Below the pieces are notes generated by a model that saw only the letters and a list, made by a program, of their open reading frames with translations, had not been told where the DNA came from and did not search any database. From assembly GCF_003014615.1 (NCBI RefSeq), contig NZ_PYGI01000021.1:26986-90985 (forward strand): a DNA stretch of 64,000 nucleotides, in the 5' to 3' direction. A program made the position numbers and the translations under genes. The stretch is from Marinobacterium halophilum (lineage in GTDB: Bacteria > Pseudomonadota > Gammaproteobacteria > Pseudomonadales > Balneatricaceae). Within the stretch, counting starts at the first letter, position 1. The number at the start of each line of letters is the position of its first letter. This document shows positions 1 to 64,000 of the stretch, in pieces.

Positions 1-73
1 TGTTTTACCGTAACGGCAGCCATAACCATATCCGAGTAGGCAGGACCGGCCCGGATTGACGGGAGTAGTGAGC

Positions 74-1618
74 ATGAGCGGCAATGACAACCGTGTAATT
101 ATTTTTGATACCACCCTGCGTGATGGCGAACAGAGCCCGGGCGCGTCGATGACGCGTGATGAGAAGCTGCGTATCGCCAAGCAGCTGGAAAAGTTGCGGG
201 TGGATGTGATCGAAGCCGGTTTTGCCATCGCCAGCCCCGGCGATTTTGCGTCGGTGAAGGCGATTGCCGAGGCGATCAAGGACAGCACCGTCTGCTCGCT
301 CTCCCGTGCGCTGGATGGCGACATCGACCGTGCCGGTGAAGCTCTGCGCAATGCTGTGTCAGGCCGTATCCATACGTTCATTGCCACCTCGCCGATTCAC
401 ATGCAGTACAAGCTGCAGATGCAGCCGGATCAGGTAGTGGAAAACGCCGTGCGTGCGGTCAAGCGCGCACGCAACCTGATCGACGATGTGGAGTTCTCGT
501 TGGAAGATGCCAGCCGCTCGGAACTGGATTTTATGTGCCGCATCATTGAACAGGTGATCGATGCCGGCGCTCGCACCATCAATATCCCCGACACGGTTGG
601 TTACGCGGTCCCCGATGAGTATGGCAATACCATCCGTCAGCTGATCGAGCGTGTGCCCAATGCCGACAAGGCGATTTTCTCGGTCCATTGCCACAACGAC
701 CTGGGGCTGGCGGTGGCTAACTCGCTGGCAGCGGTGAATGCCGGTGCTCGTCAGGTGGAATGTACCATCAATGGCTTGGGTGAGCGTGCCGGTAACGCCT
801 CGCTGGAAGAGATCGTGATGGCGTTGCGTACTCGTGAAGATGTGCTGGGGCTGACCACCGGTATCGATACCACCCAGATCGTACCGGCGTCGCGTCTGGT
901 TTCCAGCGTGACCGGTTTCCCGGTGCAGCCGAACAAGGCGATTGTCGGTGCCAATGCCTTTGCCCATGAGTCCGGCATTCATCAGGACGGTGTGCTCAAG
1001 CACCGTGAAACCTACGAAATCATGACCGCCGAAGATGTCGGCTGGAACACCAATCGCATGGTGCTGGGCAAGCTGTCTGGTCGTAATGCCTTCCGCACCC
1101 GCATGGAAGAGCTGGGCACCACGTTTGTGTCCGATGCCGAGCTGAACACGGCGTTTGCCCGCTTCAAGGAACTCGCCGACAAGAAGAGCGAAATCTTCGA
1201 TGACGATCTGATCGCGCTGGTCAGTGATGCGCGCGCATCAGCGGGTCATGAGAAATTCAAGCTGAGTAGCCTCAATGTCACCTCGCAGACGGGCGAAGTG
1301 CCGCTGGCGAGTCTGGTGGTGTCGGTTGATGGTGAAGAACAGACCACCGAAGCCAGCGGCAGTGGCCCTGTGGACGCGGCGTTCAAAGCGCTGGAGCAGG
1401 TTGCCCAGTCCGGTGCCAGTCTGCAGCTGTACTCGGTCAACGCGATCACCAGCGGTACCGATTCCCAGGGTGAGGTCACGGTACGTCTGGAAAAGGCGGG
1501 TCGTATCGTTAATGGTCTGGGGGCGGATACCGATATCATCATCGCGTCGGCCAAAGCGTATATCCATGCACTCAATCTGCTGGATGCCAATATCCAGAAA
1601 GCACACCCACAGGTATAA
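74..1618 (+). CDS. leuA: 2-isopropylmalate synthase
   Basis: Condenses acetyl-CoA with 2-oxoisovalerate to give 2-isopropylmalate, the committed step of leucine synthesis in the cytoplasm. The N-terminus carries the family signature [13 protein letters not shown], and the [12 protein letters not shown] metal-binding segment follows near residue 210. The catalytic TIM barrel fills roughly residues 1-320, and the C-terminal third (about 390-510) is the LeuA dimer/leucine-binding domain, so feedback inhibition by leucine is expected. At 514 residues it matches the long LeuA1 class. I start at ATG 74 because GGGAG at 61-65 is correctly spaced; a TTG at 56 in the same frame lies upstream of that site. 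The holD-like gene follows after 9 bases. Confidence 0.96.
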
Positions 1619-1627
1619 GAGGCATTG

Positions 1628-2482
1628 ATGTCTATCCACTCGGGGGAACAGCAGCGTCATCAATGGCTGAATGCAATCGGCATCGACAGCTGGCTACCGC
1701 GTGCGCCGTTGCCCGGCGCGGCCCCGTCAGCGGACTGGGTGGCCGCATTCCACTACGCTGAAAGCGGTCGTGCGGGGGCGCAGGAGAGTGGTAGCCAAGA
1801 GCCCCCTGTGGTCGCGGCAGCGCAGCCTTCGGTGCCCAAGCCTTCCCGTCCCGCGGCGGCTCGTATCGATACAGCGGGGTTGCTGGATGCTCCCAAGCGG
1901 GCGTCCGCACCAGCCGCTGAAGCCGCTACGGTGCGCCAGCCTCTGCGGGCTTCAGCACCAGCCGCCACGCCTGCACGGCCTGCGCAGCAGGAGGAGGCCC
2001 CCCGCTTCAAACTGGCGTACCTGGTACGGGGTGATCTGTTGATCATCGATTCGCTGCCGCCGCATCAACCTGAAGGCTTCAGTCGTCAGCATAAACGCCT
2101 GTTGCAGGGTATCACCAGTGCGCTGGGGCTGACGGCGGAGCAGGAACTGTCGGCTCCGTTCATGCTGCCCTGGCCCATGTTGGCCAGTAAAACCCTGGAT
2201 CAGGGACCGGCAGAAGCCCGGCGGGCCGTGCAGCATAAGCTGCAGCGGACCCTGGCTTTCACGCCTGCGATCAAGCATATCCTGTTGATGGGTGAGACGG
2301 CGGCTCGTTGGGTCGTTGAGCCGCCAGCGGGTGCCGATTACGTGCAGGGACAGCGTCTGACGTTGGGTGATGGCCGACAGATGTTGATGACCCTGAGTCT
2401 GAGTGAACTGCTGCGTTTGCCTGAGCGTAAGGCAGAAGTGTGGCGTGATATTCAGCCGTTGCGGCGGACACCGGATGCTTGA
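1628..2482 (+). CDS. holD: DNA polymerase III psi subunit-like protein (HolD family)
   Basis: Probable psi subunit, which in the replisome links the clamp loader to chi and single-stranded-DNA-binding protein. The 284-residue product has a low-complexity Ala/Pro/Arg-rich stretch over about residues 35-125 and a conserved-looking C-terminal half with a HILLMGETAARWV segment. That resembles the long, divergent psi of Pseudomonas rather than the short E. coli form. The identification rests mainly on position: the gene overlaps rimI by 8 bases, as holD and rimI are paired in E. coli and Pseudomonas. ATG 1628 is preferred over TTG 1625 because AAGAGG at 1617-1622 fits it better. Sequence identity to known psi proteins is expected to be weak. 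Confidence 0.6.
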   Translation: MSIHSGEQQRHQWLNAIGIDSWLPRAPLPGAAPSADWVAAFHYAESGRAGAQESGSQEPPVVAAAQPSVPKPSRPAAARIDTAGLLDAPKRASAPAAEAATVRQPLRASAPAATPARPAQQEEAPRFKLAYLVRGDLLIIDSLPPHQPEGFSRQHKRLLQGITSALGLTAEQELSAPFMLPWPMLASKTLDQGPAEARRAVQHKLQRTLAFTPAIKHILLMGETAARWVVEPPAGADYVQGQRLTLGDGRQMLMTLSLSELLRLPERKAEVWRDIQPLRRTPDA

Positions 2483-2921
2483 GATACGTCCGCTGACAGC
2501 TGAGCTGCTGCCCCTGTTGCTGCCCTTGGATCGTCTCTGTTTTGCGGATGAACCTTTCGCGGCCATCTGGTGGCAGAAGGCAATCGACGCGCAGGGGGCT
2601 CAGGCCTGGCTGGCCATCAGAAATGATGAGCCGGTGGGCTATTGTCTGTTCAGTCAGGTGCTGGACGAGGCCGAACTGCTGCGCATCGCGACGGTGCCCC
2701 TGGCACGCCAGGTCGGCGTGGGTACGGCTCTGCTTGCCCATGCTTATCAGGCGCTGAAGGGATGTGGTGTCGCTCAGCTGTTTCTTGAAGTGCGTGCATC
2801 CAATCAGGCGGCACAGCAACTGTATTGCCGTAATGGCTGGAGCGTTACCGGACAGCGCAAGGATTATTACCCGCTGGGTGATGGTCGTGAAGATGCAGTG
2901 CTGTTCAACCGTGTACTCTAA
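2475..2921 (+). CDS. rimI: Ribosomal protein S18-alanine N-acetyltransferase
   Basis: GNAT-fold acetyltransferase predicted to acetylate the N-terminal alanine of ribosomal protein S18 using acetyl-CoA. The product is 148 residues, close to the usual size. It has the acetyl-CoA loop ARQVGVGTALL around residues 75-85 and the RimI-typical EVRASNQAAQQLYCRNGW stretch near 105-122. The start at ATG 2475 lies inside the end of the holD-like gene (8-base overlap), which implies translational coupling. A longer reading frame upstream would add 24 residues unlike RimI and is not used. Confidence 0.92.
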   Translation: MLEIRPLTAELLPLLLPLDRLCFADEPFAAIWWQKAIDAQGAQAWLAIRNDEPVGYCLFSQVLDEAELLRIATVPLARQVGVGTALLAHAYQALKGCGVAQLFLEVRASNQAAQQLYCRNGWSVTGQRKDYYPLGDGREDAVLFNRVL

Positions 2922-2951
2922 CTCCGACAGGTAAATTGAACGGGTGACCGG

Positions 2952-3620
2952 ATGAGTCTGACTCAGGGACTGATCAGCGGAGGCTGGCTGTGGGCCTCGG
3001 CACTGTTTTCATTGTTGATGTTGCTGCTGGCCCTGCGCTGTGCGCCCTGGCGCGTGCTGGCGGGTGAGCGGCGATTGCAGCATCTGCTGTTCGGTGCAAC
3101 GGTCAGCCTGATGTTGATGTGGACCATGCGTGCCGGGGTGTCGCCGGGGCTTGGCATCCATTTTCTCGGTATGACCACGCTGACGCTGATGTTCGGCTGG
3201 GATCTTGCGATTTTGTCCGGCACGCTGGCGCTGTTGGGCATGACGCTTATCGGCCATGAAAGCTGGGATACCTTCAGCGTCAATGTGCTCTGTTCGGTGA
3301 TCGTGCCCGCGCTGGCAAGCCTGGGCGTACTGCGGCTGGTGGAAGCGCGCCTGCCCCGCAATTTCTTCGTTTACCTGTTCATGTGTGCGTTTTTCGGTGC
3401 CGGAGTGGCGACTGCGGCCGCCGGCATGGTGATGGCGCTGCTACTGTGGGCCGATGGCGTTTATGTCTGGGGCAAAATTTATCTGGAGTACGTGCGTTTC
3501 CTGCCGTTGATCATGTTCCCGGAAGGGTTGCTCAACGGCATTATCATGACGGCGATGATGGCCTTTCATCCCGACTGGATTCGCACCTTCGACGCTCGTT
3601 TGTATATCGACGAACAGTAA
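2952..3620 (+). CDS. CbiM-like energy-coupling-factor transporter membrane protein, orphan
   Basis: A 222-residue integral membrane protein with about six hydrophobic segments separated by short loops. The FPEGLLNGIIMTAMM segment near residues 187-201 resembles the predicted membrane proteins grouped with CbiM, the substrate-binding component of cobalt/nickel ECF transporters. No ATPase (CbiO) or coupling protein (CbiQ) gene lies nearby, so if it transports a metal it must act alone or use partners encoded elsewhere. I could not identify the N-terminal metal-binding His motif of true CbiM, so its substrate is unknown. It follows rimI after 30 bases and converges on regA with an 18-base gap. 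Confidence 0.55.
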   Translation: MSLTQGLISGGWLWASALFSLLMLLLALRCAPWRVLAGERRLQHLLFGATVSLMLMWTMRAGVSPGLGIHFLGMTTLTLMFGWDLAILSGTLALLGMTLIGHESWDTFSVNVLCSVIVPALASLGVLRLVEARLPRNFFVYLFMCAFFGAGVATAAAGMVMALLLWADGVYVWGKIYLEYVRFLPLIMFPEGLLNGIIMTAMMAFHPDWIRTFDARLYIDEQ

Positions 3621-3638
3621 CCTCGACAGATCGGGCGC

Positions 3639-4175
3639 TCAGCGCCTTACCGGATGCTTGGCCAGCTTGCGTTGCAGGGTGCGTCGATGCATTCCCAGAG
3701 CGCGGGCGGTGGCCGAAATGTTGCCCTCGTGTTCCTGCAACACCTTCTGAATATGCTCCCATTCGAGCCGGTTGACCGACATCGGTGTGTCGGGAATGTC
3801 GGCGTCCCGTGTTGTCAGGGTGATATCGGCTCCCAGCGCACGCAGGATCTGGTCGGCATCGGCCGGTTTGGGCAGGTAGTTGTCTGCGCCCGCCTTGATC
3901 GCCTCGACTGTCGTCGCGATGCTGGCGTAGCCGGTCAAAACCAGAATCTTCATGGTCGGGCTCAACGCCCGCAGGTCCGGAATCAGGGCCAACCCCGAAG
4001 GTCCATCCATTTTCAGGTCGACGGTGGCCAGAGCCGGCGGCTGTGCGTATGCGCGTGCGCGGGCATCTTCCACATCGCGGGCCACATCCACGTCGAAGCC
4101 GCGACGGGTCATGGCGCGTGCCAGGACGCGGGTAAAGGTGGGGTCGTCATCAACAATCAGGAAGCGTTCGGGCAT
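3639..4175 (-). CDS. regA: RegA/ActR/RoxR-type redox response regulator
   Basis: Response regulator of a redox two-component system (RegA, PrrA, ActR or RoxR by lineage). The 178-residue protein has a receiver domain with the acidic pocket VDDD at residues 8-11 and probable phospho-acceptor Asp53 in TVDLKMDGPSG. A Pro-containing linker leads to a C-terminal Fis-type helix-turn-helix whose recognition region GMHRRTLQRKL is nearly invariant in the RegA family. The family controls electron-transport, nitrogen and carbon genes. The start overlaps the end of regB by 19 bases, so the two are co-transcribed with the kinase first. It is not an NtrC-type regulator because the AAA+ domain is absent. 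Confidence 0.92.
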   Translation of the reverse strand: MPERFLIVDDDPTFTRVLARAMTRRGFDVDVARDVEDARARAYAQPPALATVDLKMDGPSGLALIPDLRALSPTMKILVLTGYASIATTVEAIKAGADNYLPKPADADQILRALGADITLTTRDADIPDTPMSVNRLEWEHIQKVLQEHEGNISATARALGMHRRTLQRKLAKHPVRR

Positions 4176-5455
4176 CCGCTCGACTCCGTGTGTTCAGAGG
4201 GAAGTATCGGCAGACACACCTCGGTCAGTGTACCGCCATCGGGGTGGTTGTACAGGCGTACCTCGCCTTGATGACGTGCCAGGGTCGTAGTAGTCAGAAA
4301 CAGGCCGATGCCGAGTCCTCGGCCCTTGGTGGTAACAAAGGGTTTGCCCAGCTGATCGGCCTGTTCCAGTGACAGTCCGGGGCCTTGATCATGGATGCGC
4401 AGGCGCGCTTGTGCCGGCTGCGGGAAGTCGAGCTGGATCGAAATCTGTTCAGGGGCGGCATCGGCGGCGTTGTTGAGCAGGTTAAGCAGAGCCTGACGCA
4501 GCGCCGTTGAATCCTGAACGAGGGCCTGCGCATCCTGGGGGCTGTCGAGGGTGTAGCCAACCTCGGGGCGCATCAATGACCAATCCTCAAGTACCGCATC
4601 CAGCAACGCCGTCAGTGCGACGGGGCGCGCACCGTCCTGCTCATCCCTGACTTTCATGCTCAGCTGACGCAAGCGCTGGCTACACAGTTGAACCTGCTCT
4701 TGCAACAAGGCGATATCGTCCTGCAGCTGGGCGTCCTGCGGATGGTCCAGCGCCATCTCCTTAAGGGTAACCTGCATGGTAGCCAGTGGAGTGCCCAGTT
4801 CGTGTGCAGTCCCGGCCGCCATGGTGGCCAGTGACAGCAATTGCTGATCATGGAGGCGGGTTTCACGCTCCTGCTGCAGCGTCGCCGTCTGCGTGTGCAG
4901 GGATTGCTGCATCCGGTTGATGAACCAGGTTACCAACAGCACGGTAAATAGAAAATTGACCCACATCCCGGTGATGTGCAGGTCGAACAGGTTTAGCAGG
5001 CTATGTTGGTGGCCGGCGTCGGGGCTGATCAGCGGAATGAAGTGGCGCAGCAGAATGCTGTACAGGCTGACCACCATCAGCGCCATCAACAGGGTAAAGC
5101 GCGTGGGCAGGGTAGCGGCGGTGATCAGCAGCGGCACCAGCAAGGTGAAAATGAACGGGTTGGTAGCGCCACCGGCCTGATACAGCAGGCAGCCGTACAG
5201 CACTACATCGGCACAGAGTTGGCTGAACAGCTCCAGATCGGTCACCGGCAGAGCTGAATGCAGACGGGCGAAGGTCATCAGGTTGAGTAACAACAGGGCG
5301 GCCAATACCGAGCCGAGCAGCCAGACATCCAGCGCCATGTGCAGGGCAAAGAGGGCAAAGAGCAATGCGCCGCTCTGCACAAACAGTACCAGTGTGCGGA
5401 TGTAGGTCAGTTGCAACAGAGGAGTATGAAAGCCGTTCAGGGTAAGGGTCTCCAT
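4157..5455 (-). CDS. regB: RegB/PrrB/RoxS-type redox sensor histidine kinase
   Basis: Membrane histidine kinase partner of RegA. The N-terminal ~190 residues contain about six membrane helices. Between the second and third pairs lies GGATNPF (residues 95-101), the quinone-sensing motif of RegB. The H-box AHELGTPLATM places the phosphorylated histidine at 218, and Cys258 sits exactly 40 residues later, the same spacing as His225 and the redox-active Cys265 in Rhodobacter RegB. An N-box (LLNNAADAAPEQ) and G-boxes (GPGLSLEQ, GRGLGIGLFL) complete the ATPase domain. Both known redox inputs, quinone and cysteine, therefore look intact. The gene is transcribed away from the BCCT transporter, with a shared 208-base intergenic region. 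Confidence 0.93.
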   Translation of the reverse strand: METLTLNGFHTPLLQLTYIRTLVLFVQSGALLFALFALHMALDVWLLGSVLAALLLLNLMTFARLHSALPVTDLELFSQLCADVVLYGCLLYQAGGATNPFIFTLLVPLLITAATLPTRFTLLMALMVVSLYSILLRHFIPLISPDAGHQHSLLNLFDLHITGMWVNFLFTVLLVTWFINRMQQSLHTQTATLQQERETRLHDQQLLSLATMAAGTAHELGTPLATMQVTLKEMALDHPQDAQLQDDIALLQEQVQLCSQRLRQLSMKVRDEQDGARPVALTALLDAVLEDWSLMRPEVGYTLDSPQDAQALVQDSTALRQALLNLLNNAADAAPEQISIQLDFPQPAQARLRIHDQGPGLSLEQADQLGKPFVTTKGRGLGIGLFLTTTTLARHQGEVRLYNHPDGGTLTEVCLPILPSEHTESSGCPNAS

Positions 5456-5482
5456 GTTGACGCCAGGGTTGATTGGAGGGCC

Positions 5483-5488
5483 ATTATA
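5483..5488 (-). promoter_or_regulatory. Candidate -10 element for regBA
   Basis: Reading leftward, a perfect TATAAT lies 28 bases upstream of the regB start. I see no good -35 hexamer at 16-18 bases, so this would be a weak or activator-dependent promoter. Confidence 0.4.
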
Positions 5489-5536
5489 ACGCCGTTCAAC
5501 CTTGTCTGAGCCTGCGACACGCTGCCGCAGGCGTAT

Positions 5537-5570
5537 TGTCGCCGATCAGCAACTTGCGAACGAGGCGACA
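5537..5570. promoter_or_regulatory. Inverted repeat between regB and the BCCT gene, candidate operator
   Basis: TGTCGCC at 5537-5543 is repeated in perfect inverted orientation as GGCGACA at 5564-5570, with a 20-base centre. It sits about midway between the divergent regB and transporter genes. GTCGC half-sites are reminiscent of RegA-family binding sequences, so self-regulation by RegA is possible, but the spacing does not match a consensus I can confirm. Confidence 0.35.
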
Positions 5571-5663
5571 GATCAACATACTAATATACAAGTGTCGGCA
5601 TAGGCGTGATTGCGCGCCGCGTCGAAGTGTTTAGTAAAGCTAACCTGAGGGAGACAGTCCGTA

Positions 5664-7295
5664 ATGGCTGATAATAAAGATCCTATGATCCCCGATGGTG
5701 ATGTCAATCCGATCGATACCGATTACCAAATCGGTCAGGATAACATTGTTGTCAACGTAGGCCCGTTTGGGCTCGATATCCATAACCGGGTGTTTGCGAT
5801 TTCCGGCCTGGCGGTCATCGCATTCGTGGTGCTGACGCTGGTGTTTCAGACGCAGGCCGAACCTCTGTTCACCGCAATGCGCAACTGGTTGACCGGTAAC
5901 CTGGACTGGTTCTTTATCAGTGCCGCCAATATTTTTGTGATCATTTGTCTGGGTTTGATCGTGTCCCCGTTGGGACGTGTGCGTTTGGGCGGGACCGAAG
6001 CGCAGCCCGATTACAGCTACCTGGGCTGGTTTTCCATGCTGTTCGCAGCCGGTATGGGCATCGGCCTGATGTTCTTCGGTGTCTCAGAACCTCTGTCGCA
6101 CACGCTAAGCTCATTCGGTGGCGTCAGTCTGGGCGAGGATGGCTTGCGTACTGACTGGGCGCCATTGGGTGCTGCTGCCGGTGATGCCGCAGCTGCCGGT
6201 CAGTTGGGGATGGCGGCAACCATTTTCCATTGGGGTCTGCATCCCTGGGCAATCTATGCCGTGATGGCATTGGGTCTGGCGCTGTTCTCGTTCAACAAGG
6301 GTCTGCCGCTGACCATTCGTTCCGTATTCTACCCGCTGTTGGGTGAGCGTGTATGGGGCTGGCCGGGACATATCATCGATATCCTTGCGGTATTGGCGAC
6401 GCTGTTCGGTCTGGCCACCTCGCTGGGTTATGGAGCCTCTCAGGCAACTTCGGGTCTCAATTATCTGTTCGGCGTGCCGTTGGGTGACACCACTCAGATC
6501 GTGCTGGTGGTGGTGATTACCGCGATTGCGCTGGTGTCGGTACTGGCGGGGCTGGATGCGGGGGTCAAGCGGCTGTCCGAAATCAACATGATTCTGGCGG
6601 TACTGTTGCTGGTGTTCGTGATCCTGGTGGGGCCAACCCTGCTGTTGCTGACCGGTTTCTTCGACAACCTGACGGCATATCTTACCTTTCTGCCTGAATT
6701 GTCCAATCCGGTCGGGCGTGAAGACGCCAACTTTGTCTCCGGCTGGACCGCGTTCTATTGGGCCTGGTGGATCTCATGGTCGCCGTTCGTTGGCATGTTC
6801 ATCGCCCGTGTTTCCCGTGGTCGTACCGTGCGCGAGTTCCTGGTCTGCGTGCTGTTGATCCCGTCAACTGCCTGTGTGCTTTGGATGAGCGTGTTTGGCG
6901 GAACCGCGGTCGATCTCTACTTCACCGAAGGCTACACCGCGATCAAGGAAGCGGCACTGCCACTGCAGCTGTTCACCATGCTGGATGCGTTGCCGTTGGC
7001 AGAGATCACGTCGTTTATCGCAATCGTCCTGGTTGTCGTGTTCTTCGTGACCTCGTCGGACTCCGGCTCATTGGTCATTGACGTGATTGCAGCCGGTGGC
7101 AAGGTCGATGCACCGACGCCGCAGCGGGTATTCTGGTGTACCTTTGAAGGACTGGTGGCGATCGCGCTGATCCTCGGGGGCGGTTTGGCAGCCTTGCAGG
7201 CGATGGCGGTCTCCACGGGACTGCCGTTCACGCTGGTACTGTTGATGGCGTCGTTCTCCACCATCAAGGGGCTGGCGTCGGAACCGCGCAACTAG
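5664..7295 (+). CDS. BCCT-family betaine/choline/carnitine transporter
   Basis: Inner-membrane secondary transporter for quaternary ammonium compounds. The 543-residue product has twelve predicted membrane helices. A glycine-rich segment, GMGIGLMFFGVSEP, near residue 130 resembles the sodium-coupled BetP type, and the family signature FYWAWWISWSPFVGMF lies at about residues 364-379. The N-terminal cytoplasmic tail is about 45 residues. The C-terminal tail after the last helix is only about 12 residues, so the long osmosensing tail of BetP is missing, suggesting a nutrient-uptake rather than osmotic role (inference). The Shine-Dalgarno GAGGGAG precedes ATG 5664. A strong terminator follows, separating it from the DUF294 gene. 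The exact substrate cannot be read from sequence. Confidence 0.93.
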   Translation: MADNKDPMIPDGDVNPIDTDYQIGQDNIVVNVGPFGLDIHNRVFAISGLAVIAFVVLTLVFQTQAEPLFTAMRNWLTGNLDWFFISAANIFVIICLGLIVSPLGRVRLGGTEAQPDYSYLGWFSMLFAAGMGIGLMFFGVSEPLSHTLSSFGGVSLGEDGLRTDWAPLGAAAGDAAAAGQLGMAATIFHWGLHPWAIYAVMALGLALFSFNKGLPLTIRSVFYPLLGERVWGWPGHIIDILAVLATLFGLATSLGYGASQATSGLNYLFGVPLGDTTQIVLVVVITAIALVSVLAGLDAGVKRLSEINMILAVLLLVFVILVGPTLLLLTGFFDNLTAYLTFLPELSNPVGREDANFVSGWTAFYWAWWISWSPFVGMFIARVSRGRTVREFLVCVLLIPSTACVLWMSVFGGTAVDLYFTEGYTAIKEAALPLQLFTMLDALPLAEITSFIAIVLVVVFFVTSSDSGSLVIDVIAAGGKVDAPTPQRVFWCTFEGLVAIALILGGGLAALQAMAVSTGLPFTLVLLMASFSTIKGLASEPRN

Positions 7296-7315
7296 GGCTC
7301 GGGTGTCCAACTTCG

Positions 7316-7353
7316 ACAGGCGGAGTCAGCGCATGCGCTGCTCCGCCTGTTTT
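7316..7353 (+). terminator. Rho-independent terminator after the BCCT gene
   Basis: ACAGGCGGAG at 7316-7325 pairs perfectly with CTCCGCCTGT at 7341-7350. A second nested stem, CAGCGC with GCGCTG, lies inside, and a short T run follows. It ends the transporter transcript 27 bases before the next gene. Confidence 0.85.
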
Positions 7354-7382
7354 CGTTTCAGTGCTGAAGAGAGGCCTCTGTG

Positions 7383-9254
7383 ATGCAAGCGGAACATATT
7401 GAAATCGTCGACTTCCTGAGCCGGCACCAGCCGTTCAGCGAACTCTCTGAAGAGCAGCTCGCGCACGTGGCGACCCAGGTCCAAATCACCTATTTCAAGG
7501 CCGGTACTCAGGTGCTTGAATTCGGTGAAGAGATCCATGACTGGTATGTGATCCGTAGCGGTGCGGTGGAAATTTACCGGCGCAACGGAGATCTGTACAA
7601 CCGCCTCAGCGAAGGCGGTTTCTTCGGCGAATTTGGCCTGCTGCGCAATGGCAGGGTACGTTTCCCGATTGTGGCACTGGAAGATACGCTGGTGTATCTG
7701 ATCCCGGAGCCAGTGTTCAACGAACTGTTCGATGACAACGAGGCCTTTGCCGATATTGTCGAAGTGGAAGACCGTACCCGGCTGCGTCAGGCAGTGGCGC
7801 GGCGGCGTGAAGACGCCAATGAACTGATGACCGCGAAGATTGAAACCCTGGTCAAGCGTGAGGCGATTACGCTGCCCACTACGGCCACGGCACGTGATGC
7901 GGCAGTTCGCATGACCGAAGAGGGGGTCTCTTCGGTGCTGATCGTGGATGAGGCTGCAGAGGGGCGCCCGGTCGCAGGTATCATTACCGACCGTGACCTG
8001 CGCAACCGCCTGATTACGCCGGGGCTTGTCTTCGATACGCCGGTGACAGAGATCATGACTGCCGAGCTGATTGCGGTAGAACACGGCCAGTTTGTGTTCG
8101 AAGCGATGCTGCTGATGCTGCGTCATAATGTGCACCACCTGCCCGTGCTCAAACGGCAACAGCCGCTGGGTGTAATCGCGCTGTCCGATATCATCCGCTA
8201 CGAGTCGCAGAACAGTCTGTTTGTGGTCAGTAGCATCTTCCGCGCCCAGAGTGTTGATGAGCTGGTGGCACTGCGCGGTGATGTCAGTGCCTGCTTCAGC
8301 CGTATGGTCAACGAAGACGCGAATTCGCAGATGATCGGCACGGCAATGTCGGTGATCGGGCGCAGTTTCAAGCAGCGTCTGCTCGAACTTGGCGAGGAGA
8401 AACTGGGGCCGCCGCCGGTACCCTATTGTTTTCTGGCTTTGGGCTCAATGGCGCGGGAAGAGCAGCTGATCGTCACCGATCAGGACAACGCCATGATTTT
8501 GGACAACCGCTTTGACCCCAAGCTACACGACGCCTACTTCAAGGCGCTGGCGGCTTTTGTCTGCGACGGGCTGGATGCGTGCGGCTATACATACTGCACC
8601 GGCAACATCATGGCGACCAACAACAAATGGCGTCAGCCATTGCATGTGTGGGAGCAGTACTTCAACGACTGGATCGAAAAGCCAACCCCGGAATCCCTGC
8701 TCAATAGCTCGATTTTCTTCGATCTTGAAGGCGTCTGGGGCGAAGAGTACTGGGCCAACATGCTCAATGATTTGATCTGGCGCAAGGCGCGGCGCAACCC
8801 GCGTTTCCTTGCCTGCATGGCGCGCAACGCACTGCGGCGTACGCCGCCGCTGGGGTTCTTCAAGGACTTCGTGATGGAGACCGATGGTCGCCACAGTAAC
8901 TCGATCAACATGAAGCGGCGCGGTACGGCACCGTTGGCCGATCTGGTGCGGGTACATGCACTGGCAATCGGTTCCCGCGAGCGCAACACCTTTGACCGGC
9001 TCAAGGACATTATCGACTCGGACTTGTTGCCCCGTGGCCGCGGACCGGACCTGCGTGACGCGCTAGAGCTGATCGCCATGGTACGTATTCGCCATCAGGC
9101 GCTGGATCTGGAAGCGGGCAACGAACCGGACAATAATATCGAACCGGAAAACCTGTCCGACTTTGAGCGCAAGAATTTGAAAGATGCGTTTCAGATACTG
9201 TCCAATGCGCAGAAGTTCCTCAAATACCGTTACCAGCCGGGGCGCAGCAACTGA
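7383..9254 (+). CDS. Cyclic-nucleotide-binding/CBS/DUF294 nucleotidyltransferase-like regulatory protein
   Basis: Multi-domain cytoplasmic signalling protein of 623 residues. In order: a cAMP-receptor-like beta-barrel (about 10-130, with GEFGLLRNGRVRFP as the phosphate-binding-cassette-like segment), a pair of CBS domains (about 155-280, with IITDRDLRNR), a DUF294 nucleotidyltransferase-like domain (about 300-440, with GSMAREEQLIVTDQDNAM), and a DUF294 C-terminal helical domain. The nucleotidyltransferase signature suggests a GlnD-like modifying activity, but no target is known. ATG 7383 follows GAGAGG at 7369-7374; a GTG at 7380 adds one residue. Its stop overlaps the exonuclease start. This protein-plus-exonuclease pair often sits next to acetate permease-type symporters; here it follows a BCCT transporter instead. 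Confidence 0.88.
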   Translation: MQAEHIEIVDFLSRHQPFSELSEEQLAHVATQVQITYFKAGTQVLEFGEEIHDWYVIRSGAVEIYRRNGDLYNRLSEGGFFGEFGLLRNGRVRFPIVALEDTLVYLIPEPVFNELFDDNEAFADIVEVEDRTRLRQAVARRREDANELMTAKIETLVKREAITLPTTATARDAAVRMTEEGVSSVLIVDEAAEGRPVAGIITDRDLRNRLITPGLVFDTPVTEIMTAELIAVEHGQFVFEAMLLMLRHNVHHLPVLKRQQPLGVIALSDIIRYESQNSLFVVSSIFRAQSVDELVALRGDVSACFSRMVNEDANSQMIGTAMSVIGRSFKQRLLELGEEKLGPPPVPYCFLALGSMAREEQLIVTDQDNAMILDNRFDPKLHDAYFKALAAFVCDGLDACGYTYCTGNIMATNNKWRQPLHVWEQYFNDWIEKPTPESLLNSSIFFDLEGVWGEEYWANMLNDLIWRKARRNPRFLACMARNALRRTPPLGFFKDFVMETDGRHSNSINMKRRGTAPLADLVRVHALAIGSRERNTFDRLKDIIDSDLLPRGRGPDLRDALELIAMVRIRHQALDLEAGNEPDNNIEPENLSDFERKNLKDAFQILSNAQKFLKYRYQPGRSN

Positions 9255-10009
9255 TGTTGTATCTGGATAAGGACAAGTTGCAGAACGAACCCTCGTTGTC
9301 GGGGCAGGACCGGGCGATTACCGACTGGGCGGAGCGTTACCGTACGCTGGCCGTTTCGGCCCGTCATCCGGCGTTGAAAGCCTTTTACAGTGCCGGTGTG
9401 GTGGACGCCAGTACGCCGCTGTCCGAGGTGCCAATGGTGGCGATGGACTTTGAAACCACCGGGCTGGACCCGCACAAGGGCGGCATTGTCAGTATTGGCT
9501 TGGTGCCGATGACGATCAACCGCATCCACTGTGCCCAGGCCAGGCATTGGCTACTCAAGCCGCGGGCAGCACTGAGCAGCGAGTCGGTGGTAGTGCATGG
9601 CATCACCCATTCCGAGATCGCGTCGGCACCGGATCTGGTACATATTCTGGACGAGCTGCTGGCACAGCTGCAGGGCAAGGTAGTGGTGGTTCATCACCGT
9701 GGCATCGAGCGGGCCTTTCTCAATGCCGCACTGAAGGCGCGGATTCGCGAAGGCATCGAATTTCCGGTGATTGATACCATGGAGCTGGAAGCACGGCTGT
9801 ATCGACGCAAGCGGATTGGCTTCTGGGCGCGGTTGTGTGGCCGCAAGCCGATATCCATCCGGCTGGCACAAAGTCGCGAACGTTACCATCTGCCGTTCTA
9901 TCGTCCACACCATGCGCTGACCGATGCCATTGCCTGTGGCGAGTTGTTGCTGGCGCAGGTAGCCGATCGGTTCGAGCCGGACACACCCGTGTCGGAGTTA
10001 TGGAAGTAA
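9254..10009 (+). CDS. DnaQ-like DEDDh 3'-5' exonuclease
   Basis: 251-residue protein with a DnaQ-type 3'-5' exonuclease core from about residue 60. Exo I is AMDFETTGLDP with the metal-binding Asp and Glu. Exo II lies in the VVHHRGIERAFLN region, and Exo III is HHALTDAIACGELL, supplying the His and Asp of the DEDDh set. The ~55-residue N-terminal extension has no recognised domain. It is not the replicative epsilon subunit, because the clamp-binding tail and the rnhA neighbourhood are absent. The start ATG shares one base with the stop of the DUF294 gene (TGATG), so the two proteins are probably made together and may act in one process, which is unknown. Confidence 0.88.
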   Translation: MLYLDKDKLQNEPSLSGQDRAITDWAERYRTLAVSARHPALKAFYSAGVVDASTPLSEVPMVAMDFETTGLDPHKGGIVSIGLVPMTINRIHCAQARHWLLKPRAALSSESVVVHGITHSEIASAPDLVHILDELLAQLQGKVVVVHHRGIERAFLNAALKARIREGIEFPVIDTMELEARLYRRKRIGFWARLCGRKPISIRLAQSRERYHLPFYRPHHALTDAIACGELLLAQVADRFEPDTPVSELWK

Positions 10010-10047
10010 CCGGAAACCGCACTCTGAATAATGGTTCCGGTCTCGGT

Positions 10048-10146
10048 TCAGACTTTGAATCGCCCGGTCTGTTGCTGCAGTTGTTGAGCATATCCATCCA
10101 GAGAGCGGCTGATCTTGCCGATCTCACTTGAGCTTGAGCTGTGGTC
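10048..10146 (-). pseudogene. Remnant of a methyl-accepting chemotaxis protein C-terminus
   Basis: Read leftward, one frame encodes about 32 residues ending in a normal stop at 10048-10050. It opens with a serine run (SSSSSEIGKISRSL) and ends LDGYAQQLQQQTGRFKV. This heptad-rich, Gln-rich helix ending in F-K-V is typical of the final turn of chemoreceptor signalling domains in gammaproteobacteria. Upstream of it the frame stays open but turns into unrelated Pro/Gly/Trp-rich sequence, so the rest of the gene appears to be deleted. Such a short match could be chance. Confidence 0.35.
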
Positions 10147-10162
10147 CTTATGCCGACACCAT

Positions 10163-10182
10163 CCAGGCCCGATACGGCCTGG
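10163..10182. other. Short perfect hairpin
   Basis: CCAGGCC, a six-base loop CGATAC, then GGCCTGG. There is no T run on either side, so it is a poor intrinsic terminator; it may still end the exonuclease transcript by another mechanism. Confidence 0.4.
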
Positions 10183-10190
10183 TTGAAACG

Positions 10191-10240
10191 GGTTAAAGTC
10201 TGAACTGCGGCGCTATCTCGCGTAGTGGTTAAAGTTTAAA
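10191..10240. repeat. Two copies of a 14-base direct repeat
   Basis: GGTTAAAGTCTGAA at 10191-10204 and GGTTAAAGTTTAAA at 10227-10240 match at 12 of 14 positions and start 36 bases apart. The second copy is flanked by the inverted pair CTCGCG/CGCGAG. Function unknown. Confidence 0.4.
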
Positions 10241-10384
10241 TCGCGAGTGTATGAGCTTGCAGCTGAACAGATGGATGGGCTCCACAGCCACCACATGATG
10301 GCCTGATTGGCTGGATGCTGGTTCCCGAGGTTGTGGATAAACCCGTCACTTGCGACAACAACCCATGCCAAAGCCGTTGTTTAA

Positions 10385-10439
10385 CCCCGTGTGATCGGCG
10401 AGAATAACGCCCAATCCATGATCAATCGCACACACGGGG
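10385..10439 (+). promoter_or_regulatory. Structured 5' leader element of prfC
   Basis: CCCCGTGTG at 10385-10393 pairs perfectly with CACACGGGG at 10431-10439, enclosing 37 bases and ending 41 bases before the prfC start. It would form in the prfC mRNA if transcription starts upstream. It could also be a protein-binding site. Nothing links it to a known RNA family. Confidence 0.35.
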
Positions 10440-10480
10440 CGCAACGCCCTGTCCCTGTCCAGAACAGAAGACCCGAATTC

Positions 10481-12058
10481 ATGTCCATTGCCCAGGAAGT
10501 TTCCAAGCGCCGCACCTTCGCCATCATCTCCCACCCTGACGCCGGTAAGACCACGATCACCGAAAAACTGCTGTTGCTCGGCCAGCTGATCCAGGTGGCC
10601 GGTACCGTCAAGGGCCGTGGTAGCGACCGCCACGCGACCTCTGACTGGATGAGCATGGAGCAGGAGCGTGGTATCTCCATCACCTCATCGGTGATGCAGT
10701 TCCCGTACAACGATCGTACCGTCAATCTGCTGGACACCCCGGGGCACGAAGACTTCTCCGAAGATACCTATCGCACTCTGACCGCCGTGGATTCGGCGCT
10801 GATGGTGGTCGATGGTGCCAAGGGGGTCGAGGACCGCACCATCAAGCTGATGGATGTCTGTCGTCTGCGTGACACGCCGATCTTCTCCTTCGTCAACAAG
10901 CTGGACCGCGATATCCGTGACCCCATCGAGTTGCTGGATGAGATTGAGGAGGTGCTGAAAATCAAGGCGGCTCCAATCAACTGGCCGATCGGCTCCGGCA
11001 AATGGTTCAAGGGTGTGTATAACCTCTATACGGACACCATCCACCTGTTCACGCCGGGGCAGGGTCACAAGCTGCCGGAAGACAAGCGTATTCAGGGGCT
11101 GGACTCCGATGAGGCGCGGGCACTGCTCGATGACGAGTATGACGAGTACGTTGACGAGATCGAACTGGTCCGTGGCGCGACCAACGAGTGGGATCAACAG
11201 GCCTATATGGAAGGTCGGCTGACACCGGTTTTCTTCGGTACCGCCTTGAGCAACTTTGGCGTTAAGGAGATGCTGGATGATTTCGTCGAATGGGCACCGG
11301 CCCCGCCGGCGCGTGCCACCGAAACCCGTGAGGTCGCCGCTGACGAAGATGCGTTTTCCGGCTTCGTGTTCAAGATTCAGGCCAATATGGACCCGAAACA
11401 CCGTGACCGCATTGCCTTTATGCGCATCTGTTCGGGCTCCTACACCCGCGGCATGAAGATGAAGCATGTGCGCATCGGCAAGGATATCCGCATTGCCGAC
11501 GCGGTAACCTTTATTGCCGGTGACCGGGAGAACGTGGAAGAAGCCTGGTCCGGCGATATCATCGGCCTGCACAACCATGGCACCATTCAGATCGGGGATA
11601 CGTTTACGGCGGGTGAATCTCTCAAGTTCACCGGCATTCCGCACTTTGCACCGGAGATGTTCCGTCGTGTTCGCCCCACTGACCCGTTGAAGATGAAACA
11701 GCTGCAGAAGGGTCTGCAGCAGTTGTCGGAAGAGGGTGCGGTGCAGCTGTTCCAGCCGCTGCGCAACAATGACCTGGTATTGGGTGCGGTCGGTCAGCTG
11801 CAGTTTGAAGTGGTGGTGTTCCGTCTCAAGGACGAATACAAGGTCGATTGCCTGTATGAGCCGGTGAGTGTGCAGACGGCGCGCTGGGTCGAGTGCAACG
11901 ATAACAAGATGCTGGAAGAGTTTCGCCGCAAGGGCTATGACAACCTGGCGGTGGATGGTGCCGGGCTGTTGACCTATCTGGCACCCACCCGGGTTAACCT
12001 GTCACTGACCGAAGAACGCTGGCCGGACATTCAGTTCCGCGCCACCCGCGAGCACTGA
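10481..12058 (+). CDS. prfC: Peptide chain release factor 3
   Basis: Translational GTPase that removes RF1/RF2 from the ribosome after peptide release. The 525-residue product has G1 [15 protein letters not shown], the switch [10 protein letters not shown] and G4 NKLDRD in the first 150 residues, followed by the domain II barrel and a C-terminal domain ending close to the usual length (529 in E. coli). I start at ATG 10481 ([13 protein letters not shown]), which aligns with the family. A longer frame from GTG 10391 would add 30 non-homologous residues within the structured leader. The ribosome-binding site is weak (GAAG, about 10 bases upstream). yjjV lies next downstream, as in E. coli. Confidence 0.96.
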
Positions 12059-12068
12059 TACGCGTCAG

Positions 12069-12093
12069 GGCACAGGCCTTTCCGGCCTGTGCC
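12069..12093 (+). terminator. Hairpin between prfC and the tatD-family gene
   Basis: GGCACAGGCC and GGCCTGTGCC form a perfect 10-bp stem with loop TTTCC directly after the prfC stop. There is no T run, so termination may be partial. Confidence 0.45.
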
Positions 12094-12104
12094 ATACTCC
12101 CATC

Positions 12105-12875
12105 ATGTTGATCGATACCCACTGCCACCTGGATTTTGCCGTTTTTGATGCCGATCGCGAGGCTGTTATCTGTCGTGCGCGAGCGGCCGGTGTCGGGCAA
12201 ATTGTGGTGCCCTCCATCACTGTGGATAACTTTCAGCCGGTGCTCGATTTGTGTGCCACGTCGCCGCAGTTTTATCCTGCGCTTGGGTTGCACCCCTGTT
12301 TTCCACATGCGGCCGATTCAGCCATGCCGATGCTGGAGCAGGCACTGAATAACTCGTCGGTGGTCGCGGTTGGTGAGATCGGGCTCGATTTCCGCCCCGA
12401 CCAGGCTGCGCCGGAGGCCCAGCTGGCGCTGTTCGAGCGGCAACTGCAGCTTGCCGAGCGGCTGCAGTTGCCGGTGTTGCTGCATGTGGTGAAAGCCCAT
12501 GATCAGGTGCTCAAGTTGCTGCGCCGCCATTCACTGGTGCGCGGTGGCATTGTGCATGCCTTTTCCGGCAGTGAGCAGCAGGCGCAGATCTATGCTGGTC
12601 TGGGTTTCAAGCTGGGGTTTGGTGGTGCGATGACCCATGCGCGAGCGCACCGGCTGCGCCGTTTGGCTGTGGAGCTGCCGCTGGAATGGCTGGTGCTGGA
12701 AACGGATGCACCGGATATGCCGCTGGTCGGTTGTCAGGGGCAGCGCAACGAACCGTCGCAGGTCGCCGAGGTGGCGGCGTTGATTGCCGAGTTGCGGACA
12801 CAGCCGATTGAGTACATTGCCGAGGTGACAACAGCGACGGCGCAGCAGTTGCTGCGCCTGCCGAATCAGCGGTAG
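12105..12875 (+). CDS. yjjV: TatD-family metal-dependent hydrolase (YjjV-like)
   Basis: 256-residue TIM-barrel metallohydrolase of the TatD DNase family. The metal ligands are visible in order: DTHCHLDF at the N-terminus, GEIGLDF near residue 90, LLHVVKAHD near 126, HAFSGS near 150 and LETDAPDMPL near 205. TatD proteins act as nucleases on DNA ends or D-aminoacyl substrates in various reports; the true substrate of YjjV-type members is not settled. Its place after prfC matches the E. coli prfC/yjjV neighbourhood. The 3' end overlaps the convergent lipoprotein gene by 10 bases. Confidence 0.9.
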   Translation: MLIDTHCHLDFAVFDADREAVICRARAAGVGQIVVPSITVDNFQPVLDLCATSPQFYPALGLHPCFPHAADSAMPMLEQALNNSSVVAVGEIGLDFRPDQAAPEAQLALFERQLQLAERLQLPVLLHVVKAHDQVLKLLRRHSLVRGGIVHAFSGSEQQAQIYAGLGFKLGFGGAMTHARAHRLRRLAVELPLEWLVLETDAPDMPLVGCQGQRNEPSQVAEVAALIAELRTQPIEYIAEVTTATAQQLLRLPNQR

Positions 12876-13261
12876 ATGCTGTTGTAGGCGTTGTCGATGG
12901 TGGTCCACACCGTGTCAGTGTGGGTGTTGATCGGGATGCGGAAATAGCGTCCGTCACTGTCCATCGGTGTGCTGGTATAGCTGCCGTCAGGCGGGGTCAG
13001 AATCATCCGTGCCAGGTCGGTCGGGTAATTGGGTCCGCTGATTGTCCGACCATAGACTTTCTCGATCGGTGCCAGTTGGGCACGCACCGAGACGATAGAG
13101 GTCAGATCCTGACAGTCAGCGGTTTCGCCGCGACAGAAACGGTAGTAGCGGGTATCCAGTGTATAGAACTGGTCAGCCGTGGGATCTTCCTTCAGCGCGC
13201 CAGACAGGTTGACGCATCCCCCCAGAGCCAGCACGGCGGCCAGCAGACTCAAACGCTTCAT
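12866..13261 (-). CDS. Small lipoprotein of unknown function
   Basis: 131-residue protein beginning MKRLSLLAAVLALGGC, a clear signal peptide with a lipobox Cys at position 16. The residues after the Cys are not Asp, so outer-membrane sorting is likely. The mature part has a Cys pair (FCRGETADC) that could form a disulfide in the periplasm, several Tyr-rich segments and no membrane helix. I do not recognise the family. ATG 13261 is used because the signal peptide starts there and AGGA lies 7 bases upstream; an upstream extension of the frame is not signal-like. The end overlaps the convergent tatD-family gene by 10 bases. Confidence 0.75.
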   Translation of the reverse strand: MKRLSLLAAVLALGGCVNLSGALKEDPTADQFYTLDTRYYRFCRGETADCQDLTSIVSVRAQLAPIEKVYGRTISGPNYPTDLARMILTPPDGSYTSTPMDSDGRYFRIPINTHTDTVWTTIDNAYNSIYR

Positions 13262-13329
13262 GACAACGTCCTGTATAAAAAATCGGTGCGTGCGAGTGTA
13301 GCAGATAATTCCGCCTCGACTCAGCCCCG

Positions 13330-13372
13330 CCCCTACAAGGATCTGCGCGTTCAGCACAGATCCTTGTAGGGG
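13330..13372 (-). terminator. Perfect 16-bp hairpin spanning the fabY stop codon
   Basis: CCCCTACAAGGATCTG at 13330-13345 is the exact reverse complement of 13357-13372, with an 11-base loop. The right arm encodes the last codons of fabY, and the stop codon lies between the arms. In the fabY direction no T run follows; in the opposite direction TTTT does. It probably marks the 3' end of the fabY mRNA. Confidence 0.6.
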
Positions 13373-15261
13373 TTTTGGGTACGCAGAGATATAGGCTGAT
13401 TGTAACCGGGCAGGCGGATTTCATCTGCGCTGATCTGCAGATCTTCACCGGTCAGAACATTGTAGTCATACCGGTAGATCGGGCGTGCCAGACCATTGAT
13501 GGCCGCCTGGTTATAGGCTTCGGCCTGCTCGCGAACCTGCTCACGGCGCTGGCGCCAGGCGTTCATCGCCGTTTCACCATGACGTTTGGTCAACAGTTTT
13601 TCGACCGCATGCGGTGCCAGTACCGCAGCGCTGGCGTTGTTGCCACCAAACCCCTTGGCGTTGATCAGCACGGAATCCATGCCTTCAGCACCGGTGTTCA
13701 GGTGCTGCAGCGGCAGGTTCAGGTGGGAGTTATGCACATCGTCGGCGATCTCGGGTGTGGTGGTCAGGCCGGGGATGATGCCGTATTTCCACACGCCAAG
13801 GGAGGCAAACAACTGATCGCCGCCGGCGGTGCCCTGAGAGTGTCCCAGGTAGGCTTTTACGGCACTGACGTTCCAGGCCGGAATGTCGAAGGCCTTGGCG
13901 GTTTCATTGATGACGTGGGATTCGGTGACCCGGTTCTGTGGTGTGCTGGTGCCGTGAGCCTGCACGAAGCTGCGCTGGCGCAGGGACTCTTCACCCAGCA
14001 TGTCGCTGACCAGAGAGGCCGCTTTGCCCAGGGTCATGTAGTTACCGATGCCCGGTGCCGAGATCGATTTCTTGTGGCCGTCGGCGTGGACGAAAACATC
14101 CGCCACGGCGCCATGGATATCGGCACCAAGCTCCAGCGCCAGATCATCGCTCATCAGCACCAGGAACTGGCTGGATTCACCCATGGTGAAGCCGCAGTTG
14201 TTGCCGAACGGGCGGCAGGCCTGACGATAGTGCTCTTCGGCCAGTTCAGCCAGGTTATCCAGTGCCTGCAATTGTTTGTCTTCAGCCAGCGCGCCCATGG
14301 CCCGGAAACCTTCAATGATTTCGGGCGTAACCGGTGCATCGCTGCCGCCGACCAGTACCAATTTGGAACGGCCGGTACGAATCGCTTCCACGCCACTTTT
14401 CAGGTTGTACAGGAAGGTGGCGCAGGCACCGAGTGCTCCGCCAGTGGTGCCGACATTGCCCAGCAGATAGGCATTGATAAAGTCGGCGGGCATCTGTGCA
14501 TAACCCAGCGGCATCTGTTTGGACGTGGTGCGTTTGCCCAGTGCCGGGAATTTGGTCAGACCACCGAAGCCGAGATCATCAAGCTGGCCGATGGAGTTGC
14601 TGGCAAACACGGCAATCTGATCCGGCGGCAGGCGATCAATGATGCTGTCATAATCGATACCGACGGAGCGCAGGGCGTCCGAAGCGGCATATACGGCCAT
14701 CTGCAGGCCGCGTGGGTGGTTACGCGACTGGTACAGTTTGCCCGGCTCGAATCCGGTGGGCAGCATGCCGGCGCTCTGCACCAGTGCGGTTTTACTGTCC
14801 GGGAAGATCAGCTCGCAGCTGCCGTCCACGGTAACTTCCGACTGGCCACCGCCGATATCGCGCAGGGTCCAATTGGCGGGAATTACCTGTGGCAGATGAC
14901 GGTTGCGCAGGGTGAATTGCAGCGGTTGCTCACCGGTGTGGACCGTTGCCGGCCGGTTGAACATTACGGCGTTGACGTCAAACCAGTCGGGATGAATGCG
15001 GCGGATCAGGGTGTTGTTGCGCACCTGCTGCTCAACGGCGGCCGCCAGAGCCTTGCGGTCCGGCAGGGTGCTTTCGCCGAGCGTGAATTGCCCATTGTCG
15101 TATTGGGCCAGACCGGTCAAAGTGGCCAGGTCGGTCAATGTTTCCTGTCGACTGTGCTCATCCAGCTGATCAAGAATCAGACGGCGATAACCGTGGTGAA
15201 AAGAGGAACGACCAGCGGGGCTGATACCACCAAAACCGACAATGACAGGCAGTTGAGACAA
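13351..15261 (-). CDS. fabY: FabY-type beta-ketoacyl-ACP synthase
   Basis: Large ketoacyl synthase of 636 residues. The catalytic triad is visible: Cys280 in GACATFLYN, His436 in QAHGTSTPQN and His474 in YLGHSQGT. The length and the ~170-residue N-terminal portion match FabY (PA5174) of Pseudomonas aeruginosa, which starts fatty acid synthesis by condensing acetyl-CoA with malonyl-ACP, replacing FabH in that role. Whether this strain also has fabH cannot be seen here. ATG 15261 is the natural start (MSQLPVIVGFGG). It is monocistronic, transcribed away from the OmpA-family gene, and ends in a perfect hairpin. Confidence 0.88.
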   Translation of the reverse strand: MSQLPVIVGFGGISPAGRSSFHHGYRRLILDQLDEHSRQETLTDLATLTGLAQYDNGQFTLGESTLPDRKALAAAVEQQVRNNTLIRRIHPDWFDVNAVMFNRPATVHTGEQPLQFTLRNRHLPQVIPANWTLRDIGGGQSEVTVDGSCELIFPDSKTALVQSAGMLPTGFEPGKLYQSRNHPRGLQMAVYAASDALRSVGIDYDSIIDRLPPDQIAVFASNSIGQLDDLGFGGLTKFPALGKRTTSKQMPLGYAQMPADFINAYLLGNVGTTGGALGACATFLYNLKSGVEAIRTGRSKLVLVGGSDAPVTPEIIEGFRAMGALAEDKQLQALDNLAELAEEHYRQACRPFGNNCGFTMGESSQFLVLMSDDLALELGADIHGAVADVFVHADGHKKSISAPGIGNYMTLGKAASLVSDMLGEESLRQRSFVQAHGTSTPQNRVTESHVINETAKAFDIPAWNVSAVKAYLGHSQGTAGGDQLFASLGVWKYGIIPGLTTTPEIADDVHNSHLNLPLQHLNTGAEGMDSVLINAKGFGGNNASAAVLAPHAVEKLLTKRHGETAMNAWRQRREQVREQAEAYNQAAINGLARPIYRYDYNVLTGEDLQISADEIRLPGYNQPISLRTQNPYKDLC

Positions 15262-15468
15262 AAGAAACTCCTCGGGGTGGTGATGCAGGTGACAGTTAAG
15301 GACAACAGTGCATTTTATCGCCTGAATGCTGAGCTGACCAGCACTGTACGCCGCTTTAAGTATTGTTGCAGTGCCTGTTTTTCATGACCCATTCAGCTAT
15401 GCTGAGCTAAATAGACCACACTTACCGGTGCATACGCGGGTACCGGGTATCTGAATTCAGGAGAAAGC

Positions 15469-16128
15469 ATGAAGAAACTGATGCTGGCAACGGCAATGAG
15501 CGCACTGGTACTGGGTGGTTGTACAACACTAGATCCTTATACCCAGCAATCGAAAACATCCAACGCAACCAAAGGTGCCGGGATCGGTGCGTTGACCGGA
15601 GCCGTACTGGGTGCGGCGGTTGCCGGCAAGGGTGATCGCAACGAAGGCGCGTTGGCCGGGGCCGTGATCGGGGGGGCCGTAGGCGGCGGTGCCGGTTATT
15701 ACATGGACCGGCAGGAGATGTTGCTGCGCCAGGAGCTGGAAGGCACCGGTGTCCGCGTTGAGCGTGTGGGTGACGATATTCGCCTGATCATGCCGGGCAA
15801 CATTACCTTTGCGACCGACAGTGATCGAGTGTCGCCGTCGTTTTATCCGGTGCTGGACTCCGTTGCCAAAGTATTGGCGAAGTTTGACCGCACTCAGGTG
15901 GCAGTCGAAGGCTATACCGATTCCACAGGTTCGTTCGAGTACAACCAGCAATTGTCGGAGCGCCGCGCCTACAGCGTATCGCGTTACCTGTCGTCGGTAG
16001 GGGTGAGTCAGTTGCGCCTGAATGCGCAGGGATTGGGTGAGCGTTACCCGATTGCGAGCAATGATTCGGCTGGTGGACGGGCGATGAACCGTCGGGTGGA
16101 AATCAAGATCCGAGGTACTCAGCGTTAA
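15469..16128 (+). CDS. OmpA-family outer-membrane lipoprotein (YiaD-like)
   Basis: 219-residue lipoprotein with signal MKKLMLATAMSALVLGGC (lipobox Cys18). A glycine-zipper region follows (about 35-80, GAGIGALTGAVLGAAVAG and AGAVIGGAVGGGAGYYM), then a C-terminal OmpA-like peptidoglycan-binding domain (about 105-215) with the GYTDSTGSFEYN and LSERRA core. It likely tethers the outer membrane to peptidoglycan, like E. coli YiaD. The Shine-Dalgarno AGGAGAAAG is strong. It is a single gene, ending at a bidirectional terminator shared with the convergent zapB-like gene. Confidence 0.9.
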   Translation: MKKLMLATAMSALVLGGCTTLDPYTQQSKTSNATKGAGIGALTGAVLGAAVAGKGDRNEGALAGAVIGGAVGGGAGYYMDRQEMLLRQELEGTGVRVERVGDDIRLIMPGNITFATDSDRVSPSFYPVLDSVAKVLAKFDRTQVAVEGYTDSTGSFEYNQQLSERRAYSVSRYLSSVGVSQLRLNAQGLGERYPIASNDSAGGRAMNRRVEIKIRGTQR

Positions 16129-16169
16129 TATAGGTGGCCATGTCCGTCGGTTGACGGGCGGGTGAAACT

Positions 16170-16200
16170 GAAACAGGGACATTCATGATGTCCCTGTTTC
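16170..16200. terminator. Bidirectional terminator between ompA-family and zapB-like genes
   Basis: GAAACAGGGACAT (16170-16182) and ATGTCCCTGTTTC (16188-16200) form a perfect 13-bp stem with loop TCATG between two convergent genes. A/T-rich ends on both arms suit termination in either direction. Confidence 0.7.
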
Positions 16201-16209
16201 ATCTGTCGG

Positions 16210-16404
16210 TCAGATATCTTCGCTATCCTTCAGACGATCAAACTTGCCCAGCATCCGCTGCAGGCCCTGTTCGGTCTGCGCACGATCTTCTTCGAGGCTC
16301 TGTTTTTCCTGACGCAGCTCGCTGACTTCGAGACGCAGCAGCTCAACTTCTTCAATCAGTCCTTCAATCTTGCTTTCCAGTTCGGTAAAGAGTCCGCTCT
16401 GCAT
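16210..16404 (-). CDS. zapB: ZapB-like coiled-coil cell-division protein
   Basis: 64-residue, almost entirely coiled-coil acidic protein with clear heptads (ESKIEGLIEEVELLRLEV onward). It fits ZapB, which bridges ZapA-FtsZ rings and MatP to organise the division septum; the closing LGKFDRL is typical of the family. It is slightly shorter than E. coli ZapB (81 residues). ATG 16404 has AAGG 5-9 bases upstream. It reads in the same direction as the FlgT-like gene upstream, with a 48-base gap. A generic coiled-coil protein (TIGR02449-like) is the alternative. Confidence 0.65.
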   Translation of the reverse strand: MQSGLFTELESKIEGLIEEVELLRLEVSELRQEKQSLEEDRAQTEQGLQRMLGKFDRLKDSEDI

Positions 16405-16452
16405 GGTGCCTTGCTCCTTGACGCGTGATCAAAGGGCTCAAGACTAAGCTGC

Positions 16453-17676
16453 TCAATGCGCAATTACAATATCGTCCTGTTGAATGTTCAATGTTTCGCT
16501 GTCGACGTCGAGGGTGCCGCTGGCCAAGTTGGGCTGAGTGCGGGTGATGGTCAGGCTGTGCTCGGTATTGACCAGTTCATATTCAGGGCGCATCTGGCTG
16601 TCGTAGTGGGTCAGACGGCGGTACACGCTCAGTCGATCACCGGGCTTGAGACCGTCAATGCTGCCGGCACTGATCCAGACCTCCTTGTTGCGGGTGCGGG
16701 TGATGCGTGCAGTAAAAGGTTCGCAGGTCAGCTGCAGCTGGATATCATTGCTGATCGCGCGGATCACGCTACGCAGTTCCTGACCGAACGGCTGTTGCCA
16801 GAATGCGGGGGTACCGAAACCGACTTTGGCATGCGCATCGGCATTCCAGTCAGCATTCATGTGATAACGCTGCTGGTGCTGCAGGGTGCCGGTGAGTGCG
16901 TCGTGGATGAACAGGTCGAGTACAAAGTCGCGTTTATGGTAGCGGTCGACGACATCGGCCTGACGGTAGAGGTCGACCAATATGTTGGGGTCGCGGGGGC
17001 CAATGGCCTGGTGAGGTGCCAGGCTGCGGATGACGCCGCTGACCAGATACTGCACCTGGTGCTGTTCACTGCTGTGCAGCAGGGTGGTCAGGGTGCCTTC
17101 GGGTAACATGCGCACCGGTGCCGTACCGGGATTGCCGATGATGTTGAGGCTGCCGGCATCAAGGGCGTCGAAGGTGCTGCTCTGGCGCAGTTCGTAGGCC
17201 AGCAGAGTGGCCAGTCCTTGCTGAATCTCATGCAGGTAGCCGTTATTGGCTTCCTGTGGCTGTTCCAGCGGGAAGTGGGTCACCGCCAGTGATTTGCGGT
17301 AGGCCGTTTCGGGGTGGCTGTCCTTGCACCCTTGGGCGATGTCGACGTCGGCAATGATGGTGACACTGATCTGGCCGCGGCTGATCTGCTCGTCGATGAT
17401 GCGGACATTGCTGACTTTGCCCAGTGAGCGCAGACGCAGGGTGTCGATTTCCAGGATGCCATCGCGGGCCTGGCGCGTTGAGCTCAGCCATGAGGCGGCT
17501 TGTGACGATGCCTGTGCCATGGCACGCTGCAGCGCCTGTTGCCGTCCCAATCCCGGATCTTCAGCTGTATGGGGGGCTTGGCCGGTGGCTTCGATCGCCA
17601 GTGCGACAGCTCGCCCGGGCAACAGCAGCAGGGTGAATAGGGCAACGTGGAGCAGGGCGGTAGCGATGTGCTTCAT
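16453..17676 (-). CDS. flgT: FlgT-like flagellar H-ring (outer basal-body ring) protein
   Basis: Periplasmic protein of 407 residues with signal peptide MKHIATALLHVALFTLLLLP. Three parts are visible: an N-terminal domain with an Ala/Gln-rich helix (GRQQALQRAMAQASSQAASW), a middle domain (about 140-300), and a C-terminal beta domain beginning VWISAGSIDGLKPGDRLSVY. This matches FlgT, which in Vibrio forms the H ring around the LP ring and recruits the sodium-motor proteins. I start at ATG 17676 because the signal peptide begins there. A TACAAT -10-like element lies at about 17715-17720, too close to an upstream ATG at 17706. It is divergent from the LpoA-like gene, 79 bases away. Confidence 0.75.
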   Translation of the reverse strand: MKHIATALLHVALFTLLLLPGRAVALAIEATGQAPHTAEDPGLGRQQALQRAMAQASSQAASWLSSTRQARDGILEIDTLRLRSLGKVSNVRIIDEQISRGQISVTIIADVDIAQGCKDSHPETAYRKSLAVTHFPLEQPQEANNGYLHEIQQGLATLLAYELRQSSTFDALDAGSLNIIGNPGTAPVRMLPEGTLTTLLHSSEQHQVQYLVSGVIRSLAPHQAIGPRDPNILVDLYRQADVVDRYHKRDFVLDLFIHDALTGTLQHQQRYHMNADWNADAHAKVGFGTPAFWQQPFGQELRSVIRAISNDIQLQLTCEPFTARITRTRNKEVWISAGSIDGLKPGDRLSVYRRLTHYDSQMRPEYELVNTEHSLTITRTQPNLASGTLDVDSETLNIQQDDIVIAH

Positions 17677-17755
17677 AAAACCGGCATCCGAACAGAAGGT
17701 AGGCATTTCTGGATTGTAGCGGGGAAAAACACCATATTACAGGCTCGAAGGATGG

Positions 17756-19174
17756 ATGGGTCAATTGATGTCACGGCTATGCATATGTCTGCTGTTACTG
17801 CTGCTCGGGTGGCTGCCTGTCGGGTCTGTATTGGCTGCAGATCGGGATGAAGCATTGCGCCTGCAGATCAACCGATTGGCCGGTCAGGCATCAGCCGTTG
17901 AGCTGGGCCGTATCTGGCAAGCGTTGCAGCGTCTGTCGGCGGAACAACTGAGTGCGCAGGTGCGTGATCAGAACAATAACTACTTCGAGCAGGGATGGTT
18001 CGAACTGGCCAGCGATTATCGTTTGGCGCTGCCGCCACAGCGATCGGCGCAGTTGGCCCACTGGCAGCAGCGCTGGTTCCACCATCCGGCGATGGCGCTG
18101 ATATCGCGCCTGCAGCAGGTATCGACAGCCATGCCGGTGCCGGAACGAGTGGCACATCTGGGGGTGCTCCTGCCGTTGAGTGGGGCCTTCGCCGAGCAGG
18201 GACAACAGGTGCTGGCGGGCCTGCGTGCGGCGCTGGATTGGGACCGTCGACAGGGTTATGCCGTCCCCGAACTGCAAGTGTTTGACGCTGCTGACATCCA
18301 GACGACGCAGCCTTTTCTGCAGCAACTGGCTCGAGACCATCAGCTGGATATGCTGGTCGGGCCGATGCAACGCCGGCTCAGCCTGCAGCTGGACAGCCCG
18401 CAGCCGTTCCCGGTGTTGGCCTTGAACCGTGTCGGGGGTGGGCGTTTCAATGGTTATCAGCTTGATCTGGCTTCCGATCAGGAGCTGCGTCAGCTGGTGG
18501 CCCGGATGCAGCAGGCCGGGCAACGCCGTATTCTGCTGCTGGCACCGGCTGAGGAGGTCTGGGTCGAGCCATTGCTGGCCTGGGTCGAACAGTTGACGGC
18601 AGAGCAGGGCATTGTCATTGCCGGGCGGGTACGCTATCAGGGTACGCCAGAGCAGTTGAATCAACAGGTACAGCGTGTGCTGGGGGTGCAGGCCAGCAAG
18701 CGGCGGGCGGTACAGCTGGGCATGCTCCTGGGGGAAGAGCCGGTGCATGAGCCTCGGCGGCGGCAGGATGTGGATGCGGTGCTATTGATTGCGCGCCCGG
18801 GCGCGGCTCGCTTGCTCAAACCGATTTTGAACTTCCATCAGGCTTCAGCGTTGCCGGTCTACGCCAGCTCACACCTGTTCAGTGGCGATATCGATCCGCA
18901 CAGGGATCGTGACCTGGAAGGGATTCTGTTCTGTGACATGCCCTGGCGGCTGCGGCAACGGCTACAACCGGATTCATCCAGTGGCTTTTTTGCCTTGGGC
19001 ATGGATGCGGCTTCAATATATCGCGCCTTGCCACAGATGCAGTCTGCCGTCTCGGGCTATTTCGAGGGCGAAACGGGCAACCTGCGTCTTGATGTCGGTG
19101 GTCGGCTGCAGCGTACCTTGCCCTGTGCGCGCTTCCGACAGGGGGTTCCTGTACTGGTCGAGGCTGTTGAGTGA
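17756..19174 (+). CDS. LpoA-like (LppC) periplasmic protein without a lipobox
   Basis: 472-residue secreted protein. After a signal peptide (cleavage likely after VGSVLA near residue 27) come ~95 helical residues. Then comes a type I periplasmic-binding-protein fold (about 130-465) with HLGVLLPLSG, VGPMQRR, PVLALN, DAVLLIARPGAARLLKPIL and PVYASSH. These match the C-terminal domain of LpoA, the lipoprotein activator of penicillin-binding protein 1A. Unlike LpoA there is no Cys at the cleavage site, and the N-terminal repeat domain is much reduced. It is also not beside rsmI/yraN, the usual lpoA place. ATG 17768 is an alternative start; neither is ideally spaced from AAGGA at 17748-17752. It converges on the LysM gene with a 3-base gap. 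Confidence 0.75.
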   Translation: MGQLMSRLCICLLLLLLGWLPVGSVLAADRDEALRLQINRLAGQASAVELGRIWQALQRLSAEQLSAQVRDQNNNYFEQGWFELASDYRLALPPQRSAQLAHWQQRWFHHPAMALISRLQQVSTAMPVPERVAHLGVLLPLSGAFAEQGQQVLAGLRAALDWDRRQGYAVPELQVFDAADIQTTQPFLQQLARDHQLDMLVGPMQRRLSLQLDSPQPFPVLALNRVGGGRFNGYQLDLASDQELRQLVARMQQAGQRRILLLAPAEEVWVEPLLAWVEQLTAEQGIVIAGRVRYQGTPEQLNQQVQRVLGVQASKRRAVQLGMLLGEEPVHEPRRRQDVDAVLLIARPGAARLLKPILNFHQASALPVYASSHLFSGDIDPHRDRDLEGILFCDMPWRLRQRLQPDSSSGFFALGMDAASIYRALPQMQSAVSGYFEGETGNLRLDVGGRLQRTLPCARFRQGVPVLVEAVE

Positions 19175-19177
19175 AGA

Positions 19178-20143
19178 TCAGCGGACGCGGTCACCCACGG
19201 CAGGGACGCGCTGCGCACTCAGCACCAGTGCCAGGCTGGCGTCCCGACTGGTGTCGATGATTATGACCCGTGCTGCGTTAATGGCGGTCAGTTCGAGGAT
19301 CTGCCCCGTGTCATTCTCGATCGGATTGCGCTTGAATACGTTGAGCAGGTGGCCCGGTTGCAAACCTGCCTGACTGCCTTGATCCAGGATCAATAGATAC
19401 CCGCCGGGCTGTTCATACAGTGCCTTGAGTATGCGCGTTTCGACTCCAGTTTGCGGATACTCGGGAGTCAGGCGTGCTGACCGGGTTGCCATCGGTAACA
19501 GCAGTACATCGCTCAGGTCCCCGCGTCGATTTTCGGTGATTTTCAACCGACCCTTATTGCCGTCGCGCATCACCAGTACGGCCTTGCCGACACGGGTGAG
19601 TTCAGTGAATGTCGCACCAGCCGGTTCGGGACTGCGCAGAAACAGGCCATATGTCTGCCCGGTGGCAGCATGAACGTCGAGCTGATGTGCGTACAGGTAC
19701 TGCCCGTCCGCTTCGTTGCGTTCGGCATGGATGCGAGGCAGTTGCGGCAGTTGACTGTTATCCAGCAGGCGATAGTCCGCATTCAGTGTGCCGATATGGC
19801 CGCTGCGAATCAGGTCCAGTGCCATCATTTTAGTGCCGTCAGGGGGCGTTGTACCTGTGGTGGCGGGCACGGGCGTTGCAGTGGTCATGCGCGCCGCCGC
19901 CGGCATTGTTGCTGTCGGCAGCTGCAGACGCATGCCTGCCTGTAGTTGTGTGGGGCGGCGGACCTGAGGGTTGAGGGACCAGATTTCACGCCAGCGGCTG
20001 GCATTGTTCAGCTGGCTGGCGGCAATGGAAGAGAAACTGTCGCCGCGCTTGACCACATAGATGGATTCTTGAGCGACTGCCGTCGAAATGGCCGCCAGGC
20101 TCAGCGCAAACACTACAACAGTCCGATGAAATGACGACAGCAT
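19178..20143 (-). CDS. LysM protein with TsaP-like architecture
   Basis: 321-residue exported protein: signal peptide (cleavage near STAVAQ, residue 25), one LysM peptidoglycan-binding domain (about 28-76, IYVVKRGDSFSSIA to LQLP), and an Ala/Thr/Pro-rich linker (about 77-105). A C-terminal region then ends in a beta domain with LDQGSQAGLQPGHLLNVF, similar to the FlgT C-terminal domain. This LysM-plus-FlgT-like layout is that of TsaP, which anchors the type IV pilus secretin, though TsaP genes usually sit beside dprA. Here the gene follows a flgP-like gene in the same direction after 64 bases, so a flagellar outer-ring role is plausible. AAGGAA precedes ATG 20143. Confidence 0.7.
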   Translation of the reverse strand: MLSSFHRTVVVFALSLAAISTAVAQESIYVVKRGDSFSSIAASQLNNASRWREIWSLNPQVRRPTQLQAGMRLQLPTATMPAAARMTTATPVPATTGTTPPDGTKMMALDLIRSGHIGTLNADYRLLDNSQLPQLPRIHAERNEADGQYLYAHQLDVHAATGQTYGLFLRSPEPAGATFTELTRVGKAVLVMRDGNKGRLKITENRRGDLSDVLLLPMATRSARLTPEYPQTGVETRILKALYEQPGGYLLILDQGSQAGLQPGHLLNVFKRNPIENDTGQILELTAINAARVIIIDTSRDASLALVLSAQRVPAVGDRVR

Positions 20144-20207
20144 GCGGATTCCTTAAGGGTTCAAGCAGGGCGGACACCCGCATCGATTGTCGGGCGCCAT
20201 GTCTGCA

Positions 20208-20798
20208 TTAATAGCGCGGTGCGTAACTGCCGTGGTCATGGTAGGCCGCGCCCGCAGGCAGATGACCACCGGAGGCATGCCAGCGACGTTCCTGTTCCAG
20301 CATTTGCTGCATCTGGCGACGGCTGATTTTCAGCGACATGGTAGTCACGGCCATGCCATCGTCTTCAAACTCCTGCCGGGTAATGGCAGCCCCCTGCACG
20401 AAGCTGTTGACGTAGGCACGCAAGCGGTCACGATTGGCGATGAAATCGTCCATGCGGGTATCGCCGACGATGTGCAGACCGGAAATCTGTTCGGCAATCT
20501 TGCGGTAAGCATCCAGTTCGGAGGAGCGCAGTGCCATCAGGCGGCGCTGGGCCAGGTTCTCGAAGGTGCTTTTGGGGGCTCCGTAACCGGTCACGGTAAT
20601 CACTTGGATGTCGTCTACCGCTATATATGCCTGAGGTATCGGCTGGGGAGCGCGCTGCGGTGCGATGACCGGCTGTATAATCCGGGTTGTTTGATGTGCC
20701 GGATATGCCGGGACGCATGTGCTGCAGGTATAGTGTGCACAACCTGAAATGAGCAGTGACAGGCCTGCAATGGCAGAAAGCTTGAGGGGGTTGTTCAT
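20208..20798 (-). CDS. flgP: FlgP-like LPP20-family flagellar lipoprotein
   Basis: 196-residue lipoprotein. The signal MNNPLKLSAIAGLSLLISGC gives lipobox Cys20. After a Pro/Gln-rich spacer, the LPP20 domain covers about residues 80-175, with the alternating pattern LAQRRLMALRSSELDAYRKI and FVQGAAI. In Vibrio and Campylobacter FlgP is an outer-membrane lipoprotein that forms basal disks or is needed for motility. The neighbouring flgT-like gene supports this reading. I start at ATG 20798, with AAGGA 9 bases upstream, rather than further upstream, because the lipoprotein signal starts there. The first gene of a probable two-gene operon with the LysM gene. Other LPP20 lipoproteins are not flagellar, so the symbol is tentative. 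Confidence 0.65.
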   Translation of the reverse strand: MNNPLKLSAIAGLSLLISGCAHYTCSTCVPAYPAHQTTRIIQPVIAPQRAPQPIPQAYIAVDDIQVITVTGYGAPKSTFENLAQRRLMALRSSELDAYRKIAEQISGLHIVGDTRMDDFIANRDRLRAYVNSFVQGAAITRQEFEDDGMAVTTMSLKISRRQMQQMLEQERRWHASGGHLPAGAAYHDHGSYAPRY

Positions 20799-20951
20799 GG
20801 CCACACGTTCCTTATTGACGTCTGAAATGGCTGTGCCGAGACGGTTATAAAAGCCTGTATCGGTACGCAGCGGCGCTACTTTAGCAAAAAACACTGTCTG
20901 TATTGGAACGGCGACATGAAAAACCTGCTGCCGCTCCTCCATGGCGGGTGC

Positions 20952-23654
20952 TTAGTGTGGGTCGTGTACGTGCTGGTCGAGTTGCTCGCAGATGGATTGC
21001 TGCAGGCGTCGGCACAGCTCCGGATCGCTGATCGGCTGGTTGTCGGGGTCGGTGATGAAGAAGAAATCCTCGACCCGTTCGCCGATACTGGAAATCTTGG
21101 CCTTGCGTACCGAAATGCCGTATTCGACGAAGATGCGGCCGATGCGGGCCAGCAGTCCCGGCCGGTCCGGGGTAATGACTTCCAGAATGGTTTGCTGTGC
21201 CACCGGGTCGTTGCTCAGGGTAAGCCGGGTCGGAGTGGTGAACAGTTTGAACTGGCGCGGCACTCGGCGCTGAATGATGGCCGGGTAGTCCTCGGGGTCA
21301 TCCAGTTCTTCGGTCAGATGGCGCTGGATGTGTGCCAGGTATTCAGGGTTTTCCGATAGCGGCTGGTTGTCTTCGGTCAGCACCGTATAGGTGTTCAGGG
21401 TGCGGCCGTGGTCGGTCAGAATGATGCGGGCGTCCTGAATATTCAGGTGCAGTTGGTCCATGGCGGCCACTGTGGCCGGGAACAGGGTGGGCAGATCTTC
21501 GCTGTAGATAAAGATTTCGGTTGCCCCCTCGAACACGCGGTAGGAGGTTTTGCGGATCAGCACCAGTGGCAGGGGGTCGTCGCCATGTTCCAGTATGGCC
21601 TGGGTTTGCCAGGCGATATTGTGGGCGTCTTCGCGCAGGAAATAGTCGTCGCCGAGCAGGCTCCAGTAATCGTGAATATCCTGTTCGCGCACGCCCTTGC
21701 GGGCCAGTAGCAGCATGGCCTCGTGCTGGACCTGCTCGATGCGGTCTTCCTTGTTGATCGGGTTTTCCAGCCCGCGCCGCAGAGCGCGTTTGGTTTCCAT
21801 GTACAGCTGGCGCAGGAGGGTGGCACGCCAGCTGTTCCACAGGGTGTTGTTGGTGGCGTTGATGTCGGCGACCGTGAGCACATACAGGTAATCGAGGTGT
21901 ACCAGGTCGCGGACTTCCATGGCGAAGTCATGGATCACCTCCGGGTCGGAGATATCGCGGCGCTGAGCGGTCATCGACATTTTCAGATGATTGCGGACCA
22001 GCCAGGCAATCAGGTGAGTATCCCATTTACCCAAGTGGTGGCTGCGGCAAAATTCGATCACGTCTTCGGCACCGAGCTCCGAGTGGTCGCCACCGCGACC
22101 CTTGCCGATATCGTGATAGAGACCGGCGATGTAGAGCAGTTCGATTTTCGGCAGCTGGTTGACGATGCGGTGGGCGATGGAAAACTGTTCGCGGTATTCG
22201 CCATGGCGAAACTGGCGCATCTTCTGAATCACTTTCAACGTGTGCGCGTCGACGGTGTAGATATGAAACAGGTCATGCTGCATCTGGCCGACAATACGGC
22301 CGAACTCGGGCAGGTAGCGGCCTAAAATGCCGTAGCGGTTCATTCGCTTGAGTTCGGTGGAGACGCCTTCGGGCGAGCGCAGCAGCTCCATGAATAGAGA
22401 TGTGTTGCGGATATCGTTGCGGAACTCGTCATCGATCAGGTAGCGATGATCCCGCACCCGACGGATGGTTGCAGCACGTACGCCCTTGATTTCGGGGTGT
22501 TGTGCCATCAGCACGAACAGTTCCATGATGGCAAAGGGGTGGTGCTCGAATACCTTGTCGTACACGGTTTCAAGATAGTCGTTGCGGACCTGAAAACGGT
22601 TGTTGAGCGGCCGAATGCTTTGTTCGTCATCGAGGCGCAGGATCGCTTCGTCGAAGTGCTGCAGCAGCATGTCATTGAACTCTGACATCGCCATGGCTAC
22701 CCGGTAATACTTGCTCATGAACTGTTCGACTGCGAGAGCACCTTCCTGATCTTCATAGCCGAAGTAGGCGGCGAGCGTACGCTGATGGTCGAACAGCAGC
22801 CGGTCTTCGCGACGCTTGCACAGCATGTGCAGAGCGTAACGCACGGTCCAGAGGTAAAGCTCGCCCTTGTTCAGGGTGTCCAGTTCCGATTCGGTGACGA
22901 AACCGTGGTCGACCAGGTCGCGAATGTAGGTGGCGCCGAAATGACGCTTGGCCACCCAGCCGATGGTCTGGATGTCTCTCAACCCTCCGGGTGATGTCTT
23001 GAGGTTGGGTTCCAGATTGTGTTCGGTGTTGTTGGTCTTTTCGTGGCGTTCTTTCTGTTCGGCCAACTTGCCCTTGAAGAACTCCTTGTCGGTCCAGGCA
23101 CCTTCCGAGGTGACGCGTTCATACATCTCCTGCTGCAGGGCCGGTTCGCCGCAGATGGTACGCGACTCGATCAGGTTGGTAGCAATGGTGATATCGTTGC
23201 GGGACTCGTCATAGCACTGGTCGATGGTGCGCACGCTGGAGCCGAGGTCGAGGCTGATATCCCAGAGCAGGGTCAGAAAGCCGCTGATGCTTTCCTGCCA
23301 GTCTTCCGGATCAACCTGGTCGAACAGCAGCAGGATATCCACGTCTGAGAACGGGTGCAGTTCGCCGCGCCCGTAACCGCCAACCGCCACCAGGGCGGCC
23401 TGGTGCGCGGAGGGCCAGGTGAACTGCTCCCAGGCGATCTGCAGGATGCTGTCCAGCACCCAGGCGCGGCCATAGATCAGGCGTCGGATATCCTCACCTT
23501 CACGGAAAGCGTCATCCATGCGTTTCTGGGCGTCGCGCAGGGATTTTTTGAGAACCGTCATGACCGGTTGTTCACCGATGCGCAGGTTGGCCTGAACCTG
23601 CTCGGGATCGAACAGTTCAGGTGCGGCTTCGAGCAGTTGCACAGTGCGTGGCAT
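20952..23654 (-). CDS. glnD: Bifunctional uridylyltransferase/uridylyl-removing enzyme
   Basis: Primary glutamine sensor: uridylylates PII (GlnB/GlnK) when glutamine is low and removes UMP when it is high. The 900-residue protein has the nucleotidyltransferase motif GGYGRGELHPFSDVDILLL near residue 90, an HD hydrolase domain with HDIGKGRGGDHSELG near 500, and two C-terminal ACT domains (about 705-780 and 815-890; the second contains PDRPGLLARIGRIF) that bind glutamine. The length equals the family norm (890 in E. coli). It lies 22 bases after map, as in Pseudomonas and E. coli, and is probably co-transcribed. The dapD gene that often follows in E. coli is absent here. Confidence 0.97.
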   Translation of the reverse strand: MPRTVQLLEAAPELFDPEQVQANLRIGEQPVMTVLKKSLRDAQKRMDDAFREGEDIRRLIYGRAWVLDSILQIAWEQFTWPSAHQAALVAVGGYGRGELHPFSDVDILLLFDQVDPEDWQESISGFLTLLWDISLDLGSSVRTIDQCYDESRNDITIATNLIESRTICGEPALQQEMYERVTSEGAWTDKEFFKGKLAEQKERHEKTNNTEHNLEPNLKTSPGGLRDIQTIGWVAKRHFGATYIRDLVDHGFVTESELDTLNKGELYLWTVRYALHMLCKRREDRLLFDHQRTLAAYFGYEDQEGALAVEQFMSKYYRVAMAMSEFNDMLLQHFDEAILRLDDEQSIRPLNNRFQVRNDYLETVYDKVFEHHPFAIMELFVLMAQHPEIKGVRAATIRRVRDHRYLIDDEFRNDIRNTSLFMELLRSPEGVSTELKRMNRYGILGRYLPEFGRIVGQMQHDLFHIYTVDAHTLKVIQKMRQFRHGEYREQFSIAHRIVNQLPKIELLYIAGLYHDIGKGRGGDHSELGAEDVIEFCRSHHLGKWDTHLIAWLVRNHLKMSMTAQRRDISDPEVIHDFAMEVRDLVHLDYLYVLTVADINATNNTLWNSWRATLLRQLYMETKRALRRGLENPINKEDRIEQVQHEAMLLLARKGVREQDIHDYWSLLGDDYFLREDAHNIAWQTQAILEHGDDPLPLVLIRKTSYRVFEGATEIFIYSEDLPTLFPATVAAMDQLHLNIQDARIILTDHGRTLNTYTVLTEDNQPLSENPEYLAHIQRHLTEELDDPEDYPAIIQRRVPRQFKLFTTPTRLTLSNDPVAQQTILEVITPDRPGLLARIGRIFVEYGISVRKAKISSIGERVEDFFFITDPDNQPISDPELCRRLQQSICEQLDQHVHDPH

Positions 23655-23676
23655 GCCGGTTCTCGCTGTCAGTGGT

Positions 23677-24450
23677 TCAGAGGGTCCGTTCGTCTGCGCG
23701 CAGGGTCAGAATTTCGTAACCATCGGCGGTCACGAGCACTTCGTGTTCCCACTGGGCAGACAGGCGGCGGTCGCTGGTTTCAACAGTCCAGCCATCACGC
23801 TTGTTCAATTTTACCTGGCGCTTGCCGGCGTTGATCATCGGCTCGATGGTGAAGATCATGCCTTCCTTAAGTTCCTCGCCGGTGCCGGCCTTGCCGTAGT
23901 GCAGAACCTGCGGATCTTCGTGGAACTCGGCGCCGATGCCGTGGCCGCAGTACTCGCGGACAACGGAGTAATGATGGCTTTCAGCGTGCTGCTGAATGAC
24001 CGCGCCGATATCGCCGAGGCGGGCGCCCGGGCGTACCTGCTCAATGCCTTTCATCATGCACTCGCGGGTGATTTCGCACAGGCGCTGGGCATGGGGGGCA
24101 ACGTCGCCAACATAGAACATTTTGCTGGTATCACCATGATAGCCGTCCTTGATTACGGTGATGTCGATGTTGATGATGTCGCCGTTTTTCAGCTTTTTGT
24201 CATTGGGAATGCCGTGGCAGACCACCTGATTGACCGAAGTACAGATCGACTTCGGAAAACCGTGGTAGTTCAGCGGAGCCGGAACCGCGTGCTGTTCATT
24301 GACGATGTAATCATGGCAGATCTGGTTCAGTTCGTTGGTGGTGACCCCAGGCTTGACGTAAGGGCCGATCATGTCGAGCACATCAGCTGCCAGGCGGCCG
24401 GCAATGCGCATTTTTTCAATTTCTTCCGGGGTTTTGATTTTGATAGTCAT
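23677..24450 (-). CDS. map: Methionine aminopeptidase type I
   Basis: Removes the initiator methionine from nascent proteins. The 257-residue product carries the di-metal ligands in the usual order: the HGIP substrate-binding His near residue 78, INIDITVIKDGYHGD (two Asp), the EYCGHGIG His, FTIEP (Glu) and WEHE (Glu). ATG 24450 (MTIKIKTPEEIEKMR) aligns with E. coli Map; the upstream extension of the frame is not conserved-looking. It faces rpsB divergently, the classic arrangement, and is followed by glnD. Confidence 0.97.
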   Translation of the reverse strand: MTIKIKTPEEIEKMRIAGRLAADVLDMIGPYVKPGVTTNELNQICHDYIVNEQHAVPAPLNYHGFPKSICTSVNQVVCHGIPNDKKLKNGDIINIDITVIKDGYHGDTSKMFYVGDVAPHAQRLCEITRECMMKGIEQVRPGARLGDIGAVIQQHAESHHYSVVREYCGHGIGAEFHEDPQVLHYGKAGTGEELKEGMIFTIEPMINAGKRQVKLNKRDGWTVETSDRRLSAQWEHEVLVTADGYEILTLRADERTL

Positions 24451-24553
24451 TAAAGTCTCGGCTTCTCTGAACGGTATGAGTCGCACGCAGGCAGAGCGTG
24501 TATCGGCTAAATGCATATTGTATCGAAAGCGGGCGCCTGGTGCCAAAGTGTGC

Positions 24554-24582
24554 TTCAAAAACGGCAGCTGCTATGGTATAAA
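24554..24582 (+). promoter_or_regulatory. Promoter of rpsB-tsf
   Basis: TTCAAA (24554-24559), a 17-base spacer and TATAAA (24577-24582), with a TG-like GG just upstream of the -10. The bases after it (TCGCGCTCCC) form a GC-rich discriminator, as in promoters under stringent (ppGpp/DksA) control. That suits a ribosomal-protein gene. Confidence 0.65.
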
Positions 24583-24639
24583 TCGCGCTCCCGAAAGAGG
24601 TGCTCAGGTGCCTTGAATTTACTTAACTAAAAAACACAC

Positions 24640-24726
24640 ACGTATCGTCACATACGTCCGGGGTGCCGCCATGCGGTTGGGCGATGGGATATGTGGAGGT
24701 TATAACCCGTTAGAGGACATACCACA
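24640..24726 (+). ncRNA. Candidate S2 autoregulatory leader of rpsB
   Basis: The 5' leader holds a perfect hairpin (ACGTAT 24640-24645 with ATACGT 24652-24657). A second region follows, in which TATGTGG at 24690-24696 can pair with ACATA and CCACA close to the start codon, so the ribosome-binding site AGAGGA could be hidden. Gammaproteobacterial rpsB leaders are known to be bound by S2. I infer the same here; I did not match a covariance model. Confidence 0.5.
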
Positions 24727-25455
24727 ATGGCAAAAGTTTCTATGCGCGACCTGCTGAAAGCAGGTGTTCACTTCGGTCACCAGACTCGTTACTGGAACCC
24801 GAAAATGTCCAAATTCATTTTTGGCGCACGTAACAAAATCCATATCATCAACCTGGAACACACCCTGCCGGCACTGAACAACGCCCTGGATGTGGTTCAG
24901 AACATGGCCAGCAACAAGAACAAGATCCTGTTCGTCGGCACCAAGCGTGCTGCGGCTAAAGTGATCAAAGAGGAAGCCACTCGCGCGGGCATGCCTTACG
25001 TTAACCACCGCTGGTTGGGTGGTATGCTGACCAACTACAAGACTATCCGTCAGTCCATCAGCCGTCTGCGTGAACTTGAGACTCAGTCTCAGGATGGCAC
25101 CTTCGAGAAGCTGACCAAGAAAGAAGCTCTGATGCGCACCCGCGAAATGGAAAAGCTGGAGCTGTCCATTGGTGGTATCAAGAAGATGGGCGGTCTGCCG
25201 GACGCGCTGTTCGTTATCGATGTTGACCACGAGCGTATCGCTATCAACGAAGCCAACAAGCTGGGTATCCCGGTTATCGGCGTAGTTGATACCAACAGCA
25301 ACCCGGATGGTATCGACCATATCATCCCGGGTAACGACGATGCTCTGCGTGCCATCCAGATCTACGTTAAGTCCATCGCTGATGCTTGCACTGAAGGTGC
25401 ATCTGCTGATGCTGGCGAATTCGTTGAAGTTGACGCTGAAGAAGCGGCTCAGTAA
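24727..25455 (+). CDS. rpsB: 30S ribosomal protein S2
   Basis: Small-subunit protein that bridges head and body and helps S1 to bind. At 242 residues it matches E. coli S2 (241). Family signatures are plain: [20 protein letters not shown] at the N-terminus and [11 protein letters not shown] near residue 95, with an acidic C-terminus. AGAGGA precedes ATG 24727. Codons are strongly biased (many CTG, CGT, GGT, AAC), as expected for high expression. First gene of rpsB-tsf. Confidence 0.98.
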
Positions 25456-25495
25456 CTGTACTGACAACCGATACGCATAGTCTGTCTGGATGTGC

Positions 25496-25521
25496 AAAGG
25501 GGGGCCTGGCTCCCCTTTTTT
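25496..25521 (+). terminator. rpsB-tsf intergenic attenuator
   Basis: AAAGGGG and CCCCTTT arms flank GGCCTGGCT and run into six T bases, an intrinsic terminator between rpsB and tsf. E. coli has a partial terminator at the same place, which lowers tsf relative to rpsB; the same is inferred here. Confidence 0.8.
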
Positions 25522-25560
25522 GAATTTGAATTTAAGCGATTAAACAAAGAGGACCGCGAC

Positions 25561-26421
25561 ATGGCGAAAATCTCTGCAGCGATGGTTAAAGAACTGCGCG
25601 AACGTACCGGCCTGGGCATGATGGAGTGCAAAAAAGCACTGGTTGAAGCTGAGGGTGATATCGAGCGTGCGATCGATGATCTGCGCAAGTCTTCCGGCAT
25701 GAAAGCCGCCAAGAAAGCTGGCCGTACTGCTGCTGATGGTGTGGTTGCCGTTAAAGTGGCCGACGACAACAGCTACGCCGTAGCCCTTGAAGTGAACTCT
25801 GAAACCGACTTTGTTGCGCGCGATGACAACTTCCTTGGCTTCGTGAACACCGTACTGGAAAAGGCGTTTGCTGCCAAAATCACTGATGTTGCTGAACTGA
25901 TGGCTGGCGAGCTGGAAACTGCTCGTGAAGCACTGGTACAGAAGATCGGCGAAAACATCAGCGTGCGTCGTTTGATGCTGGTTGAAGGTGATATGGTTGA
26001 TGCCTACGTTCACAGCACCAACCGTCTGGCTGCCATCGTTGCGCTGAACGGCGGCACTGCTGAAGTAGCCCGCGATGTTGCCATGCACGTGACTGCGGTC
26101 AACCCGCGCATCACTCGTCCGGAAGATATGCCGGAAGAAGAGCTGCTGCGTGAGAAAGAGATCATCATGGCTCAGCCGGATATGGAAGGTAAGCCGCAGG
26201 AAATCAAGGAAAAGATGGCTGGCGGTCGTATCAAGAAATTCCTGGCCGAAAACAGCCTGGTTGAGCAGGCGTTCGTCAAGAACCCTGAGCAGACTGTTGC
26301 CCAGATGACCAAAGCCGCTGGTGCTGAAGTCGTGTCTTTCATTCGCGTTGCCGTGGGTGAAGGTATCGAAGTTGAGCACAAAGACTTTGCTGCTGAAGTA
26401 GCTGAACAGCTGAAAGGCTGA
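25561..26421 (+). CDS. tsf: Elongation factor Ts
   Basis: Guanine-nucleotide exchange factor that recycles EF-Tu. The 286-residue product starts [20 protein letters not shown] with the UBA-like N-terminal domain. The [10 protein letters not shown] motif that contacts EF-Tu lies near residue 80, and the dimerisation region is in the C-terminal half. AGAGGA lies about 10 bases before ATG 25561. An in-frame upstream extension reaches into the attenuator and is not used. Confidence 0.98.
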
Positions 26422-26435
26422 TTCTGCTATCCTTT

Positions 26436-26463
26436 CGACTGGGCATCTTCCTGTGCCCAGTCG
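26436..26463 (+). terminator. Hairpin after tsf
   Basis: CGACTGGGCA (26436-26445) pairs perfectly with TGCCCAGTCG (26454-26463), 14 bases after the tsf stop. The following bases are only moderately T-rich, so read-through into pyrH is likely. Confidence 0.6.
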
Positions 26464-26513
26464 CCTGCTTTCCTGCTACACTTTTTGCCATTTCGTCTGT
26501 GCGGAGACAGATC

Positions 26514-27269
26514 ATGCCTGCCAATGATAAACAATCCAGATATAAGCGGTTACTGCTTAAATTGAGCGGTGAAGCCCTGATGGGTGATGAGAATTTCGGG
26601 ATTGATCCCAAGGTTCTGAACCGTATGGCGCTCGAAATCGGGCAGCTGGTGGGGATTGGCGTACAGGTCGGTATGGTGATCGGCGGGGGCAACCTGTTCC
26701 GAGGTGCGGCGCTGAGTGCTGCCGGACTGGATCGGGTTACCGGTGATCATATGGGCATGCTGGCCACCGTCATGAATGCGCTGGCGATGCGTGATGCCCT
26801 TGAGCGTTGTAACATAGCGACGCGGGTCATGTCGGCAATTCCGATGAGCGGTGTTGTTGATCAATATGACCGACGCAATGCCATGCGTTACCTGAACCAG
26901 GGTGACGTCGTAATTTTTGCTGCCGGAACCGGCAATCCTTTCTTTACCACTGATTCTGCCGCCTGCCTGCGTGGCATTGAGATCGGCGCTGACGTGGTGT
27001 TGAAGGCGACCAAGGTTGATGGCGTATATACCGCGGATCCGATGAAGGATCCGACCGCGACCCGCTACACGCACCTGAGTTTTGACGAGGTGCTGGACAA
27101 GCAGCTGGGCGTGATGGATATGACTGCGATCTGCCTGACCCGTGACCACGGCATGCCGGTACGCGTGTTCAATATGAACAAGCACGGTGCGCTGGTGAAT
27201 CTGGTGGTCGGTGGGAACGAAGGAACCTTGATTGATAGCGGTCCTGCCGCTGGAGAAAACGATGATTAA
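26514..27269 (+). CDS. pyrH: UMP kinase
   Basis: Phosphorylates UMP to UDP with ATP; bacterial hexameric amino-acid-kinase family. The 251-residue product has [14 protein letters not shown] at the N-terminus, a glycine-rich [10 protein letters not shown] near residue 55, and a [14 protein letters not shown] loop near 143. ATG 26514 follows GGAG with correct spacing; a GTG at 26499 in the same frame precedes that site and is rejected. The stop overlaps the frr start by 8 bases. Confidence 0.97.
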
Positions 27270-27819
27270 TGAGATTGCGAGCGATGCGGAAAGCCGCATG
27301 CGGAAAAGCATTGAGTCCCTGGTAGAGAACTTCAAGAAGATCCGTACCGGGCGTGCTCATCCGAGCATTTTGGACTCGATCACTGTTTCCTATTACGGCT
27401 CTGATGTGCCGATCCAGCAGGTTGCCAACGTGTCGGTTGAAGATGCGCGTACGCTGACGATCATCCCGTGGGAAAAGAAAGTGGCGGGTGATATCGAAAA
27501 GGCGATCATGAAGTCGGATCTGGGTTTGAACCCCAGCACCAATGGTGACGTGATTCGTGTGCCGATGCCTGCGTTGACTGAGGAAACACGTAAAACCTAC
27601 ATCCGTCAGGCGCGTAATGAAGCGGAAAACGCACGTGTGGCGATTCGTAATATTCGTCGTGACGCCAATGGTGATATCAAGAACCTGCTGAAAGACAAGG
27701 ACATCAGTGAAGATGATGGCCGTCGCGGTGAAGATATCGTGCAAAAGCTGACCGATAAGTATGTGGCCGAAGCCGATCAGCTGCTGGCTCAGAAAGAATC
27801 GGACCTGATGGAAATCTAA
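27262..27819 (+). CDS. frr: Ribosome recycling factor
   Basis: Splits post-termination ribosomes together with EF-G. It is exactly 185 residues, the E. coli length. Family signatures: [15 protein letters not shown] near residue 25 and [20 protein letters not shown] in the long helical arm. ATG 27262 lies inside the end of pyrH, implying coupling; GGAG lies 8 bases upstream. Confidence 0.98.
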
Positions 27820-27856
27820 ACTGGCAAGCAGGGCTTGGGCTCTGCGACGGATCTGC

Positions 27857-28621
27857 ATGGCTTCTGATCAGCAACTGACTATTCCTCCGGGGCGCGCATT
27901 GCCCCGCCATATCGCTATTATCATGGATGGCAATAACCGCTGGGCCAAAGAACGGCACCTGCCGGGCTTGGCGGGGCATAAGGCTGGCGTTAACAGCGTA
28001 CGTGCCGTCATCGAGTGCTGTGCCGAGCAGGGTGTTGAAGCGTTGACACTGTTTGCATTCAGCAGTGAAAACTGGAAACGCCCGGCTCTTGAAGTCAAGG
28101 GGTTGATGCAGCTGTTCATGCATGCACTGGAGCGTGAGGTGCGCAAGTTGGCGCGGCATAATATCCGTTTGCGGGTGGTAGGTGATCTCAGTCGATTCAG
28201 TCCAGAGCTGCAACAGCGTATCCGTGATGCTGAAGCCAAAACGGCCGAAAATACCGGTTTGGCGCTGAATATCGCGGCCAACTATGGTGGTCGTTGGGAT
28301 ATCGTACAGGCGGCGCAAAGCTTGGCCCGGCGCTGTGTCAGTGGTGAGCTGTCACCTGCGGATATCGATGAGGCGCTGTTTGCTGAACAGGTCTGCCTGG
28401 CAGACCTGCCTGCGCCGGATCTGTGTATTCGTACGGGCGGTGAGCAGCGGATCAGTAATTTCCTGATTTGGCAGTTTGCGTATGCCGAATTCTATTTTAC
28501 TGACGCGTACTGGCCTGACTTTGGTAAGGCCGAACTGCTGAGCGCGATGCAGTCCTTTCTGACCCGTGAGCGTCGTTTCGGGCGTACCAGTGAGCAGGTG
28601 GAGGCCGATCAGCGGTGTTGA
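27857..28621 (+). CDS. uppS: Undecaprenyl diphosphate synthase
   Basis: cis-Prenyltransferase that extends farnesyl diphosphate with isopentenyl diphosphate to the C55 lipid carrier for peptidoglycan and LPS. In the 254-residue product the catalytic Asp is in IIMDGNNRWA. FAFSSENWKRP and the diphosphate-binding DLCIRTGGEQRISNF follow. It uses isoprenoid precursors whose usual synthesis genes are missing from this block (see cdsA). It overlaps cdsA by 7 bases. Confidence 0.97.
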   Translation: MASDQQLTIPPGRALPRHIAIIMDGNNRWAKERHLPGLAGHKAGVNSVRAVIECCAEQGVEALTLFAFSSENWKRPALEVKGLMQLFMHALEREVRKLARHNIRLRVVGDLSRFSPELQQRIRDAEAKTAENTGLALNIAANYGGRWDIVQAAQSLARRCVSGELSPADIDEALFAEQVCLADLPAPDLCIRTGGEQRISNFLIWQFAYAEFYFTDAYWPDFGKAELLSAMQSFLTRERRFGRTSEQVEADQRC

Positions 28622-29418
28622 AACAACGAATATTGACGGCATTACTACTGGCGCCTCTGGCGCTGGCAGCGCTGTTTTTGCTGCCGCAGCAACCTTTCGA
28701 ATGGGTGGCGGCGGCAGTTTTTCTATATGGCGGTTGGGAGTGGGGTAACCTGTGCCGACTGCCGTCAGGCCTGCGGGCAGGTTATGTGTTGCTGTTGGGT
28801 GTCTTGATGGCGCTGGTTGGCTGGGCGGCACCATTACAACTGATTGTCATTGGATTTGCGCTGTTGTTCTGGCTGGCAGCATTGTTCATGGTCCGTGGTT
28901 ATCCTGCATCGGCAAGCTACTGTCAGCGTGGCATTGGCTTGCTGATGGGGGCGGTTGTGCTGGTGCCCTCCTGGTATGCAATGACCGCTCTGCGGGCTCA
29001 AGAGCAGGGTTTTGCGTTGTTGCTGATGCTGATGCTGCTGGTCTGGGGTGCGGATATAGGTGCCTACGCGGCGGGCAAGTCGTTTGGGCGCAATAAACTG
29101 CTACCGGCCGTCAGCCCCGGCAAAACTCGTGAAGGTCTGTTCGGCGGGTTGTCAGTCTGCGTGTTGGTGGGGCTGGGCTTTGCGGTATGGTTGGAACTAT
29201 CCTGGCTGCAGTCAGTCTATTTACTGGCGCTGTCAGTCCTGACCGGGCTGGTCTCGGTGCTGGGTGATCTGTTTGAAAGCATGCTCAAGCGCGAGCGTGG
29301 TATCAAGGATAGCGGCAAGCTGCTGCCGGGACATGGCGGCATTCTTGACCGCATCGACAGTTTGACAGCTGCGGCACCCGTCTTCTTTGCGGGCCTCTAT
29401 TTTCTTTACGGAGTCTAA
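28615..29418 (+). CDS. cdsA: Phosphatidate cytidylyltransferase
   Basis: Makes CDP-diacylglycerol from phosphatidic acid and CTP in the inner membrane, feeding all phospholipids. The 267-residue protein has about eight membrane segments and the CDS signature near the C-terminus: FESMLKRERGIKDSGKLLPG, then HGGILDRIDS. The start is GTG 28615 (TTG 28618 also possible), inside the end of uppS. rseP begins only 9 bases after its stop, where dxr (1-deoxy-D-xylulose-5-phosphate reductoisomerase) is found in most gammaproteobacteria. Confidence 0.96.
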   Translation: MLKQRILTALLLAPLALAALFLLPQQPFEWVAAAVFLYGGWEWGNLCRLPSGLRAGYVLLLGVLMALVGWAAPLQLIVIGFALLFWLAALFMVRGYPASASYCQRGIGLLMGAVVLVPSWYAMTALRAQEQGFALLLMLMLLVWGADIGAYAAGKSFGRNKLLPAVSPGKTREGLFGGLSVCVLVGLGFAVWLELSWLQSVYLLALSVLTGLVSVLGDLFESMLKRERGIKDSGKLLPGHGGILDRIDSLTAAAPVFFAGLYFLYGV

Positions 29419-29426
29419 CCACCCTT

Positions 29427-30785
29427 ATGCAACTGCTGCAGACCCTGTTGGCCACTCTGGTGGCGCTTGGCGTTCTGGTCACCATTCATGAGTGGGGCCA
29501 CTTCTGGGTGGCGCGTCGCTGCGGGGTCAAGGTGTTGCGTTTCTCGGTTGGTTTCGGCAAGCCGCTATGGATGCGTACCGCAGCGGACGGTACCGAATAC
29601 GCCGTGGCTGCCATTCCACTGGGTGGTTATGTGCGCATGCTGGATGAGCGCGAGGGCGATGTGCCTGAGGCGCTGCGTGGCCAGGCATTCAACAACAAGC
29701 CGGTGTTGCAGCGTATCGCTATTGTCGCTGCCGGCCCTGTGGTCAATCTTCTGTTTGCCGTGCTGGCTTACTGGTTCCTGTTCATGTCGGGCGTTAGCGT
29801 GGTGGTGCCGGTTGTTGGCGGGATCACGGCCGACTCGCCTGCAGCTCGGGCTGGTGTTGATAGCGGCTATGAAATACTGGAAGTCGATGGCCATTCGGTA
29901 CGTTCCTGGAGCGAGGTCAATCTGCGTTTGGCATCCCGGATTGGTGAAAGTGGTAGCGTCGAGCTGTTGATGGGAGAGCCTGCCCGCGGCTTCGCCCATA
30001 GCTATCAGGTTCCTATTGACGACTGGCGCGTAGACCTGGAGCGGCAATCACCTCTGGGTGCTCTGGGACTGGAGCCCTGGCGTCCTGACTTCCCCGCTGA
30101 AATCGGGCAGTTGCTGCCGGAGGGGGCTGCGGCGCGAGATGGTCTTCAGGTCGGCGACCGTGTGTTGAGTGTTGAGGGTGAGCCCGTCGCCAACTGGATG
30201 CATCTGGTTGCGCTGATTCAGCAGGCCCCGGAGAAAACGCTGCGCTTGGTGATCGACCGTGACGGTCGTGAACAGGCGATAACATTGACGCCCGCCGCAC
30301 GGACGACCGAAAAGGGCACCGTTGAAGGTTATATCGGTGTTGGTGTTGCGCCCGTCAGCCTTCCGGATGAGATGCAGCGCACCTTGAGCTATGGCCCGCT
30401 GGACGCCCTGGGAAATGGCTTTCATAAAACCGGTCAGATGATTGGTTTGACTCTGGACTCCATCGGCAAGATGATCGCCGGAGTGATCTCGGTAAAAAAC
30501 TTGAGTGGCCCGATAACCATTGCTAAAGTGGCGGGGGCTTCGGCAGCTTCAGGGTTGGAGTCGTTTATCAGTTTTCTGGCCTATCTCAGTATCAGTCTCG
30601 GCGTTCTCAATTTACTGCCGATCCCGATGCTGGATGGAGGACACCTGTTGTACTACGTTGTCGAGCTGGTGCGTGGACGCCCGGTGAGTGAGCAGGTGCA
30701 GATGTTCGGACTTAGAATTGGTATGGCCTTGCTATTCAGTTTGATGGCATTGGCGATCATTAATGACATTGTCCGCCTCTTCTGA
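29427..30785 (+). CDS. rseP: Site-2 zinc metalloprotease RseP
   Basis: Inner-membrane protease that cuts anti-sigma factor RseA (releasing sigma E) and clears signal-peptide remnants. In the 452 residues, HEWGH near residue 22 supplies two zinc ligands. Two periplasmic PDZ domains lie at about 115-200 and 215-290, and LLPIPMLDGGHLL near 400 contains the third ligand Asp. Four membrane segments are expected. ATG 29427 has weak spacing to GGAG. It precedes bamA, itself under sigma E control in relatives. Confidence 0.97.
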   Translation: MQLLQTLLATLVALGVLVTIHEWGHFWVARRCGVKVLRFSVGFGKPLWMRTAADGTEYAVAAIPLGGYVRMLDEREGDVPEALRGQAFNNKPVLQRIAIVAAGPVVNLLFAVLAYWFLFMSGVSVVVPVVGGITADSPAARAGVDSGYEILEVDGHSVRSWSEVNLRLASRIGESGSVELLMGEPARGFAHSYQVPIDDWRVDLERQSPLGALGLEPWRPDFPAEIGQLLPEGAAARDGLQVGDRVLSVEGEPVANWMHLVALIQQAPEKTLRLVIDRDGREQAITLTPAARTTEKGTVEGYIGVGVAPVSLPDEMQRTLSYGPLDALGNGFHKTGQMIGLTLDSIGKMIAGVISVKNLSGPITIAKVAGASAASGLESFISFLAYLSISLGVLNLLPIPMLDGGHLLYYVVELVRGRPVSEQVQMFGLRIGMALLFSLMALAIINDIVRLF

Positions 30786-30836
30786 TCTGAGCCAGTTTTC
30801 CTATCAGTCAGCAATATAAAACGTAAGAAGTACTGC

Positions 30837-33146
30837 ATGAAACGTAAGCTGGGTCTGTTTTTCGTATCGATGCTATGGATGGCGCAGGCGCAAGCTGCCG
30901 CGCTTCCGTTTGAAGTCAATGATATTCGCCTGGAGGGACTGCAGCGGGTTGAACCCGGTGTCGTGTTCCGCAATTTTCCGGTGACGGCGGGTGATCAGCT
31001 GAGTCGTCAGCAGCTGTCTGACGCCGTGCGCAACCTGTTCCGGTCTGGCTATTTTGCCGACGTGCAGGCCGAGCGTGATGGCGATGTGCTGGTGCTGAAG
31101 CTGCAGGAACGTCCCTCTGTGGCTTTGATCAACATCGACGGGAACGATGTGATCAAGGAAGAGGATCTGCTCAATGGTTTGCAACAGTCCGGTCTGCAAG
31201 AGGGGGATGTATTCCGCCGCGCCGCTCTGGACCAGATCAGTCTTGATTTGTTGCGTGTTTATACCTCTCAGGGGCGTTACGGTGCCGATATCAACACCGA
31301 AGTCGAGCCTCTATCGGGCAACCGAGTGCAACTGAATATCAATATTCAGGAAGGCCAGGTTGCGACCATTCAGCATATCAATATCGTCGGCAATACGGTG
31401 TTCAGCGATGAAGAGCTGAAAGACCTGTTCTCATTGAAGCTGCCTGACTTCTGGTCGTTCTATACCAAAAGCGATCGTTATGCCCGTGAAAAAATGACCG
31501 GTGACCTGGAGCGGCTGCGTTCCTGGTATCTGGACCGCGGGTACATCAATTTCAATATCGATTCGGCACAGGTTTCCATCACGCCTGACAAGAAACATGT
31601 CTACATCACGGTTGGCATCAGCGAAGGTGAGCAGTTCAGTGTGCGTGACGTGAGCGTAGCCGGTGAAATGGTTGTGCCGCAGGACGTACTGCAGCAGGAA
31701 GTCGAGATTGCGGCTGGAGAGATCTTCTCGCGTGAGCAGATGACCCGTAGCCAGGAACGTCTGGTGCGTTTGCTGGGTGATGAAGGCTACCTGTTTGCCA
31801 ATGTCAGCCCGGTGCCGGAAACGCATGACGACAACACCGTTTCGATCAAGTATTTCGTCGAGCCTGGTAAACGTACCTATGTGCGCAGGATTGGCATCAA
31901 GGGGAACACCCGCACGGCCGATGAAGTCATCCGTCGTGAGCTGGAGCAGATGGAAGCGGGTATCGCTTCAAGTCGTGACATCGAACGTTCCAAGACCCGT
32001 TTGGACAAGACCGGCTACTTCAAGTCGGTAAACGTCGAAACCCGTCCAGTGCCGGGAACCGATGACCAGGTCGATCTGGAATACAGTGTTGAAGAGCAGC
32101 AGTCCGGCCAGTTTACTGCCAGTGTCGGTTTCTCCCAGAATGACGGTCTGATCCTCGACCTGGGTGTGCAGCAGGATAACTTCCTCGGCAGCGGCAAGAA
32201 GGTTGGTTTCAGCATCTCCAACAGCTCGACTCGTACCGAATACAGCTTTAACTACCTGGACCCTTACTACACCGTCGATGGCGTCAGTCGCGGCTTCAAC
32301 CTGTACTTCCGTGAGCGTGACTACGAAGAGGACGATATCAGTTCCTATACCGCTGATGAAGCCGGTGGTGGTGTGACCTTTGGCTACCCGATTGACGACT
32401 ACCAGCGCCTCAACTTCAGTGGTGACATTGAATTTATCAAGCTCAATACGTTTAACGATACAGCCACCGAAGTGAAGAGCTTTATTGATGAAGAAGGTGA
32501 CAACTTCGTTAACTGGAAGCTGACGGCCGGCTGGAGTGACAACCGCCTCAACCGTGGTTTCTTCCCGACCCGTGGCTATGCCCAGGGTGCCAGTATCGAG
32601 ATGGCGGTGCCAGGCAGTGATCTGTCCTACCTGCGTGCGAACTACAGCAACAAGTGGTATCGCCCGATGGATGAAGATGAGACCTGGATTTTCAGTCTGC
32701 GTGGCCGTGCCGGTTACGGTACCAGTCTGGGCGACAACAATTATCCGTTCTTCAAGAATTACTATGCCGGTGGCCTGAAAACGGTCCGTGGCTATGCCAA
32801 TAACTCGTTGGGGCCATTGGATTCCAATGATGATCCCTTCGGTGGCAACCTGATGTTGACCGGCAGTGCCGAGCTGATCTTCCCGATGCCATTTATGGAA
32901 GACAAGAGTGCCTGGCGCAGTCTGGTATTCCTGGATGCAGGTAATGTCTACTCGACCGATTGCCTGAGCAGCCAGACCAACTGTACCGGTGACGTGGATC
33001 TGGGTGATTTGCGCTATTCGGTGGGTATGGGGGTCAGTTGGCTGACGCCGATTGGCCCGCTGTCCGTGTCGCTCGGCATGCCGCTGAACGACAAGGAAAA
33101 TGACGACACCGAAGTGTTCCAGTTTGCGCTCGGTCAGACTTTCTAA
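30837..33146 (+). CDS. bamA: Outer-membrane protein assembly factor BamA
   Basis: Essential insertase of outer-membrane beta-barrels. The 769-residue product has a signal peptide (MKRKLGLFFVSMLWMAQAQA), five POTRA domains (about 24-420) starting with FEVNDIRLEGLQRVEPG, and a 16-strand barrel ending in aromatic FALGQTF. The conserved loop-6 motif appears as TVRGYANNSLGP, with Tyr in place of the usual Phe of VRGF. It lies between rseP and skp as in relatives. Confidence 0.97.
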   Translation: MKRKLGLFFVSMLWMAQAQAAALPFEVNDIRLEGLQRVEPGVVFRNFPVTAGDQLSRQQLSDAVRNLFRSGYFADVQAERDGDVLVLKLQERPSVALINIDGNDVIKEEDLLNGLQQSGLQEGDVFRRAALDQISLDLLRVYTSQGRYGADINTEVEPLSGNRVQLNINIQEGQVATIQHINIVGNTVFSDEELKDLFSLKLPDFWSFYTKSDRYAREKMTGDLERLRSWYLDRGYINFNIDSAQVSITPDKKHVYITVGISEGEQFSVRDVSVAGEMVVPQDVLQQEVEIAAGEIFSREQMTRSQERLVRLLGDEGYLFANVSPVPETHDDNTVSIKYFVEPGKRTYVRRIGIKGNTRTADEVIRRELEQMEAGIASSRDIERSKTRLDKTGYFKSVNVETRPVPGTDDQVDLEYSVEEQQSGQFTASVGFSQNDGLILDLGVQQDNFLGSGKKVGFSISNSSTRTEYSFNYLDPYYTVDGVSRGFNLYFRERDYEEDDISSYTADEAGGGVTFGYPIDDYQRLNFSGDIEFIKLNTFNDTATEVKSFIDEEGDNFVNWKLTAGWSDNRLNRGFFPTRGYAQGASIEMAVPGSDLSYLRANYSNKWYRPMDEDETWIFSLRGRAGYGTSLGDNNYPFFKNYYAGGLKTVRGYANNSLGPLDSNDDPFGGNLMLTGSAELIFPMPFMEDKSAWRSLVFLDAGNVYSTDCLSSQTNCTGDVDLGDLRYSVGMGVSWLTPIGPLSVSLGMPLNDKENDDTEVFQFALGQTF

Positions 33147-33155
33147 GGAGATGTG

Positions 33156-33653
33156 ATGAAACGCTTAACTCGTGCCGCCGCTGTATGTGCCATGTTGTTC
33201 AGCACTCAAGTACTGGCGCAGAACGTGGCCGTGCTGGGTGTGGAGGAAGCACTGCTGACGTCCGATGCAGCGAAAAGCTTCAGGGAAGAACTGAAGAAAG
33301 AATTTGCTGACGACGAGAAGCAACTGGTTGGACTTGAGAAGCAGGCGCGTGAACTGCGCGAAAAACTGCAGAAAAATGCAGGCCTGGCATCCGAAGATGA
33401 CATCAAGCAGATGCGCCTGCAGTTTCAGAAAGCCTTCGCCGAGTACCAGCGCCGTGGTCAGGCAATGCAGCAGCAGCGTGCCGAGCGCGAGCAGGCCTTC
33501 ATAGCCGAAATGCGTCCACTTCTGGATAAGGCGATTCGTGAACTTATCGAAGCCGAGAAGTTTGATGTCGTGATCTCCAAACAGGCGACTGTCTATACTG
33601 CTGACAGTGTTGATCTGACATCGCGTGTGACCACGCTGCTGAATAAACAGTAA
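33156..33653 (+). CDS. skp: Periplasmic chaperone Skp/OmpH
   Basis: Trimeric holdase chaperone that carries unfolded outer-membrane proteins. The 165-residue product has signal peptide MKRLTRAAAVCAMLFSTQVLAQ and a long charged helical middle (about 45-120, the tentacle coiled coils, rich in Gln/Glu/Lys/Arg), between short beta segments. AAGGAG overlaps the bamA stop and is spaced for ATG 33156; the GTG three bases earlier is less likely. Confidence 0.94.
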   Translation: MKRLTRAAAVCAMLFSTQVLAQNVAVLGVEEALLTSDAAKSFREELKKEFADDEKQLVGLEKQARELREKLQKNAGLASEDDIKQMRLQFQKAFAEYQRRGQAMQQQRAEREQAFIAEMRPLLDKAIRELIEAEKFDVVISKQATVYTADSVDLTSRVTTLLNKQ

Positions 33654-33658
33654 GCACA

Positions 33659-34720
33659 ATGAATAACACCACCTGCTATACACTGGCAGAGCTGGCCGGG
33701 ATTCTGGGTGGTGAGTTGCACGGTGATCCTGCACTCCAGATCCACTCGCTGGCGACCTTGCAGTCTGCCAGTGAACAGCAGCTGTCATTCTTTGCCAATT
33801 CCCGCTACCTGCAGCAGTTGCGCCATACCCGTGCCACTGCTGTACTGCTCACGCCTGCACATTTGGCAGATTGCCCTTCGGCCGCTATTGTTCTGCCTGA
33901 TCCCTATCTTGCGTTCGCGCGTGTCAGCCAGTTGTTTGATTGGCGGGCGCCTGCAGCTCCGGGCGTGCATGCGTCAGCGGTGATTGCTGACGGTGTCGTG
34001 GTACCGGCAGATGCCCAGATTGGTGCGCATGTGGTGGTCGAAGAGGGCGTCGTGCTGGCCTCCGGGGTCGTATTGGGGCATGGCTGTGTCATCGGTGCCG
34101 GTTGTGTGATCGGTCAAGGCACGCGACTGGAAGCTAATGTGACCTTGTATCCCAATGTGCGGTTGGGTGCTGAGGTGCTGATCAACAGCGGTGCCATTCT
34201 GGGCAGTGATGGTTTCGGCTTTGCCCGGACCGCTGAAGGTTGGGAGAAAATATGCCAGCTGGGGGGCGTTGTCGTGGGTGACAACGTCGAGATCGGTGCC
34301 GGCACCACCATTGACCGTGGTGCGCTGGACGATACCCGTATTGAAGCCGGTGTGAAGCTGGATAATCAGATCCAGATTGCACATAACGTGGTTATCGGGC
34401 GTGATAGCGCGATTGCAGGCTGTACCGCCGTCGCCGGAAGCACTAAAATTGGCGCACGCTGTACGATTGCCGGAATGGCTGGTATCACCGGTCATCTTGA
34501 GATCGCAGATGATACCCATGTGACGGCGATGTCACTGGTCAGCAAGTCGATTCCCCGTGCCGGTGTTTACTCATCCGGTACCGGCCTTGAGCCACACCAG
34601 CAATGGAAGCGCAATGTGGTTCGTTTCCGTCAGCTTGATGAGCTGGCGCGCCGGGTGCGCAAACTCGAACGGGTCGTCGAACTATATTCTACAGAAGGTC
34701 AAAAACATGATGGATGTTAA
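33659..34720 (+). CDS. lpxD: UDP-3-O-(3-hydroxyacyl)glucosamine N-acyltransferase
   Basis: Third step of lipid A synthesis: adds a 3-hydroxyacyl chain from ACP to the N2 of UDP-3-O-acylglucosamine. The 353-residue product has an N-terminal uridine-binding domain (about 1-100), then a left-handed beta helix of hexapeptide repeats (about 105-300). The catalytic His is in [10 protein letters not shown], and a C-terminal helix with [13 protein letters not shown] follows. It starts 6 bases after skp and overlaps fabZ by 14 bases. Confidence 0.96.
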
Positions 34721-35144
34721 AGAGATCCGGAAATATCTACCCCACCGCTACCCTTTCTTGCTGGTGGACCGGGTCTTGGCTCTGGAGCCGGGTGAGTCGA
34801 TCACCGCAATCAAGAACGTAACCGTAAACGAGCCTTTCTTTAACGGCCATTTTCCTGACCACCCCGTTATGCCGGGTGTGTTGATTGTGGAAGCGATGGC
34901 GCAGGCCGCTGGCATCCTGGGTTTCAAAACCATGGATAAAGGACCTGAAGATGGTTCCATCTATTACTTCGTGGGCGCAGACAAACTGCGTTTCAAGCGT
35001 CCGGTTGTGCCGGGAGACCAGCTGAAACTGGAAGCTCAGGTTGTGTCCGAGCGTCGTGGTATTTGGAAATTTGATGTACGTGCGAGTGTTGACGGCGAAA
35101 CGGTCAGCAGCGCGACTATTCTGTGTGCAGATAGAAAGGTGTGA
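34707..35144 (+). CDS. fabZ: 3-hydroxyacyl-ACP dehydratase FabZ
   Basis: Dehydrates 3-hydroxyacyl-ACP in fatty acid elongation and competes with LpxA/LpxD for 3-hydroxyacyl-ACP. In the 145 residues the hot-dog catalytic His is in [12 protein letters not shown] and Glu in [13 protein letters not shown] start at ATG 34707 ([17 protein letters not shown]), 9 bases after AGAAGG; the next codon is also ATG. A longer in-frame extension inside lpxD is not real FabZ sequence. Confidence 0.97.
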
Positions 35145-35146
35145 CA

Positions 35147-35917
35147 TTGATTCACCCGCAAGCCATTGTTGATCCATCGGCACGTATTGCTGATGATGTC
35201 GAAGTAGGCCCATGGACCTTGATTGGCCCTGACGTTGAGATCGGGGCTGGAACCCGTATCGCCTCACATGTGGTGATCAAGGGGCCTACACGAATTGGTG
35301 AAGGGAATCAGATTTTTCAGTTTGCCTCGATTGGCGAAGAGTGTCAGGACAAGAAGTACCGTGGGGAGCCTACACGGCTGGAAATCGGTGACCATAACGT
35401 CATCCGTGAAGGTTGTACCATCCATCGTGGTACGGTCCAGGATGAGGGTCTGACCCGCATTGGCAGTCACAACCTGCTGATGGCGTATGCCCATGTCGCC
35501 CACGACTGTGTCATGGGTGACCATATCATTCTGGCTAACAACACGGCGCTGGCAGGGCACGTGCACGTTGGTGATTACGCCATTCTCGGCGGTTTCACGG
35601 CCGTACATCAGTTCTGTCACATAGGTGCGCACGTGATGTCCGGTGCCGGCACCGTAGTGCTTAAGGATATTCCCGCGTACGTCATGGCCGCTGGCAACAG
35701 TGCGCGCCCGCACGGCATCAACCTGGAAGGGTTGCGCCGACGCGGGTTCGATGCCGATGCGCTCAGTGCCTTGCGTCGTGCCTATAAAGCCATCTACCGC
35801 AAGGGGCTTACCCTTGAACAGGCGTTGCAGGAGTTGCGCGTCAGCGCACAGACGCAGCCTGCCGTGCAGTTGTTGATCGAGTCGCTCGAGTCTTCAACGC
35901 GCGGCATTATCCGCTGA
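35147..35917 (+). CDS. lpxA: UDP-N-acetylglucosamine O-acyltransferase
   Basis: First step of lipid A synthesis. A left-handed beta helix of hexapeptide repeats fills residues 1-185. The catalytic His is in NAHIAHDC-like AYAHVAHDCVMGDH, and a C-terminal helical domain ends STRGIIR as in E. coli LpxA. The 256-residue form from TTG 35147 (MIHPQAIVDP) aligns with the family start and is 7 bases from AAAGG. A GTG at 35141 in the same frame overlaps the fabZ stop but is too close to the ribosome-binding site. Confidence 0.95.
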   Translation: MIHPQAIVDPSARIADDVEVGPWTLIGPDVEIGAGTRIASHVVIKGPTRIGEGNQIFQFASIGEECQDKKYRGEPTRLEIGDHNVIREGCTIHRGTVQDEGLTRIGSHNLLMAYAHVAHDCVMGDHIILANNTALAGHVHVGDYAILGGFTAVHQFCHIGAHVMSGAGTVVLKDIPAYVMAAGNSARPHGINLEGLRRRGFDADALSALRRAYKAIYRKGLTLEQALQELRVSAQTQPAVQLLIESLESSTRGIIR

Positions 35918-35924
35918 GGCTTGT

Positions 35925-37082
35925 ATGCAACCTTTGCGTATAGGCATCGTGGCGGGCGAAGCCTCCGGGGATATCCTGGGGGCGGGTCTGATCCGAGCAC
36001 TGAAACAGCGTTATCCCGAGGCGCAGTTCGAAGGCATTGCCGGCGAGCTGATGCTGGCCGAGGGCTGTGATTCTCTGTATCCGCTTGAACGCTTGTCAGT
36101 CATGGGGCTGGTGGAAGTGCTCGGGCGTCTGCCTGAGCTGCTGCGCACCCGACGGCGGCTGATTCGCCACTTTATCGATAACCCTCCCGATCTGTTTATC
36201 GGCATTGATGCGCCGGACTTCACCCTGGGCATGGAGCGGGCGTTGAAAGCTGCCGGTATTCCGACGGTGCATTATGTCAGTCCATCGGTTTGGGCCTGGA
36301 AGCGCAAGCGCATCTTCAAGATCAAGCACAGTACCGATCTGCTGTTGACCCTGTTCCCGTTCGAAGCCGATGTATATGCCCCGACCCGGCAAAATTTGCG
36401 TTTTGTCGGCCATCCCTTGGCGGATGTAATCCCGGACCAACTGGATCTGGATGCGGCGCGGCAGCACTATCGGCCGGAGTCCGTAGCCTCACTGGTGGCG
36501 CTTTTGCCGGGCAGTCGCGGCAGCGAAATCAAATATCTGGCGCGGCCCTTTCTGGAAACGGCTCGCTGGCTGCAGCAGCGCCGATCTGAACTGCACTTTG
36601 TGTTACCAGCCGCTAATCAGCGCCGGCATGAGCAACTGCAGCAGCTGATTGATGCGGAGTTCACGGATCTCAATTTGACGTTGGTGTTGCAGGGCTCCCG
36701 CGAAGTGATGGCGGTGGCGGATGCTATTCTGATTGCCTCCGGCACGGCGACCCTGGAAGCCTGTCTGTTGCGCAAACCGATGGTGGTGGCGTACCGCATG
36801 GCGGGGCTGACCTATCGGATCTACTCGCGCATGATCAAAAGCCCCTGGATCTCGTTGCCTAATGTACTGGCTGGCGAAGAGATGGTGCCGGAAGTCTTGC
36901 AGCAGCGGGTGACGCCGGAGGTAATGGGACCGCTGGTATTGAGGGCGCTGGAAGATGAAACCTACCGTCGACGCTTGCAGCGAGTGTTTGCCGTGATCGG
37001 TGAGCAGCTGCGGCAAAATGCGAGTGAACGGGCCGCGGATGCGGTGATCGAACTGTTGGAGAGTCGTCGTGCAGAGCGTTGA
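35925..37082 (+). CDS. lpxB: Lipid A disaccharide synthase
   Basis: Glycosyltransferase (GT19) that joins UDP-diacylglucosamine and lipid X at the inner membrane. The 385-residue product has the N-terminal [12 protein letters not shown] motif, [14 protein letters not shown] near residue 120, LPGSRGSEI near 195 and [12 protein letters not shown] near 270, all LpxB hallmarks. The end overlaps rnhB by 14 bases. Confidence 0.97.
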
Positions 37083-37677
37083 ATTTGATTTCCGCCCGGC
37101 GGGGCATGTGGCGGGTGTGGATGAAGTCGGGCGCGGGCCGCTGATTGGTGATGTGGTGGCGGCGGCGGTCATTCTGGACCCGTCACGACCGATCGAAGGT
37201 CTGGGCGACTCCAAGGCGATCAGCGCCAAGAAGCGCGAACTGCTATATGATGAAATCAAGACCAAAGCGTTGGCCTGGTGCATCGCTTCGGCAACTCCCG
37301 CCGAAATTGATGAGTTGAATATTCTGCATGCGACCATGCTGGCGATGCAGCGTGCCGTGGCCGGGTTGGGTATCGCGCCGGACTATGCCTTGATCGACGG
37401 GAACCGGTGTCCTCTGCTGCCATGTCCTGCCGAGCCTGTGGTGAAGGGCGATGCCCGTGTAGCCGAAATCGGCGCGGCGTCGATTCTGGCCAAGGTTGAG
37501 CGGGATCGACAGATGGTTGAACTGGACCGGCGCTTTCCCGATTATGGTTTTGCCCGCCACAAGGGCTACCCGACGCCCGAGCATCTGGCCGCGCTTGAAG
37601 CGCTGGGGGCGTTGCCTGAGCACCGTCGCAGTTTCCGCCCGGTAAGAGAACGCTTGCAACGAGAAGCCAATGTCTGA
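37069..37677 (+). CDS. rnhB: Ribonuclease HII
   Basis: Removes ribonucleotides from DNA. The 202-residue product has the active-site [14 protein letters not shown] (Asp, Glu) near residue 17, [19 protein letters not shown] (Asp) near 105 and later Asp in the AKVERDRQM stretch. It starts at GTG 37069 inside lpxB and overlaps dnaE by 8 bases, so three genes in a row are coupled. Confidence 0.96.
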
Positions 37678-40600
37678 ACCACGTTTTATCCATCTTCGGG
37701 TTCACTCCGAATATTCCCTGTTTGATGGTCTGGTGCGGATCAAGCCACTGGTCGCAACGGCGGCCGCACAGCAGATGCCGGCGGTGGCGATTACCGACCA
37801 GACCAATCTGTTTGCACTGGTCAAATTCTACAAGGCGGCGCTCGGAGCCGGGGTCAAGCCGATCTGTGGCGTCGATCTCTGGGTTGAAAATCCGGTCGAC
37901 CCTGAAGGCGAACCGTTCCGAATGACCCTGCTGGTACGGACCGGTCAGGGTTACCGCAACCTGATGGAACTGGTATCCCGCGCCTATGCCGAAGGGCAGA
38001 ATATCATTGCCGAGCGTGCGCTGGTCCGGGCCGACTGGATCAAGGACAAGGCTGAAGGCCTGATCGCGTTATCCGGTGCGCGTCAGGGTGAGGTTGGGCG
38101 TGCGCTGCTCTCCGGCAGCGATAATGTCGACGCCATTCTTGAAACATGGCGACAGATCTTTCCGGACAGCTTCTATCTTGAAATCCAGCGTACCGGTCGC
38201 CGGGGTGATGAAGCGCTGGTGCATGCCAGTGTTGAACTGGCCGCGCGCAGCGGCTGTCCGCTGGTAGCTACCAATGAAGTCATGTTTCTCAAGGGCGAAG
38301 ATTTTGAGGCCCATGAAGCCCGTGTCTGCATCAACCTTGGGCGTACCCTGGAAGATCCGCAACGGCCGCGCAACTATTCTGAACAGCAGTATTTCCGCTC
38401 CGCCGATGAAATGGCCGCCTTGTTCAGCGATATTCCCAGTGCGCTGGAAAATACCGTTGAAATCGCCCGGCGCTGTAATATCGAGATCGAACTGGGCACC
38501 TATTATCTGCCGCGTTATCCGGTGCCGGAAGGGATGTTGATGGATGATTATTTCCGTCAGGTCTCCTGGGAAGGGCTGGAAGAACGGCTTGATGTCCTGC
38601 TTGACAAGGATGCGCCGGATTATGCCGAAAAGCGCAAACCTTATGACGACCGGCTCAATTTCGAGCTCGACATCATCATTCAGATGGGCTTTCCCGGCTA
38701 CTTCCTGATCGTGATGGACTTCATCAAGTGGGCCAAGGAGAACCAGATTCCTGTGGGTCCGGGACGTGGTTCCGGTGCCGGCTCGCTGGTCGCCTACGTG
38801 CAGAAGATCACCGATCTGGACCCGCTCGAATACGACTTGCTGTTCGAACGTTTCCTTAACCCTGAACGTGTCTCCATGCCTGACTTCGATATCGATTTCT
38901 GCATGGATAACCGCGACAAGGTGATCGACTACGTGGCCCGCACCTACGGCCGCGATGCCGTGTCGCAGATCATCACCTACGGCACCATGGCGGCGAAGGC
39001 GGTGGTGCGCGACGTAGCGCGCGTGCAGGGCAAGCCCTTCGGGTTGGCGGATCGGCTGTCCAAGCTGATTCCGTTCGAAGTCGGCATGACCCTGAGCAAA
39101 GCCTGGGAACAGGAATCGGCGCTGCGTGATTTCGTCAACGGCAGTGATGAAGCCGAAGAAATCATGGAGATGGCCTACAAGCTGGAAGGCGTCACCCGTA
39201 ACGTTGGCAAGCACGCGGGCGGGGTGGTGATTGCCCCGACCAAGCTGACCGACTTCTCGGCGACCTATTGTGACGAACACGGACAGGGGCTGGTGACCCA
39301 GTTCGACAAGAACGATGTCGAGGAGGCCGGGCTGGTGAAGTTCGACTTCCTGGGCTTGCGCACACTGACCATCATCGATTGGGCGCTGAAAACGATCAAC
39401 CGCAAGCGACAGCTTGAAGGTGAAGGGCCGCTGGAGATCGAAACCATCGATCTCGAAGACCCCGAGACCTTCCAGCTGCTGCAGAGTGCCCAGACTACGG
39501 CGGTGTTCCAGCTTGAATCCAGCGGCATGAAGGATCTGATCCGTCGTCTGCTGCCCAACCGGTTTGAAGATATCATCGCTCTGGTAGCGCTGTTCCGTCC
39601 GGGACCGCTGCAATCAGGCATGGTGGACGACTTCATCAACCGTAAGCACGGTCGGGCACCGCTGGCCTGGCCACACCCGGATTACCAGCTCGACAGCCTG
39701 CAGCCGGTACTGGAGCCAACCTACGGCATCATTCTGTATCAGGAACAGGTGATGCAGATCGCCCAGGTGATGGCGGGCTTTACCTTGGGTGGCGCCGACA
39801 TGCTGCGCCGCGCCATGGGCAAGAAAAAGCCCGAAGAGATGGCCAAGCAGCGCACCATCTTCCTGGAGGGTTGTGCCGAGCAGGGGATCGACAAGGATCT
39901 GGCCGGTAACATCTTCGACCTGGTAGAAAAGTTCGCCGGTTACGGCTTTAACAAGTCACACTCGGCTGCCTATGCTCTGGTGTCCTACCAGACCGCCTGG
40001 CTGAAGCAGCATTATCCGGCCGCGTTCATGGCGGCGGTACTGTCCTCCGATATGCAGAACACCGACAAGGTGGTGATCTTCATTGAAGAATGTCGGCAGA
40101 TGAAGTTGACGGTGCGCTTGCCGGACGTCAACGATGGTGAGTTCATGTTCACCGTCAATGATGCCGATGAGGTGGTCTACGGTCTCGGCGCGGTCAAAGG
40201 TGTGGGTGAAGGCCCGGTCGAAGCGATTGTTGAGGCGCGCAAAGAGGGGCCGTTCAAGGATCTGTTCGATTTCTGTGGTCGGGTCGGTGCCGGCAAGTTG
40301 AACAAGCGCGTGTTGGAAGCACTGGTGCGGTGCGGCGCGGTCGATAGTCTGGGGCCATCGCGAGCGGTGCTCTGGGATGCGATCGGGTCGGCATTGAAAG
40401 CGGCCGACCAGAGTGCCCGTAACGCCGACGCCGGCATGATGGATATGTTTGGTGCCGTGGAAGCGGATACGCCAAGCGACCCCTATGCCGAGTTTGGCAA
40501 GGCCCGCGACTGGACCGACAAGGAACGCTTGCAGGGCGAAAAGGATACGCTCGGCCTGTATGTGACCGGACATCCGATTGATGAGTACGAGCGCGAGCTT

Positions 40601-41164
40601 AAGCATCTGGTCAGCCGCAAGCTGGTAGAGTTGCAGCCCGAGCGCGGCCGGACGCAGAAAATGGCCGGACTGGTCGTGGATCTGCGGCTGAAAAAGACTA
40701 AAAAAGGCGATAATCTTTGCTTCCTGACGCTGGATGATCGCAGCGCACGAATGGAGATTACGCTGTTTGGTGATACCTATGAGGAAGCTCGCAGCCTGAT
40801 CACCAAGGATGCCATTCTGGTGGTTGAGGGTGAAGTGGCTCAGGATGACTACAATGGTGGACTCAAGGTACGCTGCAACAAGGTATCGAGCATGGCGCAG
40901 GTACGTGCTCAGAGCGCCCGCTGTGTGGAAGTCAGTTGCCGGCGTGATCAACTTGGACCGCAGAAATTGCGCCAGTTGAACACCGTGCTTAGCCAGAATC
41001 GCAGCCCCTTGATCAGTCTGCCCGTCGCCTTGCGTTACCGACGTGAAGACGCCGAAGCCCGTTTGTGGCTGGATAATCAGTGGGCGGTTGCGCCGACCGA
41101 TGATCTGCTGCTGCAACTCAAGGAGCAGTTCGGTAATGACGCTGTTCACTTGCGTTACGAGTGA
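37670..41164 (+). CDS. dnaE: DNA polymerase III alpha subunit
   Basis: Replicative polymerase catalytic subunit, 1164 residues (E. coli 1160). An N-terminal PHP domain (about 5-270, beginning [15 protein letters not shown]) is followed by the palm with catalytic Asp pair in [12 protein letters not shown] near 405-407. The fingers follow, then the helix-hairpin-helix region ([12 protein letters not shown] near 840) and a C-terminal OB fold (about 1000-1080). A clamp-binding motif would be expected between about 915 and 960. It overlaps rnhB and is followed by accA after 90 bases. Confidence 0.98.
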
Positions 41165-41254
41165 ACAGGGTGGTGATCCGCGCGCGCAGACGGTAAAATC
41201 GATCAATTATTCCGTGCCTTTGGGCCCCATGTTACAGAACAGAAGCAGACACGC

Positions 41255-42214
41255 ATGAATCCGAACTATCTGGATTTTGAACAGCCGATTGCCGAGCTGG
41301 AAGCCAAAATCAGTGAGCTGCGCCATGTCAACGAGGACACGGCGGGGCTCAATCTTAGCGATGAGCTGGAAAAGCTGCAGGACAAGAGCCGCAGCCTGAC
41401 CGCCTCCATCTTCAAGGATCTGTCCGCGTGGCAGATCTCTCAGATTGCTCGTCATCCGCAGCGTCCCTACACGCTGGATTACGTCAAACACATCTTCGAT
41501 GACTTTGATGAAATTCACGGTGACCGTCATTTCTCCGATGATCAGGCGATCGTCGGCGGCCTGGCGCGTCTGGATGGTCGTCCGGTGATGGTGATCGGTC
41601 ATCAGAAGGGCCGTGAAGTCAAAGAAAAGGTACGTCGCAACTTCGGCATGCCGCGCCCTGAGGGTTACCGCAAGGCGCTGCGCATGATGGAGATGGCCGA
41701 GCGCTTCAAACTGCCGGTGCTGACGTTTATCGATACTCCGGGCGCATATCCCGGTATTGATGCGGAAGAGCGTGGCCAGTCGGAAGCGATCGCGTTCAAC
41801 CTGGCCAAGATGTCACAGCTGAACACCCCGATCATCGCTACGGTGATTGGTGAAGGCGGCTCCGGTGGCGCACTGGCCATCGGTGTGTGCGACGAGCTGT
41901 TGATGCTGCAGTACGGCACCTACTCGGTGATCTCGCCGGAAGGCTGTGCCTCCATCCTGTGGAAAAGCGCCGAGCGTGCGTCCGATGCCGCCAAGGCGAT
42001 GGGCATTACGTCCGGACGTCTGCATGAGCTGGGCCTGGTCGACCAGGTAGTCAGCGAGCCGCTGGGTGGTGCGCATCGTAATCCCGAGCTGATGTCTGCC
42101 AACCTGAAGAAACATCTGGTGGAAACGCTTGATCGTCTGTCCGACTTTGCCTCTGAAGAGTTGCTTGAACGTCGTTACGAGCGTCTGATGTCTTACGGTG
42201 TATTCGAAGACTGA
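41255..42214 (+). CDS. accA: Acetyl-CoA carboxylase carboxyltransferase subunit alpha
   Basis: With AccD transfers carboxyl from carboxybiotin to acetyl-CoA, giving malonyl-CoA. It is 319 residues, the E. coli length. The N-terminus ([16 protein letters not shown]) and the oxyanion-hole glycines of [15 protein letters not shown] near residue 205 are typical. The 3' end overlaps tilS by 17 bases. The gene order dnaE-accA-tilS is conserved in the class. Confidence 0.98.
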
Positions 42215-43523
42215 TGTATTCCGGGCAGATGTCCATCTGCCCGTTCTGCTTGATACCCTGTCGGCGCGCCTTGCTGCCGTGGGTGAAGTCCGCCGCTGGG
42301 TCATCGCGCTCAGTGGCGGTCTCGATTCCTCCGTGTTGCTTGAACTCTGCAGTCGTCTGCCGCTGGCACAGCCGCGGGTTGCGGTGCATATCAATCATCA
42401 ACTCCAGTCCGCTGCCGACGCCTGGCCATTACACTGCCAGCGTCATTGCGAGCGTCTTGCCGTACCGTTGACAGTTATTCCCGTCCAGCCGGCTTCCGCC
42501 TCTGAGGCATCGGCCCGTGCGGCGCGTTATGCCGCGTTTGCAGATTTTTTGCAGCCAGGCGACTGCCTGTTGTTGGCCCAACACGCTGATGATCAGGCTG
42601 AAACCCTGCTGTTGCGCCTGCTGCGCGGTGCCGGGGTGACCGGTTTGGCCGGGATGCCGGTTGCGCGCCCGCTGGGGCAGGCGCAGCTGCTGCGCCCGCT
42701 GCTGGAGCAACCGCGGGCTCTGCTGGAGGCCGTTGCGACTGAACTGGGGCTGCAGCCGGTGATCGACCCGACCAATGCGCAGGATCATTACGACCGTAAC
42801 TGGCTGCGTCTGCATATTCTGCCGCGCTTGCAGCAGCATTGGCCGGGGTTGCTCAACCGCTGTGGAGATACCGTCGAGTTGATGCGTGATGCCGACGCGT
42901 TGCTGCGCGAACGTGCCGAAGAGGATCTGCAGGCATGTGGCGTTGCGACGGCCGTACTGGATCTGAACCGGTTGCAGCAGCTGTCGCCGGAGCGTCAGCG
43001 CAACCTGATGCATCATTGGATCAGTGCTGCCACCGGGGTCAGGCTGAGTCGTCGACGCCTGATCGGGTTGATGCACGCCATGGTGTCGGCCGGAGCGGGG
43101 GCTGACCCTGTCGAGCGTCTGCAATCGATGCAGTTGCGCCGCTACCGTCATGAGCTTTATCTGCTGCCGGACCCATTGCCTGCGCCGCTATCCATGGCTG
43201 TGCCGGTCCGTGTCGGCCAGGTGCAGGAATTGCCCCATGGGCGCCTGAGTTGGCAGCGGGCGGCACAGGGGCTGGCTGACGGGCACGCATTGACACTGGA
43301 CTATCGTCGCGGAGGCGAACGCCTGCGGCCGCTGGGGCGTGGCGGTTCGGTCGCGTTAAAACAGGTGCTGCAGGAGTCGGGCATGCCGCCCTGGTTGCGT
43401 TCGTTGCAGCCGTTACTCAAGGATGGCGAGCGAATTGTGGCACTGCCCGGTCTCTGCTTGTGTGCAGACGCGGTCGTGGAAAACGGATTCGTGCCGCAAT
43501 GGGACGCTTTTGGTTTGTCCTGA
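42198..43523 (+). CDS. tilS: tRNA(Ile)-lysidine synthase
   Basis: Converts C34 of the tRNA-Ile with CAU anticodon to lysidine, so that it reads AUA. The PP-loop SGGLDSS near residue 40 binds [32 protein letters not shown] and the C-terminal TilS domains (about 220-430) follow; 441 residues against 432 in E. coli. The best start is GTG 42198 within accA. No clear Shine-Dalgarno is seen, so coupling to accA translation is likely. Confidence 0.94.
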
Positions 43524-46559
<3,036 letters not shown>

Positions 46560-46577
46560 GTTCTGAAAGTATGCTAG

Positions 46578-46604
46578 AAAGGGGGCTTTAGGCCCCCTTT
46601 TTTT
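46578..46604 (+). terminator. Rho-independent terminator after eno
   Basis: AAAGGGGGC (46578-46586), loop TTTAG, GCCCCCTTT (46592-46600), then four more T bases. Confidence 0.92.
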
Positions 46605-46622
46605 GACTCAAGAGGTGAGCGC

Positions 46623-46913
46623 GTGTACCGCTGGTTGCTGTTGATATTGCTGGTAATGCTGGCAGGGTTGCAATACCGGCTGTGGCTGGGTGAGGCGAAC
46701 CTGCGTCAGGTCTGGCAGCTGGAGCAGCAGATTCAGGAGCAGCAACAGCTCAATCAGCAGCTGATCGAGCGCAACAAGCGCCTTGAGGCCGAAGTGCGCA
46801 ACCTGAAACAGGGCTTCGCCGCTCTGGAAGAACGTGCCCGCAGTGAGATGGGCATGATTCGCGAGGGTGAAAGCTTCTTCCAGTTAATCGAACCCGAGCC
46901 GGAGACTCCCTGA
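46623..46913 (+). CDS. ftsB: Cell division protein FtsB
   Basis: Bitopic divisome protein acting with FtsL and FtsQ to activate septal peptidoglycan synthesis. In 96 residues: a short cytoplasmic start, one membrane helix (about 3-22), a periplasmic coiled coil (about 28-65, rich in Gln/Glu/Asn/Leu), and the conserved EERARSEMGMIREGESFFQL segment. It begins at GTG 46623 after AGAGGTGAG. truD begins 3 bases after its stop; the usual neighbours ispD and ispF are missing. Confidence 0.94.
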   Translation: MYRWLLLILLVMLAGLQYRLWLGEANLRQVWQLEQQIQEQQQLNQQLIERNKRLEAEVRNLKQGFAALEERARSEMGMIREGESFFQLIEPEPETP

Positions 46914-46915
46914 CG

Positions 46916-47953
46916 TTGAATCTAAATCTCGCCTGTAATTGGTTGTATGGCGAACCCTTATCCCGGGCTGTATTGCGTACCACACCGGATGACTTTCAGG
47001 TGTTTGAACGTTTGCCTTTCGAACCGGACGGTGAAGGGGAACATCTGTTCCTGTATATCCGCAAGACCGGTGAGAATACCGATTGGGTCGCCCGCCTGTT
47101 GGCCAATTTTTGTCAGGTCAGTCCGCGCGATGTGGGCTATGCGGGCAAGAAGGATCGGCATGCGGTTACCGAGCAATGGTTCAGTGTGCGCTTGCCGATT
47201 GGCCGTACGTTGGATTGGTCGCTGTTCGGTGGTGACACCATTGAAGTGCTGAAAACCGTACGCCATAGCCGTAAGCTCAGGCTGGGGGCGCTGTCCGGAA
47301 ACCGTTTCGTGATTCGCTTGCGTCAGGTAACGGCCGCAGATGACTTTGCTGCGCGTATTGAACAGGTGCGTCACGGCGTGCCCAATTACTTCGGCGAGCA
47401 GCGCTTCGGTATTGACGGTGGTAATCTGATCAAGGGACAGGCACTGCTGGCCGGTACCCTGCGCGAGCGTCAACGGCACAAGAAGGGACTGTATATCTCC
47501 GCATTACGTTCCTGGCTGTTTAACCAGGTTATCAGTGCTCGTATTGAGCAGGGATACTGGAGCAGTATACTGCCCGGCGATGTACTTATGCTGAACGGCA
47601 GTCAGAGCTGTTTTGTCGCCACTGAGGAGCCGGATCTGCCACAGCGGCTGGCACAGGGGGATATCCACCTGACCGGGCCCATGTGGGGCCGAGGCCAATT
47701 GATGACGCAGGCACAGGCCGAGCAGTTCGAGTCCACGACTCTGCAGCCCTGGCATGCTCTATGTGAAGGGCTGGAAGGCTTGGGGCTCAATCAGGAGCGA
47801 CGTACGCTGCGGCTGCTGCCGCTCGGGTTCAAGGCCGAGGCGGAAGGCGAAGATCAATGGCGTCTGGAGTTCGAATTGCCCGCGGGTTCATTCGCAACCA
47901 GCGTATTGCGTGAACTTTGTCAGTGGCATAACGCTGCCAACGAGCAAACATAA
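46916..47953 (+). CDS. truD: tRNA pseudouridine(13) synthase
   Basis: Makes pseudouridine 13 in tRNA-Glu. The 345-residue product has catalytic Asp in GYAGKKDRHAVTEQWFSV near residue 80, the NYFGEQRFG motif near 158, and a TRUD insertion domain in the C-terminal half. The start is TTG 46916, only two bases after ftsB; GGAG lies 11 bases upstream. No better ATG exists before the conserved PDDFQV region. Confidence 0.95.
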   Translation: MNLNLACNWLYGEPLSRAVLRTTPDDFQVFERLPFEPDGEGEHLFLYIRKTGENTDWVARLLANFCQVSPRDVGYAGKKDRHAVTEQWFSVRLPIGRTLDWSLFGGDTIEVLKTVRHSRKLRLGALSGNRFVIRLRQVTAADDFAARIEQVRHGVPNYFGEQRFGIDGGNLIKGQALLAGTLRERQRHKKGLYISALRSWLFNQVISARIEQGYWSSILPGDVLMLNGSQSCFVATEEPDLPQRLAQGDIHLTGPMWGRGQLMTQAQAEQFESTTLQPWHALCEGLEGLGLNQERRTLRLLPLGFKAEAEGEDQWRLEFELPAGSFATSVLRELCQWHNAANEQT

Positions 47954-47968
47954 TCAAGAAGAATCGAC

Positions 47969-48724
47969 ATGCTGACTCTGATTTCAAATGATGATGGTGT
48001 ATATGCACCGGGACTGGCCACTTTAGCGGAGCGTCTGGCACAGGATCATGAAACCTGTGTGGTCGCGCCTGATCGTAATCGCAGCGGTGCCAGTAACTCG
48101 CTAACACTGGATCGACCGCTGGAAGCACATCACCATAGCAGCGGTTATATTGGTATCAACGGTACACCAACCGACTGTGTACATCTTGGCGGCTCTGGCC
48201 TGTTCACGGAGCAGCGCCGACCTGAGATTGTAGTGTCCGGTATCAATGCGGGTGCCAACCTGGGTGACGATGTGCTCTATTCCGGAACGGTCGCAGCCGC
48301 TACCGAGGGACGGCATTGCCGGTTACCCCCCATTGCGGTTTCCATGCACAGCTTTCACCCGCAACACTACGAAACAGCGGCCGAAATCGTCGCGGTGCTG
48401 GTGCAGAAGCTGGAATCGCTGGTGGTGGCACCGCGGACCGTACTTAATGTGAATGTTCCCGATCTACCGCTGGATCAGATCAAAGGTATTCATGTTACGC
48501 GCCTGGGGCATCGCCATGGTGCCGAGGCACCGGTTGAGGTGCAGGATCCGCGCGGGCGCATCCGCTACTGGATCGCCGGGGCGGGTGCCGCTGCCGATGC
48601 AGAACCGGGCACCGATTTTTATGCAGTTGAGAACGGTTTTGTTTCGGTCACACCGCTGCAGATCGACATGACACACTATTCCGGCATGGATAATCTGGGC
48701 GAGTGGCTGGAGGATCTGATGTGA
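47969..48724 (+). CDS. surE: 5'/3'-nucleotidase SurE
   Basis: Metal-dependent nucleoside monophosphate phosphatase and exopolyphosphatase linked to stationary-phase survival. The 251-residue product has [10 protein letters not shown] near the N-terminus (Asp-Asp metal ligands) and [20 protein letters not shown] near residue 92. It overlaps pcm by 4 bases, the standard surE-pcm arrangement. Confidence 0.96.
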
Positions 48725-49386
48725 TCGATATGGATCTGCAGGGGATTGGCATGACCTCTCGCCGCACCCGTGAGCGCCTGGCGCAGCGGTTGCGGGATCA
48801 GGGGATATCCAGCGAGAATGTGCTCAATACCCTGGTTGATACTCCACGGCATATTTTTATCGACGAAGCACTGTCGCACCGTGCATATGAGGATACGGCG
48901 CTGCCGATCGGCTACAACCAGACCATATCTCAGCCCTACATCGTAGCCCGGATGACTGAGCTGCTCCTTGAGGCCGGACCGCTGGATACCGTGCTGGAAG
49001 TGGGCACGGGCTCCGGCTACCAGACCGCGATTCTGGCACAGTTGGTGGATCAGGTCTTCAGTGTCGAGCGCATCCGCCCGTTGCAGGAGAAAGCCCGCAA
49101 GCGTTTGCAGCGACTCAAGCTGCATAATGTCATGCTGCGCCACACCGATGGCGGTATGGGCTGGCCGGACAAGGCCCCGTTTGATGGCATACTGGTCACG
49201 GCTGCACCACGTGAAGTGCCTCGGGAACTGCTGGAACAACTGTCTATCGGCGGGCGTCTGGTGATTCCGGTGGGGGATGAGCATCAGACATTGAAGCGAA
49301 TCACTCGGACGAGTGAAGCCGAATTTGAAACGGAAGTACTGGAAAGCGTTCGCTTCGTGCCCCTGCTGGGCGGTACGGTGCGATAG
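48721..49386 (+). CDS. pcm: Protein-L-isoaspartate O-methyltransferase
   Basis: Repairs isoaspartyl damage in proteins with S-adenosylmethionine. The 221-residue product has the PCMT fold with SAM-binding [17 protein letters not shown] near residue 84 and [15 protein letters not shown] before it. GTG 48721 is chosen: GGAGG at 48709-48713 lies 7 bases upstream, and GTGA overlaps the surE stop. ATG 48730 is an alternative. Confidence 0.95.
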
Positions 49387-49402
49387 GCGATGAGGAAAAT
49401 GC

Positions 49403-50323
49403 GTGCGAAGTAAGAAGGATTACCTGCTGTTGTCCGGCAAGGGGATGATGATGGGAGCAGCGGATGCGGTTCCCGGTGTGTCCGGTGGGACCATTGCGTT
49501 TATTACCGGCATTTATGAAGAGCTGATCGACACCCTTAAACAGTTCAATCCTGAAGCGGTTCGGATCCTGTTCAGTGAGGGGCTGCTATCCTGCTGGCGC
49601 TATGTGAATGGCAATTTCCTGCTGGCGTTGTTCAGCGGCATTTTGCTCAGTCTGGTATCGGTGTCGCACCTGGTGCTGTACCTGCTGGAAGCTCATCCGA
49701 TCCTGTTATGGTCGTTCTTTTTCGGTCTGATCGTGGCTTCGACCTGGAGTGTCGTCCGTCATGTGCGGGGCTGGAATGCCAACCTGGTGGCAATGTTTGT
49801 CAGCGGTACATTGCTGGCCTACCTGCTAACCGAGCAGGCGCCGGGGGTCGTGGAAGCGACCTCCCTGATGGTATTTCTGGCGGGCATGATTGCCATCTGT
49901 GCGATGATTCTTCCAGGCATATCCGGCAGTCTTATTCTGCTGCTGATGGGTATGTATACCCCGATTCTGGGTGCCATCAAGGGGCTGGAATGGGTCACGC
50001 TGGGGCTGTTTGCAAGTGGCTGTATCATCGGTTTGCTGAGCTTTTCCCGCGTGTTGAGCTGGGCCTTTCACCACCACCGAATGCTGACACTGGCGCTGCT
50101 GGGCGGCTTCATGCTGGGCTCGTTGAACAAGGTGTGGCCGTGGAAGTATACGCTCTCCTACACCATTGATCGTCACGGTGAAGAAGTGCCGTTGCTGCAG
50201 GATAATCTCTTGCCTGGCAGCTATGAAATGTTGACCGGACTCAGTTCCGGGTTCTGGCCCGCCATTGCCCTGATGTGTGTCGGCGCGTTACTCGGATTAC
50301 TGATGGACCGCCAGCAGAACTGA
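49403..50323 (+). CDS. DUF368 membrane protein, probable undecaprenyl-phosphate transporter
   Basis: 306-residue polytopic membrane protein with about eight to ten hydrophobic helices. The conserved N-terminal ADAVPGVSGGTIAFITGIYE is diagnostic of DUF368, and a second related loop, MILPGISGSLILLLMGMY, lies near residue 170, suggesting an internal repeat. DUF368 proteins (PopT) have been shown to return undecaprenyl phosphate across the inner membrane for reuse in envelope synthesis. The start is GTG 49403, with AGGA 7 bases upstream. The location between pcm and nlpD links it to stationary-phase envelope genes. Confidence 0.82.
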   Translation: MRSKKDYLLLSGKGMMMGAADAVPGVSGGTIAFITGIYEELIDTLKQFNPEAVRILFSEGLLSCWRYVNGNFLLALFSGILLSLVSVSHLVLYLLEAHPILLWSFFFGLIVASTWSVVRHVRGWNANLVAMFVSGTLLAYLLTEQAPGVVEATSLMVFLAGMIAICAMILPGISGSLILLLMGMYTPILGAIKGLEWVTLGLFASGCIIGLLSFSRVLSWAFHHHRMLTLALLGGFMLGSLNKVWPWKYTLSYTIDRHGEEVPLLQDNLLPGSYEMLTGLSSGFWPAIALMCVGALLGLLMDRQQN

Positions 50324-50337
50324 AATGGGAGGCAGGG

Positions 50338-51108
50338 TTGCCATATCGTCTGTTGCTTGCGTTGTTCTGCCTGAGTGCTCTGCTGGGTGGCTGTTCAACC
50401 GGCTATGCGCCGGTTTCCGAGCAGTCGTTGGGTGCCAGGCAGGCGGCCAAGCAACCGGCCCCTGCCCGTTACAAGGTCCGGCGAGGCGATACACTGTACT
50501 CAATCGCCTTTCGTTACGGTCTGGATTACCGCCAGGTGGCACGCTGGAACAGCGTTGACCGCCGCTACTTCATTTACCCCGGACAGGTGTTGAGCTTGCG
50601 AGCACCTGCTGTCGCCGCTCGTCCCGCTACGTCCAAACCTGCAGCCAAGCCTGTTGCCTCAACGCCGCCGCAGTCGGCGTCACGTCCAGTCAGTAGTACC
50701 TCCAAACCGCGCCCGTCACCCGCGGCCACAGGACCGGTGCGTTGGCTCTGGCCCCATCAAGGTAAAATCATTCAGGCCTTTGGCCGTGGCCAGCCTGCCA
50801 ACAAGGGGCTGGATATTGCCGGCAAGGCGGGCGAGAGTGTCAAGGCTGCAGCATCCGGTGAAGTGGTGTATGCCGGGAACGGCCTGCTGGGTTATGGCAA
50901 TATGGTCATCGTCAATCACGACAAACGCTACCTGAGTGCCTATGCACATAACAGTCGCATCTTCGTGCGAGAGGGTGATAAGGTTAAAGCTGGTGAAAAA
51001 ATAGCCGAAATAGGTAAAACTGGTGCTACCCGCACGATGCTGCATTTCGAAATCAGGCGTGACGGGGATCCGGTGGATCCGTTGAGGTATCTGCCCAAGC
51101 GGCAATAA
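50338..51108 (+). CDS. nlpD: NlpD-like murein hydrolase activator
   Basis: Outer-membrane lipoprotein that activates amidase AmiC during daughter-cell separation. Of the 256 residues, the signal MPYRLLLALFCLSALLGGC gives lipobox Cys19. LysM lies at about 44-88 (YKVRRGDTLYSIAFRYGL), a Pro/Ala/Ser linker at about 92-128 and a LytM/M23 domain at about 135-250. The first zinc-ligand His is replaced (NKGLDIAG) and only LHFEIR keeps a late His, so the domain is degenerate and non-catalytic, as in NlpD. TTG 50338 is used because GGGAGG lies 5 bases upstream and it starts the signal peptide. Confidence 0.92.
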   Translation: MPYRLLLALFCLSALLGGCSTGYAPVSEQSLGARQAAKQPAPARYKVRRGDTLYSIAFRYGLDYRQVARWNSVDRRYFIYPGQVLSLRAPAVAARPATSKPAAKPVASTPPQSASRPVSSTSKPRPSPAATGPVRWLWPHQGKIIQAFGRGQPANKGLDIAGKAGESVKAAASGEVVYAGNGLLGYGNMVIVNHDKRYLSAYAHNSRIFVREGDKVKAGEKIAEIGKTGATRTMLHFEIRRDGDPVDPLRYLPKRQ

Positions 51109-51163
51109 TAATAATAACCAGAGCAAGACGGGGCTGCCTGTCTGGACTACCTGGGGGTGAAGA

Positions 51164-52204
51164 ATGGTAAGTGTAGGTGAAGATACGCGTTATGCTGCGC
51201 AGAGCAGCGAACATGATGCTGATGACGAACGTCGTCAGGAAATGCTGGATGACACGGATGATGACCGTGACGAGGTGAACGACAAGGATGCGGGTGATGA
51301 TGATGCGCCCAAGTTCATGGACAGTGGCCGTGGGCGTGGTTCCATGGCGCACAAGGATCTGGTCAATGCCCGTTCGCTGGATGCAACCCAGCTATATCTG
51401 AATGAGATCGGCTTCTCGCCGTTGTTGACCGCACAGGAGGAGGTGTACTTTTCTCGCCTGGCACTGAAAGGAGATGATGCGGCCCGCAAGCGCATGATCG
51501 AGAGCAACCTTAGGCTCGTGGTTAAAATCGCCCGCCGCTATATCAACCGTGGCTTGACTCTGCTTGACCTGATCGAGGAGGGTAACCTAGGGTTGATTCG
51601 CGCGGTGGAAAAATTTGATCCCGAACGCGGCTTCCGCTTTTCCACTTATGCGACCTGGTGGATCCGTCAAACCATTGAGCGTGCGATCATGAATCAGACC
51701 CGGACCATTCGTCTGCCGATTCATGTAGTCAAAGAACTCAATGTCTATCTGCGGGCCTCCCGCGAGCTGGCTCAGAAGCTTGATCATGAACCTACCGCTG
51801 AAGAAATAGCGGCCCTGGTGGATAAGCCGGTGGCCAATGTGGAGCGGATGATGGGGCTCAATGAGCGCGTCAGTTCGGTGGATGTGCCAGCCGGTCAGGG
51901 GGCGGATAAACCGCTGCTGGAAACCATCGCCGATCAGGGTGCAACAGACCCTGAAACACTGCTGCAGAACAACAACATCAGCGGTAACCTGAATCGCTGG
52001 CTGGGGATGCTGCCGGACAAGCATGCCGACGTGCTTTCACGTCGTTTCGGTTTGCGCGGCTACGAGATGAGCACGCTGGAACAGGTCGGTCAGGAGATCG
52101 GGTTGACGCGTGAGCGGGTGCGTCAAATCCAGGTCGAAGCACTGCGCAAACTGCGCGAGATCGTCGAAAATAACGGCCTGACCGGCGAAGATCTGCTGCA
52201 ATAG
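51164..52204 (+). CDS. rpoS: RNA polymerase sigma factor RpoS
   Basis: Stationary-phase and general-stress sigma factor. In 346 residues an acidic N-terminal stretch (about 15-50) precedes region 1.2 ([16 protein letters not shown]). Region 2 contains [12 protein letters not shown] and [14 protein letters not shown], and region 4 contains [19 protein letters not shown]. Promoters for rpoS usually lie within nlpD; the leader here starts in a run of ATA triplets (51105-51117). Position after nlpD and the lack of a long region 1.1 separate it from RpoD. Confidence 0.96.
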
Positions 52205-52226
52205 CAGACCTTCGCCCGGTGCCGGA

Positions 52227-52550
52227 TCAACGCTCCAGATACTGCAGCTTGTCCGGCACGCCGTCCCACTGCTCGGCATCCGGCAAGGGTGCCTTGCGTA
52301 CGGTGATATTGGGCCATACTTCCGCCAGCTCGGCATTGAGCGAGTAGAATTTGTCCTGCTCGGGGCTCAGGTCGTCCTCGTGCAGAATCGCCTCGGCCGG
52401 GCACTCCGGCTCACACAGGCCGCAGTCGATACATTCGTCCGGATGGATCACCAGAAAATTCGGACCTTCGTAAAAACAGTCGACCGGACAGACGTCGACA
52501 CAGTCGGTGTACTTACAGCGGATGCAGTTCTCGGTCACGATGTAGGTCAT
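52227..52550 (-). CDS. fdxA: 7Fe ferredoxin FdxA
   Basis: Small electron carrier, 107 residues, with one 3Fe-4S and one 4Fe-4S cluster. The first Cys set is in [19 protein letters not shown] and the second in [17 protein letters not shown], as in Azotobacter ferredoxin I, followed by a ~45-residue C-terminal tail typical of FdxA. It converges on rpoS and lies downstream of mutS on the same strand (58-base gap), the standard rpoS-fdxA-mutS layout. Confidence 0.96.
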
Positions 52551-52608
52551 CGTTCAGCTCTCCTTGGTGCCAGTCTGCTAGCAGTATAGTGTGCCGTATC
52601 CGATCTGA

Positions 52609-55227
52609 TCATGACAGCAGAGCCTTGAGTGCGTAAAGCTGCTCAAGTGCTTGCCGTGGCGTCAGCTCATCGGGGTTCAGTTCATGCAGTTGACGTTCGG
52701 CGGCGGAGGGCTGGTAGCTGACAAACAGATCGCTTTGTACCGGCTCTTCGACACGATGGATGACTTCGGGGGCAGGGTTGCGGGTCACGTTTTCGCTGTA
52801 GTCGCGGCTATCCTGCTCCAGCACGACCAGCTTGTCCCGAGCGCTTTGAATGACACCGGCGGGAATGCCGGCCAGCTGAGCCACCTGCAGGCCATAGCTC
52901 TGACTGGCGGGCCCGTCCTGCACTTCATGCATGAATACGATGTGATCATTATGTTCAACGGCTGTCAGATGTACGTTGGCGACGCCATTTTCCCGTTCCG
53001 GCAAGCCGGTAAGTTCGAAGTAGTGGGTGGCAAACAGGGTAAATGCCTTGACCTCGCGGGCAAGGAATTCGGCACAGGACCAGGCCAGTGACAGGCCATC
53101 AAACGTGCTGGTGCCACGACCGACTTCGTCCATCAGCACCAGGCTGCGGGCCGTGGCGTTGTGCAGAATGTTGGCGGTTTCGGTCATCTCCACCATGAAG
53201 GTGGAGCGGCCACCGGCGAGGTCATCCGATGACCCCATGCGCGTAAAGATGCGGTCGACGATGCCGATGGTGGCGGCCGCTGCCGGCACATAGCTGCCGA
53301 TATGAGCCAGCAGGGTGATCAATGCGGCCTGGCGCATATAGGTGGATTTACCACCCATGTTGGGGCCGGTAATGACCAACATGTGGCGGTCAGGATCCAG
53401 TACCAGATCATTGGCGACGAAGGGTGTGTCCAGTACGGCTTCGACCACTGGATGGCGGCCCTGGCTGATGTTCAGGCAAGGCTCCTCAACCAGCTGAGGC
53501 CGTTGGTAATCAAGAGCAAATGCCCGCCCGGCCAGGGTGTTGAGCACGTCCAGCTCGGCCAGCGCCGCCGCACTTTCCTGCAATGGAGCCAACTCGGCTG
53601 CCAGCATTTCGAGCAGGGCATCATAAAGCCCCTTTTCTCGGGCTAGCGCCTTGCTCTTGGCACTCAGCGCCTTGTCTTCAAACGCTTTCAACTCCGGGGT
53701 GATGAAGCGCTCGGCGTTCTTGAGTGTTTGCCGCCGAATATATTCGGCTGGCATGTCCACCGCCTGCGCCTTGCTGACTTCGATATAGTAACCGTGTACC
53801 CGGTTGTAGCCGACCTTGAGGGTGGTGATATCGGTACGGGCGCGTTCACGTGCTTCCAGCTGCAATAGAAAGTCGCCGGCGTTTTCGCTCAGGCCGCGCA
53901 GTTCATCCAATTCGGCATCGTAACCGGCAGCAATCACACCGCCATCGCGGATTACTACAGGTGGCCCGTCAATGATGGCGCGAGCCAGCAGGTCAGCCTG
54001 TTCCGGGAAGGTGGTGATGGTGCTGGCCAAGGCGGTAATGCGTGCGGAATCATTGCGGCCCATTGACTGCTGCAGCGTGGGTAGAACGGCCAGTGCATTG
54101 CGCAGGCGTTCAAGGTCGCGCGGGCGCGCAGAACGCAGGGCTATACGTGACAGGATGCGTTCCATATCGCCGATCGCCTTGAGCTGTTCGGCAATGGTAT
54201 CGCTGCAGTCCGGGCGCAGCAGCCAGCGAATGGCGTCCTGGCGGGCTTCCAGTGTTGCCCGGTCACGCAGGGGGCGATGCAGCCAACGACGCAGCAGGCG
54301 GCTGCCCATGGGGGTGCGACACTTGTCCAGCACGGCGGCCAGCGTATTCGTGCGGCCACCGGACAGGTTCAGATCCAGCTCCAGATTGCGCCGGGTCGCG
54401 GCATCCAGGATTACGGCCTCGTCATGCTGCTCCACCTGCAACCGGCGGATATGGGGTAACTGGCTACGTTGGGTATCACGGGCATATTGCAGCAGGCAGC
54501 CAGCCGCACAGATGGCGAGGGTCAGGTGGTCGCAGCCAAAGCCGCTCAAATCGCGGGTATTGAACTGGTCGCACAACAGCCGCTCGGCGGTATCGGCTTC
54601 GAATTCCCAGGGCGGGCGGGCGTGGGCGCCGGTGCGTTTGCTCAGGCAAACCGGAACCTCGGTATCATCCGGGTATAGCAGTTCTGCTGGACGCAGGCGT
54701 TCCAGCTCAGTCAGCAGGGCGGCTTCGCTGTCCACTTCGAACAGGCTGAAACGCCCCGAACTGATGTCGATCATGGCCAGGCCAAAACGGTCATCCTGAC
54801 GGGCGACGGCCATCAGCAGGTTGTCCTGATGTTCGTCGAGCAACGCTTCGTCAGTCAATGTGCCTGGGGTGACAATGCGGACCACTTCGCGTGCGACAGG
54901 GCCTTTGCTGGTGGCCGGATCACCCACCTGTTCACAGATGGCCACCGATTCGCCGGCACGTACAATGCGGGCGATGTAATTGTCGGCTGAATGGTAGGGA
55001 ATACCGGCCATGGGGATCGGATTGCCAGCCGATTTGCCGCGGGCGGTCAGCGAGATATCCAGCAGCTGTGAAGCGCGCTTGGCATCATCATGGAACAGCT
55101 CGTAGAAGTCACCCATGCGGTAGAAGAGCAACTGGTTCGGGTGCTGGGCTTTGATGCGCAGGTACTGCTGCATCATCGGGGTGTGCTGAGTGTTCTTGCC
55201 TGCTGAGGACATATCGGAAACGGTCAT
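52609..55227 (-). CDS. mutS: DNA mismatch repair protein MutS
   Basis: Recognises base mismatches and recruits MutL. In 872 residues the mismatch-contacting Phe-x-Glu is in RMGDFYELF near residue 40. Connector and lever domains fill the middle, and the ATPase Walker A is [13 protein letters not shown] near 630, with [12 protein letters not shown] (Walker B/signature) near 710 and [10 protein letters not shown] after it. A C-terminal tetramerisation tail is present. Ribosome-binding spacing at ATG 55227 is poor; ATG 55212 is an alternative. Divergent from pncC. Confidence 0.97.
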
Positions 55228-55329
55228 CCTGTTACGGAGGGATTGAATCGGTGTCGGCTCGGGGTTTTAATGGCAGGATTGTACGTCAAACATGACAGCC
55301 TGCGTAGTCGTGGCTCTGGAGTAACTGGT

Positions 55330-55806
55330 ATGAAAAATCTGGCACAGAAAGTGGGTGAAGCACTGTTGGCAAAAGGGATGAAGCTGGCCACAGCCGAGTC
55401 CTGTACCGGAGGCTGGGTGGCTCAGGCCGTGACCGCGGTGCCGGGCAGTTCGCATTGGTTCGATTGTGGATTTGTCTCCTACTCCAACACCGCCAAGCAG
55501 AAAATGTTGGGTGTGGATTTGGCGGTGCTTGAACAAAGCGGCGCGGTCAGTGAGCCAGTAGTCGCACAGATGGCCGAAGGCGCATTGCGTAACAGTGAGG
55601 CCGGCATTGCCGTTGCCATCAGCGGTATTGCCGGTCCCGACAGCGATGTTGGCAGGAAGCCAGTGGGCACGGTGTGGTTTGCCTGGGCGATAGCGGGCCA
55701 TCCGACCGTAACCTGCCTGAGTTTCTTCAACGGTGATCGTGACGAGATCCGTCAGCAGGCCGTCGAGCAGGCGCTGGAAGGCGTCATGGCTTATCTGCCG
55801 CATTGA
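55330..55806 (+). CDS. pncC: Nicotinamide-nucleotide amidohydrolase PncC (CinA C-terminal type)
   Basis: Hydrolyses nicotinamide mononucleotide to nicotinate mononucleotide in the pyridine-nucleotide salvage cycle. The 158-residue protein is a stand-alone CinA C-terminal domain with TAESCTGGWVAQAVTAVPGSS-type (residues 20-40) and VAISGIAGPDS (near 101) motifs. ATG 55330 follows GGAG by 9 bases; an in-frame upstream extension is not conserved. It sits directly before recA, as in many gammaproteobacteria. Confidence 0.95.
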   Translation: MKNLAQKVGEALLAKGMKLATAESCTGGWVAQAVTAVPGSSHWFDCGFVSYSNTAKQKMLGVDLAVLEQSGAVSEPVVAQMAEGALRNSEAGIAVAISGIAGPDSDVGRKPVGTVWFAWAIAGHPTVTCLSFFNGDRDEIRQQAVEQALEGVMAYLPH

Positions 55807-55846
55807 CCGACAAGAGGTTGCAATCTGATCAGGGTATGAAATAATA

Positions 55847-55862
55847 CTGTCCAGATATACAG
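55847..55862. promoter_or_regulatory. LexA box upstream of recA
   Basis: CTGTCCAGATATACAG matches the gammaproteobacterial SOS operator CTGT-N8-ACAG exactly, and the palindrome extends to TACTGT...ACAGTA (55845-55864). It lies 34 bases before the recA start, so recA-recX should be repressed by LexA and induced by DNA damage. Confidence 0.92.
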
Positions 55863-55895
55863 TACTTAACCACTCGGCCAATTAAAGGTTTCCCG

Positions 55896-56942
55896 ATGGA
55901 CGCAAACAGAAAGAAAGCGTTGGATGCAGCACTGTCACAGATTGAACGTCAGTTCGGCAAGGGTGCCGTCATGCGCATGGGGGATAAGCCCCGTGAAGCG
56001 ATGCCCGCGGTTTCTACCGGCTCCCTCGGGCTGGATATCGCGCTGGGTATTGGCGGCTTGCCGTATGGCCGTGTGGTTGAGATCTACGGCCCGGAATCGT
56101 CCGGTAAGACAACGCTGACGCTTCAGGTTATTGCGCAGGCGCAGAAGCAGGGTAAAACCTGTGCGTTTGTGGATGCCGAGCATGCGCTGGATCCGATCTA
56201 TGCCGAGAAACTGGGTGTGGATGTGGATGCCTTGCTGGTATCTCAGCCGGATACCGGTGAGCAGGCGCTTGAAATCACTGACATGCTGACCCGTTCGGGT
56301 GCGGTTGATGTCATTGTGGTCGACTCGGTGGCAGCGCTGGTGCCGAAAGCTGAAATCGAAGGCGAAATGGGTGACTCGCACGTCGGCCTGCAGGCGCGCT
56401 TGATGTCCCAGGCGCTGCGTAAACTGACCGGCAGCGTTAAACAGTCCAACTGTCTGCTGGTGTTCATCAACCAGATCCGCATGAAGATCGGGGTGATGTT
56501 CGGTAACCCTGAAACGACTACCGGCGGTAACGCGCTCAAGTTCTATGCATCCGTGCGTCTGGATATTCGTCGCATCGGTGCGGTCAAGCAGGGCGACGAA
56601 GTGATCGGTAACGAAACCCGCGTCAAGGTGGTCAAGAACAAGGTATCGCCGCCGTTCCGTCAGGCTGAATTCCAGATCCTTTATGGTCAGGGCATTTACC
56701 ATATGGGCGAAGTGGTTGATCTGGGTGTACAGCAGGGTCTGGTTGACAAGGCCGGTGCCTGGTATGCCTACAAGGGTGACAAGATCGGACAGGGCAAGGC
56801 AAATGCTGCCAAGTACCTGGATGAGCACCCGGATGTCGCCGAGGAGATCGAAACCGAGCTGCGTTCACGACTGCTCAACGTCGCCAAGCCAAAGGCTGAA
56901 GCGGCTCAGGCAGCCGAAGACACCGAACAGCTGGATCTCTGA
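55896..56942 (+). CDS. recA: Recombinase RecA
   Basis: Strand-exchange protein and LexA co-protease, 348 residues. Walker A is [13 protein letters not shown] near residue 67 and the catalytic Glu lies in [10 protein letters not shown]. The loop-2 DNA-binding segment is [17 protein letters not shown] near 205, with an acidic C-terminal tail ([15 protein letters not shown]). It is controlled by the LexA box just upstream and followed by an attenuator and recX. Confidence 0.98.
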
Positions 56943-56961
56943 TCCATACTGAAGTTATCCA

Positions 56962-56981
56962 CAGGGGCCCTCGGGCCCCTG
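56962..56981 (+). terminator. recA-recX intergenic hairpin
   Basis: CAGGGGCC and GGCCCCTG pair around a CTCG loop; T content downstream is modest (TTGCGTTTG). Likely a partial terminator that lowers recX expression relative to recA, as known in E. coli. Confidence 0.7.
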
Positions 56982-57003
56982 TTGCGTTTGGGGGGCAATA
57001 AAT

Positions 57004-57474
57004 ATGGCCAGAGAACTGGAAACGACAGCGGATATGCGCAATGCAGCCATTGCGTTGCTGGCGCGGCGTGAATACAGCCGTGCCGAGCTGGAACGCAAAC
57101 TGGGCAGTCGGGTGGCCGAACCGGCACTGCTGACGCAGGTTCTGGATCAACTTGAAGTCGATGGATACCAAAGTGATCAGCGTTTTGCCGAAGTGTTTAC
57201 GCGCAGCCGGTTGGGCTCGGGTTACGGACAAATGCGCATCCGTCAGGAGTTGCAGCGCAAGGGTATAGAGCGTGACCGGATCAATCAGGTGATTGAGGCG
57301 CAGGAAATCGATAGTCGCCAACTGGCGCGTGAGTGCCATCAGCGCCGGTTTGGCGACCGGCCGGTGCAGGATCAGAAAGACTATGCCAAGCGCATGCGTT
57401 TTCTGGTCAGTCGCGGATTCTCGTTTGAGGATGCTCGCCTTGCCATTACGCGCGCAGCGGATGACGAGGGTTAA
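57004..57474 (+). CDS. recX: RecA regulator RecX
   Basis: Binds RecA filaments and limits their extension. The 156-residue product is helical throughout, with the RecX repeats visible: ALLARREYSRAELERKL, LEVDGYQSDQRFAEVFTRSR, IRQELQRKGIERD and RMRFLVSRGFSFEDAR. It is co-transcribed with recA at low level through the attenuator. Start at ATG 57004. Confidence 0.95.
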   Translation: MARELETTADMRNAAIALLARREYSRAELERKLGSRVAEPALLTQVLDQLEVDGYQSDQRFAEVFTRSRLGSGYGQMRIRQELQRKGIERDRINQVIEAQEIDSRQLARECHQRRFGDRPVQDQKDYAKRMRFLVSRGFSFEDARLAITRAADDEG

Positions 57475-57523
57475 AAACAATCGGTCCGGGTGAAAAGCTA
57501 TCGTACATTTTTTACCCGCGTTA

Positions 57524-57581
57524 TATACTTGACGGCTAATTTTTGCGTACAAATCCCCGCTTTTTATCAGCTTGAAAGCGG
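57524..57581 (+). promoter_or_regulatory. Candidate alaS promoter and leader hairpin
   Basis: TATACT at 57524-57529 is a good -10 candidate without a clear -35. Downstream, CCGCTTT (57557-57563) pairs with AAAGCGG (57575-57581) in the putative alaS leader. E. coli AlaRS represses its own promoter; nothing here proves the same mechanism. Confidence 0.35.
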
Positions 57582-57620
57582 CTCTGTCGTGCCAATAAGT
57601 ACAGACGCAACGGACCCTAT

Positions 57621-60224
57621 ATGAACTATATGACAAGTGCGGAGATCCGCCAGGCATTTCTCGAGTATTTCAACCAGCAGGGGCATGAAATTATTGCCTC
57701 CAGTCCGCTGATTCCGGGTAACGATCCCACACTGCTGTTCACCAACGCAGGGATGGTCCAGTTCAAGGATGTGTTCCTCGGTTCCGACAAGCGTCCCTAC
57801 AACCGTGCCACCAGCTCACAGCGCTGTGTGCGTGCTGGCGGTAAGCACAACGACCTTGAAAATGTCGGCTACACGGCACGTCATCACACCTTTTTCGAAA
57901 TGCTGGGCAACTTCAGTTTCGGTGACTATTTCAAGCGTGAAGCGATCAAGTTTGCCTGGGAATTCCTGACCCAGCGCCTGGGGCTGCCGGAAGAGCGCCT
58001 TTGGGTTACCGTGCACCATACGGACGATGAAGCGGAGAAAATCTGGAAAGACGAGATGGGTATCAACCCTGACCGCTTCTCCAAACTCGGCGAAGACAAC
58101 TTCTGGGCGATGGGCGATACCGGCCCTTGCGGTCCCTGTACTGAAATCTTCTTTGACCATGGCCCCGATGTGGCCGGTGGTCCTCCGGGCAGCCCGGATG
58201 AAGACGGCGACCGCTACATCGAGATCTGGAACCTGGTATTCATGCAGTACAACCGTTCTGCCGACGGCACCATGGAACCGCTGGCACGTCCGAGTATCGA
58301 CACAGGCATGGGCTTGGAGCGCGTAGCTGCGGTGATGCAGGGCGTACACAGCAACTACGAGATCGATCTGTTCCAGCGTCTGCTCAAGGCCACGGCCGAT
58401 GTGCTGGGGCTGGACAGCATCGACAGCAAGTCGCTGCGCGTGATTGCCGACCATATCCGTTCCTGCTCCTTCCTGATCACCGATGGTGTCATGCCGTCCA
58501 ATGAAGGCCGTGGCTACGTGCTGCGCCGCATCATGCGTCGTGCCATTCGTCACGGTAACAAGCTGGGTGCCAGCGAGCCGTTTTTCCACAAGCTGGTAGC
58601 TCCGCTGGTGCAGGAGATGGGTGAAGCGTACCCGGAACTGGCCAAAATGCAGGCTCAGGTCGAGCGTATTCTGCTGAAGGAAGAGCAGCAGTTTGCCAAG
58701 ACCCTTGAACACGGCATGCAGTTGCTGGAACAGGCGATTGCCCAGATGGACGGTACGATCATTCCGGGTGAAGCCGTATTCCGCCTGTATGACACCTATG
58801 GTTTCCCGGTGGATTTGACTGCCGATGTGGCCCGTGAACATGAATTGACGCTGGATATGGATGGCTTTGAACAGGCGATGGACGCGCAGCGTGAACGTGC
58901 GCGCGCCTCCGGCCAGTTTGCGGTCGACTACAATGACCAGATCAAACTGGAAGGCCAGACGGCGTTTACCGGCTATGACCGTCTGGAAGACCGCTCTGAG
59001 GTGCTTGCGCTCTACCGTGACGGTGAGCAGGTCAATCAGCTGTCTGCCGGCGAGAGCGGTGTTGTCGTGCTGAAGAACACGGCTTTCTACGCCGAATCCG
59101 GTGGCCAGGCTGGTGACCAGGGCATGTTGCGCTGGGATCGTGGTCAGTTTGCCGTTAGCGATTGCACCAAAGAGAGTGGTCATCACCTGCACCATGGCAG
59201 CTTGAGTGAAGGTGTTCTGCAGGTCGGCGATCAGGTTGTGACCGAAGTGGATATGGCCAAGCGTCAGGCAACGGCTCTGAACCACTCGGCAACCCACCTG
59301 CTGCACGCAGCACTGCGCACCGTATTGGGTGACCATGTGCAGCAGAAAGGGTCACTGGTCAATGCTGAGCGCCTGCGCTTCGATTTCGCTCACTTTGAGG
59401 CGATGACGGCTGAACAGGTCGCTGAGGTCGAAGCGATGGTCAATGCACAGATCCGTGCCAACTCGGCGGTTGAAACCGAGTTGATGGAATTGGAAGCCGC
59501 TAAAGAAAAAGGCGCCATGGCGCTGTTCGGCGAAAAATACGATGCGGATGTGCGTGTCCTGAGCATGGGTGGCGATTTCTCGGTTGAGCTTTGTGGCGGT
59601 ACCCATGCCAAGCGGACCGGTGATATCGGTTTGCTGAAGATTGTGGCGGAGAGCGGCATTGCTTCCGGTGTACGTCGTATCGAAGCCGTGACCGGTGCGC
59701 AGGCCCTGCAGTGGGTCAACGGTAACGAACAGGCATTGGGTGAGATCGCAGCACTGGTAAAAGGCTCGCGTGACAGTGCTCTGGACAAGGTGCGTGGCCT
59801 CAATGAGCGTAACCGCCAGTTGGAAAAAGAGATCGAGCGACTGGCAGCCAAGCTGGCCAGCGCCCAGAGCGGTGACCTGCTCAGCCAGGTGCAGGACGTA
59901 AAGGGCATCAAGGTATTGGCCGCCAAGCTTGAGGGGATTGAGCCCAAGGCGTTGCGCGATACGCTGGACCAGTTGAAAAACAAATTGGGCAGTGGCGTAG
60001 TGGTATTGGCCACCGCGCAGGACGACAAGGTCAGCCTGATTGCCGGGGTGACCAAGGATCTGACCGGTCAGATCAAAGCGGGTGATCTGGTACGTGAGCT
60101 TGCCTCACGTCTGGGTGGAAAAGGGGGCGGGCGTCCCGATATGGCGCAAGGTGGTGGCACTGATGTGAGTGCTGTGCCTGCCGCGCTGGATGCGGTGCCC
60201 GAACTGGTTGCGGCCAGCCTGTAA
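57621..60224 (+). CDS. alaS: Alanine--tRNA ligase
   Basis: Class II synthetase charging tRNA-Ala, 867 residues. The catalytic core begins [17 protein letters not shown], with the [15 protein letters not shown] motif near residue 37. The editing domain has [12 protein letters not shown] (near 554) and [13 protein letters not shown], which supply zinc ligands for removing mischarged Ser and Gly. A C-Ala domain with [12 protein letters not shown] lies near the end. ATG 57621 ([11 protein letters not shown]) or ATG 57630 may be used. Followed by lysC after 55 bases. Confidence 0.98.
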
Positions 60225-60279
60225 TTGATGCAGGCGCTGCCGGTACGGATGTTGCCGGCAGCTGAATGGAAACTGGAAA

Positions 60280-61515
60280 ATGGCTTTATATGTGCAGAAG
60301 TACGGCGGCACCTCGGTAGGCTCGGTGGAGCGTATCCAGGCCGTCGCCGAAAAGGTAAAGGGGTTCCGCCAACGGGGTCATGATGTAGTGGTCGTGGTCT
60401 CCGCCATGAGTGGAGAAACCAACCGTTTGATCGGGCTGGCCAACGAAATACAGGCACGTCCTGACCCGCGAGAAATGGATGCTCTGGTCTCCACTGGCGA
60501 GCAGGTGACCATTGCGTTGCTGTGTATGGCACTCAAGCAGGCGGGTGTTGATGCCCGTTCCTATACGGGTGCTCAGGTACGTATTCTGACCGACCAGTAC
60601 CACACCAAGGCTCGGATTCAGGATATCGAAACCGAGCGCATGCGTGCCGATCTCGACCTGGGGCGTGTGGTCGTGGTGGCTGGATTCCAAGGTGTTGATT
60701 CTGAAGGCAATATTACCACGCTTGGTCGTGGTGGTTCAGACACGACCGGGGTAGCGTTAGCGGCCGCGTTGAAGGCTGACGAGTGTCAGATCTATACCGA
60801 TGTGGACGGTGTGTACACGACCGACCCACGGGTGGTTGAAGGCGCGCAGCGGCTGGAAAAGATTACCTTTGAAGAGATGCTGGAAATGGCCAGCCTGGGC
60901 TCCAAGGTATTACAGATCCGTGCCGTGGAATTTGCAGGCAAGTACAAGGTACCGTTGCGGGTATTGTCCAGTTTCCAGGACGGCCCGGGTACACTGATTA
61001 CGATAGAGGATGATGAGACTGTGGAAAAACCGGTTATCTCGGGTATAGCGTTCAACCGTGACGAGGCCAAACTGACCGTAGTCGGTGTGCCGGACATTCC
61101 CGGTGTGGCATCACGCATTCTTGGGCCGATCAGTCGTGCCAACATTGAAGTCGACATGATCGTGCAGAACATTGCTGCAGATAAAACAACGGACTTCACC
61201 TTCACTGTTCATAGAAACGACTATGATAAAGCTCAGCAAGTGCTGCAGCAGGTCGTGAAGGAACTGGGAGCGCGTGAGGCTGTCGTAAACAACAAGATTG
61301 CGAAAGTCTCTATTGTGGGCGTAGGTATGCGCTCACACGCAGGTGTTGCCAGCAAGATGTTTGATGCCCTGGCGGCTGAAAACATCAACATCCAGATGAT
61401 CTCGACATCCGAAATCAAAGTATCGGTTGTCATTGCCGAGAAATATCTGGAGCTGGCCGTACGTGCATTGCATTCAGCATTCGACCTGGACGCATCTGAT
61501 ACAGTCAGTGAGTAA
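60280..61515 (+). CDS. lysC: Aspartate kinase (lysine-sensitive type)
   Basis: Phosphorylates aspartate as the first step toward lysine, threonine and methionine. The 411-residue product starts with the kinase signature [24 protein letters not shown] [17 protein letters not shown] lies near residue 150, and two C-terminal ACT domains (about 265-330 and 345-405) give feedback inhibition. The length and layout match the monofunctional Pseudomonas type, not the fused ThrA/MetL enzymes. Order alaS-lysC-csrA is as in Pseudomonas. Confidence 0.97.
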
Positions 61516-61531
61516 CGACAGTATCGAATGA

Positions 61532-61573
61532 CGGGGGCACGCATCTGTTCTATAGTATGCGGTCAGGCCCCCG
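61532..61573 (+). terminator. Nested hairpin after lysC
   Basis: CGGGGGC (61532-61538) pairs with GCCCCCG (61567-61573), and inside it CGCAT pairs with ATGCG. No T run follows. The loop contains TATAGT, which could instead be a csrA -10 element, so the role is ambiguous. Confidence 0.4.
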
Positions 61574-61610
61574 CAAGCGGCTCGAAGCAGTCAGCACTCG
61601 CTATATACCT

Positions 61611-61693
61611 GGATGGTCGAAGGACATAAGGGTGGTGGGTGCGAACCTGTTTCAGCAATTCAGGATTCAGCGCCCAACAGGATAATTTAAGGA
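61611..61693 (+). promoter_or_regulatory. csrA leader with five GGA motifs
   Basis: GGA trinucleotides, the core of CsrA-binding sites, occur at 61611, 61622, 61663, 61680 and 61691. The last is the Shine-Dalgarno (AAGGAG), 9 bases before the csrA start. Such spacing is typical of mRNAs that CsrA represses directly, so autoregulation is inferred. Confidence 0.6.
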
Positions 61694-61702
61694 GAGCCAC
61701 AA

Positions 61703-61903
61703 ATGCTGATTCTAACCCGCCGTGTCGGCGAAACACTTATGGTTGGTGACGACGTCACTGTGACAGTTCTTGGTGTGAAGGGAAATCAGGTCCGTATTGG
61801 TGTCAATGCGCCCAAGGATGTTTCCGTACATCGTGAAGAGATTTACCAGCGTATTCAGCGTGAAAAATCACAGGACGGCGAACAAGGCGGCGAGCAAGAA
61901 TAA
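61703..61903 (+). CDS. csrA: Carbon storage regulator CsrA/RsmA
   Basis: RNA-binding post-transcriptional regulator of carbon flow, motility and biofilm. The 66-residue product starts [18 protein letters not shown], with the RNA-contacting Leu4 and Arg6 and the C-terminal [11 protein letters not shown] (Arg44 equivalent) of the dimer. The tail after the core is acidic and Gln/Gly-rich. A strong AAGGAGAG ribosome-binding site overlaps a probable CsrA site. Confidence 0.97.
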
Positions 61904-61906
61904 GTT

Positions 61907-61934
61907 TTTTCAAAAAGATCTTTTCTTTTGAAAA
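61907..61934. other. AT-rich inverted repeat between csrA and tRNA-Ser
   Basis: TTTTCAAAA (61907-61915) and TTTTGAAAA (61926-61934) are perfect inverted copies. They may terminate csrA or act as an upstream element for the tRNA promoter; TACTAT (61944-61949) followed by TTGCGCC is a candidate -10 and GC-rich discriminator. Confidence 0.4.
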
Positions 61935-61967
61935 TCAATCTTGTACTATTTGCGCCGTTGTTGAGAC

Positions 61968-62055
61968 GGTGAGTTGGCCGAGTGGCTGAAGGCGCGCCCC
62001 TGCTAAGGGCGTATACCGCAAGGTATCGAGGGTTCGAATCCCTCACTCACCGCCA
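61968..62055 (+). tRNA. tRNA-Ser (anticodon GCT)
   Basis: Acceptor GGTGAGT pairs with ACTCACC, and CCA is encoded (62053-62055). The long variable arm (TACCGCAAGGTA) marks a serine tRNA, the anticodon GCT is at 62002-62004, and the T loop is GGTTCGAATCC. It reads AGC/AGU codons. Leads a four-tRNA cluster. Confidence 0.97.
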
Positions 62056-62062
62056 TTGATGT

Positions 62063-62139
62063 GCGCCCGTAGCTCAGCTGGATAGAGTACCTGGCTACGA
62101 ACCAGGCGGTCAGAGGTTCGAATCCTCTCGGGCGCACCA
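62063..62139 (+). tRNA. tRNA-Arg (anticodon ACG), copy 1
   Basis: A 77-base gene with acceptor GCGCCCG/CGGGCGC, D arm, anticodon ACG at 62097-62099 (A34 becomes inosine through TadA, reading CGU/CGC/CGA), GGTTCGAATCC T arm and encoded CCA. CGT and CGC dominate Arg codons in this window. Confidence 0.97.
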
Positions 62140-62170
62140 TATCAATGCAACAGCAAATGGAAACATGTGT

Positions 62171-62247
62171 GCGCCCGTAGCTCAGCTGGATAGAGTACCT
62201 GGCTACGAACCAGGCGGTCAGAGGTTCGAATCCTCTCGGGCGCACCA
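62171..62247 (+). tRNA. tRNA-Arg (anticodon ACG), copy 2
   Basis: Identical to copy 1 over all 77 bases, anticodon at 62205-62207. It is separated from copy 1 by 31 bases, so it is probably processed from the same transcript. Confidence 0.97.
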
Positions 62248-62268
62248 TCTTTTCTGTTTTTAGGGTAA

Positions 62269-62345
62269 GCGCCCGTAGCTCAGCTGGATAGAGTACCTGG
62301 CTACGAACCAGGCGGTCAGAGGTTCGAATCCTCTCGGGCGCACCA
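62269..62345 (+). tRNA. tRNA-Arg (anticodon ACG), copy 3
   Basis: Third identical 77-base copy, anticodon at 62303-62305, 21 bases after copy 2. No terminator hairpin is evident between it and thiI. Confidence 0.97.
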
Positions 62346-62431
62346 ACCCTTTCTAATTTATTCCCCCCCTTCTTAAGTCTTTCCATTACTACCCAGACGC
62401 TTAGTCTGATCCTCACTATTCCGGAATTACC

Positions 62432-63892
62432 ATGAAATTCATTGCCAAGCTGTTTCCCGAAATCACGATCAAAAGTCGTCCTGTACGTCGTCGTCAGATT
62501 CAGCGCCTGCAAAGCAATTTGCAAATTCTGCTCAAACGCATCGACAGTGCGATCAAGGTCAGTGCCTTTTGGGATAAGGTCGAGGTCAGCATTCCCGGTC
62601 AGAACGACGCGCTCTGTGAGCAGATCGTGGACGTGATGGAGCGAGTGCCGGGCATTCAGCAGTTTCTTGAAGTGAAGGAATACCCGCTGGTCGATTTTGA
62701 CGATACCTTCCAGTTGACGCGTGCAGCCTATGCCGAACGTCTGCGTGGCAAAACCTTCAAAGTTCGGGTCAAGCGTACCGGTCAGCATACCTTTACCTCT
62801 GTGGAGATGGAGCGTTATATCGGCGGTGGTCTGCGCGAGCATACCGAAGCGGCCGGTGTTGATGTGCGTAATCCACAGGTGTGGGTGGATCTGGAAATAC
62901 GTGATGAGACGCTGTTTGTCGTTACGGCGATTCATCAAGGACAGGGCGGCTATCCGCTGGGCACTCAAGAAGATGTGTTGTCTCTGATTTCCGGTGGTTT
63001 TGATTCGGTTGTATCGTCCTACATGACCATGCGGCGTGGCAGCAAGACCCATTTCCTGTTTTTCAACCTGGGTGGTCACGCACACGAGATCGGCGTCAAG
63101 CAGGTCGCGCTCTATCTGTGGCAGCGTTATGGCGCCTCTGCGCGCGTCAAGTTCGTCACCGTGCCGTTTGAAGAGGTAGTGGGTGAGATCCTGCAGTCGG
63201 TACACCATTCACACATGGGTGTTATCCTCAAGCGCATGATGATGCGAGCGGCTGACAAGGTGGCTGACCGGATGGAGTTGAACGCAATTGTCACGGGTGA
63301 AAGCGTTGCTCAGGTGTCCAGCCAGACCTTGCCGAACCTGCGTCTGATCGATGAAAGCTGCAACCATCTGGTATTGCGCCCGCTGGTCACCATGGACAAG
63401 CCTGACATTATCGACATTACTCGCCGTATCGGCGCGTTCGAATTTGCCAGTGCCATGCCGGAATATTGCGGTGTCATTTCCGACAAGCCAACCACACATG
63501 CCCGTCGTGAGCGTGTTGAAGCGGAAGAGAGCAATTTCGATTTTGAGGTGCTGGAGCGTGCCCTGGAGCAGGCGGAAGTGATCTCGATCGATGATATCGT
63601 CGAAAACCGCAATATCCATGGCGACATCGAGGCGATGACGCGTGTGGAAGCCCATCAGACGCTGATCGATATCCGCCCGCCACGTGATCAGGAGCGCAAG
63701 CCGCTCAACATGCCAGGCTGTGATGTCCGGGTGATCCCTTTCTACAAGCTGGAAACTGAATTCTCGCAGCTGTCTGCCGAGCGTGAGTACCTGCTCTATT
63801 GCGATAAGGGTGTTATGTCACAGATGCACGCCCAGCATTTGCATGAGCGCGGCCATGAAAACGTGAAAGTCTATCGTCCAGCCACTCATTGA
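62432..63892 (+). CDS. thiI: tRNA 4-thiouridine synthase ThiI
   Basis: Makes 4-thiouridine at tRNA position 8 and provides sulfur for thiamin thiazole. The 486-residue product has an N-terminal ferredoxin-like domain and THUMP domain (about 60-165), then a PP-loop ATPase with SLISGGFDS near residue 188. The conserved Cys in MPEYCGVISDKPT and a C-terminal rhodanese domain with catalytic Cys in LYCDKGVMSQMHA follow. The rhodanese domain makes it the long E. coli form. ATG 62432 has GGA 6 bases upstream. Directly after the tRNA cluster. Confidence 0.97.
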   Translation: MKFIAKLFPEITIKSRPVRRRQIQRLQSNLQILLKRIDSAIKVSAFWDKVEVSIPGQNDALCEQIVDVMERVPGIQQFLEVKEYPLVDFDDTFQLTRAAYAERLRGKTFKVRVKRTGQHTFTSVEMERYIGGGLREHTEAAGVDVRNPQVWVDLEIRDETLFVVTAIHQGQGGYPLGTQEDVLSLISGGFDSVVSSYMTMRRGSKTHFLFFNLGGHAHEIGVKQVALYLWQRYGASARVKFVTVPFEEVVGEILQSVHHSHMGVILKRMMMRAADKVADRMELNAIVTGESVAQVSSQTLPNLRLIDESCNHLVLRPLVTMDKPDIIDITRRIGAFEFASAMPEYCGVISDKPTTHARRERVEAEESNFDFEVLERALEQAEVISIDDIVENRNIHGDIEAMTRVEAHQTLIDIRPPRDQERKPLNMPGCDVRVIPFYKLETEFSQLSAEREYLLYCDKGVMSQMHAQHLHERGHENVKVYRPATH

Positions 63893-63905
63893 GTGGCTTT
63901 TTTTT
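63880..63905 (+). terminator. Rho-independent terminator overlapping the thiI stop
   Basis: AGCCACTC and GAGTGGCT pair around the stop codon and run into eight T bases. Confidence 0.88.
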
Positions 63906-63978
63906 GGCTATGTCTGAGTAAACTGTTGAAGATCTGCCATTCTTAAAGTATTAGCCATAAGCTTTAAGGGTGGCCGCT

Positions 63979-64000
63979 ATGAAAAACGCCCCATTTCAGC
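63979..64000 (+). CDS. Possible start of a further gene, cut by the window end
   Basis: ATG 63979 follows AAGGGTGG with suitable spacing and opens MKNAPFQ before the window ends. Too short to identify. Confidence 0.3.

Follow-up and report, generated by a model that had tools for sequence, protein, structure and literature searches.

Probable replacement of the MEP pathway by a mevalonate operon in the family of Marinobacterium halophilum, with retention of a Dxs that lacks a conserved loop

Two places in the genome of Marinobacterium halophilum at which related genomes carry genes of the MEP pathway are empty, which raises the question of where the isoprenoids of this organism come from and what became of the rest of the pathway. 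The window analyzed here is a stretch of 64,000 nucleotides of contig NZ_PYGI01000021.1. A preliminary description of its sequence had claimed that ispD and ispF are missing from the ftsB-truD block and that dxr is missing from its usual place 17 kb away, and had taken the independent loss of three genes as a sign that the pathway was replaced. The gene borders were confirmed from the sequence: ftsB stops at 46913 (TGA at 46911-46913) and truD starts at 46916, and as only 2 bases separate both genes, there is no space for ispD or ispF. The dxr slot, between cdsA and rseP, is located ∼17.5 kb upstream of the ftsB/truD slot and comprises 8 bases (Table 1). The genes dxr and ispDF are gone from their own slots and no remnant is left there. 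The window still contains uppS, encoding an isoprenoid-using enzyme, and IPP and DMAPP are therefore still required.

Table 1. Genes flanking the emptied MEP gene slots, and uppS, in the window
Feature	Position	Strand	Description
uppS	27857..28621	+	isoprenoid-using enzyme; TIGR00055 306 bits, over cut-off
cdsA	28615..29418	+	left flank of dxr slot; best NCBIfam model PRK11624, below cut-off; placed by tblastn gene order
dxr slot, empty	29419..29426		8 bases
rseP	29427..30785	+	right flank of dxr slot; PRK10779 492 bits, over cut-off
ftsB	46623..46913	+	left flank of ispD-ispF slot; NF002058 124.4 bits, over cut-off
ispD-ispF slot, empty	46914..46915		2 bases, ftsB stop to truD start
truD	46916..47953	+	right flank of ispD-ispF slot; TTG start; TIGR00094 185.2 bits, over cut-off

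Blocks around DnaE were taken from 46 genomes and genes were placed in them by tblastn. In the MEP genomes of the order, dxr was found between cdsA and rseP in all 12 genomes with this block read (in E. coli, dxr lies between frr and uppS). Likewise, ispD directly followed ftsB in 12 of 12 MEP genomes with the ftsB block read, and ispF came next after ispD in 11 of these, the exception being G055. In the window's family (f1), cdsA adjoins rseP in 18 of 18 genomes in addition to the window, and ftsB adjoins truD in 17 of 18 genomes in addition to the window, with no downstream match in the remaining genome, G015. Since the slots are empty across the f1 genomes, this is more than chance or misassembly. 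Blocks without a usable match were left out, both upstream (G054, G109, G175, G050, G238, G313 and G267; the sole match in G109 was a 38-residue ispF-like stretch) and downstream (G246, G063, G175, G050, G238, G313, G253, G267 and G015), and G248 and G229 entered the block comparison with their downstream stretch only. At another position, the pyrG/eno junction (45230-45264 in the window), kdsA separates these two genes in 9 of 12 MEP blocks and in 8 of 8 blocks of the family f39, and in none of the 17 f1 blocks; it was also absent there in three MEP blocks of the family f6.

The window's genome is listed as 99.87% complete. Genome-wide searches in it yielded no match for dxr (PF02670), ispF (PF02542) or ispG (PF04551), and the sole IspD-family match in this genome was GlmU, which was identified by TIGR01173 (630 bits) and is located next to ORFs interpreted as the atp operon. 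When genomes were drawn evenly from the order, dxr was present in 0 of 12 f1 genomes versus 262 of 293 genomes, and ispF in 0 of 12 versus 266 of 293 genomes, where some negative genomes in the dxr, HMGS and ispF draws were assigned by elimination from the list of the draw. For ispG, 0 of 27 f1 genomes searched had a match versus 15 of 23 others. Assembly gaps were considered as the cause of the missing MEP genes and were rejected on the genome-wide searches for dxr, ispD, ispF and ispG.

These searches bear on whether ispD and ispF only moved elsewhere while the MEP pathway is still running. The positions of MEP genes do vary, as in G055, where ispF and ispD are on different contigs. However, neither gene was recovered elsewhere in the nearly complete window's genome, and dxr, ispF and ispG are also missing from the f1 members searched, with ispF at another site in none of the 12 relatives, which makes relocation extremely improbable. 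DXR-like (DRL) enzymes are able to replace dxr, and some genomes without a Dxr Pfam match keep other MEP genes, such as G066 with ispF and ispG. A swap of dxr only, with the remaining MEP pathway intact, is nevertheless hardly conceivable for f1, because f1 is also without ispF and ispG and the window's genome is also without ispD.

On contig C2 of the window's genome an operon was identified with the gene order HMGR-IDI2-HMGS-GHMP_A-GHMP_B-MvaD, followed by the gene for DNA polymerase II. HMG-CoA reductase (HMGR) matched PF00368 with 281 bits over 27, and scored 284 bits with TIGR00533, below the cut-off of 442 and with the first ∼68 model positions unmatched. Its solved relatives are HMG-CoA reductases, and the alignment with them covers the catalytic motifs E, K, D and H. 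The HMG-CoA synthase HMGS (TIGR01835, 514 bits over 360), the type 2 IPP isomerase IDI2 (TIGR02151, 358 bits over 281) and the diphosphomevalonate decarboxylase MvaD (TIGR01240, 305.7 bits over 171) were all above the respective cut-offs, and GHMP_B was assigned as mevalonate kinase (TIGR00549, 172.8 bits over 163). GHMP_A is a GHMP kinase that stayed below every NCBIfam cut-off (131 of 163 bits) and has mevalonate kinases as the closest solved chains; therefore, the role of phosphomevalonate kinase was given to it by elimination, and it is regarded as a candidate for this step. MvaD of the window's genome is 92% identical to that of G001. Compared with the classical bacterial mevalonate pathway (HMGS, HMGR, MVK, PMK, MvaD, IDI), one operon holds a candidate for every step here, but HMGR is of a short class-I-like form and PMK is without a family-model assignment.

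HMGR (PF00368) was present in 36 of 36 f1 genomes versus 3 of 21 others, and HMGS in 12 of 12 f1 genomes of the draw, so that mevalonate genes appear on the same branch as the losses, a point that the preliminary description had named as a check. In addition, named genomes were scanned around the best 80 of 572 relatives of the HMGR of the window's genome, which mostly belong to Marinobacterium, Amphritea, Neptunomonas, Neptuniibacter, Nitrincola, Motiliproteus and Oceanospirillaceae. All six genes were found in the same order in 69 of these best 80 loci, and polB, encoding DNA polymerase II, came next after the operon in 60 of the 69 (in the window's genome, locus L014, positions 626-2986). 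The remaining 11 loci comprise eight that end at a contig end and L167, L168 and L241, which differ. In L167 and L168 (Marinobacterium lutimaris and M. mangrovicola), no MvaD follows GHMP_B within the 19-kb loci; it may sit elsewhere. L241, a record of the actinobacterium Labedella populi, has an f1-like HMGR (71%) and HMGS (62%), and the other four genes were not found in this locus. In L020 (G015), matches to HMGR, IDI2, HMGS and GHMP_A occur in pieces and in different frames, which may be due to assembly errors or to decay.

A mevalonate gene cluster in Marinobacterium and Candidatus Liberibacter had been noted before, in a paper of 2017 on Liberibacter (PMC5291501) whose cluster passage names jannaschii, M. 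litorale and M. stanieri. That passage mentions neither the emptied slots of dxr and ispDF, nor the extent over the whole family, nor Dxs. Among the open-licence papers listed by title and start of abstract, none deals with the switch in Nitrincolaceae and kin, to which f1 probably corresponds, or with the emptied slots. Thus, the Marinobacterium cluster itself was already published, and the fate of Dxs looks to be the new part.

Combining these results, it is concluded from the gene content that in f1 the mevalonate route very probably replaced the MEP pathway: dxr, ispD, ispF and ispG were not found in the window's genome, and Dxs was kept with a conserved loop deleted. The operon would lead from acetoacetyl-CoA to IPP, in which GHMP_B would act as mevalonate kinase and GHMP_A would be the putative phosphomevalonate kinase. 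When IPP no longer came from the MEP pathway, dxr and ispDF could have been lost on the stem of the family. The replacement proposed in the preliminary description is hereby supported, but the independence of the three losses is not, as they are common to the family and most simply reflect one inherited event on the ancestral branch. Nor is the whole pathway gone, since Dxs was found in 22 of 22 f1 genomes searched. Dxs would have been kept because its product DXP is also the precursor of thiamine and pyridoxal phosphate, and in the window's genome it now likely serves vitamin synthesis only. Freed from isoprenoid duty, the enzyme would then have lost the loop, of which the function is likely control of the MEP pathway and not catalysis. 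Several neighboring lineages swapped an essential pathway, and the emptied slots and the stranded first enzyme remain readable. The whole f1 family is predicted to be insensitive to Dxr inhibitors.

The replacement was also observed in other lineages of the order. In f39, 10 of 11 drawn genomes are without dxr and ispF and have HMGR, while the eleventh, G248, kept dxr, ispF and ispG, with ispD-ispF at the slot. In the ten switched f39 genomes, the cdsA/rseP slot was empty in the 6 blocks read and the ftsB/truD slot in the 8 read. In G304, the only f39 locus scanned (L154), the operon is unlike that of f1: a single protein of 754 residues combines a class II HMGR with a mevalonate kinase (TIGR00532, 385 bits, and TIGR00549, 252 bits, each above its cut-off), and genes for a PMK-like kinase, MvaD and IDI1 lie next to it. 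The HMGR frames of the other nine f39 genomes have 752-995 residues. HMGS was not identified in f39 by Pfam, nor in any of the 11 genomes by HMGS alignment; leucine breakdown is a candidate source of HMG-CoA in this family. Dxs was absent or limited to weak, transketolase-looking matches in 9 of 11 f39 genomes, and vitamins must therefore come by other means there. Teredinibacter turnerae (G238 and G313) is without dxr and ispG and has an unfused version of the reductase and kinase together with HMGS; an IspF-family match is kept (E ∼1e-29, over cut-off). G253, from f6, is without dxr, ispF and ispG and contains the f1-type operon, which nests among f1 operons together with those of Parendozoicomonas and a MAG (support 1.0) and was probably acquired by transfer.

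In a midpoint-rooted tree of eight concatenated proteins, f1, f39 and G253 were placed apart with MEP lineages in between, indicating that the replacement is recurrent. T. turnerae and G248 are among nine genomes that were left out of this tree because fewer than three proteins were available for each. The 15-taxon core of f1 had a support of 1.0, while the group of all 19 f1 members had only 0.70. Two further sets of genomes were considered as switched and rejected: G272 and G133 have HMGS, but kept dxr, ispF and ispG (HMGS of G133 sits among genes that read as polyketide-like), and G036, G038 and G047 have HMGR without HMGS and kept dxr and ispF.

The Dxs of the window's genome matched TIGR00204 with 758 bits over 466. 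In f1 Dxs the N-terminal domain is matched in two parts (roughly 1-193 and 225-274), and the missing piece corresponds to a conserved stretch of ∼29 to 38 residues that lies between ISxNVGG and LFEELGF. With fixed anchors on either side, the loop measures 64-65 residues in 5 MEP genomes from the order and 26-35 in 13 f1 genomes; G253 has 35, T. turnerae (G238) 52 and G267 from f39 57. The segments of T. turnerae and G267 look like low-complexity linkers; the N-terminal domain of the latter has the full span (274) and only the motif and some loop length were lost. The comparison set consisted of 25 Dxs (the 5 from MEP genomes, the 19 lower-scoring of the best-scoring class-wide matches listed, and G395), of which 23 are from genomes with a dxr match and two, G353 and G395, from genomes without. 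When measured over a slightly wider interval, the segment of every one of the 25 comparison Dxs has 68-69 residues. A motif EE..KG is present in 24 of 25 and a motif R..KK in 21 of 25 comparison Dxs, versus 0 of 16 Dxs from mevalonate genomes for either motif. The Dxs domain spans 269-274 residues in 148 rows among the best-scoring class-wide matches listed, two G564 rows being left out and full-length domains being favored by the restriction to best scores. Spans of 234-243 residues were obtained for nine f1 genomes and G253; T. turnerae has 260 and G267 has 274.

The same distribution was found among Dxs homologs. EE..KG was present in 0 of 117 f1-like and 0 of 15 T. turnerae-like sequences, and in 101 of 104 other relatives of the T. 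turnerae Dxs, the exceptions being P0256, P0257 and P0316. A looser R..KK occurred in 1 of 117, 0 of 15 and 83 of 104, respectively; four homologs, three f1-like and one other, are outside these counts. The relatives with EE..KG include T. waterburyi, T. haidensis, T. purpureus and Microbulbifer celer, and dxr and ispF are present in the latter (G175). In a test on scores only, covering 369 genomes of the class, a Dxs N-terminal domain was called weak when its E was weaker than 1e-105. By this measure, 3 of the 10 genomes that have Dxs but no dxr carry a weak Dxs, and so do 13 of the 278 that have dxr. Eight of these 13 are in assemblies of at least 250 contigs and G323, G341, G381, G466 and G577 are not, so exceptions to the link between loop and pathway may exist. 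Seven genomes without a dxr match had strong Dxs scores; therefore, the absence of dxr alone is no proof of a switch. Among the open-licence papers listed, none deals with loss of the Dxs loop together with mevalonate use. By word search, the T. turnerae genome paper contains neither mevalonate, isoprene words, deoxyxylulose nor hopanoids, and PMC13370337 does not name these groups.

In a Dxs tree calculated without the loop columns, T. turnerae was nested within the Dxs of Teredinibacter and Cellvibrionaceae (100) and G267 was paired with the loop-bearing G248 (100). Based on these placements, f1, f39 and Teredinibacter lost the loop separately. The Dxs of G253 clustered with those of two f1 genomes (81% UFBoot), and transfer may explain its loop state. 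The f1 Dxs did not form one clade, but the branches in question were weakly supported (48-53). The loop state could in principle be a lineage marker without a link to the switch, resulting from one ancestral deletion that was spread by descent or by transfer of dxs together with the operon. Within f1 one ancestral loss is enough, and the position of G253 in both the Dxs tree and the operon tree makes a joint transfer possible, but, provided that the Dxs tree is right, the loss is found in at least three lineages, with those of T. turnerae and G267 separate from that of f1, and this explanation is regarded as quite unlikely.

The same segment was removed on purpose in published DXPS constructs. 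According to PMC10504544 and the preprint PMC13082120, six or seven glycines take its place in the DXPS of P. aeruginosa, K. pneumoniae, M. tuberculosis and E. coli. The kinetics of the P. aeruginosa enzyme were comparable in its native and truncated forms, and deletion of the loop (198-240) lowered kcat of E. coli DXPS 1.5-fold. The loop is described as poorly conserved by the authors of PMC10504544. The segment deleted in the crystal constructs 8a29, 8a8y and 7a9h (206-245 or 207-245 in P. aeruginosa) is the one absent from f1 Dxs, and 8a29 is the best PDB match of the Dxs of the window's genome, aligned straight through the cut. Whereas the loop removal in the crystal constructs is engineered, it is the natural state in f1 Dxs, alongside the loss of MEP genes. 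Because truncated DXPS is near-normal, catalysis is no explanation for conservation of the loop. For the same reason, that the loop is dispensable for catalysis in these constructs, f1 Dxs are still counted in the TIGR00204 family.

A loop-less form is also represented by NF008968 (the PRK12315 Dxs subfamily, 582 positions). This model gave a single continuous alignment with each of the 3 f1 Dxs tested, with no net gap for the window's genome and G001, and likewise with the Dxs of G253, T. turnerae and G267, while with Dxs of MEP genomes the best stretch ended at the loop in 4 of 4. Since NF008968 aligns through loop-less Dxs, this form has already been modelled. The taxa of NF008968 are presumably lactic acid bacteria that use mevalonate. 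The f1 Dxs are not members of NF008968, as they are below its cut-off (453.5 of 510 bits for the window's genome) and far over that of TIGR00204, and the loop-less form common to both groups may be a convergence.

Concerning the reason for the loss, relaxed selection only, i.e. neutral decay of a segment without a pathway-specific role, is a substantial possibility, somewhat short of an even chance. Activity of truncated P. aeruginosa, K. pneumoniae and E. coli DXPS in vitro, as reported in PMC10504544 and PMC13082120, is in line with this, as are the segments of T. turnerae and G267, which turned into what look like low-complexity linkers, as decay would give. On the other hand, the constant segment length in the comparison Dxs and the motif in nearly all of these and of the T. 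turnerae relatives argue that the segment does something where it is present. Likely, this is a control role that is needed only while Dxs feeds isoprenoids. IPP and DMAPP are feedback inhibitors of Dxs and DXP is used for thiamine and pyridoxal, according to PMC13001223. With isoprenoids fed by mevalonate, Dxs would be left to supply DXP for these vitamins, and the loop would then be lost, either because it no longer had a use or because IPP made from mevalonate would inhibit Dxs and so starve vitamin synthesis.

In its specific form, the proposal is tentative and considered possible rather than probable: the loop would be an MEP control element that lets IPP/DMAPP or MEP partners restrain Dxs and that is discarded at each switch, as vitamins B1 and B6 would otherwise be starved, and the loop state would be a one-gene fossil showing whether a given Dxs still feeds isoprenoids. 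According to the preprint PMC13082120, a recent inhibitor occupies a site next to this loop and the other subunit. That one segment was lost repeatedly in these lineages points to a possible site of MEP regulation, which would be relevant to antibiotic design and terpene engineering, and structures from loop-deleted DXPS may miss a physiological control site. The proposal predicts that the owners of P0256, P0257 and P0316 use mevalonate. These three Dxs are close to that of T. turnerae and without the loop motif, and one of them is from Alteromonadaceae bacterium 2753L.S.0a.02.
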